A program made the position numbers and the translations under genes. Under the pieces are notes generated by a model. It saw only the letters and a program-made list of their open reading frames with translations. It made no database searches and was not told the origin of the DNA. 32,116 nucleotides of DNA from the IMG/VR virus record IMGVR_UViG_3300034061_000754, positions 1-32,116 of that record; one strand, written 5' to 3'. This DNA comes from a virus. This document shows positions 1 to 32,116 of the stretch, one piece after another; position 1 is the stretch's first letter; each line of letters opens with the position of its first letter.

Positions 1-31
1 CGGCTCGCTTCGGCGAGCCGTTGTCCTTTTT
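1..31 (+). terminator. UUCG-loop intrinsic terminator at the contig joint
   Basis: An 8-bp stem (1-8 with 13-20) closes on a TTCG loop at 9-12, giving the very stable C(UUCG)G tetraloop, and is followed by a T-rich run ending in six T. This is a standard Rho-independent terminator. The same 31 bases end the window (32086-32116). It lies just past the gene ending at 32058, so on a circular map it ends the operon that starts near 30,660 and isolates it from the nuclease gene downstream. Confidence 0.85.
1..31. repeat. 31-bp direct terminal repeat, left copy
   Basis: Bases 1-31 are identical to 32086-32116. The likeliest cause is assembly of a circular or circularly permuted molecule broken inside this terminator, leaving a unique length of 32,085 bp. 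A true short terminal repeat on a linear virion DNA cannot be excluded from sequence alone. Confidence 0.8.
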
Positions 32-233
32 TGCCATATTGTGGAATCCGAGAATTTTTCTGCTTTCCTTCCTGCGCCTTCCCCCCCTAAAACCCCCCCA
101 TCACCAGCTGCTCCTCTGCTGCTGTCGTGCTTTCCCTCCGTCGTCCACGGATCTTCTCTCTCCTCTGATCTATCTCCCGATACGGACACGTATCGCGCTT
201 GTCCGCGCGCGCGCGCGAGCCGATCCGCGCTGC
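32..233. other. Intergenic control-like region: pyrimidine-rich tract, palindrome and CG run
   Basis: No gene is supported here. From about 58 to 178 the + strand is strongly pyrimidine-rich, with runs of C and T. A perfect dyad CGATACG (178-184) and CGTATCG (189-195) has a 4-base loop. It is followed by an alternating CG run at 204-217. A 10-mer GAATCCGAGA at 44-53 recurs in inverted orientation at 1374-1383. The region must carry whatever starts transcription of the nuclease gene, but I see no convincing -35/-10 pair. An origin or operator role is inference. Confidence 0.5.
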
Positions 234-581
234 ATGGCGCACGTCTGGACTTTCCCGATCCTCGCTGTCCGCAAGGTCGTCGACGGCGACACGCTCGACC
301 TCGAGCTCGACCTCGGCTTCTCGATCAGCATCAGGCAGAGGGTAAGGCTCAAGGGAATCGACACCCCTGAGATCGCTTCGAAGGATGCCGGCGACCGCGA
401 GCGCGCGAAGGCGGCGCGCGAGTTCACCGCCGCCTGGTGCTCGAGGCAGACAGAAATAAGAGCGGAGACGACGCGGGACGACAAGTATGGCAGGATGCTC
501 GCGGAGCTGGTCGGCGACGGCGGATGCCGGCTGACCGAGGATCTGCTCGCTGCCAGGCTCGCGAAGCGGTACGGACGCTGA
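234..581 (+). CDS. Thermonuclease (staphylococcal nuclease-like, SNase family)
   Basis: A 115-aa single-domain, Ca2+-dependent-type nuclease that would cut DNA or RNA phosphodiester bonds. The catalytic set of the family is present: DGDT with Asp19 (SNase Asp21), Arg38 in RLKGIDTPE (Arg35), Asp43 (Asp40), Glu46 (Glu43) and Arg87 in DKYGR (Arg87). There is no signal peptide, so it should act in the cytoplasm, perhaps on host DNA or recombination intermediates; that role is inference. The frame stays open upstream to a TTG at 21, but that part is low-complexity and follows a terminator, so ATG 234 is chosen. A good ribosome-binding site is lacking there, so the exact start is less sure than the family. 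Confidence 0.88.
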   Translation: MAHVWTFPILAVRKVVDGDTLDLELDLGFSISIRQRVRLKGIDTPEIASKDAGDRERAKAAREFTAAWCSRQTEIRAETTRDDKYGRMLAELVGDGGCRLTEDLLAARLAKRYGR

Positions 582-590
582 CGGATCGGC

Positions 591-618
591 TATGATCCCT
601 CCGCGCGGCAGGAGCCGC
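591..618 (+). promoter_or_regulatory. Early promoter P1 with the GCGGCAGGAGCCGC dyad
   Basis: A -10-like TATGAT (591-596) is followed after 8 nt by GCGGCAGGAGCCGC (605-618), here extended to a 6-bp stem CGCGGC/GCCGCG around an AGGA loop. Transcription would start about at the dyad. The same arrangement occurs at 1419-1446 and 30660-30686. No consensus -35 is visible. The site lies right after the nuclease gene and 16 nt before the next start codon. Confidence 0.6.
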
Positions 619-634
619 GGAAACGGAGACGCAA

Positions 635-1345
635 ATGACATCGAGCGAGCTGGCTGATTTCGTGGCGCGGGTGCGCCGTCTGTTCGGCGGTCCTATGGAC
701 GAGGAGCTCTTCGCGCTCGCGAAGGAGCGCATCGCCGGACTCAAGGCGAAGCCGTGCAACGAGAGCCTCGATGAGTACGCTCTCGCGCATGGCGGCCCGA
801 GGTCGCGGTTCATCCCCGCGAAGTTCCTCGAGGTCTACACGCGGAGGACGAGCGACCAGGACTCCCGCGCCGACGCGACCGAGCGCGAGGCGCGGAAGCG
901 CGCCGCGGCGATCGGAGCCGACCTCGAGGCTGAGAAGATCAGGAAGGAATGGGAAGGAATCAGGCGGGAGGTCGCGGAAGCGGATCCCGCCAGACGTTCG
1001 ATCGCAGTCGGAGTGCTTCGGCGAGCTGGGTGGCTTGTGACCGATTCCGATGCCGCAGGCTGGCGCGAGACGATGCTGCTCGCCGTCCGCGACCTGATGC
1101 GCGGTGAGCCTGTCATGGTGCGCGACAAGCGGACGGGGGAATGGACGGTCTCCGTCTCGGCGGTCGAGTTCTGGACGGAGCTAGTTCCGAAGCCGTCAGG
1201 AATCGCTCAGGCGGCGTCGGAGCCGTGGAACGCCGTCCAGACTGGCTCAGCGCTCGGACGGCGCACAGGCGAAGCACGGCGGCTTTCCGAGGCTCCTGCG
1301 CTGGCGCGCGTCGTCGCGGCAGACCTTGACGAGATACCGTTCTAA
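635..1345 (+). CDS. Early protein with an SSB-like C-terminal tail (possible replication or recombination accessory)
   Basis: A 236-aa soluble protein I do not recognise as a family. The N-terminal ~90 residues look globular, residues ~65-125 are highly charged and helical, and a compact middle follows. The striking feature is the last nine residues, AADLDEIPF, which match the acidic D-x-x-I-P-F tip that bacterial SSB uses to recruit replication and repair proteins. No OB-fold SSB is evident in it. It is the first gene after promoter P1. A helicase-loader or host-replisome-recruiting role would fit but is inference. Alternatively it is a divergent ssDNA-binding protein. Confidence 0.75.
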   Translation: MTSSELADFVARVRRLFGGPMDEELFALAKERIAGLKAKPCNESLDEYALAHGGPRSRFIPAKFLEVYTRRTSDQDSRADATEREARKRAAAIGADLEAEKIRKEWEGIRREVAEADPARRSIAVGVLRRAGWLVTDSDAAGWRETMLLAVRDLMRGEPVMVRDKRTGEWTVSVSAVEFWTELVPKPSGIAQAASEPWNAVQTGSALGRRTGEARRLSEAPALARVVAADLDEIPF

Positions 1346-1424
1346 TTCCGAGAAACAGGATTTACAGGAAATATCTCGGATTCTTGGGAAACCCTGCAAG
1401 CGGTGGAATCGGATTCCGTAGAAT
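1346..1424 (+). promoter_or_regulatory. Operator-like cluster in front of promoter P2
   Basis: Three symmetric or repeated elements occupy this gap. TCCGAGA (1347-1353) is inverted as TCTCGGA (1374-1380). A tandem ACAGGA pair lies between those arms. A 13-bp palindrome GGAATC-G-GATTCC (1405-1417) sits directly against the -10-like TAGAAT (1419-1424), where bound protein would block RNA polymerase. This is the layout of a repressor- or activator-controlled promoter; the regulator is unknown. Confidence 0.5.
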
Positions 1425-1446
1425 GGTCGCACGCGGCAGGAGCCGC
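1419..1446 (+). promoter_or_regulatory. Early promoter P2 with the GCGGCAGGAGCCGC dyad
   Basis: A -10-like TAGAAT (1419-1424) is followed after 8 nt by the exact 14-mer GCGGCAGGAGCCGC (1433-1446), as at the other two copies. The dyad is expected at or next to the transcription start and lies 18 nt before the ATG at 1465. It should drive the coupled genes from 1465 to 4309. Confidence 0.6.
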
Positions 1447-1464
1447 AGAAAGAGAGACGAGCAC

Positions 1465-1680
1465 ATGAGCAGATGGCCTACGGACGCGACTCGGATCGGC
1501 ACGCAGTTCTGCGACGCGATGGAGCGCGCGATCAATCACGGGAACCTCGAGGACGCGCGGCTCTGGTCGCGCCAGATCCAAGCGCTCATCACTGCGCACG
1601 GCAATTACCGAGGCGAGCCGATCCGCGAGCGCTGGCTCGACCTGACCGAGCGCCTCTATTCCGAAAGGAGCGCCGCTTGA
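1465..1680 (+). CDS. Small phage protein of unknown function, first gene of operon P2
   Basis: A 71-aa protein, hydrophilic and mostly helical, with no motif I recognise. ATG 1465 is chosen because it follows promoter P2 and a GA-rich leader (AGAGAGACGAGC); the longer frame upstream would run through the promoter and operator. It ends TTGA, giving a 4-base overlap with the next gene, so the two are probably translationally coupled. Confidence 0.7.
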   Translation: MSRWPTDATRIGTQFCDAMERAINHGNLEDARLWSRQIQALITAHGNYRGEPIRERWLDLTERLYSERSAA

Positions 1681-1889
1681 CGGTCTCCGATCACCTCCGC
1701 GCCATCCATGACGCGCGCACCCCGCGCGCCGTCGCCGGCGCTCTCGGACGCGCCTCCCGCCAGCTATCGACCCGCGATGACCTGGGACTCGCCGTCGTTC
1801 GATCCGAGGCGCGGTCACGCCTGATCCGCCTGTCGATCGACTCGATCCGCACCGCTCGCGACCTTCGGAGGAACCATGCCGCGCGATGA
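1677..1889 (+). CDS. Small basic protein of unknown function, TTG start
   Basis: A 70-aa Arg-rich protein. The TTG at 1677 is chosen because AAAGGAG (1664-1670) lies 6 nt upstream and the codon overlaps the previous stop in a TTGA junction. The composition (many Arg, Ala, Ser and Asp) suggests a helical, possibly nucleic-acid-associated protein, but no family is recognisable. It overlaps the following gene by 14 bp. Confidence 0.6.
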   Translation: MTVSDHLRAIHDARTPRAVAGALGRASRQLSTRDDLGLAVVRSEARSRLIRLSIDSIRTARDLRRNHAAR

Positions 1890-2226
1890 ACGTGAACGCG
1901 AGAACCCGCTCGAGCGCTTCCGCGACCCTGCATGGTCGGAATCGCAGGCTAGCCAAGTCCAGGCGATGCAGCCTGTCCGATCTCCTGATCCTGATTCCGA
2001 GGTCTCCGCTTACACGGCATACCTCCAGAAGCTCAATCAGGAGCGGTTCAGTCAAATCCTCGAGCTGACCAGCACTGCCTCGCTCGGAGAGGCGCTCGCG
2101 AAGTACGTGCTGAGGATGAACATGGCGGACCATCCCCACAGCTACAACTCGCTATGCGTGTACTGCGCGGCGCGCCGAGTGGCTTCCGAGATCCTCGGGA
2201 AGAAGGAGAGCAGCGATGACCGATGA
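1876..2226 (+). CDS. Hypothetical phage protein with a C-terminal CxxC
   Basis: A 116-aa protein with a charged, Pro-containing N-terminal third (to ~45) and a helical remainder. Residues ~93-100 carry C-V-Y-C next to an Ala-Arg-rich helix, a possible half metal site. A GGAGGAA ribosome-binding site precedes ATG 1876. It overlaps both neighbours, as expected in this operon. I do not recognise a function. Confidence 0.7.
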   Translation: MPRDERERENPLERFRDPAWSESQASQVQAMQPVRSPDPDSEVSAYTAYLQKLNQERFSQILELTSTASLGEALAKYVLRMNMADHPHSYNSLCVYCAARRVASEILGKKESSDDR

Positions 2227-2476
2227 CATCGTGGCGCGGCTGCGCTCGACTGGTGGATTAGACGCGAGACTCCTTTGCGCCGCCGCCGACGAGATCGTAC
2301 GGCTGCGCGCGCACGTCGCTGAGCTTGAGCGATTCGCCGGCGAGTTCGACGCATCGGGACGGAAGAACACTGAACCCGACGCACTTCGCGGCACCCCCTC
2401 GGACGGAGAGGCGTCCGCATCCGAGGGGTATCTACACACAGGCGCGAGCGTCCAGACGGAGAAGGCGGACGGATGA
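2216..2476 (+). CDS. Small protein with a short coiled-coil segment
   Basis: An 86-aa protein. Residues ~1-45 form a helical stretch with heptad-like hydrophobics (IVARL, LLCAAADEIVRLRAHVAELE), resembling many short phage proteins of the form 'IADRLR...AADEIERLR'. The C-terminal half is acidic, Gly/Ser-rich and probably disordered. It ends with an ATGA overlap into the next gene. Probably a small oligomer; function unknown. Confidence 0.65.
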   Translation: MTDDIVARLRSTGGLDARLLCAAADEIVRLRAHVAELERFAGEFDASGRKNTEPDALRGTPSDGEASASEGYLHTGASVQTEKADG

Positions 2477-2718
2477 TCGCATCTCGGCGACCTCACCTAA
2501 CGACCCGCGTCTCCGATGGCCTTGCCTCCATCGCGAGTCGCATCGTGCCGGAGGACGCCGACGAGGAGATGGCGCTGCTGTGGATCCATCGCGTTCACCG
2601 CTGGCGACTGCTATCATCAGCTCTGCTCGACCCGCAGGACGCGGAACGCTTGTCTCCCGAGCGGGGAGGCGGGGTAACTCCCGCCTCCCCAGGAGAGACA
2701 GAGGAGACGAACCATTGA
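2473..2718 (+). CDS. Hypothetical protein with a hairpin in its 3' coding end
   Basis: An 81-aa protein, helical from ~10 to 55, that starts in an ATGA overlap and ends in a TTGA overlap with the next gene. Its last ~20 codons are written over a strong inverted repeat (2663-2690), so the C-terminal Gly/Pro-rich residues may be dictated by RNA structure rather than protein function. No family recognised. Confidence 0.6.
   Translation: MIASRRPHLTTRVSDGLASIASRIVPEDADEEMALLWIHRVHRWRLLSSALLDPQDAERLSPERGGGVTPASPGETEETNH
2663..2690 (+). promoter_or_regulatory. 11-bp GC hairpin before a TTG start
   Basis: GGGGAGGCGGG (2663-2673) pairs perfectly with CCCGCCTCCCC (2680-2690) around a 6-nt loop. No T-run follows; instead the ribosome-binding site GAGGAGA (2701-2707) and the TTG at 2715 come next. 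It therefore looks less like a terminator than a structure that adjusts translation of the next gene or marks an mRNA processing point. Confidence 0.6.
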
Positions 2719-2915
2719 ACGAACCGACCACCAAGCGGCGCGGGACCGTCATGCGCGCCATGCGCGAAGGCGACCGCGTCATCCTCTCGCTTGCCGGCCA
2801 TGAGCTCGGCGAGATCGAGCTTGCCGCCGTGCCGCACGACGCGAAAGTCAAGGTCGCGCTACGGTTCGACCTCGACGTCGAGATCGCCTCAGAGCGGAGG
2901 AAGCGCACGCCATGA
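2715..2915 (+). CDS. Small hypothetical protein, TTG start
   Basis: A 66-aa protein: a basic N-terminus followed by a compact, probably beta-rich core with alternating hydrophobics (DRVILSLAGHELGEIEL, KVKVALRFDLDVEI). The TTG at 2715 is preferred over an in-frame ATG further in because GAGGAGA sits 7 nt upstream and the codon overlaps the previous stop. It overlaps the next gene by 4 bp. A small DNA-mimic or regulatory fold is possible, but function is unknown. Confidence 0.65.
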   Translation: MNEPTTKRRGTVMRAMREGDRVILSLAGHELGEIELAAVPHDAKVKVALRFDLDVEIASERRKRTP

Positions 2916-3220
2916 CCGATCTAGCCTCATACATGGCAAGCACGCCGACCTTCTCGACCCTGCTCTTCCTCGGAGGTCCGCTCCACGGATCACGATACGA
3001 GATGCCGGACACGACGCGCGAGCTCGTCATCAGGAGCGACCGCTCCCGCACATGGTCGCCGAACCTCTGGGATCGCTACACGCGGCGCACGTTCACGCGG
3101 ATCGCAGGCGACGAGCAGCCAGAGGTCGCTCACCTCTTCGCGCACGAGACCTGGCTGGACGAGGAGATCAGCGCGTCGCATCTTGCCGAGCACGACTGGA
3201 AGCCAAAGGAGGCGCTATGA
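2912..3220 (+). CDS. Hypothetical phage protein with a GGPLHG motif
   Basis: A 102-aa protein carrying LGGPLHGSRYEMP near residues 19-32. This resembles the 'GGPxDG' segment common in short uncharacterised phage and actinobacterial proteins. Aromatic and basic residues are frequent between 45 and 65. It overlaps neighbours by 4 bp on each side. Function unknown; conservation of the motif suggests a real small fold. Confidence 0.7.
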   Translation: MTDLASYMASTPTFSTLLFLGGPLHGSRYEMPDTTRELVIRSDRSRTWSPNLWDRYTRRTFTRIAGDEQPEVAHLFAHETWLDEEISASHLAEHDWKPKEAL

Positions 3221-3423
3221 AGGTCGGCTCGCTGTTTGCCGGCATCGGTGGCTTCGACCTCGGCTTTGAGCGCGCGGGATTCGAGGTCACATGGTGCGTC
3301 GAGTGGGACAAGAACGCGCAGGCTGTCCTCCGCAAGCGGTTCCCGAATGCGCAGGTCGGGAACGCCGTCACCGTCAACGTCGCCGAGTGGATCGCTAGGA
3401 GGACGATGGCATGGCTGACCTGA
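3217..3423 (+). pseudogene. Internally deleted C5-cytosine methyltransferase: motif I joined to motif X
   Basis: A 68-aa open frame. Residues ~4-43 match the start of Dcm-type enzymes: SLFAGIGGFDLGF is the SAM-binding motif I, followed by the acidic strand CVEWD. Residues ~47-62 (VGNAVTVNVAEWIARR) match motif X, which normally lies ~250 or more residues later. Everything between is absent, including the catalytic PC (IV), ENV (VI), QRRER (VIII) and the target recognition domain. It cannot methylate DNA alone. The frame is intact and has a strong AAAGGAGG site, so it is probably translated. The end also holds the ribosome-binding site of the next gene, which may explain its retention. Confidence 0.85.
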
Positions 3424-3878
3424 CCAAGCTGATACGGGACGACGTCACGCAGGAGCGCTCAGGCGTCAGGCACCTCGAGCTCTCGCAGCGCCACCGCGAA
3501 TGGGGAGTCGACTGTCCCGCGACCGACATCGACTGCCTCGTCGAGATCGCGCGCGGAGTACCCGTCGCCATCATCGAGTACAAGCGCGACACCGCCGACC
3601 TCGAGCAGAGCCTGCAGTCGTGGCGCTCCCTGTGGATCCTCGCGGACAAGGCGAAGGTCGCCTTCTTCCTCGCGGTCTGGTCGAGGTCCGCCGGCGAGTA
3701 CGCCTTCCGCATCCATCGCGCCAACGACCGAGGGATGCAGCTGATCCGCGAGCACCGAGGGATCGACCGCCAGGACGAGACGATGTCCGAGCGGGACTAC
3801 GTGAAGTTCCTCTACCTGATCCGCGACCGAGACCCGCGCGCCGTGGACGATCTCCAGATCTTCAAGGGGAACCGATGA
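3411..3878 (+). CDS. Putative PD-(D/E)xK-superfamily nuclease
   Basis: A 155-aa protein. Asp41 in DIDCLVEI is followed 15 residues later by Glu56-x-Lys58 in VAIIEYKRD, each at the end of a beta strand, which is the active-site spacing of restriction-enzyme-like nucleases. A helix with Trp and Arg follows, then a basic C-terminal half. It starts with AGGAGGA (3397-3403) 7 nt before ATG 3411, inside the methyltransferase remnant. Partnership with that lost methyltransferase, as a small restriction pair or repair nuclease, is a speculation from adjacency. Confidence 0.6.
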   Translation: MADLTKLIRDDVTQERSGVRHLELSQRHREWGVDCPATDIDCLVEIARGVPVAIIEYKRDTADLEQSLQSWRSLWILADKAKVAFFLAVWSRSAGEYAFRIHRANDRGMQLIREHRGIDRQDETMSERDYVKFLYLIRDRDPRAVDDLQIFKGNR

Positions 3879-3955
3879 CCGCCATCGCCTTCATCATCTG
3901 CTTCTCGGTCGCCTGCTGCTATCTGATCGTCCCGCCGGGAGACCTCGATGCATGA
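3875..3955 (+). CDS. 26-aa membrane peptide
   Basis: A tiny gene wedged between its neighbours: its ATG overlaps the previous stop (ATGA) and its end overlaps the next start. The peptide is nearly all hydrophobic from residues 3 to 19 (AIAFIICFSVACCYLIV), a single membrane span with two adjacent Cys, and ends in an acidic tail. AAGGGG lies before the start. Real expression is plausible from the coupling; function unknown. Confidence 0.5.
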   Translation: MTAIAFIICFSVACCYLIVPPGDLDA

Positions 3956-4166
3956 CCTCAAGCCGAACGCCTTGACGACGATCCTCAGGAAGCGCGCCAC
4001 GAAGTGCGCCGAGGACGGATTCAACCGCGACTCCGAGCTCTATGAGCGCGCAGCCGACGAGATCAAGCGCCTCGAGGAAGAGGTCGCGAGGCTCTGGAAT
4101 CTGGTCGAGGAGTACCGCCAGGCGAACACCGAGCGCGCCTCCGAGATCTCGAGGAGCATCCGATGA
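3948..4166 (+). CDS. Small coiled-coil protein
   Basis: A 72-aa helical protein. Residues ~27-65 form a good coiled coil (heptad hydrophobics in ELYERAADEIKRLEEEVARLWNL and the following helix). GGGAGA precedes ATG 3948. It resembles the short 'AADEIERLREEV' proteins of many phage early regions and the gene at 2216 in style. It overlaps the next membrane-peptide gene by 4 bp. Confidence 0.65.
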   Translation: MHDLKPNALTTILRKRATKCAEDGFNRDSELYERAADEIKRLEEEVARLWNLVEEYRQANTERASEISRSIR

Positions 4167-4309
4167 ACCGATACACCGCCGCGATCTTCCTCGACGAACT
4201 CAAGGCGATCTCCTGGCACTTCATCAGGTACTCGTTCATCGCGATCGCGCTGGTCATCGCCGCCGGCTTCTGGATCGCGGTCGGCGAGCATATCGCCGCG
4301 TTCCTCTGA
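4163..4309 (+). CDS. 48-aa single-span membrane protein, last gene of the operon
   Basis: GAGGAG (4151-4156) lies 6 nt before ATG 4163, which overlaps the preceding stop. Residues ~22-40 (YSFIAIALVIAAGFWIAVG) form one membrane helix after an amphipathic N-terminus. A terminator follows 21 bp later, so this closes the early operon. Small phage membrane peptides of this kind are often lysis- or exclusion-related, but nothing here identifies the role. Confidence 0.6.
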   Translation: MNRYTAAIFLDELKAISWHFIRYSFIAIALVIAAGFWIAVGEHIAAFL

Positions 4310-4330
4310 CCGAGCTCTTTTCTCCACGCG

Positions 4331-4365
4331 GACGGGTCTGCCGGTAGGCGGATCCGTCTGTTTCA
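4331..4365 (+). terminator. Intrinsic terminator closing the early operon
   Basis: A 12-bp stem (4331-4342 with 4347-4358, including two G-T wobble pairs) closes on a GGTA loop and is followed by TGTTTC. The U-tract is weak, but the stem is long and GC-rich and lies 21 bp after the last stop codon, in the only sizeable gap between the early operon and the next gene. Confidence 0.65.
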
Positions 4366-4410
4366 TTCTGCGCCTTCATAAAAAAGACGCGCTTGCCGAT
4401 ATCACGGTCG

Positions 4411-4788
4411 ATGGTGAACGGCAAGGCAAAAGGCGCACGGATCGAGCGCGAGGCGGCGCAGGCGGTGACGTCGGCGCTCGGCGTCGAGGCGCGGAGGTCG
4501 CAGCAATACTGCGGCGCAGCCGGCGACGCGGACATCACGACGTCGCTCCCAGGCGTCTCCTTCGAGGTCAAGGCGCGCAAGTCGATCGGAGCGCTGCGCT
4601 TCATGGATCAGGCGCGGGACGACGCCGCGAAGGTCAAGGCGCTACCCGTCGTCCTCATGCGCGAGAACGGCGACACCGCCTTCTATGCTCTGCTGCGCCT
4701 CGACGACCTACCTGAGATCGCGCGCCGCGTCCTCGAGGCGAAGGCGCTCGCCGACATCCGCAAGGCAGCACAGGAGCCAGAGCAGTGA
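4411..4788 (+). CDS. Hjc-like Holliday-junction resolvase / PD-(D/E)xK endonuclease
   Basis: A 125-aa protein with the pattern of archaeal-type Hjc and related phage nucleases: KGARIEREAA (Glu12) at the N-terminus, GDADI (Asp41) and FEVKARK (Glu52-x-Lys54), then a conserved helix RFMDQARDDA and a strand PVVLMREN. Such enzymes cleave four-way DNA junctions; here that would resolve branched DNA before packaging. ATG 4411 and an upstream in-frame TTG (4393) are both possible, and neither has a clear ribosome-binding site. It follows the terminator, so it should have its own promoter, which I cannot place. Confidence 0.75.
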   Translation: MVNGKAKGARIEREAAQAVTSALGVEARRSQQYCGAAGDADITTSLPGVSFEVKARKSIGALRFMDQARDDAAKVKALPVVLMRENGDTAFYALLRLDDLPEIARRVLEAKALADIRKAAQEPEQ

Positions 4789-5042
4789 GCATCGAGGACG
4801 TCCTCAAGATCGTCTCCGTCGTCCTGATCCCATCCATCGGAGCCGTCGTCTGGCTGCTCTCGCAGGTCTACGGACTGCGCGGCGACCTCAAGGGACTCCA
4901 GTCGGAGCTCGACGCGCAGGGTCACCAGCTGCAGGAGCTAGAGAGATCCGTCGACAAGCTCGCGAAGTCCGTCACCGACCTGACGATCCTCCTCGCGCGC
5001 AGCGGCATCGACAACGAGCACAGGAGGCCGCACAATGGCTAA
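4785..5042 (+). CDS. Membrane-anchored coiled-coil protein
   Basis: An 85-aa protein: an N-terminal membrane helix (~6-27, ending GAVVWLLSQVYG), then a coiled coil (~32-70) with regular heptads and a polar tail. The topology (N-anchor plus helical rod) resembles inner-membrane spanins and small phage membrane tethers, but it is separated from the lysis-like genes by structural ones. It overlaps both neighbours. Spanin-like is only one reading. Confidence 0.6.
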   Translation: MSIEDVLKIVSVVLIPSIGAVVWLLSQVYGLRGDLKGLQSELDAQGHQLQELERSVDKLAKSVTDLTILLARSGIDNEHRRPHNG

Positions 5043-5379
5043 CGCCTACAACCTCGCCATCGAGCAGGGATCGACCTACGTCCTGAACGTGACGGTGAGC
5101 GCGACCGACCTCACTGGGTTCACCGCTCGGATGCAGGGACGGACGAGCCATGCCGCGAACTCGACCGTCTTCTCCCTGACGAGCTCGCCTGCAGCCGGAA
5201 TCGTGGTCACCGGAGGCACCGACTCGGTCATCGCCGTTACGCTCACCGCGACCCAGACGGCTGCTCTGTCCAGCTGGAGCTGCGGTGTCTACGACCTCGA
5301 ATACCAGTCGCCAGGAGGCATCGTGACCAAGATCCTGAGCGGGACGTTCGTCGTCTCTGCAGAGGTGACTCATGCCTGA
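5035..5379 (+). CDS. Phage structural protein, baseplate/fibre-adapter-like beta domain
   Basis: A 114-aa beta-rich protein. Its opening (ANAYNLAIEQGSTYVLNVTV) and the phrase DLTGFTARMQ resemble small virion proteins found beside tail-fibre genes in many marine and alphaproteobacterial phages, often related to the N-terminal domain of BppU-type baseplate proteins. It probably seats a fibre. It overlaps the next fibre-like gene by 8 bp. Family resemblance is from recall; function is inferred. Confidence 0.6.
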   Translation: MANAYNLAIEQGSTYVLNVTVSATDLTGFTARMQGRTSHAANSTVFSLTSSPAAGIVVTGGTDSVIAVTLTATQTAALSSWSCGVYDLEYQSPGGIVTKILSGTFVVSAEVTHA

Positions 5380-6109
5380 CGTGACCGTCTCGCCATCGAC
5401 CGTATCCGTAACCGTGGCGACCGCATCTGCCGTGCCGTGGGATCCGTCGACGAGCGTCGACATCTACTCGGACTTCGTGAACGATGCCTCGCCGTTCGGG
5501 ATCAGCACTGGAACCGCAGGCAATCCAGGCAGCTCGACCTATACCTTCGGCGGCGACAACGGCGCGATGTTCGGGAAGATCAACCTGTCGCTCTCGGGAA
5601 CGCAGGGAGCGCGCATCGGAGTCTATGCGGCTCAAGCTGACACGGCCAACGTAAGCCGCACAAGGCTCATCACGGACGGAGCATACGACTTCAAGTGCCG
5701 CTGCGGAATCACGACCGCAGCCGCGCTGCAGAGGACGGTCGTAGGATTGTGCGTGACGCACGGACCTCCGAGCGCGACGCTCATCATCCAGGACGGCGCG
5801 GCGTTCCTTGCCAACGGAGATACCGGAAACTGGAACGCCGTCATCGCGACGGGTAACGTCATGGATCAGGTCGCGACCGGCTACAGCACGTCGGCAATGC
5901 GGACGCTCCGCATGACCACAAACGCAGCCGGCACGGAAGTCAACTTCTACATCGACGGGAACCTTGTCAGGACCGCAGCTCCTACATGGGACACCTCAAG
6001 TTCTCTCGCATGGGGATTCGAGATGCGCGACAAGCAGACAGGCGGATCAGGAACAAATGGTCTCGCTGTCATCGACTTCATGCGCCTGCAGTTCACGATC
6101 GCGCGGTAG
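5372..6109 (+). CDS. Tail-associated protein with a lectin-like beta-sandwich
   Basis: A 245-aa protein rich in Gly, Thr and Ser, built of beta strands. A Ser/Thr/Val N-terminus (1-25) precedes a domain with the look of a concanavalin-type sandwich: FGKINLSL, TLRMTTNAAGTEVNFYIDGNLV (strand-turn 'I-D-G' typical of such folds) and a closing IDFMRLQFTIAR. A receptor- or glycan-binding virion protein is likely. It is followed by a short hairpin and another small structural gene. Confidence 0.6.
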   Translation: MPDVTVSPSTVSVTVATASAVPWDPSTSVDIYSDFVNDASPFGISTGTAGNPGSSTYTFGGDNGAMFGKINLSLSGTQGARIGVYAAQADTANVSRTRLITDGAYDFKCRCGITTAAALQRTVVGLCVTHGPPSATLIIQDGAAFLANGDTGNWNAVIATGNVMDQVATGYSTSAMRTLRMTTNAAGTEVNFYIDGNLVRTAAPTWDTSSSLAWGFEMRDKQTGGSGTNGLAVIDFMRLQFTIAR

Positions 6110-6119
6110 AGCGCTGCAT

Positions 6120-6137
6120 GGCGGCGACCGCGCCGCC
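6120..6137 (+). promoter_or_regulatory. Intergenic GC hairpin
   Basis: GGCGGCG (6120-6126) and CGCCGCC (6131-6137) form a 7-bp stem with an ACCG loop in the gap between two structural genes. No T-run follows, so it is more likely an mRNA-stabilising or processing hairpin than a terminator. Confidence 0.4.
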
Positions 6138-6160
6138 GATGAAACCATAGGAGCAAACCG

Positions 6161-6442
6161 ATGACATACCTGGCAAATATCACGGCGCAATCGAATACCG
6201 CGGCATGGGTGACGGTCATGACCGGAGAATCTCCGAGCGCGATCCGTTCGATCATGCTCAACAACGGAACGACCAATTTCGTGGTCGTGCGCCGGAAGTC
6301 GAACACAAACGTCTCGGCGCAGTTCGGAACGGGAACGTTCAACCTGCCGCGCGTGAATCCAGGCGATCTCGAGGTTCAGTCGGCATCGGCCAACAGCGCG
6401 TCGATTCTCATCTGCTGCGGATGTCAGGAAGACCCAGCGTAA
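6161..6442 (+). CDS. Small virion-associated protein
   Basis: A 93-aa beta-rich protein with a TAGGAG ribosome-binding site. Content (YLANITAQSNTAAWVTVMTG, GTFNLPRVNPGDLEVQSAS) resembles short phage structural accessory proteins found among fibre genes. It ends with a CCGC dipeptide-rich tail. No firm family; location between a lectin-like protein and the holin-like gene argues for a virion role. Confidence 0.55.
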   Translation: MTYLANITAQSNTAAWVTVMTGESPSAIRSIMLNNGTTNFVVVRRKSNTNVSAQFGTGTFNLPRVNPGDLEVQSASANSASILICCGCQEDPA

Positions 6443-6452
6443 GGAGGACAGA

Positions 6453-6653
6453 ATGAAAGGCTCATGGAAGACGACAACGGCAGGCATCGTTTCAGGCATC
6501 GCGATCATCGCGACGCAGTTCTCGTACCTGCTCGACGCCGACCCCGCGACCGTGTTCTCGCTCGAGGCGGTCTTCGCCGCGCTCGGCGTGATCGGCATCG
6601 GTTTCTTCGCTCGGGACAACAACGTCTCGAGCGAGAAGGCTGGAGCGAACTAA
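6453..6653 (+). CDS. Holin-like small membrane protein
   Basis: A 66-aa protein with two hydrophobic segments, ~8-27 (AGIVSGIAIIATQFSYLL) and ~36-53 (LEAVFAALGVIGIGFFA), joined by a short acidic turn. It begins KTTTAGIVSG and ends FFARDNNVSSEKAG, a layout seen in many phage proteins annotated as putative holins. A strong GGAGG site precedes it. A holin would time lysis by opening the inner membrane. It is next to the overlapping lipoprotein pair, consistent with a lysis cassette, although no endolysin is recognisable. Confidence 0.65.
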   Translation: MKGSWKTTTAGIVSGIAIIATQFSYLLDADPATVFSLEAVFAALGVIGIGFFARDNNVSSEKAGAN

Positions 6654-6654
6654 G

Positions 6655-6876
6655 ATGTCCTCGCCAGGGGAGCGCTGGCATGAAGCGGGTACGACCCATC
6701 AGCGCGTTCTCCTCGGCATCGAGGATCGGAGCGAGCGGATGCGGATGCTCGCCAGCGCTCCCCTGTTCTCCCTATGGTCCGACTGCAAGAGGGAGCTCGA
6801 GGAGGCGGCCGCCGAGATGGACAGGCTGAGGAAGCGGATCGCCGAGCTGGAGGCTTCGCATGGAAGGAGCGCATGA
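6655..6876 (+). CDS. Small coiled-coil protein between the holin-like and spanin-like genes
   Basis: A 73-aa hydrophilic protein. Residues ~38-70 form a coiled coil (CKRELEEAAAEMDRLRKRIAEL). There is no membrane segment. Its end carries the ribosome-binding sites of the following gene, GGAAGGAG (6862-6869). It resembles small phage helical proteins in lysis cassettes, but I cannot assign a role. Confidence 0.6.
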   Translation: MSSPGERWHEAGTTHQRVLLGIEDRSERMRMLASAPLFSLWSDCKRELEEAAAEMDRLRKRIAELEASHGRSA

Positions 6877-7131
6877 ATGCTCGATCGGATCGTCGCGGCT
6901 GTGGCGATGGCTCTCTTCTCATGGCTCGAGAAGAGGCTTGACCGTCCGAACGTGTCGGTCGATCTTGCGATGGACCGCGCTCGGCTTCTTCGCGCTGGCC
7001 GTCGGGTGCGCGAGTGGATGCAGCGTGAGGACCGTATTCGTGCGGGACGGCGTGCCGGTCAGGGTGAGCAAGGCGCGCGGGACGGTGCTGGTGATGCTGG
7101 ACGGCCAGTGGACCGAGACGCAGCCAACTGA
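6877..7131 (+). CDS. Small amphipathic protein overlapped by a lipoprotein gene (inner-membrane-partner candidate)
   Basis: An 84-aa protein starting at ATG 6877, with AAGGAG 7 nt upstream. The N-terminus (LDRIVAAVAMALFSWLEKRLD) is an amphipathic or weakly hydrophobic helix, and residues ~35-55 (AMDRARLLRAGRRVREWMQ) resemble a recurrent small phage protein whose 'LLRRAG.RIREWM' segment is familiar. After ~60 the sequence is Arg/Gly-rich and may be constrained by the lipoprotein in the next frame. The pairing recalls Rz/Rz1, but it lacks a clear membrane span and long coiled coil. Confidence 0.55.
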   Translation: MLDRIVAAVAMALFSWLEKRLDRPNVSVDLAMDRARLLRAGRRVREWMQREDRIRAGRRAGQGEQGARDGAGDAGRPVDRDAAN

Positions 7132-7192
7132 CATTCCCGAAGGCTGGTATCTGGTCCATCCGAGCTTCGTGGAGGAAGCCCATGCCGATTAG
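6938..7192 (+). CDS. Lipoprotein embedded in the previous gene's other frame (o-spanin-like)
   Basis: The +1 frame encodes a type II signal peptide: a basic N-region (RTCRSILRW), a hydrophobic core (TALGFFALAV) and a lipobox at AVGC or ASGC. The mature part, SVRTVFVRDGVPVRV to IPEGWYLVHPS, resembles phage lipoproteins with 'RTVYVP.G.PVRL' and 'IPEGWY'. An outer-membrane lipoprotein would match an o-spanin and implies a diderm host. Start is uncertain: TTG 6938 gives a normal-length signal; TTG 6965 and ATG 6860 are alternatives. It ends inside the next gene's start. Confidence 0.65.
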   Translation: MTVRTCRSILRWTALGFFALAVGCASGCSVRTVFVRDGVPVRVSKARGTVLVMLDGQWTETQPTDIPEGWYLVHPSFVEEAHAD

Positions 7193-7400
7193 CTTCATTC
7201 CAGAGGTCTTCTCGATACCGATCGGGACTGGACTGAAGGTCGACGCGAGCGGGAAGCTCGTCGTCGATCTTGCGCTTTCGGAGCTGAAGGACGCGACGAT
7301 CACGTCGATCGCAGCCGACAACGTCATCAGGTGGGATGCAGGGACAGGCAAGTGGGTCAACATCGCGCAGACCGAACTGGTCGACGGCGGGAACTTCTAG
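7182..7400 (+). CDS. Small fibre-associated protein ending in VDGGNF
   Basis: A 72-aa protein preceded by GGAGGAA. The C-terminus (VIRWDAGTGKWVNIAQTELVDGGNF) is a phrase widespread in phage fibre proteins. The tip motif is close to the endings of the next two genes (IDGGTF and VGGQNF), suggesting a shared trimer cap or attachment end. Probably a fibre chaperone, tip or truncated fibre. Confidence 0.6.
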   Translation: MPISFIPEVFSIPIGTGLKVDASGKLVVDLALSELKDATITSIAADNVIRWDAGTGKWVNIAQTELVDGGNF

Positions 7401-7409
7401 GAGCAAGTC

Positions 7410-8690
7410 ATGGCGAATACCGTGCGGATCAAGCGTCGAGGTAGCGGAGCAACAGGAGCGCCGAGCAGCCTGGCGAACGCGGAGCTCGCGTTCAACGAGG
7501 TCGACGATACGCTCTACTACGGCAAGGGAACCGGTGGCGCCGGCGGCACTGCGACGACGGTCGAGGCGATCGGCGGCATCGGTGCTTTCGTCGGACTGTC
7601 TGGAACGCAGACGATCACGGGAAACAAGACGTTCTCGGGAACCGTGGCGCTCGGATCGAGTGCGACCGCGACGACCCAGAGCTCGGGAAACAACACGACT
7701 GCCGTCGCGACCACGGCATTCGTCACCGCCGCCATCAGCTCTTCAGGCGGCGGAACAGTGACGAGCGTCGCTCTCACTGCGCCGAGCTTCATCTCCGTCT
7801 CTGGATCGCCTGTCACCTCCAGCGGAACGATCGCGCTATCCCTCGCGTCCCAGACCGCGAACCACGTCTTCGCGGCTCCAAACGGCAGCGCTGGCACGCC
7901 TTCATTCCGAGCGCTCGTCTCCGCTGACATCCCTGATCTCTCTGCCTCGTACCTACCCATCTCAGGGGGGACGATCTCATCGAACCTCACGGTCTCAGGG
8001 AACCTGACCGTGAACGGCACGACCACGACGATCAACTCGACGACGATCGCCGTCGACGACAAGAACATCACGCTCGGCGACGTGACGACACCGACGGACA
8101 CCACTGCCGATGGCGGCGGAATCACGCTCAAGGGAGCGACTGACAAGACGTTCAACTGGGTCGACGCGACGGATGCGTGGACGAGCTCGGAGCATCTGAA
8201 CCTGCTCACTGGCAAGGCGTTCTACATCAACGGCTCGAGCGTCCTGAGCTCGACCACGCTCGGATCAGGCGTGACCGCCTCGAGCCTGACGAGCGTCGGA
8301 ACGATCGGAACTGGAACATGGCAGGGGACGGCAGTCGCGATCGCCTACGGAGGCACGGGAGCGACCGACGCCGGAACTGCGAGGTCGAACCTCGGACTCG
8401 CAATCGGGACGAACGTCCAGGCGTATGACGCTGGACTGGCGTCCATCGCCGGACTGACGACTGCTGCGGATCGGATGATCTACACGACCGCGTCCGACGT
8501 CTACGCGGTGACGACGCTGACCTCTGCGGGACGCGCGATCCTCGACGACGTGGACGCCGCTGCGCAGCGGACGACGCTCGGCCTGGGTACGATCGCGACG
8601 CAGGCTTCGAGCAATGTCACGATCACGGGCGGCAGCATCAGCAACCTCTCGAGTTTCGACGGCATCACGATCGACGGCGGCACCTTCTAG
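7410..8690 (+). CDS. Tail fibre protein 1 (repeat-rich)
   Basis: A 426-aa Gly/Ser/Thr-rich protein. The N-terminal ~45 residues (MANTVRIKRRGSGATGAP, LANAELAFNEVDDTLYYG) are an adapter module shared with the next gene. Then come recognisable shaft segments: TVALGSSATATTQSSGNNTTAVATTAFV, a NLTVSGNLTVNGTTTTINS-type shoulder with VDDKNITLG, the AYGGTGATDAGTARSNLG fibre repeat, and QRTTLGLGTIATQASSN near the end. It should form a trimeric fibre for host attachment. It ends IDGGTF. Confidence 0.8.
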   Translation: MANTVRIKRRGSGATGAPSSLANAELAFNEVDDTLYYGKGTGGAGGTATTVEAIGGIGAFVGLSGTQTITGNKTFSGTVALGSSATATTQSSGNNTTAVATTAFVTAAISSSGGGTVTSVALTAPSFISVSGSPVTSSGTIALSLASQTANHVFAAPNGSAGTPSFRALVSADIPDLSASYLPISGGTISSNLTVSGNLTVNGTTTTINSTTIAVDDKNITLGDVTTPTDTTADGGGITLKGATDKTFNWVDATDAWTSSEHLNLLTGKAFYINGSSVLSSTTLGSGVTASSLTSVGTIGTGTWQGTAVAIAYGGTGATDAGTARSNLGLAIGTNVQAYDAGLASIAGLTTAADRMIYTTASDVYAVTTLTSAGRAILDDVDAAAQRTTLGLGTIATQASSNVTITGGSISNLSSFDGITIDGGTF

Positions 8691-8698
8691 GAGACGCG

Positions 8699-9496
8699 AT
8701 GGCGAATACGCTACTCCATAAGCGGTCCAGCACCGCCGCCGCAACGCCGAGCGCGGGAAGCCTCACGGTCGGCGAGTTGGCTATCAACACCGCAGACGGG
8801 AAGTTGTTCACAAAGAAGTCGAACGGAACCGTCGTTGAGATCGGCGGCGGCGGCGGCGTCAGCGACGGAGACAAGGGCGACATCACCGTCTCGTCGAGCG
8901 GAGCGACCTGGACCATCGACAACAGCGCCGTGACCTACGCGAAGATACAGAATGTCTCCGCGACCGATCGGATACTCGGTAGGTCAAGCGCAGGAGCCGG
9001 AGTCGTGGAGGAAATCACCTGCACGGCGGCGGGTCGCGCTCTGATCGACGATGCCGATGCAGCGGCACAGCGGACAACGCTCGGGCTTGGAACCATCTCT
9101 ACGCAGGCTTCCAGCAATGTGTCGATTACGGGCGGCACAGTGTCAGGCGTGAAGGTAACCGACTACACCGAGCCGAAGACTTCCCCGACCATCTCCAGTG
9201 GAACCTTGACGCTCAATCTCAACGACGCGCAAGTTTTTGATGTATCGCTGAATGCCAACATCACCACGCTCACGATCTCAAACACCGATGCAACCTCAAA
9301 TACGGTGAATGCATTCACGGTCATCTTCACGATGGACGGAACAGCAAGAACCGTGACATGGCCCGCAGCGGTCAAATGGGCGGGCGGAACAGCGCCGACA
9401 CTGACCAGCACGAACGGCAAGAAAGATGTCTTGTCGTTCCTGTCTCCAGACAACGGAACGACGTGGCTCGGCTTTGTCGGAGGTCAGAACTTCTGA
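8699..9496 (+). CDS. Tail fibre protein 2 (paralogue of the preceding gene)
   Basis: A 265-aa fibre that begins like its neighbour (MANTLLHKRSSTAAATPSAG, LTVGELAINTADGKLFTK) and shares a ~30-residue module (DAAAQRTTLGLGTISTQASSNVSITGG) with it. The C-terminal half differs: a beta-domain with TLTLNLNDAQVFDVSLN, TMDGTARTVTWP and a final SPDNGTTWLGFVGGQNF, a common fibre head. Two fibres sharing stem modules suggest alternative receptors or recombination. GGAGACGCG precedes the ATG. Confidence 0.78.
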   Translation: MANTLLHKRSSTAAATPSAGSLTVGELAINTADGKLFTKKSNGTVVEIGGGGGVSDGDKGDITVSSSGATWTIDNSAVTYAKIQNVSATDRILGRSSAGAGVVEEITCTAAGRALIDDADAAAQRTTLGLGTISTQASSNVSITGGTVSGVKVTDYTEPKTSPTISSGTLTLNLNDAQVFDVSLNANITTLTISNTDATSNTVNAFTVIFTMDGTARTVTWPAAVKWAGGTAPTLTSTNGKKDVLSFLSPDNGTTWLGFVGGQNF

Positions 9497-9909
9497 TGCT
9501 ATCCGCAGCTGCCGCCATGATCGCAATGCGAGCGAAGAAGTCGAGTGGTGGCGGCGGCGGCGATGTCACTCCGAACGCGGTCGACTGGGATGATGTCGCC
9601 GCTCCTGGTGGATCGACAAATACCGTGACCATCACTGGCATCAATACCGCGATAGATCTATCTATAAGTTGGACGGGATACCCTGGGTCTGGCGCATTCG
9701 ATGTCTACAAGAATGATTCCCAGACATCTCTTGCAGACAATGACTCGCCATTCACTTTGTCTGTCTCAAACAACGATGAGATATATTTCTATGCTTTCAG
9801 TTCATCGGTTGCGTCCATTTCTGTGACCGTCACAAATGCGAGCGACGGAGATACGGTGCTTGATACATTCACCCTCAATGTCGGCGAAGAGGGTGGCGGC
9901 GGCGGTTGA
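9496..9909 (+). CDS. Fibre-tip-like protein flanked by poly-glycine
   Basis: A 137-aa protein whose ATG overlaps the previous stop. A short hydrophobic N-terminus is followed by Ser-Gly5 (~18-23), a beta-sandwich resembling an Ig-like domain (STNTVTITGINTAIDLSISW to ISVTVTNASDGDTVLDTFTLNV), and an end of Glu-Glu-Gly5. The glycine runs act as flexible linkers. The DNA is visibly AT-richer than its neighbours, which suits a recently exchanged adhesin or virion display domain. Confidence 0.6.
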   Translation: MLSAAAAMIAMRAKKSSGGGGGDVTPNAVDWDDVAAPGGSTNTVTITGINTAIDLSISWTGYPGSGAFDVYKNDSQTSLADNDSPFTLSVSNNDEIYFYAFSSSVASISVTVTNASDGDTVLDTFTLNVGEEGGGGG

Positions 9910-9935
9910 TGTGCGTGATATATAGGAGACACGCG

Positions 9936-10532
9936 ATGGAACACGACACGCGATGGCGTTCCCAACTCGGGCAGGATCGGTTCGCATGGCTGACGCTCGA
10001 CCGAAAGCGCGATGGGACATTCATCGACATCGGCGCGGGCGACCCCGAGGTAATCTCAAACACCTGGACGCTCGAGACCGGCTTCGGCTGGCGCGGCGTC
10101 CTCTGCGACATCGAGTACGCAGAGCAGCTGCGGAAACTGCGGAACCCGTCGAACGATGTCGAGGCCGACGCGTTCGCGGTCGACTGGCGCGCGCACTTCC
10201 GCAAGTGGCAGCGCGACGGGTGGATCGACTTCCTCTCGCTCGACATCGAGCCGCCGGACATGACGGCGAAACTCCTGCTCGACCTGCCGCTCGGCGAGGT
10301 GCGTTTCCGCATCGCCTGCGTCGAGCATGACGCCTACCGCTTCGAGAACGGATCGCAGCGCCGAGACCTGATGCGGAACCTGCTCGAGTGGCACGGCTAT
10401 GTCCGCGTCTGCGATGTCGGCTGCGAGGTCGACGGCAAGCACGCACACATCGAGGACTGGTGGGTGCATTCGGACGCCGAGGATCTGGTCGAGCGCGCGC
10501 AGCTGGTGCTCACGGGTGGGGGCGCGATATGA
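9936..10532 (+). CDS. FkbM-family SAM-dependent methyltransferase
   Basis: A 198-aa enzyme. The opening SQLGQDRFAWL and SAM-binding motif I FIDIGAG (29-35) with WTLETGFGWRGVLCDIE are typical of FkbM-type methyltransferases, which usually methylate sugar hydroxyls. The helical centre, IDFLSLDIEPPD, matches the family's second acidic motif. TAGGAGA lies 7 nt before ATG 9936, so this is preferred over the upstream TTG. It sits just after the fibre genes, so decoration of a glycan on the virion or host surface is a reasonable inference, especially given the glycosyltransferase at 20024. Confidence 0.8.
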   Translation: MEHDTRWRSQLGQDRFAWLTLDRKRDGTFIDIGAGDPEVISNTWTLETGFGWRGVLCDIEYAEQLRKLRNPSNDVEADAFAVDWRAHFRKWQRDGWIDFLSLDIEPPDMTAKLLLDLPLGEVRFRIACVEHDAYRFENGSQRRDLMRNLLEWHGYVRVCDVGCEVDGKHAHIEDWWVHSDAEDLVERAQLVLTGGGAI

Positions 10533-11038
10533 AGACCGAGACCGTAGCCATCGACTCCATATCGCTTGACCCTGCGAATGTGCGTCGGCATCCCGACCGA
10601 AACATCCAGACGATCGTGGCGAGCCTGAAGCGATTCGGCCAGCAGAAGCCGATCGTCGTCACGAAGGAAGGGATCGTCATCGCCGGCAACGGCACGCTCC
10701 AGGCGGCGCGGCATCTCGGATGGAAGCAGATCGAGATAGTGCGTACGGGCCTGACGGGATCGGACGCGACCGCCTACGCCATTGCGGACAACCGCACCGC
10801 GGAACTCGCGGAGTGGGACGACGAAGCTCTGGCGCAGACGCTTGCGGCGCTCCAGATCGAGGACGATGAACTCCTACTTGCATCCGGGTTTATTGAGCAG
10901 GAACTAAATGCTCTAACAGAGCGTCACGCAAAATCCGAGGTGACGCCGGAATCCAGTGCCAAGGAAATCGACGTCGATTCATTCTCCATGCAATGCAAGT
11001 GCCCGAGGTGCAATTTTGAGTTTGATCCAAACACCTAA
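10529..11038 (+). CDS. ParB-like nuclease/binding-domain protein with a C-terminal CxCxxC
   Basis: A 169-aa protein. Residues ~8-100 are a ParB/sulfiredoxin-type domain: SLDPANVRRHPDR, SLKRFGQQKPIVV, AGNGTLQAARHLGW and AIADNRTAELA. In phages this domain usually forms the N-terminal part of, or a partner to, DNA methyltransferases, and may load them on DNA. Near the end is C156-x-C158-P-x-C161, a possible partial zinc site. The last ~20 codons overlap the start of the methyltransferase gene. Base composition shifts to AT-rich in its last third, marking a junction. Confidence 0.78.
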   Translation: MKTETVAIDSISLDPANVRRHPDRNIQTIVASLKRFGQQKPIVVTKEGIVIAGNGTLQAARHLGWKQIEIVRTGLTGSDATAYAIADNRTAELAEWDDEALAQTLAALQIEDDELLLASGFIEQELNALTERHAKSEVTPESSAKEIDVDSFSMQCKCPRCNFEFDPNT

Positions 11039-12089
11039 TTGCGCATGGAATCTGACAGACCTCAAGTCCGTTCCGAAGAACGGAATCAAGGTCTTCAGCA
11101 CCTTTGCTTGCGGCGGCGGATCAACGATGGGATACAAGCGCGCCGGATGCGATGTCGTCGGTGCAAATGACATCGACCCGGAAATGGCATGGCACTACAA
11201 GGTTAACCACTCGCCGCGCCACTATTTGCTCTGCCCCATTCGCGATCTTCTGACAGCCGATCTTCCGCAGGAACTCTTTGGAATCGACATCCTTGACGGA
11301 TCTCCTCCATGCTCGACGTTCTCTACGAGCGGCAATCGAGAGGATGATTGGGGAAGGGAAAAACACTTCCGAGAGGGTCAGGCAAAGCAGATTCTCTCGG
11401 ATCTCTTCTTTGACTTCCTCAACCTTGCCGAGCGCCTTCAGCCTCGGACGATCATCGCAGAGAATGTGAAGGGGATGATCATCGGCAATGCGAAGGGATA
11501 CTGCAAGATGGTGATGCAGCGCCTTCGTGACCTTGGATACAGGCCGCAACTCTTCCTTATCAACGCCGCGGACTGCGGAGTTCCGCAGCGTCGAGAACGT
11601 GTGTTTTTCTGCGCAGTACGAAATGATGTATCGGATAGACCGCTCAAACTTACTCCGAAACATCAATGGATAAGCGTAGGAGAGGCAACTAGAGATCTGC
11701 AGGGAACTGCACAGACAAGATCTAGTGATGTGAAGCTGTCAGATCTTGTTCAAACTCTATGGAACGGAACGAAGCCGGGAGATTCTCTTGACAAAGCATC
11801 GTTGAAGATAAATGGGAAGCCGGGTTGGTTCACATGGAATCGACTTGCAGAGAATCAGCCATCTCCAACCGTTGTAGCTGGAGCCGATTCAACTTTGCAC
11901 TGGTCGGAACCAAGACGATGTTCGTTCGCAGAGCTGAAGAGAATCGGAAGTTTCCCGGATGATTATGTAGCGCGAACAAATGCGATCGGTAAATACATGG
12001 TTGGAATGAGCGTACCTCCAAAGATGATGGAGGTAGTTGCGCGAGCGGTATGCTCGCAATGGCTCGGAGTATGCTATGTCGCGTCCTAA
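11016..12089 (+). CDS. DNA (cytosine-5) methyltransferase
   Basis: A 357-aa full-length C5 enzyme that would methylate cytosine in a short DNA target using SAM. Motifs in order: I, FSTFACGGGST (27-37); IV, GSPPC with catalytic Cys99; VI, ENV (149-151); VIII, QRRERV (191-196); a target recognition domain ~225-300; the RIGSFPDDY segment (~309-317); and X, GMSVPP (330-335). TTG 11016 is chosen because GAGGTG lies 5 nt upstream; the frame continues to a GTG at 10956. Composition is clearly lower in GC than the genome, so it was probably acquired. It may protect phage DNA from host restriction. Confidence 0.88.
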   Translation: MSLIQTPNCAWNLTDLKSVPKNGIKVFSTFACGGGSTMGYKRAGCDVVGANDIDPEMAWHYKVNHSPRHYLLCPIRDLLTADLPQELFGIDILDGSPPCSTFSTSGNREDDWGREKHFREGQAKQILSDLFFDFLNLAERLQPRTIIAENVKGMIIGNAKGYCKMVMQRLRDLGYRPQLFLINAADCGVPQRRERVFFCAVRNDVSDRPLKLTPKHQWISVGEATRDLQGTAQTRSSDVKLSDLVQTLWNGTKPGDSLDKASLKINGKPGWFTWNRLAENQPSPTVVAGADSTLHWSEPRRCSFAELKRIGSFPDDYVARTNAIGKYMVGMSVPPKMMEVVARAVCSQWLGVCYVAS

Positions 12090-12234
12090 AGGCTCGGTCA
12101 AGGCTATTGACTTGGAGAAGGTCGAGGCGCTCGCTTCGTTTGGGTGCACACAAGACGAAATCGCCGTGATTATGCGATGCTGCTCGCGCACGCTTCGGGA
12201 GACGCTGACGGGAAAGAAGGCGACCCGTGGCTAG
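12076..12234 (+). CDS. Truncated TerS-like HTH protein (duplicate of the next gene's N-terminus)
   Basis: A 52-aa protein that is only a helix-turn-helix: IDLEKVEALASFGCTQDEIAVI aligns with IDVKQVETAASIGCTQEEIGYI of the next gene, and the block ends in CSRTL versus CSVRTL. About half of 34 aligned residues are identical. It lacks the oligomerisation and C-terminal parts of a small terminase. ATG 12076 overlaps the methyltransferase end. It is either a remnant carried in with the methyltransferase or a small DNA-binding regulator. Confidence 0.65.
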   Translation: MSRPKGSVKAIDLEKVEALASFGCTQDEIAVIMRCCSRTLRETLTGKKATRG

Positions 12235-12553
12235 GCCGAAGCTCGTCATCGACGTCAAGCAGGTTGAGACGGCCGCGTCCATCGGATGCACCCAGGAGGA
12301 GATCGGATACATCGTCGGATGCTCCGTCCGGACGCTGCAGACGAGGCGCGATCTCCACGAAGCCTACGACCGAGGCATGGCGCGCATGCGAACGAGCCTG
12401 CGTCGGATGCAGTGGAAGAAGGCCTGCGAAGGCAACGTCACCATGATGATCTGGCTCGGAAAGCAGGTACTCGGCCAGAAGGACCGCGTCGAGGAGACGC
12501 TCAAGTCCGAGGTGGTCGAGATCGAGCGGTACACGCCGAAGGCGCTCGAGTGA
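12227..12553 (+). CDS. Terminase small subunit
   Basis: A 108-aa protein. The N-terminal HTH (~8-40, GCTQEEIGYIVGCSVRTL) is followed by a helical oligomerisation segment (~45-85) containing MARMRTSLRRMQWKKACEGN and MMIWLGKQVLGQ, the latter a signature common to many small terminases. It recognises the packaging start and feeds DNA to TerL. GTG 12227 follows GAAAGAAGG, and the end overlaps TerL by 4 bp. The short length is normal for this compact type. Confidence 0.82.
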   Translation: MARPKLVIDVKQVETAASIGCTQEEIGYIVGCSVRTLQTRRDLHEAYDRGMARMRTSLRRMQWKKACEGNVTMMIWLGKQVLGQKDRVEETLKSEVVEIERYTPKALE

Positions 12554-13731
12554 AGGTGAGGATGCGGACCATAGAGTCCGTACTGCATCCGTCGCAGCGC
12601 TCGGTGCTCGCGGAGCTCGCGAGGTTCAGCGTCCTCGAGATCGGACGCCGCTGGGGAAAGACGTTCTTCGGCATGCAGCTCGCCGCCGAGGACGCGATCA
12701 ACGGCCGTCCGCACGGATGGTTCGCGCCGAGCTACAAGTACCTCGCAGACCCGATGCGCGAGCTCGAGCGCATGCTCAAGCCGATCGTCCGCAGGATCGA
12801 CAGGATCGAGAAGCGGATGGAGCTGCACACGGGAGGCAACATCGACTTCTGGACGCTCGAGGACGGCGACGCAGGCCGCGGACGCTCGTACTCGCGCGTC
12901 ACGATCGACGAGGCCGGCTTCGCGCCTGGGCTCCTCGAGGCATGGCGCGCGGCGATCTACCCGACGCTCACGGACAGGAAGGGAGGCGCGCTGTTCCTCG
13001 GGACGCCGAAGGGAACCGGCGACTTCCACCGCCTTTTCTGCCAGGCCCAGTCGGACACGACAGGCGACTGGCGCGCGTTCCGAATCGCGAGCAAGGACAA
13101 CCCGCTCCTCGATCCAGCTGAGGTTGAGATGGCGCGCAAGATGCTCCCCGCGCAGATCTTCGCGCAGGAGTTCGAGGGAGTGCCTGCCGACGACGGCGGA
13201 AACCCGTTCGGACTGGACGCGATCGCCGGCTGCGTCGGACCGATGTCGGTCGCCGAGCCTGAAGTCTGGGGTATCGACCTCGCGAAGAGCCAGGACTGGA
13301 CGGTCGCGATCGCGCTCGACAGGGATGGAGCCGTCTGCAGGCTCGAGCGCTGGCAGGCTTCGTGGACGGTCACGCGCGAGAAGCTCGCGCGCATGGTCGG
13401 CGAGAAGCGAGCGCTCGCGGACTCGACGGGAGTCGGCGACCCGATCGTCGAGGATCTGCGGAAGACCTGCCGCAAGCTGAACGGCTTCAAGTTCACCTCG
13501 CAGTCGAAGCAGCAGCTGATGGAGGGACTCCAGATCGCCGTCCAGTCAGGGGAGGTGCGCTTCCCCGATGGGTGGCTCCGCTCTGAACTCGACGCCTTTG
13601 GATTCCGATACTCGGGAAGAGGAGCCGTCTCCTACGAGGCGACCGTCGGCCACGACGACGGCGTCTGCGCGCTCGCGCTTGCGGTCATGGCACGCAGGGA
13701 GCGGAAGCCATTGCTCATGAAGGTCATCTGA
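12550..13731 (+). CDS. Terminase large subunit (packaging ATPase-nuclease)
   Basis: A 393-aa motor. The N-terminal ATPase has Walker A GRRWGKT (32-38), and Walker B VTIDEAG with Asp120-Glu121; LFLGTPKGTGDFH forms the coupling strand (motif III). The C-terminal RNase-H-like nuclease shows WGIDLAKSQDW (~240-250), DSTGVGD (~291) and HDDGVCALALAV (~368), giving the acidic metal-binding set. It pumps DNA into proheads and makes the terminal cut. GTG 12550 overlaps the TerS stop. It is near the short end of the family but looks complete. Confidence 0.93.
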   Translation: MKVRMRTIESVLHPSQRSVLAELARFSVLEIGRRWGKTFFGMQLAAEDAINGRPHGWFAPSYKYLADPMRELERMLKPIVRRIDRIEKRMELHTGGNIDFWTLEDGDAGRGRSYSRVTIDEAGFAPGLLEAWRAAIYPTLTDRKGGALFLGTPKGTGDFHRLFCQAQSDTTGDWRAFRIASKDNPLLDPAEVEMARKMLPAQIFAQEFEGVPADDGGNPFGLDAIAGCVGPMSVAEPEVWGIDLAKSQDWTVAIALDRDGAVCRLERWQASWTVTREKLARMVGEKRALADSTGVGDPIVEDLRKTCRKLNGFKFTSQSKQQLMEGLQIAVQSGEVRFPDGWLRSELDAFGFRYSGRGAVSYEATVGHDDGVCALALAVMARRERKPLLMKVI

Positions 13732-16250
13732 TGAACCTGTTGCAGAGACTCAAGGCCGCGTTCAAAGCCGAGAAGCAGTCAACTGGCTCATCCAAGTGGA
13801 TGCAGGCGACGACCACCGTGACGCAGGGTGGCGACTCCAAGCGTCCCGACTTCGACCCGCGCAACGCCGTCGCCTACTACCGTTCGTGGATCTATGCCGC
13901 TGCGTCGATCAACGCGATCGCCGTCGCGAGCGTCCCGCTGCGCCTGTACGTGAAGTCGAACCCGACGCTGAAGTCGCTCTGGTCGACGCGCGCTCCGTCG
14001 CGAAGGACGAAGGCGTATCTCGCCGGCGACCTCGAGCAGCGTCCGTCGCGGTTCGCGATGCGCAAGGCAGCCGAGTACGGCGAAGGCTTCGAGGAGGTCA
14101 CGGAGATGCACCCCGTGACGAAGCTGCTCGCGAAGGTCAATCCGTACCAGAACGGATACGACGCGACCGTGCTCCGCGTTCTCTACACCGAGCTCTGCGG
14201 GAACGCCTACCTCAACGTCGTGAAGGACTCGGCGCTCGGCATCCCTGTCGAGCTCTACCCAATGCCTCCGCAGTACGTCGAGATCGTGCCTGGCGAGGAG
14301 CGATTCATCGAGGCATACCGCTACGGCGTGAAGAGCGACTCGCGCAAGAGCTTCTCCCCTGAAGAAGTGCTGCACTTCAAGCGTCCGAATCCCGGCAACC
14401 TCTACTACGGTCTCGGAAAGGTGGAGGCTGCATGGGGAGCGGCGATGATGAACGCTGCCGTCCATGAGATGGACCTCGCGTTCTTCGAGAACCGAGGACG
14501 ACCCGACTACCTGATGACCGTGAAGAGCGACGCGGGACCGGAGGAGATCGCGCGGCTCACCGCCGAGGTCGAGGAGAAGCTCCGCGGCAAGAGCCGAAAC
14601 GGTCGCTTCCTGACCGCCAGCGCGGACATCGACATAAAGCCTCTCTCGTTCCCGCCGAAGGATCTGAGCGGACGCGACGAGATCGTCGAGGAGATCGCCG
14701 CTGTCTTCGGCGTGCCTGTGTCGATGCTCAAGGCGAACGATCCGAACCTCGCGAGCGCGCAGACTGGATACGCGCAGTGGCGCGAGATGACGATCCTCCC
14801 CATGCTCCGCATGGACGAGGAGGTTCTGAACCAGAGCCTCCTGCCGATGTTCGGTCTCGAGGACGACGCCTTCCTCGCCTACGACAACCCCGTGCAGGAG
14901 GACAAGCGCTTTGAGATGGAGGAGCGTCGCACCGCCGTCGCCGGCGGATGGCGCACGGTGAACGAGGCGCGAATGGAAGAGGGACGCGAGCCGATCGAGG
15001 ACGAGTTCGCGGACAGGCTGCTCTTCAACGGTCAGCCGCTCGGAGGCGCTGCCGCGATGCCTCCCGCCGCGCCTTCTACGTTCGGACTCGCCTCTGCTGA
15101 TCCTGCGAAGCCTGAGCAGCCTGCGCAGGACGCCGCGCACGCCTGGGGTATCGACGTCGAGGCGCAGGAGCCGAACGCGAAGGACGCGCTCTCCGACTGC
15201 GTCTCCGAGAAGATTCCGAAGCTGCTTGACGAAGGCTATCCGCAGGACCAGGCGGTCGCGATCGCCTACTCGATGTGCTCAGGCAAGTCGATCGAGGACG
15301 CGGTCGCCGAGCTCGAGCGCAAGGAGCTCGAGCAGGATGCGTCTCCGTCCGTGAAGGCGATCTCCGACATCGACACGCGACCTCCGCAGACGGTCGCCGA
15401 CAACGCGCGCCGAGCGCTCGAGGTCCGCGCTCGGAAGCCTGAGTCGCAGCGCGGCATGACAGCCGTCGGACTCGCGCGCGCGAGAGACCTGCAGAACCGC
15501 GTCGCGCTCTCCGAGGACACGATCCGCCGGATGCTCGCCTACTTCGAGCGCCATGAGTCGGACAAGCAGGGAGAGACGTGGGACGACCAAGGGAAGGGAT
15601 GGCAGGCCTGGAACGGATGGGGAGGCGACGACGGCTTCGCTTGGGCCAGGCGAAAGGTCGAGCAGTTTGACCGAGAGCGCGAGAAGCGCGTCGGATCGCG
15701 TCGCGTCCAAAAGGACTCCGGCTGCATCGAGGTCAAGGATTGCGGCGTCGGTCCAGATGGTTTCCAGGAAGGCAACACCTGCGGATCAGGCGGTGGCGGC
15801 GGTGGAGGAGGAGGATCGGATAAGCCGAAGGAATCCAAGCCGCGAGCCAGCAAGCCGCGCCAGCGGCTGCGAGACCGCATCGAAGGTACTCCTGCGGAGG
15901 CGAAGCGCGAGGTCGCGAAGCTCGACCGCAAGGTGGAGAAGCTGAAGCAGACAGCCACCAAGCTGCGCGCGGCTCAGGCTGCATTTGAGGCGACGAGGTC
16001 GTCTCCTTCCGTTCCGAAGGCGACGAAGGAGCAGATCGAGAGCAAGGTGCAGTCGGCGATGTCGCGCATCTTCGGATCAGAGAAGCCGAAGGAGGCGAGC
16101 GTCGCTCGCGCCGCCGACGCCGCCGGACGCAAGCTCGATGCGGCGAAGACCAGGCTCGCGGCGCGCGAGCAGAAGCTTTCCGATGCGAATGCAAAGGTCG
16201 AGAAGCTGCGCGCCGAGTTCCGCGCCAAGTTCGGGAGGGATCCGTCATGA
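13731..16250 (+). CDS. Portal protein (HK97 type) with a ~390-residue C-terminal extension
   Basis: An 839-aa protein. Residues ~1-440 are an HK97-type portal: YYRSWIYAAASINAIAVASVPLRLY, YYGLGKVEAAW, the DEIVEEIAAVFGVPVSML segment and LLFNGQPLGG. The rest is unusual: a Cys-containing helical module (~485-518, KIPKLLDEGYPQDQAVAIAY), a Trp/Gly-rich module (~595-645, GETWDDQGKGWQAWNGWGG), CGVGPDGFQEGNTCGS followed by nine Gly (~670-692), and a Lys/Arg/Ala coiled coil (~720-835). The extension may face the head interior as scaffold or as an internal virion protein. It is more than 1.5 times normal portal length. Confidence 0.9.
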   Translation: MNLLQRLKAAFKAEKQSTGSSKWMQATTTVTQGGDSKRPDFDPRNAVAYYRSWIYAAASINAIAVASVPLRLYVKSNPTLKSLWSTRAPSRRTKAYLAGDLEQRPSRFAMRKAAEYGEGFEEVTEMHPVTKLLAKVNPYQNGYDATVLRVLYTELCGNAYLNVVKDSALGIPVELYPMPPQYVEIVPGEERFIEAYRYGVKSDSRKSFSPEEVLHFKRPNPGNLYYGLGKVEAAWGAAMMNAAVHEMDLAFFENRGRPDYLMTVKSDAGPEEIARLTAEVEEKLRGKSRNGRFLTASADIDIKPLSFPPKDLSGRDEIVEEIAAVFGVPVSMLKANDPNLASAQTGYAQWREMTILPMLRMDEEVLNQSLLPMFGLEDDAFLAYDNPVQEDKRFEMEERRTAVAGGWRTVNEARMEEGREPIEDEFADRLLFNGQPLGGAAAMPPAAPSTFGLASADPAKPEQPAQDAAHAWGIDVEAQEPNAKDALSDCVSEKIPKLLDEGYPQDQAVAIAYSMCSGKSIEDAVAELERKELEQDASPSVKAISDIDTRPPQTVADNARRALEVRARKPESQRGMTAVGLARARDLQNRVALSEDTIRRMLAYFERHESDKQGETWDDQGKGWQAWNGWGGDDGFAWARRKVEQFDREREKRVGSRRVQKDSGCIEVKDCGVGPDGFQEGNTCGSGGGGGGGGGSDKPKESKPRASKPRQRLRDRIEGTPAEAKREVAKLDRKVEKLKQTATKLRAAQAAFEATRSSPSVPKATKEQIESKVQSAMSRIFGSEKPKEASVARAADAAGRKLDAAKTRLAAREQKLSDANAKVEKLRAEFRAKFGRDPS

Positions 16251-17359
16251 ACGAAGAAGAGATGCTCAAGGCGCTCGAGGATGCTCTCGACGAGGTCGAT
16301 GCGATCACGGATGAGGTCGTGGACGACACAGGCGAGATCGACGAGATCGAGGCTGCGATCGGAGAGCTTGACGAGGCTGTTTCGATGGCTGAATCGGCGA
16401 CAAAGTCTGCAGGAGGCTGTGGGTGCGGATGCTCTGATGGTTGCAAGAAGATATCCGTCAAGCGCCTCTGGTCGGATCACGTCGTCACGAAGTCGGTCGG
16501 CGACGCCAGCGAGGAGGAAAGCCGCATCGCGTCCGCCGTCGACAAGGTGCTGCAGCGGCAGATCCGCGAAGCGATCAAGGCGATCCGCGAGTCGAGCGCT
16601 CCGACGCAGGAGCTCACCGTCAAGGTCGAGACGCTGCTGATGAGCGCCAAGTGGAACCGCGAGATCGTGGACGCGATGCGTCCGTACCTGCAGTCGGCTA
16701 TCCGAGATGGATTGATCGTCGGCAACAGGACTGTGCAGGAGGTCGCCGCGCTTGCTCCCGAGTTCGCTCCACCGACTCCCGAGCTCGACGCCTACGTCGA
16801 GGCAGAGTCGACGCGCCTCGCGCGCCGCGCAGCCGGATCGGTCAATCGGTACACGGCCGTCCGCGTCTCTGCTCTGCTAGGTGATGGACTGCAGGCAGGC
16901 GCGACGATCGACGAGCTGGCGGACGGCGTGCAGGAGTGGGCTGGACGCGCCGGCGACGACGACCGCGCCACGAGGAACAGAGCGGTGACGATCGCGCGAA
17001 CCGAGGCGCAGCGCGCGATGCGGAGCGCCGAGGTCGAGGCATGGCGGTCGAGCGGCATCGTCGAGGGTAAGACGTGGCTGCTCGCTCCAGACCCGTGCGA
17101 GTTCTGCCAAGCGATGGCGGACCAGTTCGAGAAGAACGCGGTCGGGATCGACCAGGCGTTCCTGACGCGCGGATCGGTACTGACTGGAGCCGATGGAGGC
17201 GAGCTCGAGCTCGACTACGAGAACATCGAAGGACCGCCGCTGCATCCCAACTGCCGATGCAGCCTGCAGCCGAAGCTCGTCGACGGATACCAGGACATCG
17301 CGAGCGAGATCCAGGCTGAGATCGAGCGCGAGGAGAGAGCGGCGAGGGAGGCACAATGA
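16247..17359 (+). CDS. MuF-type head morphogenesis protein
   Basis: A 370-aa minor head protein related to SPP1 gp7/Mu gpF. The defining C-terminal domain covers ~245-345: TIARTEAQRAMRSAEVEAW, a CEFC pair (~284-288) and HPNCRCS (~334-340), with Cys and His that may bind metal. An acidic N-terminal ~45 residues lead into a Cys cluster GGCGCGCSDGCKK. It joins the portal and enters or lines the head. ATG overlaps the portal stop. Confidence 0.88.
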   Translation: MNEEEMLKALEDALDEVDAITDEVVDDTGEIDEIEAAIGELDEAVSMAESATKSAGGCGCGCSDGCKKISVKRLWSDHVVTKSVGDASEEESRIASAVDKVLQRQIREAIKAIRESSAPTQELTVKVETLLMSAKWNREIVDAMRPYLQSAIRDGLIVGNRTVQEVAALAPEFAPPTPELDAYVEAESTRLARRAAGSVNRYTAVRVSALLGDGLQAGATIDELADGVQEWAGRAGDDDRATRNRAVTIARTEAQRAMRSAEVEAWRSSGIVEGKTWLLAPDPCEFCQAMADQFEKNAVGIDQAFLTRGSVLTGADGGELELDYENIEGPPLHPNCRCSLQPKLVDGYQDIASEIQAEIEREERAAREAQ

Positions 17360-18027
17360 CGACCATGCAGACGAAGGCACTGAGCGCGCAGATCGCGCCG
17401 AGCGCGAGCGGATTCTCCGCGGTCATCACCAGCGAGACGATCGACCGCGACGGCGAGGTACTGATCCCGAGCGGCATGAACTCGAAGGAGTTCGAGCGGA
17501 ACCCGACGCTCTTCTGGAACCACGACTACGCGGAGCCTGTCGGCAAGGCGGTCGGCCAGCTGAAGAGGAAGGAGCGCGAGATCGTCGCCGACTTCGTCTT
17601 CGCGAAGCGTCCCGACGGATACGCCGGTGAGTTCTTCCCCGAGGTCGCCGCCGCACTCGTCGGACAGGGGATCGTGAGCGGCGTCTCCGTCGGCTACGTG
17701 CCGGAGGAAGGCGGCGTCCGCATGGCGACGGACATCGACCGCAAGAAGTACGGCGGCTCCGTGTCGCGGATCTTCTCGCGCTGGAAGCTGCTCGAGGTCA
17801 GCCTCGCTCCGCTGCAGGCGAATCCCGAGGCGCTCATCACCGCGGTCAAGAAGGGTCTCTGCTCTCCTGTCGGCGCGAAGCGCTGGTTCGGGATCGACGT
17901 GCCGAAGCGCATCGTCGTGACGGTCGACGTCCCCGCGCGCTCAACTGCGGCGAAGCCGAAGCCGATTGACGTCGATGCCATCGTGCGGCGGGAAATCGCG
18001 CGCGCGAAGGGTGCCGTGAGGCTCTGA
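17356..18027 (+). CDS. Prohead maturation protease (HK97 gp4-like, S78/U35 family)
   Basis: A 223-aa serine protease that trims scaffold and capsid N-terminal segments during head maturation. The family pattern is clear: an N-terminal strand GFSAVITSETIDRDGEVL, a catalytic His56 in LFWNHDYAEPVGKA, and GIVSGVSVGYVPEE with the nucleophile Ser111 (or Ser108). The C-terminal ~60 residues are basic, possibly scaffold-related. It is placed between MuF and the capsid gene as in HK97-like phages. Confidence 0.9.
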   Translation: MTTMQTKALSAQIAPSASGFSAVITSETIDRDGEVLIPSGMNSKEFERNPTLFWNHDYAEPVGKAVGQLKRKEREIVADFVFAKRPDGYAGEFFPEVAAALVGQGIVSGVSVGYVPEEGGVRMATDIDRKKYGGSVSRIFSRWKLLEVSLAPLQANPEALITAVKKGLCSPVGAKRWFGIDVPKRIVVTVDVPARSTAAKPKPIDVDAIVRREIARAKGAVRL

Positions 18028-18086
18028 CTTGGACCGGCTGTCGGCGTGTGCCTGGACAGCGGCCCTGGAGCCACGCCTGACGGCAC
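18011..18086 (+). promoter_or_regulatory. Structured leader before the capsid gene
   Basis: GTGCCGTGAGG (18011-18021) pairs with CCTGACGGCAC (18076-18086) at 10 of 11 positions, enclosing an inner GCTGTC (18037-18042) and GACAGC (18055-18060) stem. No T-run follows. The structure covers the protease 3' end and most of the 75-bp gap, ending just before the capsid ribosome-binding site. It could protect or process the capsid mRNA, raising capsid over protease output. No promoter hexamers are evident. Confidence 0.45.
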
Positions 18087-18102
18087 GCAACAGGAGCAGC
18101 CA

Positions 18103-19473
18103 ATGAAGACCATGACCATCGACCAGTTCAAGGACGCGCTGACCAAGGCCGCGAAGGCAAAAGGTGAGGCAGGCGTCGTCGCACAGAAGAAGCTCATCCT
18201 CGAGGGAGACTTCATGATCACCGACGCCGCAGGCGTCGCCGTGGATCCCGAAGCGCTCGACGTCGCGATCCGCGCTGCGGCTCCCGCGATGGAGGAGGAT
18301 TCGGCCGACACCGCAGGCATCGAGGAGAAGGTCGCCAAGAGCGTCCGCAGCGCGCTCGGCATCCGCACGACCGGCGGCTCGGCCGCGATGGCAGTCACCG
18401 CCGAGCCGAAGGCCTGGGAAAGCGCCAAGCAGTACGGCCGCCTCAAGGCTTTCAAGTCGAAGGAAGCGGCGTACCGCTTCGGCTCCTTCTGCCTCGCGGC
18501 GATGGGCCACCGCAAGAGCGCGCAGTTCTGCGCGAACAACGGCATCCATGTGAAGGCGCACTCCGAAGGCGTGAACAGCGCCGGCGGCTTCCTCGTTCCC
18601 GACGAGTTCGAGAACGAGATCGTGACGCTCCGCGAGCAGTACGGCGTCTTCCGCCGCAACGCGAAGATCTACCCGATGTCCTCCGACACGCTGCGCATCT
18701 CGAAGCGCACGGCGGGCCTCACGGCGTACTTCGTCGGCGAGATCAACGCAGGCACCGAGAGCACCCAGACCTTCGACAGCGTCCAGCTGGTCGCGAAGAA
18801 GCTGATGTGCCTCACGACCGTGTCGAACGAGCTCCTCGAGGACGCTCTCGTCAACATCGGCGACGACATCGCCAACGAGGTCGCGTATGCGTTCTCGCTC
18901 AAGGAGGACGACGCGGGCTTCAACGGCACCGGCACGTCGACCTACGGCGGCATCGTCGGACTCGCCGGCGCGCTGACCAACGCGACCTACCAGGTCTCGA
19001 CCAGCGCGACGACGACCTATGCGAGCGTCTCGAAGGAGGAGATCTCGGCTGCGCTGGCGAAGCTCCCGAACTGGGCCTTCCAGCGCAACAACGTCAAGAT
19101 CTACTGCCACAAGTCGACCTATCACGCGATCTTCGAGCGTCTCGCGATGTCGGCAGGCGGAGCTACCGCCACCGAGTTCGCGAACGGCATCGCTCCGCGG
19201 TACTTCGGCTACCCGGTCGAGTTCTCGCAGGTGCTCCCCGCCGTGACGGCGACCACCGGCGCTGACGGCGACGTGCTTGCGTACATCGGCGACCTCTCGC
19301 AGGCGTGCTTCCTCGGCGACCGCCGCTCGACCGCCATCGCGTTCTCCGACTCGGCGCTCAATGCGTTCGAGCAGGACGAGCGCGTCGTGCGCGGCACCGA
19401 GCGCTTCGACATCGTCTGCGCCAACGTCGGCGGCTCCACCGCCACCGGCGCGATGGTGAAGTTCACCCTCTGA
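18103..19473 (+). CDS. Major capsid protein (HK97 fold)
   Basis: A 456-aa protein. Residues ~1-115 are a helical, charged scaffold-like delta domain expected to be removed by the upstream protease. The mature HK97 region follows: GVNSAGGFLVPDEFENEIV, the E-loop, AYFVGEINAGTESTQTFDSV, LMCLTTVSNELLEDA, and FNGTGTSTYGGIVGL. AGGAG lies upstream of ATG 18103; the frame is open 57 bases further, but that part is not a credible start. GC3 bias is very strong, fitting a highly expressed gene. Confidence 0.93.
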   Translation: MKTMTIDQFKDALTKAAKAKGEAGVVAQKKLILEGDFMITDAAGVAVDPEALDVAIRAAAPAMEEDSADTAGIEEKVAKSVRSALGIRTTGGSAAMAVTAEPKAWESAKQYGRLKAFKSKEAAYRFGSFCLAAMGHRKSAQFCANNGIHVKAHSEGVNSAGGFLVPDEFENEIVTLREQYGVFRRNAKIYPMSSDTLRISKRTAGLTAYFVGEINAGTESTQTFDSVQLVAKKLMCLTTVSNELLEDALVNIGDDIANEVAYAFSLKEDDAGFNGTGTSTYGGIVGLAGALTNATYQVSTSATTTYASVSKEEISAALAKLPNWAFQRNNVKIYCHKSTYHAIFERLAMSAGGATATEFANGIAPRYFGYPVEFSQVLPAVTATTGADGDVLAYIGDLSQACFLGDRRSTAIAFSDSALNAFEQDERVVRGTERFDIVCANVGGSTATGAMVKFTL

Positions 19474-19496
19474 TCTGACAGGAAAGGAACCACACC

Positions 19497-19931
19497 ATGA
19501 AGAGCTCCACCAAGATCCTCAACACCATCGCGGCAGGCGTCTCGACGCTCACCGCAGAGTTCGACACGCAGGGCTTCAACTACGCGAAGGTCTACGTCTG
19601 CACGTCGGGAACCGTCGCTCCTTCTTCGTCTGGCAACAGCGTCGTCGAGAGAGAGACGTCCGGAGGCACGACCAACGCCATCAGCGGACTCGTCCAGGGA
19701 ACCGACTACACGCTGTCCACCGCGACCAACAACACGTCGGTCGCTAAGATCGTGTACGGCATCCCGCTCGGCGGCCGCAAGCGCTACCTGTTGGCCACGT
19801 TCACCAGCAACACGTCGGTGACGGCGAATGCGTCGATCATCTGCGAGCTGAGCGACCCGTACGACTCCATCCTCGTCCGTCGCGCCGGCACCGCCGCGAC
19901 CGATGCGGCCGGCAGCGTCGTCAACATCTGA
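19497..19931 (+). CDS. Possible capsid decoration / head accessory protein
   Basis: A 144-aa beta-rich protein rich in Thr, Ser and Asn, with a GGAAAGGAA site. It follows the capsid gene directly, where many phages place a decoration or head-stabilising protein. The strands NYAKVYVCTSGTV, AKIVYGIPLGG and YLLATFTSNTSVTANASII are consistent with a small jelly-roll or Ig-like fold. No motif confirms the role, so this is position-based. Confidence 0.6.
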   Translation: MKSSTKILNTIAAGVSTLTAEFDTQGFNYAKVYVCTSGTVAPSSSGNSVVERETSGGTTNAISGLVQGTDYTLSTATNNTSVAKIVYGIPLGGRKRYLLATFTSNTSVTANASIICELSDPYDSILVRRAGTAATDAAGSVVNI

Positions 19932-19953
19932 TCGGAGTCCATCCCCTCCGGGT

Positions 19954-20008
19954 GCGGGGCGGAATTCGTGCCGCCGCGCTTCTGTTTTGACCTCGCGCTG
20001 CTATGCTC
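19954..20008 (+). promoter_or_regulatory. Possible weak terminator and extended -10 before the glycosyltransferase gene
   Basis: GGCGG and CCGCC form a 5-bp stem around an 8-nt loop (about 19957-19974), followed by CTTCTGTTTT. Then TGCTATGCT (about 19999-20007) could act as an extended -10 close to the AGGAGG site. The weak terminator plus new promoter would give the inserted glycosyltransferase its own control. Both elements are marginal. Confidence 0.35.
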
Positions 20009-20023
20009 CCCGCAGGAGGCACA

Positions 20024-21139
20024 ATGGAGATCAAGGACGGACATCTCAGGATCGGTGAGGCGAGGAAGATCGACCTGTCAGGGATCGCGGATGCATCGCT
20101 CAAGTCGGTCGAGTTGGGGAGCCTGCTCGACCGACTGCCGGCAAAGGAGGCGCTGCCGGTCCTGCGGGGATTCGCGCAGAAGATGGCCGACAAGGCGCGG
20201 ATGACGCTCGACGTCGCCGACTTCGACTGGGTCTGCGCCGCCTACCAGAGCGGGGAAGCTGACGCCGAGTCCATCCTCTGCGCGGACGGGATGAACCGCT
20301 CGATCTGGAACCGCAGCAAGCTCTGCGACACGGTGAACATGGCTGGCCTCGAGATCGTCGGAGGCGTCGACGGAGGCCTCGGATGGAAGCCGTCTCCTGA
20401 GCGGATCGCCGTCACCTGCGAGAAGCGCGTCCGCAGGGAGCCCGAGATACCGCTCAAGGACGTCACTGCTCTGATGAGTCTCCCGCGCATCGCCTGGACG
20501 GAGACGTTCGCGCATTCCCTCGAGGTCTGTTCGCAGCTCCAGATGCGCTTCGTCAAGAGCACCGGCGTCTTCTGGGGACAGTGCCTCGAGCGGCTCATCA
20601 CAGGCGAGCTCGAGCGCGGACAGAAGTACGCGCTGACCATCGACTACGACTCGATCTTCGACGCGCGCGACGTCGTGCGCCTTTGGCAGATCATGGAGGA
20701 GCGTCCCGACATCACGGCGCTCTGTCCGCTCCAGATCGGACGCGACCGCGACCAGCTGCTCCTCAACCTGATCGACGAGGACGGGAAGTCGATGGAGCGG
20801 GTGACGACCGACTACTTCCATCAGGAGGCGGTGCGGATCAAGAACGGTCACTTCGGGCTGACGATGATCCGCCTTGAGCACCTGAAGGACATCGCTCATC
20901 CGTGGTTCCTCGGCGTGCCGAACGAGCACGGACGGTGGGACGAAAACCGCACCGACGATGACATCTACTTCTGGCACAAGCTGCACGCGGCGGGACGGAC
21001 GATCTGCGCGACCCCGAAGGTAAGGCTCGGACACCTGCAGCTCGTCATCACCTGGCCTATGGACGATTGCGCGGTGCGGCATCAGTACCTCGGCAAGTAC
21101 CACTCAGACGGGAGGCCGCCTGAATGCATGAGCTACTGA
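20024..21139 (+). CDS. Glycosyltransferase fused to a partial methyltransferase-like domain
   Basis: A 371-aa protein. Residues ~150-345 look like a GT-A glycosyltransferase: IDYDSIF with D207-x-D209 (metal/nucleotide-sugar binding), DDDIYFWHKLHAAGRTI (~311-327), and the closing LGHLQ. Residues ~10-110 resemble the C-terminal half of class I SAM methyltransferases (ELGSLLDRLPAKEALPVL, TLDVADFDW) but lack motif I, so methyl transfer is unlikely. AGGAGG precedes ATG 20024. Lying inside the head module, it may glycosylate a capsid or tail protein. Substrate unknown. Confidence 0.75.
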   Translation: MEIKDGHLRIGEARKIDLSGIADASLKSVELGSLLDRLPAKEALPVLRGFAQKMADKARMTLDVADFDWVCAAYQSGEADAESILCADGMNRSIWNRSKLCDTVNMAGLEIVGGVDGGLGWKPSPERIAVTCEKRVRREPEIPLKDVTALMSLPRIAWTETFAHSLEVCSQLQMRFVKSTGVFWGQCLERLITGELERGQKYALTIDYDSIFDARDVVRLWQIMEERPDITALCPLQIGRDRDQLLLNLIDEDGKSMERVTTDYFHQEAVRIKNGHFGLTMIRLEHLKDIAHPWFLGVPNEHGRWDENRTDDDIYFWHKLHAAGRTICATPKVRLGHLQLVITWPMDDCAVRHQYLGKYHSDGRPPECMSY

Positions 21140-21417
21140 TCGTACTGAGGACGTTCTCGATCGCCGACGAGCGGTCGGGACGTCGCGAAGTCCGTCCAGG
21201 CTGCGTCGTCAGCATCCCGACCGAGCTTGTCGACGGACTCATCAGATCGGGACACGCGATGCGGGTCACTCCTCCTGCGCCGCTGTTCGCGGAATCGACG
21301 GAGCCTGCGCCGAAGCCGATGAGAGGCAGGAAGGCACGCAATGCAGATCGACTCAAATCCGCTCACGACGCTGGCAAAGCTGAAGACGTGGCTCGGGATC
21401 ACGACCGTCGCGGATGA
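21124..21417 (+). CDS. Small head-tail region protein with an SH3-like appearance
   Basis: A 97-aa protein. GGGAGG precedes ATG 21124, inside the glycosyltransferase end. Residues 1-48 look like a small beta-barrel (LLIVLRTFSIADERSGRREVRPGCVVSIP, LIRSGHAMRV), reminiscent of short proteins ahead of head-tail connectors. The last ~26 codons overlap the next gene by 77 bp and look constrained by it. Function unknown. Confidence 0.6.
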   Translation: MHELLIVLRTFSIADERSGRREVRPGCVVSIPTELVDGLIRSGHAMRVTPPAPLFAESTEPAPKPMRGRKARNADRLKSAHDAGKAEDVARDHDRRG

Positions 21418-22156
21418 CGCGGTGCTCCAGTGGTCGATCGAGGCGGCGTCCCGCGCCGTCCAGACTTACTGCGGACGGAACTTCACCGAGACCCGGTACT
21501 ACGAGATCCGCGACGGCGGCGAGTCGCGCCGGATGGCGCTCGCGCACTACCCTGTCTCGATCGTGCGCTTCGTCGGGATCGGATGGGACTCGGTGCTGAC
21601 CGTCTCGAGCACGATCTCGACGGACGTGGTCGCGACCGTGGCGGTCGACCCGACGCAGATCCACCTCTACAGGATGTCGAGCACGGGAACCGACACGACG
21701 ACCAACGTGAACTTCGCCAACCATCAGACGAGCGGAGAGGTCGTCACGCATATCAACACCATCACGGGATTCTCTGCTTCCCTGATTCTCGACGTGCCGG
21801 CGGTCTACATCCGCAAGCTCGCGGGACGATCGCTCAAGAACGGTCCCGCGTACCTCGAGGCTCCGACAGACGGTCTCGAGGACTACCAGGTCGACCTCGA
21901 CTCAGGAATCATCTACGGACAGCAGCTCCCGATCCATCGGTCGGTGCTCGTCGACTACACCGCCGGCTACGCGACGATCCCATACGACGTCGAGAACGCG
22001 ACCATCTCGATCGCCGCTCGCCTGTTCCGTGACAGGACGCGCGATCCAGGAGTGACGAGCGAGAGCCTCGGCGGGTACTCGTACTCGCGCCGCGGATCAT
22101 CCGAGATCGACGCGACCGAGGCGAAGATGCTCGCTCCGTACAGGAGGCTTCGGTGA
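21341..22156 (+). CDS. Head-tail connector (HK97 gp6-like adaptor)
   Basis: A 271-aa protein. The N-terminal ~40 residues (LTTLAKLKTWLGITTVADDAVLQWSIEAASRAVQTYCGR) and the C-terminal helix (DYTAGYATIPYDVENATISIAARLF) are the signature of gp6-like adaptors that form a ring under the portal. Between them is an enlarged beta domain (~50-190), making it over twice the length of HK97 gp6. AGGAAGG lies upstream of ATG 21341. Confidence 0.8.
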   Translation: MQIDSNPLTTLAKLKTWLGITTVADDAVLQWSIEAASRAVQTYCGRNFTETRYYEIRDGGESRRMALAHYPVSIVRFVGIGWDSVLTVSSTISTDVVATVAVDPTQIHLYRMSSTGTDTTTNVNFANHQTSGEVVTHINTITGFSASLILDVPAVYIRKLAGRSLKNGPAYLEAPTDGLEDYQVDLDSGIIYGQQLPIHRSVLVDYTAGYATIPYDVENATISIAARLFRDRTRDPGVTSESLGGYSYSRRGSSEIDATEAKMLAPYRRLR

Positions 22157-22533
22157 GCATCTCGAGCCTCGTGTCCGAGTTCGGACAGACGCTCTACCTC
22201 TATCGTCCGACGAACACGGTGAGCTCGGACGGCAAGCCGCTGCGCACCTATGCGCAGGTCACGAGCTTCACTGGATTCATTCAGCCTGGAGCGCAGGGTC
22301 AGGACGTCCTCGAGGGACGGCAGAGCGGAAGGACGGGTGGAACGATCTATGTCTCTGGCACGCTCGACGTGCGGATCGACGACGAGATCTACTCGGGTAC
22401 GAGCGGCACGGTCGACCGATGGCGCGTCACAGGCGCGTCGAATCCAGGAGAGGTCGGACGTCTGTCCGCGAGCCATCGCCTCAACATGACCGCGATCGAC
22501 GTCACCGAGGTCGAGCCGAGGATCACGCCATGA
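22153..22533 (+). CDS. Head closure / head-tail joining protein
   Basis: A 126-aa beta-barrel protein. The stretch QTLYLYRPTNTVSSDGKPLRTYAQVTSFTGFIQP and the later LDVRIDDEIYSGTSGTVDRWRVTGA match the pattern of phage head-tail joining proteins (SPP1 gp16/HK97 gp7 type), which plug the portal after packaging. GTG 22153 overlaps the adaptor stop. It ends in an ATGA-like overlap with the next gene. Confidence 0.75.
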   Translation: MSISSLVSEFGQTLYLYRPTNTVSSDGKPLRTYAQVTSFTGFIQPGAQGQDVLEGRQSGRTGGTIYVSGTLDVRIDDEIYSGTSGTVDRWRVTGASNPGEVGRLSASHRLNMTAIDVTEVEPRITP

Positions 22534-23045
22534 CGCCGCAGCAGGGACCGATCATCGACATGGCGCTCGTACGCGCGAAGACGCAGGCTGCGGTCGCCGA
22601 GGCTCTGAATGCCTCCATGCTGATCCTCAGCTCCTCGATCCGCACGATGCTGAGCCAGCCTGGAACGGGGATGCAGTACTTTCGCGGCCAGGGATTCGGA
22701 CGGCGCAGGAACCGACGTCAGGCAGGCGTCCACGTCGCGTCCGCTCCAGGCAGGCCGCCTGCCGTCGATACGAACCGCCTGCGCGCATCCTTCACGGTCT
22801 CGTCGGTCCCGAAGCAGGGATCGCGCTCATCTGGCACCGACGCATTCGTCGCGAACGTGCAGGAGCCGACGCGCACCGTCCTGACCTTCGGATCGCGCGT
22901 GCCGTATGCGGTGTTCCTCGAGTTCGGGACTCGCCGCGTGCGCCGTCGTCCATACATCGCGCCGACGCTCGAGAAGTTCCGTCCGAAGCTGCCGGCGATC
23001 TTCGCGGTCGCCTTCAAGCGCCACTTCCCGAGGGTCAAGGCATGA
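22530..23045 (+). CDS. HK97 gp10-like tail completion/neck protein
   Basis: A 171-aa protein. The gp10-family marker is the C-terminal VPYAVFLEFGTRRVRRRPYIAPTLEKF (~128-155), in which an 'E-F-G-T' and 'P-x-I-x-P' pair closes the fold. Upstream is an Arg-rich linker and a helical N-terminus. Such proteins sit at the neck between head-closure and tail terminator. ATG 22530 overlaps the preceding stop; the longer frame upstream runs in the previous gene. Confidence 0.78.
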   Translation: MTPQQGPIIDMALVRAKTQAAVAEALNASMLILSSSIRTMLSQPGTGMQYFRGQGFGRRRNRRQAGVHVASAPGRPPAVDTNRLRASFTVSSVPKQGSRSSGTDAFVANVQEPTRTVLTFGSRVPYAVFLEFGTRRVRRRPYIAPTLEKFRPKLPAIFAVAFKRHFPRVKA

Positions 23046-23443
23046 GCGCGAAGGCGATGCTCGACGCGATCTGGACGCGCCTGCAGGCTTCGACGGTCTA
23101 CTCGACGGTCGGAGGCAGAATTGGCTTGTCGGAACTGCCGGCGAACACGGCGCTTCCGCTGGTCGTATACGACTTCGAGTCTGCGCCGACCTGCGAGAAG
23201 CTCTTCGGGAGCGTCGAGCGGTTCGAGGGGATTCTCGTCTTCCGCATCTACCAGAGCGCGGCCGCGGGGAACACGCTGCACACGGTCTCGGCAGACCTGC
23301 TGACCGCGATGAGCGCCACGATCTCGCCGACCGGGTTCGACAGGCTGACCGCCGTCAGGATCTCCGTTGGGTCGCCTTCATTCGAGGACGACGGGTGGAC
23401 GATGGTAGACAGGTACAGGGTCGTTGGATACCGAACAAGCTGA
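23042..23443 (+). CDS. Tail terminator protein (DUF3168-like)
   Basis: A 133-aa protein with a helical N-terminus (KAMLDAIWTRLQAS) then GLSELPANTALPLVVYDF, a strand-rich centre and HTVSADLLTAMSAT, the order seen in DUF3168/lambda gpU-type terminators. It caps the growing tail tube and joins it to the neck. Position between gp10-like and tube genes agrees. ATG overlaps the previous stop. Confidence 0.75.
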   Translation: MSAKAMLDAIWTRLQASTVYSTVGGRIGLSELPANTALPLVVYDFESAPTCEKLFGSVERFEGILVFRIYQSAAAGNTLHTVSADLLTAMSATISPTGFDRLTAVRISVGSPSFEDDGWTMVDRYRVVGYRTS

Positions 23444-23452
23444 GGCAAAGAA

Positions 23453-23920
23453 ATGGCAATCGACCAATACATCGTCGGCAATGACGGAGACGTGAGCTTC
23501 TCGATCGGAGGCACGGCTCAGAGCTTCATGAAGGTCACGACCTTCACCGCGAACCTCTCGCGGAACGTCTCGGTCATCACCGGCTTCGGCGACACCGGCG
23601 GACGCCGTCGCCTCGGGATGCTCGACCTGACAGGCACGCTCTCAGGCGTCGCAGGCGTCGGCGTCGCGACCGTTACGACGAGCACGAACTCCATCTTCTC
23701 GCAGGACTTCTCGAGTCCAGTGACGAACAGCACGAATCACTTGGTGCAGGCGACGCTTACGCTCTACAGCGGCACCGCGGCGACCAGCTCCGCGAAGATC
23801 GTCGCCAAGTGCGTTCTCTACAACTGGAGCTTCAACAGCGCGAAGGCCGGCGACTCAACGCTGTCGTGCAACATCGAGAACGCGGATGGCGTCGCGCCAG
23901 TCGTTACCTGGCTGACCTGA
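23453..23920 (+). CDS. Major tail tube protein
   Basis: A 155-aa protein placed between terminator and chaperones. The sequence is a tube-type beta-barrel: IVGNDGDVSFSIGGTAQSFMKVTTFTANLSRNVSV, a GMLDLTGTLSGVAG strand pair, and a closing NWSFNSAKAGDSTLSCNIENAD. Several copies per ring would stack to make the tail tube. AGGCAAAG lies before ATG 23453. Confidence 0.78.
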   Translation: MAIDQYIVGNDGDVSFSIGGTAQSFMKVTTFTANLSRNVSVITGFGDTGGRRRLGMLDLTGTLSGVAGVGVATVTTSTNSIFSQDFSSPVTNSTNHLVQATLTLYSGTAATSSAKIVAKCVLYNWSFNSAKAGDSTLSCNIENADGVAPVVTWLT

Positions 23921-24192
23921 TGAACGAGTTCGAGAAGGCGATGGCGGTGGTGATGCCTGACGGGTCGGACTGGCTCGTCACGGTCGTCCCTCGCTTTGGT
24001 CCCGTGAGGAACCGCAGGATCTCGCCTGGGACGATCACGGAGGAGCAGGCGGTCGAGATCGCGCTTTCGGTCGAGAGGCTCAGGCGCGACCAGCTGCGCG
24101 ACCTGTCGGTCAGGCGCGTCGGCGACAGGAGGCTCGAGGTGCCGACGGCAGGCGATCCGCTGTCGGACCTCATCAGGAGGATCATGGAATGA
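23920..24192 (+). CDS. Small tail-region protein upstream of the chaperones
   Basis: A 90-aa charged protein. ATG 23920 overlaps the tube stop (TGATG). It has an N-terminal strand pair (KAMAVVMPDGSDWLVTVVPRF) and an Arg-rich helix (VERLRRDQLRDLSVRR). It could be a tail-assembly factor; the family is unrecognised. It overlaps the next gene by 4 bp. Confidence 0.65.
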   Translation: MNEFEKAMAVVMPDGSDWLVTVVPRFGPVRNRRISPGTITEEQAVEIALSVERLRRDQLRDLSVRRVGDRRLEVPTAGDPLSDLIRRIME

Positions 24193-24587
24193 ACATGGCT
24201 GCATCGTTTCCCGTCACCGTCAAGGGACGGACGTATGAGCTCCGTCCGCTCACCGTGCGCGAGCGGATGAAGCTCGCGAACATCCACGTCGACCGCGAGC
24301 GTACGAAGGCGATCGACCTCGCTCGAGCGATGGAGGCGAAGGGACGAGAGGCCGCTGAGTTCGTCGCCGCTCGCGTGGACGAGGCGGAGAAGATGAGTTC
24401 CTTCGTGATGAGCTGCTTCTCGCTCGAGGGAGCGATGTCGGTCCTGCTCCTCGCCGCGCGCAGCCATGCCGAGGCTGAGGAGATCGGATCGCTCGTCGAG
24501 CCTGCCGAGATCGGACGCATCGCGGCCATGTGCCTCAACGTGGCGGTCGCTTCTGCCGATGGAACGGATGCAGACTCGGGAAACTGA
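24189..24587 (+). CDS. Tail assembly chaperone (lambda gpG analogue)
   Basis: A 132-aa helical protein. The N-terminus (FPVTVKGRTYELRPLTVRERMKLA) resembles a widely found chaperone motif in which a short beta pair leads into helices. It sits just upstream of the tape measure and ends in a -1 frameshift site (24578-24584). Unshifted translation stops at 24587 and gives this short form, which coats the tape measure and recruits tube subunits. Confidence 0.8.
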   Translation: MNMAASFPVTVKGRTYELRPLTVRERMKLANIHVDRERTKAIDLARAMEAKGREAAEFVAARVDEAEKMSSFVMSCFSLEGAMSVLLLAARSHAEAEEIGSLVEPAEIGRIAAMCLNVAVASADGTDADSGN

Positions 24588-24739
24588 GCGCGCCTCCGCA
24601 ACCGGAGCGGAAGCGCGACCTGCTTGCGGAGGCACACTTGATCGCTCGCACGGCTCCAGGACTCGGAAATCCGCTCGACCTCACCTGCGCTGAGTTCGAC
24701 GAGCACCTGCGCCTCTCGGTGAAGGGTGGCTCCGTTTGA
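24189..24739 (+). CDS. Frameshifted tail assembly chaperone (lambda gpGT analogue)
   Basis: A -1 slip on GGGAAAC (24578-24584), read as G-GGA-AAC in the zero frame, bypasses the stop at 24585 and continues LSAPPQPERKRDLLAEAH to a stop at 24737-24739. The product is 183 aa: 132 shared residues plus a 51-residue T-like extension containing LIARTAPGLGNPLDLTCAEFDEHL. The extension normally contacts the tube protein. The T part has no start codon of its own with a good ribosome-binding site, supporting frameshift expression. Confidence 0.85.
24578..24633 (+). promoter_or_regulatory. -1 programmed ribosomal frameshift signal (GGGAAAC plus stem)
   Basis: The heptamer GGGAAAC (24578-24584) fits X_XXY_YYZ in register and abuts the UGA stop. 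After 7 nt, GCCTCCGCAA (24592-24601) pairs perfectly with TTGCGGAGGC (24624-24633), a 10-bp stem with a 22-nt loop that could host a second helix. Slippery site, spacer and structure are all as expected for lambda-type G/GT control. Confidence 0.88.
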
Positions 24740-25737
24740 TCGCCGGCGACCTCGAGATCCGCATCGCGGCGGTATACGACCAGCTCGGTCGCGACCTCAA
24801 GGCGGCAGAGCAGACGAGCGCTCGGTCAGGCATGGTCTCTGGCCAGCAGTTCGGCCGAGAGTTCGACAATGCCTCCTCGACGTATCTGGCGCAGGCTGCG
24901 AATGGTATCAAGCTCAAGTTCCAGAAGGCGCTTTCAGGAGCGAACCTCGCCGCGACGTTCGCGAACAGCCTTGAGGCAGGAATCCGATCCGGTTCTGCAG
25001 AGGAGTCCGTGAAGGCTGCGATACGAGCGATCCCGATCGTCGGAGGACTGATCGACGCCGTCGCCGATGCTGTCGTCGAAGGCGTCACAGGCGCGAAGGC
25101 GATGGCTGCTGCAGAGGCTGCTCGAGCAGAGCAGGAGAAGAAGGCGGTCGAGTTCCGCACGCGGCTCACGAAGCTCGAGGTCGAGCGCATCCAGACCGTG
25201 CAGCAGGCAGAGGTCGACGCCGCGATGGAGGTCGACAAGCGCAAGGGACTGATCGAGAAGGCGCGGCTCGACATCTTCAACGCGCGCGCTCAGACGAATG
25301 AGCGTCTGGCGCAGAACATCGACAAGCAGGAGCGGGACAAGATCCAGGAGATCCAGCGCCTTCGGGAGCAGGCGATCAAGGACAGGCTCCAGCGCGAGCT
25401 GCGCGCTCTCGACGAGGCGGACGCGAAGGCGAAGCAGATCGAGGACGAGCGAAAGGCGCGCGAGGCGAAGGAGCTCCAGGACAAGAAGGACCGCGAGATC
25501 GCGCGCATCGAGGAGGAGGCGAAGACGAGAGCGTCGACGCTGCGCGAACAGGCAGCCGCCGTGCAGTCGTCCGTCTCGAGCTTCTCGACCTCGTTCGGGA
25601 CGTTCAAGTTCTCGAGCTACACGGAGGCAGAGAAGAAGCAGGTCGACCGCGACATCCTCGACCAGATCAAGTCGATCTACGCCGAGGCTCGCCGGCTTCG
25701 CGATGCGGTGCAGGCTGGCGGCGGAGGGTTCAACTGA
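24736..25737 (+). CDS. Short tape measure protein
   Basis: A 333-aa protein right after the chaperone genes. Residues ~55-140 contain Ala/Gly-rich hydrophobic helices (AAIRAIPIVGGLIDAVADAVVEGVTGAKAMAAAEAA), probably membrane-active on ejection. Residues ~135-275 are one long charged coiled coil. TTG 24736 overlaps the chaperone stop in TTTGA and has GAAGGGTGG before it. At ~1.5 angstrom per residue the tail would be about 50 nm, short for a siphovirus. No lysozyme or peptidase domain is visible. Confidence 0.78.
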   Translation: MIAGDLEIRIAAVYDQLGRDLKAAEQTSARSGMVSGQQFGREFDNASSTYLAQAANGIKLKFQKALSGANLAATFANSLEAGIRSGSAEESVKAAIRAIPIVGGLIDAVADAVVEGVTGAKAMAAAEAARAEQEKKAVEFRTRLTKLEVERIQTVQQAEVDAAMEVDKRKGLIEKARLDIFNARAQTNERLAQNIDKQERDKIQEIQRLREQAIKDRLQRELRALDEADAKAKQIEDERKAREAKELQDKKDREIARIEEEAKTRASTLREQAAAVQSSVSSFSTSFGTFKFSSYTEAEKKQVDRDILDQIKSIYAEARRLRDAVQAGGGGFN

Positions 25738-26555
25738 TGGCGCAGGTGACGGTCGAGGCGCTTGACACGCGATCGCTCTCCGACAGCGGAGGACGCCTTG
25801 TCGGTACGCGGTCATTCTACGTCTATGACGACACGACTCCGATGGTCGAACCGTCGTCGATGCAGTTCGGCACAGGCGGGATGCCTGACTACGGCGAGTC
25901 CTTCCCAGGCGAGCCAGAGGTATTCGCGACCAGCTTCTCGATCGAGGCGGTTCCGAACTCGAACTACGTCTGGCGGATCACGTGGCAGTACATGGCCGGC
26001 GGCGGCGGCGAGATCATCCTTCCGATCGACGTGCAGCCGATGTCGCCTGGGTACGTCACGATATCGCTCGAGTATGGAGGAGAGTTCCGAGACGCATGGA
26101 GAGCGGATCCAGGCTTGACTCTGTGGAGTCCGTCCTACACGGGAACGGACATCGGTGGCACGAAGATCGACGCGGCTGGAGAGCCGACGAGCGTCTTCGT
26201 CCCGATTCAGATGCTGATCGTCGAGGAGACGGTCACTTCTGGCTCGATGGCTTCGCGTTCAATCAACATCAGGCTACAGACAGGCACTCGCAACTCGAGC
26301 GCCTTCTATGGAGCAGAGCGGGGATCGCTGCTCTATGAAGGAGCGAGCGCTCGTCGCGTAAGCCTGACGGCGTATTCGGTGACTCACCGATTCCGATACG
26401 ACGAATGGCAGCACGCTCGGCAGCAGCCACGGATGAACCAGCAGCGGCAGCCGGACGTCGACATCTATGCAGGCATCATCCAGGCGAACTCCGTCCGATG
26501 GGTGCAGCCGTTCCCGAACACCACGAACTTCAACGCACTCTCGGAGAACTTCTGA
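25737..26555 (+). CDS. Distal tail / baseplate-type protein
   Basis: A 272-aa beta-rich protein directly after the tape measure. It has strands such as ATSFSIEAVPNSNYVWRITWQY and an acidic/aromatic centre, then an RxxYDEWQHARQQPR segment. The position is that of Dit/Tal proteins, which cap the tail tip, but I do not recognise the family. ATG overlaps the preceding stop by 1 bp. Confidence 0.65.
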   Translation: MAQVTVEALDTRSLSDSGGRLVGTRSFYVYDDTTPMVEPSSMQFGTGGMPDYGESFPGEPEVFATSFSIEAVPNSNYVWRITWQYMAGGGGEIILPIDVQPMSPGYVTISLEYGGEFRDAWRADPGLTLWSPSYTGTDIGGTKIDAAGEPTSVFVPIQMLIVEETVTSGSMASRSINIRLQTGTRNSSAFYGAERGSLLYEGASARRVSLTAYSVTHRFRYDEWQHARQQPRMNQQRQPDVDIYAGIIQANSVRWVQPFPNTTNFNALSENF

Positions 26556-26926
26556 TGGCAGGCGAGATCACACTGAACGCGAAGATCGCGGTGATAAAGG
26601 GGTCGCTCGTCCAGCGGTTCGACCCAGGAACGCTGTCGCTCGACATGAGCGGCTCGACCGCAGACGGTGCGGTGCAGTCGATCCCGACGACGGCGGCGGG
26701 AACGGCGCTCGACGTGTCGGCGCTCACGACCGCCGGATGGTCGTACTTCTGCAACACGGACTCGACGAACTACATAGACGTCGGCGTCCAGGTCGCAGGC
26801 ACCTTCTATCCTCTGCTCAAGCTGAAGGCCGGTGAGTCGACCATCGCTCGGCTTGGGACGAACAGTCCATACGCTCGAGCAAACACCGCAGCCGTCAACC
26901 TCCAGTATTTCATCTTCAACGACTGA
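26555..26926 (+). CDS. Small tail-tip virion protein
   Basis: A 123-aa protein, ATG overlapping the previous stop. Its core (VGVQVAGTFYPLLKLKAGESTIARLGTNSPYARANTAAVNLQYFIF) resembles a short virion protein often found beside tail-tip genes in marine and planctomycete-type phages. Beta-rich, with no catalytic motif. Likely structural. Confidence 0.6.
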   Translation: MAGEITLNAKIAVIKGSLVQRFDPGTLSLDMSGSTADGAVQSIPTTAAGTALDVSALTTAGWSYFCNTDSTNYIDVGVQVAGTFYPLLKLKAGESTIARLGTNSPYARANTAAVNLQYFIFND

Positions 26927-27681
26927 TGCCTTTCCCCAAGTTCACCAGCGGCGGGTCGGGACGACTGACCTTCGACGTGATGAACGAGCTCTTCGCGCGC
27001 GTCGAGAAGCTCGAGGGTAAGGCGCGTCCAAGCGGACTCGAGCTGCCGCAGATGAAGCACGCCTTCTTCGCGAAGGTCACGGCGCAGAACCTGTCGCCGA
27101 ACCAGCATCAGTTCAGCTTCGCGGAGGTCTGCAGGCAGAACCCGCAGACCGCGTACAGCGGCACGCTCGACCCTGCGGCATGGACGCCGGTGAACGGGGG
27201 ACAGACGAGCGCCGGCGTGCCGCTAGCAGGAGGCACGGTCAGCTCGTTCCGCTATCCGATCATCGGAAGCGGGATCACGGTCGGCACGATCCTGCCGATC
27301 GTCGCGAGCGTCGACGAGAAGGGAAACCTGGTCTACGTTCCGATCCAGGCAGGTGGAGGCAGCGTTTCATTCCCAGCAAAGATCGTCTCATCGACTTCCG
27401 TAACGCTGAATCAGCAGTGGAGATACACTGTTAGAAGAGTTCAGCGAACCCCTGGCGGTTTTACCGACGTTCCTGGAGCACCGGATGTAACTGCCTGGAA
27501 TGGTGCAGAATATGTAATCGACGCGCCTCCGATCTTCGGTGTCGGAATGCAGCCGCCGCAGAGCGGGACGCTGCAGATGATCCGTCAGCCGATCCTAAAC
27601 TTCGTCGTCGTAATAGTGACCGATGACGGCTTTGGGGAGCTCGTCTTCTCCATGCCGAACGGATACAGGGTGATCTGCTGA
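26926..27681 (+). CDS. Tail-tip protein with a mosaic adhesin-like domain
   Basis: A 251-aa protein. The N-terminus (RLTFDVMNELFARVEKLEG) is a short coiled coil also seen in small tail-tip proteins. Residues ~145-215 (FPAKIVSSTSVTLNQQWRYTVRRVQ, TAWNGAEYV) resemble a domain repeated in phage receptor-binding proteins. That stretch (about 27,360-27,530) is AT-richer than its surroundings, suggesting domain exchange. Starts with a 1-bp overlap, no strong ribosome-binding site. Confidence 0.6.
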   Translation: MPFPKFTSGGSGRLTFDVMNELFARVEKLEGKARPSGLELPQMKHAFFAKVTAQNLSPNQHQFSFAEVCRQNPQTAYSGTLDPAAWTPVNGGQTSAGVPLAGGTVSSFRYPIIGSGITVGTILPIVASVDEKGNLVYVPIQAGGGSVSFPAKIVSSTSVTLNQQWRYTVRRVQRTPGGFTDVPGAPDVTAWNGAEYVIDAPPIFGVGMQPPQSGTLQMIRQPILNFVVVIVTDDGFGELVFSMPNGYRVIC

Positions 27682-28046
27682 TGAGCTCTCTACCGACGAC
27701 TTTCAACCTCGCCGACCGCTCGCTGCGTCCGAACCGCCGTCTCGCCGCAAGGCTGCTGCCGGCGGCGAAGCTGACGGTCTACGAGTGTCCGCAGTCGCGG
27801 ACGTGCAGCGTCACCTCGGTCGTGGTCGCGAACGTGACCGCCGCAGCCGAGGAGGTCGACCTGCATCACGTGATCCCGACCGAGAGCGCTGGAACCTCCA
27901 ACGCTCTGCTCTATTCGGTCTCCGTCGCCGCCAACAGCACGATGGTCGTGGAGCTGCCGATCACGCTGACCGCAGGCGACAAGCTGGTCGCTCAGGGTTC
28001 GACGGCTTCCGCGCTCTGCGTCACGGTCTACGGGTCTGACGGATGA
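27681..28046 (+). CDS. Small beta-sandwich virion protein
   Basis: A 121-aa protein. The pattern AKLTVYECPQSRTCSVTSVVVANVTAAAEEVDLHHV, then LLYSVSVAANSTMVVELPITLTAGDKLVAQGSTASALCVTVYG, is typical of a small structural phage protein of a type I have seen in tail-tip cassettes. Beta-rich throughout. ATG 27681 overlaps the previous stop. Confidence 0.65.
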   Translation: MSSLPTTFNLADRSLRPNRRLAARLLPAAKLTVYECPQSRTCSVTSVVVANVTAAAEEVDLHHVIPTESAGTSNALLYSVSVAANSTMVVELPITLTAGDKLVAQGSTASALCVTVYGSDG

Positions 28047-28720
28047 CGTGGGAGACGTTTCCGTGCTGCTGCGGTCCTGGGCAATGCTGTCCATGCAATC
28101 CGTTCTACGGAGGCACGACCGCATGGCGCGTGAAGTGGAGCGGCCTGGTCTCGGCGAGTCCGAACCTTGATTGCTCATGCGTCGCACAGAACGCCGTCGA
28201 TCTTGGCAATGGATTCGGCGAGGCATCAATGCTCGTCAGCTCCCATCAATCGACGCGCGGAGAGTACGTCGCGACCTGGGTCAACACGACCAACGTGCTC
28301 AGTCCTTCATTCTGCACGCTCACCGGCTTCACCGAGGATCCCGACCTGAACCCGAAGATCTTGGCGCAGGACTATTTCGTTCAGCTTCCGAACGGACAGT
28401 GCGGACCGTTTCCAAACAGGACTCGGTATGTCGCCGGTTCATGGCGTGTCCGAATGACATTGTCGCCTCCGATCTTTCCATGTCCGACCAACAGCCTGAC
28501 CGTGCCTCGTCCGTGGATCGTCACGGCGGGAGTCCAGGGGATCGCGAACTTCGTCTTCAGGGGTAGCACTAGCTGCACGTCTCCAGGTCCGTTCGCTCTA
28601 GACCTGCAGGCTTCAGTCGTCAATGCCGTGCAGCTTCCATCCCCTTCAGGATCATTCGACTGCGCTTCGACTCCTGCAGGAGTCCTTTCGTGGAACGCGG
28701 GGACGGTCTCGGTGGCATGA
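28043..28720 (+). CDS. Cys-rich tail/adhesin protein
   Basis: A 225-aa protein whose first 20 residues hold CCC-GPGQ-CC-P-C, plus scattered Cys later (CSC, FCTLTG, QCGPF, FPCP, SCTS). The rest is Ser/Thr/Asn-rich beta structure. The N-terminal Cys cluster could bind metal or form disulphides in the assembled virion; dense cysteines are unusual in phage tails. It sits between tail-tip genes, so an adhesin or tip protein is likely. Confidence 0.6.
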   Translation: MTWETFPCCCGPGQCCPCNPFYGGTTAWRVKWSGLVSASPNLDCSCVAQNAVDLGNGFGEASMLVSSHQSTRGEYVATWVNTTNVLSPSFCTLTGFTEDPDLNPKILAQDYFVQLPNGQCGPFPNRTRYVAGSWRVRMTLSPPIFPCPTNSLTVPRPWIVTAGVQGIANFVFRGSTSCTSPGPFALDLQASVVNAVQLPSPSGSFDCASTPAGVLSWNAGTVSVA

Positions 28721-29013
28721 GCGGATGTCGATACATGGTCGGCGGATCATGCTCAAGCAGGCTTGCGCTGCCTGTCTACGGCGCTCGTCCGTCTCCTGCT
28801 ACCTGCGAGCAGTGCGAGTTCCGAAACGGAATCCGCGGACTCGGCGATCTGGTCGCGCTTGCGATCTCGTACACGCCGTTCAAGTCGATGCAGGGGAAGT
28901 GCGGCGCCTGCAAGCAGAGGCAGGATGCCTTGAACCATGCCATGCCGACGAAGGCGTGCGGATGCGCGAACCGCTCGGCGCAAGCCGATGAGAGCGGAAA
29001 GGCGGCACCATGA
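28717..29013 (+). CDS. Small Cys-rich zinc-site protein in the tail operon
   Basis: A 98-aa protein. Two CxxC pairs, CEQC (~30-33) and CGAC (~62-65), flank GIRGLGDLVALAI, and KQRQDALNHAMP follows. This 'CxxC-GLGD-CxxC-R..ALN' layout recurs in small proteins of related phages and suggests one zinc site. Function unknown. ATG 28717 overlaps the previous stop; the longer frame upstream is not supported. Confidence 0.65.
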   Translation: MSGCRYMVGGSCSSRLALPVYGARPSPATCEQCEFRNGIRGLGDLVALAISYTPFKSMQGKCGACKQRQDALNHAMPTKACGCANRSAQADESGKAAP

Positions 29014-30383
29014 GCATCACCTACACTGGTACGAACGGACTCTTCACGCGCCTCGGCGCGCTCGTCTACATGATGGACGCGGTCCGCACGCACCAGAACA
29101 ACCTGCTCACGCTGTTCGCGAACGTGCAAGGCGAGTATTCGACCGCCGACCGCTACATGATCGACCAGCTGTCAGGGAACATCGAGGCGCGGATCGCGGA
29201 GGCAGGCGGCATCCTCGAGGATGTCCGCGCGGCGGCGGTGAAGACGATCGTCGAGATGGCGTACGCCGACAGCGCCACCTCGACCGCGAACACGATGCAG
29301 ACAAAGCAGATCAGCGATGCGCTCGTCTTCCTGATCCGCGACATGGATGCGACCAGCAACAAGGTGAAGGGAACGACCGTCGCGGCAGGCGTCCTCGGAA
29401 CGGGAGCCGGCAACACCGGCAACGGCACGATGACGCAGCTGCTCGAGGCTCCGAACATCCTGCTTTCCTCGACGAACGACTGGCCGAACATCCGAGCCGA
29501 CCTCCTCGAGTTCCGCTGCGTCCAGGACGCGCAGAACGGATCCATCTCGGCAGGCAGCGAGATCTTCCAGGTGCGCGGCGGCGCTTCGTACAGCGGACTG
29601 GACTACCGATTCCCAGGCGGGAGCGGCACCGACATCAGGCTTACCTCCGTCTGCGCGAGCGTCGACAACGGCGCGATCTATACGAACATCCTCACCAACT
29701 CCGACCTCGAGGACTGGACGAGCAACATCCCCGACCAATGGACGGTCTCAAGCGGAACCGCCGGCACCGACTTCTCGCGCACGACGACATTCGCGCGCGG
29801 GACTTATGGACTGAAGGCCGAGGTGACTGGCGCGACTTTCAAGATCCGCCAGCAGCTCGGGTCGGTCGGCGGGACGCTCGGCAGGCTGACGCCTGACCGA
29901 GCCTACGTGCTCGCGGCGATGATGAAGAAGGACGCGACCGCCACCGGGACGATCCGCCTGAGCCTACAGGACGGCAGCGGAAACATCCTCAACTCAGGAG
30001 CGGTGGCGATCTCGCAGTCGGTCGCGAGCCTGACGACCTCATACGCGCTCGTCACGCTGGCGTTTCGCTCTCCGAAGGCGCTGCCGAGCACGGTGTACAT
30101 CTCGCTCGAGACGACGACGGCGGTCGCGACGGCCGCCGCATACGTCGATGAGATCAGGCTCGCGGAGATGCCGGCGATCGCGCCAGGCGGCCAAGCCGTG
30201 ACCGTCCTGACCGGCACGACGGACTGGGCCGTCGATGACACGCTCCGCAAGAAGTTCTCGAACAACAATGAAGGCGCCTTCGTCCGCGCCTTCGACCGCC
30301 TGTTCGAGATGTACCGGCTCGGACTCAGTCTGCCGCAGAACTACCTCGGCAGCGAGACCATCTCTGACTCTCTGATCGCCTGA
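29010..30383 (+). CDS. Tail-associated protein with a carbohydrate-binding-like domain
   Basis: A 457-aa protein. The N-terminal ~200 residues (SITYTGTNGLFTRLGALVYMMDAV) match a structural protein common in uncultured aquatic phages. Residues ~230-390 look like a CBM4/9-type jelly roll: NLEDW-like SNSDLEDWTSNIPDQW, TYGLKAEVTGATFKIRQQL, YVLAAMMKKDATATGTIRLSL and AAYVDEIRLAEM. It may bind cell-surface glycan. It overlaps the convergent minus-strand gene by 59 bp. Confidence 0.7.
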   Translation: MSITYTGTNGLFTRLGALVYMMDAVRTHQNNLLTLFANVQGEYSTADRYMIDQLSGNIEARIAEAGGILEDVRAAAVKTIVEMAYADSATSTANTMQTKQISDALVFLIRDMDATSNKVKGTTVAAGVLGTGAGNTGNGTMTQLLEAPNILLSSTNDWPNIRADLLEFRCVQDAQNGSISAGSEIFQVRGGASYSGLDYRFPGGSGTDIRLTSVCASVDNGAIYTNILTNSDLEDWTSNIPDQWTVSSGTAGTDFSRTTTFARGTYGLKAEVTGATFKIRQQLGSVGGTLGRLTPDRAYVLAAMMKKDATATGTIRLSLQDGSGNILNSGAVAISQSVASLTTSYALVTLAFRSPKALPSTVYISLETTTAVATAAAYVDEIRLAEMPAIAPGGQAVTVLTGTTDWAVDDTLRKKFSNNNEGAFVRAFDRLFEMYRLGLSLPQNYLGSETISDSLIA

Positions 30384-30654
30384 GCAGCTCGCGCAGGAGC
30401 ATCGACCGAGCCTGCGCGACGAGGTTGCGGAGCTCGTCGTCGTCGGCTAGGTCGAGCGCGACCGTGTAGAGGTCGAGCGTCGTCCACTCGACGGAGAGGA
30501 TCGACGGCGATGAGGTCGCCTCGCGGCCCATGCAGCCTCGCTGGATATCCGACCGACGGAGTGCATAAAGGCACTGCAGGACGTGCTCTTGGACCCTCTT
30601 GGCCTTGAGCTTGTCGAGTTTCGGAGGAATGTCTGCAGGACCGTCCCCTTGCAT
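30325..30654 (-). CDS. Only minus-strand gene: unknown, candidate regulator
   Basis: A 109-aa protein filling the one gap without a + strand gene. The sequence is protein-like: a charged N-terminal helix (KLDKLKAKRVQEHVLQCLYAL), SIQRGC-type centre and an acidic, Leu-rich helix (LDLADDDELRNLVAQARSMLLREL). No HTH or known family is clear. A -10-like TAGTAT (30666-30661) lies 6 nt before its ATG with no ribosome-binding site, so the message would be leaderless. It faces the early promoter, the place of a repressor in lambdoid logic. Its last ~20 residues lie antisense to the tail gene. Confidence 0.55.
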   Translation of the reverse strand: MQGDGPADIPPKLDKLKAKRVQEHVLQCLYALRRSDIQRGCMGREATSSPSILSVEWTTLDLYTVALDLADDDELRNLVAQARSMLLRELLRRSESQRWSRCRGSSAAD

Positions 30655-30672
30655 GGCGATATACTAGACGCA
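30655..30672 (-). promoter_or_regulatory. Candidate divergent promoter for the minus-strand gene
   Basis: On the minus strand TAGTAT (30666-30661) resembles a -10 box and lies 6 nt before the start codon at 30654, predicting a transcript that begins at or next to the AUG. It overlaps the + strand -10-like TATACT (30660-30665), so both directions share the same DNA and would exclude each other. Confidence 0.4.
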
Positions 30673-30686
30673 GCGGCAGGAGCCGC
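30660..30686 (+). promoter_or_regulatory. Early promoter P3 with the GCGGCAGGAGCCGC dyad
   Basis: TATACT (30660-30665) is followed after 7 nt by GCGGCAGGAGCCGC (30673-30686), the third exact copy of the dyad at the same offset from a -10-like box. It should start the operon 30722-32058. The dyad also lies just upstream of the divergent minus-strand promoter, so a protein bound here could control both. Confidence 0.6.
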
Positions 30687-30689
30687 AAC

Positions 30690-30708
30690 GCCTCGCATGG
30701 AGCGAGGC
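30690..30708 (+). promoter_or_regulatory. Second leader hairpin before the ribosome-binding site
   Basis: GCCTCGC (30690-30696) and GCGAGGC (30702-30708) form a 7-bp stem with a 5-nt loop, directly before AGAAGGAG and the ATG at 30722. With the dyad hairpin at 30673-30686, the leader has two adjacent stems, likely affecting translation start or mRNA lifetime. Confidence 0.5.
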
Positions 30709-30721
30709 AGAAGGAGACATC

Positions 30722-30823
30722 ATGCCAGAATGGGATATCACCCCAGTCGTGTTCCTCGCGGTACTCGCGGTGGTTCATTTCTTTCCGCACGGTCTGAGCC
30801 TGAAGGGAGGTCGCGATGAGTGA
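30722..30823 (+). CDS. 33-aa membrane peptide, first gene of operon P3
   Basis: AAGGAG (30711-30716) lies 5 nt before ATG 30722. The peptide has a hydrophobic span at residues ~7-22 (TPVVFLAVLAVVHFFP) and a basic C-terminus. It overlaps the next gene's start by 8 bp. First-position tiny membrane proteins in early operons may act in superinfection exclusion, but nothing here shows it. Confidence 0.6.
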   Translation: MPEWDITPVVFLAVLAVVHFFPHGLSLKGGRDE

Positions 30824-31691
30824 TCTCGTCAAGGCCGGCACCCAGGCGCTCGAGGCGTACATCGCCGCTGGGGACATCGAGCGGCTCGACAGCGGCCAGC
30901 GGATCGCGCTCTACCGCGCGGTCTGCGACTCGCTCGGACTCAACCCGCTCACGCAGCCGTTTCAGTACCTGCGCTTGAGCGGGAAGACGGTCCTCTACGC
31001 GACCAAGAGCTGCACCGAGCAGCTGCGCCAGATCCACGGCGTATCGGTCACCTCGATGCAGAAGGAGGTCTTCGGCGAAATCTTGGTCGTCACGGTCGCA
31101 GTCCGCGAGAGGGGTGGACGCGAGGACATCGCGACCGGCTCGGTCTGCCTCAAGGGTTTGGGAGGCGAGAACCTGTCGAACGCATACATGAAGGCAGAGA
31201 CGAAGGCCAAGCGCCGCGCGACGCTCTCGATCTGCGGACTGGCGGTTCTCGACGAGAGCGAGACGGATTCGATCGCGGGAGCCGAGCGCCGCTCGGTCGA
31301 TGATCTGCACGGACGGCAGGAAACGGCTCAGGCGGCCGCTCCGGCTCCGTCCGAGCCGAAGGCGAAGGCGAAGCGCGGCGGGAAGCATGAAGCGCCTGCG
31401 GCGGCTCCTGCGGCGCTTCCAGAGGCGGTCGAGGCCGAGGTGGTTGCCGCGGAACCGCGGAGGCTCCTGATCCACCCTGACGCGGGGATCTCGGTCGTCG
31501 CGAACGCCGCCGGCCGCAAGGTCTGGAGGATCGACCAGGACGGGATCGACCGACCGCTCGCGATCCTTGACGAGAAGCTCGCAGGCATGGTCGAGGCGGT
31601 CGGAGCCTTCGGCGGGATCTGCTCGGTCGCCGTCGAGGAGCGCGGCGGGAAGCTGATCGTGACCTCCGTCGAGGAGGACCGCGATGCCTGA
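30816..31691 (+). CDS. Phage recombination protein candidate (ssDNA-annealing type)
   Basis: A 291-aa protein. Residues ~1-160 contain a pattern common in phage early regions: CDSLGLNPLTQPFQYLRLSGKTVLYATKSCTEQLR, VRERGGREDIATGSV and MKAETKAKRRATLSICGL. I recall this as a RecT-like/ssDNA-annealing-type family, often unnamed. A Pro/Ala/Lys linker (~185-215) leads to a small beta domain (~220-290). GGGAGG precedes ATG 30816. With the SNase and resolvase-like nucleases it could form a recombination set. Family certainty is moderate. Confidence 0.6.
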   Translation: MSDLVKAGTQALEAYIAAGDIERLDSGQRIALYRAVCDSLGLNPLTQPFQYLRLSGKTVLYATKSCTEQLRQIHGVSVTSMQKEVFGEILVVTVAVRERGGREDIATGSVCLKGLGGENLSNAYMKAETKAKRRATLSICGLAVLDESETDSIAGAERRSVDDLHGRQETAQAAAPAPSEPKAKAKRGGKHEAPAAAPAALPEAVEAEVVAAEPRRLLIHPDAGISVVANAAGRKVWRIDQDGIDRPLAILDEKLAGMVEAVGAFGGICSVAVEERGGKLIVTSVEEDRDA

Positions 31692-32058
31692 CACGCTCAA
31701 TGCCATCGAGCCTGGGTCGGAGTCGATCCGCCGCCAGCTCGGTATCCGCGCGGAGGATCCGAGGGTCTTCCGTCCGTACACGCTGACGGAGGCGATCGAC
31801 GCGGCGCGCCTGATGGATTCAGATGAGGCGATCGCCGACGAGGTGCGGCAGATGCTTTCGGTCGGCCTCGCCTATGACCTGATGCCGGCGCACCTGATGC
31901 CGCGCGTCGAGCAGGTCGCCGGCAGGCTTGGGACGAGCGTGCGGCGCGTCAGGCGCTACCGCCTCCTCTGGGAGACGGTCGATCCCGACGTCCGCTTCAA
32001 CGTCGTTCGCCGAGCCTGCAGGCTGATTCTCGCTTGGCGCGGCCGCGACGCCTGGTAG
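31684..32058 (+). CDS. Hypothetical early protein with an HTH-like segment
   Basis: A 124-aa basic, helical protein overlapping the preceding gene by 8 bp. Residues ~75-105 (LMPRVEQVAGRLGTSVRRVRRYRLLWETV) have the spacing of a helix-turn-helix with an Arg-rich recognition helix, so DNA binding is plausible. No family recognised. It is the last gene of operon P3, followed by the UUCG terminator, and could be a regulator. Confidence 0.6.
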   Translation: MPDTLNAIEPGSESIRRQLGIRAEDPRVFRPYTLTEAIDAARLMDSDEAIADEVRQMLSVGLAYDLMPAHLMPRVEQVAGRLGTSVRRVRRYRLLWETVDPDVRFNVVRRACRLILAWRGRDAW

Positions 32059-32085
32059 ACTCACAGACCCATTCACGTGGGACGG

Positions 32086-32116
32086 CGGCTCGCTTCGGCG
32101 AGCCGTTGTCCTTTTT
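32086..32116. repeat. 31-bp direct terminal repeat, right copy, with the UUCG terminator
   Basis: Identical to bases 1-31. The stem is 32086-32093 with 32098-32105 and the TTCG loop 32094-32097. The copy lies 27 bp after the gene ending at 32058 and ends within the T-run, as expected if an assembler closed the same circle here. Confidence 0.85.

Follow-up and report, generated by a model that had tools for sequence, protein, structure and literature searches.

The closest parallels of the RNA element that we describe here are found in cluster K mycobacteriophages and in phage Mu. The Start-Associated Sequences of cluster K (SAS/ESAS) were described in 2011 and have been suspected to play a role in translation initiation, with little support, according to the same authors, for mRNA hairpins in ESAS (PMC3203893); in the literature that we found, no mechanism has been assigned to SAS since 2011. 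In the com/mom system of phage Mu, an RNA-binding protein of the phage recognises the loop motif of a hairpin that precedes the start codon and activates translation (PMC6483171).

In this study, we followed up a 14-bp dyad that occurs three times in the window, by which we mean the whole stretch of 32,116 nt of viral DNA that was analysed. We propose, with a probability of roughly 0.6, that the dyad belongs to a reusable cis-acting RNA leader element of one uncultured phage family, which acts at translation initiation. The family unit consists of a GC-rich stem of 5-8 bp with a C-G closing pair, an ANGA-type loop, an A-rich spacer, a GGAGA/GAGAC Shine-Dalgarno sequence and the AUG. No description of an ANGA-hairpin leader was found in our searches of the open literature, and the window gave 0 matches in Rfam at the gathering score.

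Results

The window and its early region

The first and the last 31 nt of the window (1-31 and 32086-32116) are identical, which makes it probable that the genome is circular and completely covered, with a length of about 32,085 bp. The repeat itself resembles an intrinsic terminator: a hairpin (CGGCTCGC-TTCG-GCGAGCCG) with T-rich sequence behind it, located where the ends of the putative circle join. The GC content is 63.6%, and genes for terminase, portal, Mu F-like, prohead protease and major capsid proteins were identified (Pfam, PHROGs). The early region spans about 3 kb, from 30.6 kb over the junction to 1.5 kb, and, if the genome is indeed circular, holds all three copies of the 14-mer. 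Relatives of the 291-aa early protein are encoded at 24 IMG/VR loci; the protein itself is without a Pfam or PHROGs match and has three distant matches, two of them in Campylobacter phages. Peptides of 30-34 aa resembling the small hydrophobic ORF at 30722-30823 precede the same operon in several relatives. Elsewhere in the window, the ORF at 3217-3423 (68 aa) matches a C-5 cytosine DNA methylase, of which it covers positions 1-44 only, and represents a truncated methylase. The palindrome GATACG-N4-CGTATC at 179-194, upstream of a nuclease gene, is found once each in the relatives L284, L285, L286 and L288, shortly upstream of the orthologue of gene 635-1345, and is a candidate for a true DNA operator.

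When cultured relatives were sought, gene 635-1345 had no match in the phage collection, and none was found beyond a portal at about 23-30% identity. A search for a host through prophages returned two MAG contigs only, in a Rhodobacteraceae and a Coriobacteriia bin. Another contig of the Rhodobacteraceae bin carries a unit that is almost the same as one found in the phage family; as the contigs in this bin look like phage contigs that were binned along, no host is claimed.

Three copies of a 14-mer at early promoters

The original prediction had placed exact copies of GCGGCAGGAGCCGC at 605-618, 1433-1446 and 30673-30686, in each case with a -10-like hexamer 7-8 nt upstream. We found all three on the plus strand and 0 copies on the minus strand of the window, and the hexamers TATGAT, TAGAAT and TATACT end 8, 8 and 7 nt before them (Table 1); a strong -35 box is present at none of the three promoters. 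That each copy precedes an early gene also stood, with corrections: copy 2 leads into the 71-aa gene, and copy 3 is followed by a second hairpin with the loop AUGGA and then by a 33-aa ORF whose end runs into the next gene. Leader 3 has its first hairpin 35 nt from the AUG, outside the start-proximal spacing of the family, and this hairpin is probably 5'-terminal in the transcript.

Table 1. Features of the three early leaders in the window (hairpin loops in brackets; R1, covariance model of the family unit)
Feature	Position	Strand	Basis or remark
Leader 1, -10-like hexamer TATGAT	591..596	+	sequence; kept in L124 and L125
Leader 1, hairpin CGCGGC[AGGA]GCCGCG	604..619	+	R1: 32 bits
Leader 1, Shine-Dalgarno GGAG (625-628) and ATG (635-637)	625..637	+	stem to ATG, 15 nt
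Early gene, 236 aa, function unknown, behind leader 1	635..1345	+	orthologues in 18 relatives anchor the comparison
Leader 2, -10-like hexamer TAGAAT	1419..1424	+	sequence
Leader 2, hairpin GCGGC[AGGA]GCCGC	1433..1446	+	R1: 33.3 bits
Leader 2, Shine-Dalgarno GAGAGA (1452-1457) and ATG (1465-1467)	1452..1467	+	
Early gene, 71 aa, behind leader 2	1465..1680	+	
Leader 3, -10-like hexamer TATACT	30660..30665	+	sequence
Leader 3, hairpin 1 GCGGC[AGGA]GCCGC	30673..30686	+	R1: 10.7 bits, hairpin part only
Leader 3, hairpin 2, start-proximal, GCCTCGC[ATGGA]GCGAGGC	30690..30708	+	R1: 25.6 bits
Leader 3, Shine-Dalgarno AGGAGA (30712-30717) and ATG (30722-30724)	30712..30724	+	
Hydrophobic ORF, 33 aa, behind leader 3, overlaps next gene	30722..30823	+	
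Early gene, 291 aa, function unknown, second ORF of operon 3	30816..31691	+	

Among the 71 distinct perfect 5-4-5 dyads in the window, GCGGCAGGAGCCGC alone reaches three copies, and none of 300 Markov-1 simulated windows contained any 5-4-5 dyad in three copies; when up to 3 mismatches are allowed, the window shows no enrichment of the 14-mer (20 matches versus 14.3 expected). As a signature across phages the exact 14-mer was rejected: its IMG/VR matches outside the family sit in other contexts, and the few of these with a TANNNT hexamer upstream are not leaders of the ANGA-hairpin type.

Orthologous leaders in related phages

In the closest relative, L124 (88% identity in the 30816-31691 protein), all three leaders are present again. 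Tandem TTGGACCCTAG repeats, which the window lacks, stand there directly before the leader 1 promoter, upstream of 12508. In L125 (69% identity in the same protein), a hairpin is found at each orthologous leader, with altered stems in two of the three: GCTGC[AGGA]GCAGC, GCGGC[AGGA]GCCGC and GGCGT[AGGAA]ACGCC, the last being the orthologue of the window hairpin at 30673-30686. The start-proximal hairpin of leader 3 likewise has an orthologue in L125, TCGCCGC[ATGGA]GCGGCGA. The dyad, whose recurrence at orthologous promoters was the check attached to the original prediction, is present at orthologous sites, mostly with another sequence and with the same structure.

This variation bears directly on the possibility, raised together with the first description of the dyad, that a phage repressor or activator binds it as an operator or stoperator in the DNA of early promoters. 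Perfect palindromic arms and three copies of one sequence, each of them at a promoter of the window, are what such a site would look like. Within one genome, however, all operator sites would be expected to agree in sequence, being set by one DNA-binding protein, and the stems differ within the single genomes L125, L283, L291 and L316, with four different stems in L283 (GCGGC, GCCGTC, CCGGC and GCGGAC) around a loop that stays similar. Together with the sense-only orientation of the loop, the intercistronic copies and the wobble pairs described below, this makes an operator highly improbable.

Covariation of the hairpin stem

An early loop-restricted scan of bulk sequence gave 11 matches versus 10 in shuffles, and we therefore used gene-anchored tests instead. 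Portal relatives (about 55-65% identity) gave access to the early regions of 13 further contigs. The orthologues of gene 635-1345 form a sample that was not selected by loop. An ANGA-type hairpin stands 9-17 nt before the start in 14 of the 19 (12-17 nt with the stem cut at the core helix) and is missing at the chosen start in the other five; the hairpins of L284 and L304 were read from the printed sequence, that of L304 with an alternative start. When the 14 orthologous leaders were aligned (MAFFT, gene-anchored), both sides had changed in five of six pairs, and the covariation score was 0.615 compared with 0.172 in shuffled alignments (0/500) and at most 0.112 for slid helices. RNAalifold, unaided, recovered the same helix in this alignment. 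The same covariation outcome was obtained with 53 units from many genes, which had been preselected as hairpins. The second reading offered by the original prediction, a 5' hairpin with AGGA in its loop, is thus supported by the covariation of its stem.

A similar picture came from an independent scan of 2.9 million viral contigs in IMG/VR that prescribed no more than the loop, its two closing pairs and the AGAAA..GAGAC segment: the three free outer positions also pair in 20 of 25 distinct matches, where about 1.3 would be expected. All 20 paired matches precede a start codon, and their contigs encode homologues of window genes; L326 and L305 lie on one contig, the first unit of which precedes a homologue of gene 635-1345. 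Stems with one G-U wobble outnumber those with one A-C mismatch by 10 to 3, several of each lying outside clear leaders, and by about 9 to 1 after manual reading. Such a G-U excess is expected for RNA, while a DNA palindrome should lack it, which argues against an operator.

Loop consensus

The loop is conserved where the stem is not. In the 14 orthologous leaders all loops are AGGA or A-N-G-A-N, and across the family the loops ACGAU, AGGA, ACGAA, AUGAC, ACGAC, AUGGA, AUGAU, AUGAA, AAGAA, AGGAC, ACGGA and a few more were seen. If these loops behave like GNRA-type loops with an extruded base, each of them may be reducible to A-N-G-A plus at most one base, which would follow position 4 or precede the final A. 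A CsrA/RsmA site was considered, as AGGA and ATGGA fit a GGA-in-loop motif, and was rejected since most loops are without GGA (ACGAT, ACGAA, ATGAC, ACGAC). Loops of the same genome resemble each other above chance (17 of 65 pairs versus 6.4 expected; 0/5000), and stems of the same genome show no likeness above chance. This would fit a trans-acting reader of the loop, but duplication of leaders could also yield it.

Position, orientation and spread

The element occurs several times per genome, on the sense strand only and in the early region only, before unrelated early genes. In 17 early regions we counted 51 ANGA-loop units in start context, compared with 0.95 expected and with 3 for the reverse-complement loop. 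The products encoded downstream of the units fall into more than 30 unrelated groups, and the cassette is therefore portable. In the window, the covariance model R1 finds the three units at 604-631, 1432-1459 and 30691-30719, the next best match reaching 14.4 bits. Of 35 family records, among them the training sequences, 25 gave matches to R1, 77 in all, and 27 more matches came from newer contigs, most of them outside the training set; in phage sequences that total 700 kb and are mostly unrelated, its sole strong match was L009, which is a family member.

The distance from stem to AUG is 12-18 nt across the family units, with a mode of 15-16. A TANNNT hexamer stands 3-14 nt upstream in 31 of 66 units, compared with roughly 10% that we estimate from base composition, and many units are therefore near transcript starts. 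Two-hairpin leaders, which occur in L286 and L287 as well as at 30673 and 30690 in the window, have one hairpin near the -10 hexamer and one near the Shine-Dalgarno sequence. Three of the units in L316 follow the stop codon of the gene before them at a distance of 6-8 nt, and similar cases exist in L291 and L315; these intercistronic copies, which have no promoter, are located between the stop codon and the Shine-Dalgarno sequence. Across the family the constant is therefore the start codon, and the transcription start only often. The initial proposal that the element is set by the transcription start thus holds for the three window copies, but for the family it gives way to the 12-18 nt between stem and AUG.

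These positions also bear on whether the 5'-terminal hairpin does nothing but shield early mRNAs against 5'-end-dependent decay by RppH/RNase E or RNase J, as in ompA and papA, with a loop that is incidental. Stabilisation of mRNAs by 5' hairpins is known (reviewed in PMC3997798), all three window copies begin 7-8 nt past a -10 box, and the upstream hexamers and the promoter-near hairpin of the two-hairpin leaders point in the same direction. Copies 6-8 nt past a stop codon within operons would, however, not be 5'-terminal unless the transcript is processed, and under this explanation the ANGA loop and the distance to the AUG should vary, yet both are conserved; we consider it unlikely. Promoter-proximal and intercistronic copies as well as the constant AUG spacing could also be accounted for by a processing signal, at which an endoribonuclease cuts beside the hairpin and frees early cistrons as mRNAs starting with it. 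However, no candidate nuclease was identified, and a copy at a 5' end made by a promoter needs no cut, so that we regard processing as still less probable than 5' protection alone.

Discussion

Proposed mechanism

We favour a leader element that acts at translation initiation. Structures upstream of the Shine-Dalgarno sequence can strongly alter initiation rates (PMC3936740), and the hairpin, which presumably folds in vivo, would be placed where the mRNA leaves the 30S platform. It might single out early messages so that their initiation is preferred or regulated, and the conserved loop might be the surface that an RNA-binding factor of ribosomal, host or phage origin recognises; for the existence of such a loop-binding partner we would set the odds somewhat short of even. 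A hairpin directly after the promoter would in addition be 5'-terminal and should slow 5'-end-dependent decay, so that an effect on mRNA lifetime may be a second role. A further extension, which we put forward as speculative, is a family-wide translational regulon in which a dedicated trans-acting factor reads the ANGA loop before dozens of unrelated early genes, the loop variants serving as genome-specific addresses. Insulation of the Shine-Dalgarno sequence by local folding was considered as well; its computed accessibility is 0.575 for the native sequence, 0.559 with the hairpin shuffled (p 0.09) and 0.544 with the hairpin deleted, a gain that is too small to carry the explanation, which is only weakly supported.

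Comparison with known systems

Like the hairpin element, the lambdoid boxB of the N-nut sites has a short stem and a loop of 4-5 nt, with a tetraloop core plus one extra base, which varies between genomes; it is GNRA-like, is paired with boxA and acts on transcription elongation, whereas the loop of the hairpin element is ANGA and is positioned on the Shine-Dalgarno sequence. We know of no conserved loop in ompA/papA-type leaders, nor of their repetition in intercistronic gaps. The 5' stem-loops of ompA and papA share with the hairpin element a position ahead of the ribosome-binding site and, where a copy follows a promoter, probably also one at or close to the 5' end of the transcript (PMC3997798).

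Mu com/mom likewise involves a phage hairpin with a loop motif upstream of a start codon, although for our element a loop-binding factor is only proposed. The Mu system differs in having one target, an inhibitory structure and the loop motif CC(N)2-3GAG, and no Com-like or other RNA-binding regulator was found among the window proteins scanned (20 in Pfam, 10 in PHROGs).

SAS are short, stand in one orientation a few nt before the starts of unrelated non-structural genes and contain AGGAG (PMC3203893). The hairpin element, too, is located a few nt from the start, in one orientation and before non-structural genes. SAS, in contrast, are a fixed 13-mer, GGGATAGGAGCCC, with the Shine-Dalgarno sequence inside, whereas the hairpin element has a covarying stem and a separate Shine-Dalgarno sequence. 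Upstream of starts, GGGATAGGAGCCC with at most 2 mismatches occurs 0 times in the window and 11 times in a stretch of TM4, the positive control, and R1 gives no significant match in TM4. Location and portability are thus common to both, while sequence, structure and phage lineage differ. The phage family described here offers a start-associated element with an RNA structure that can be demonstrated by covariation, a defined loop consensus and natural variants, and its covariance model singles out the early regions of this uncultured family from unrelated phage DNA. With a demonstrable RNA structure and loop variants, the idea of a common RNA address for early phage translation therefore becomes testable.
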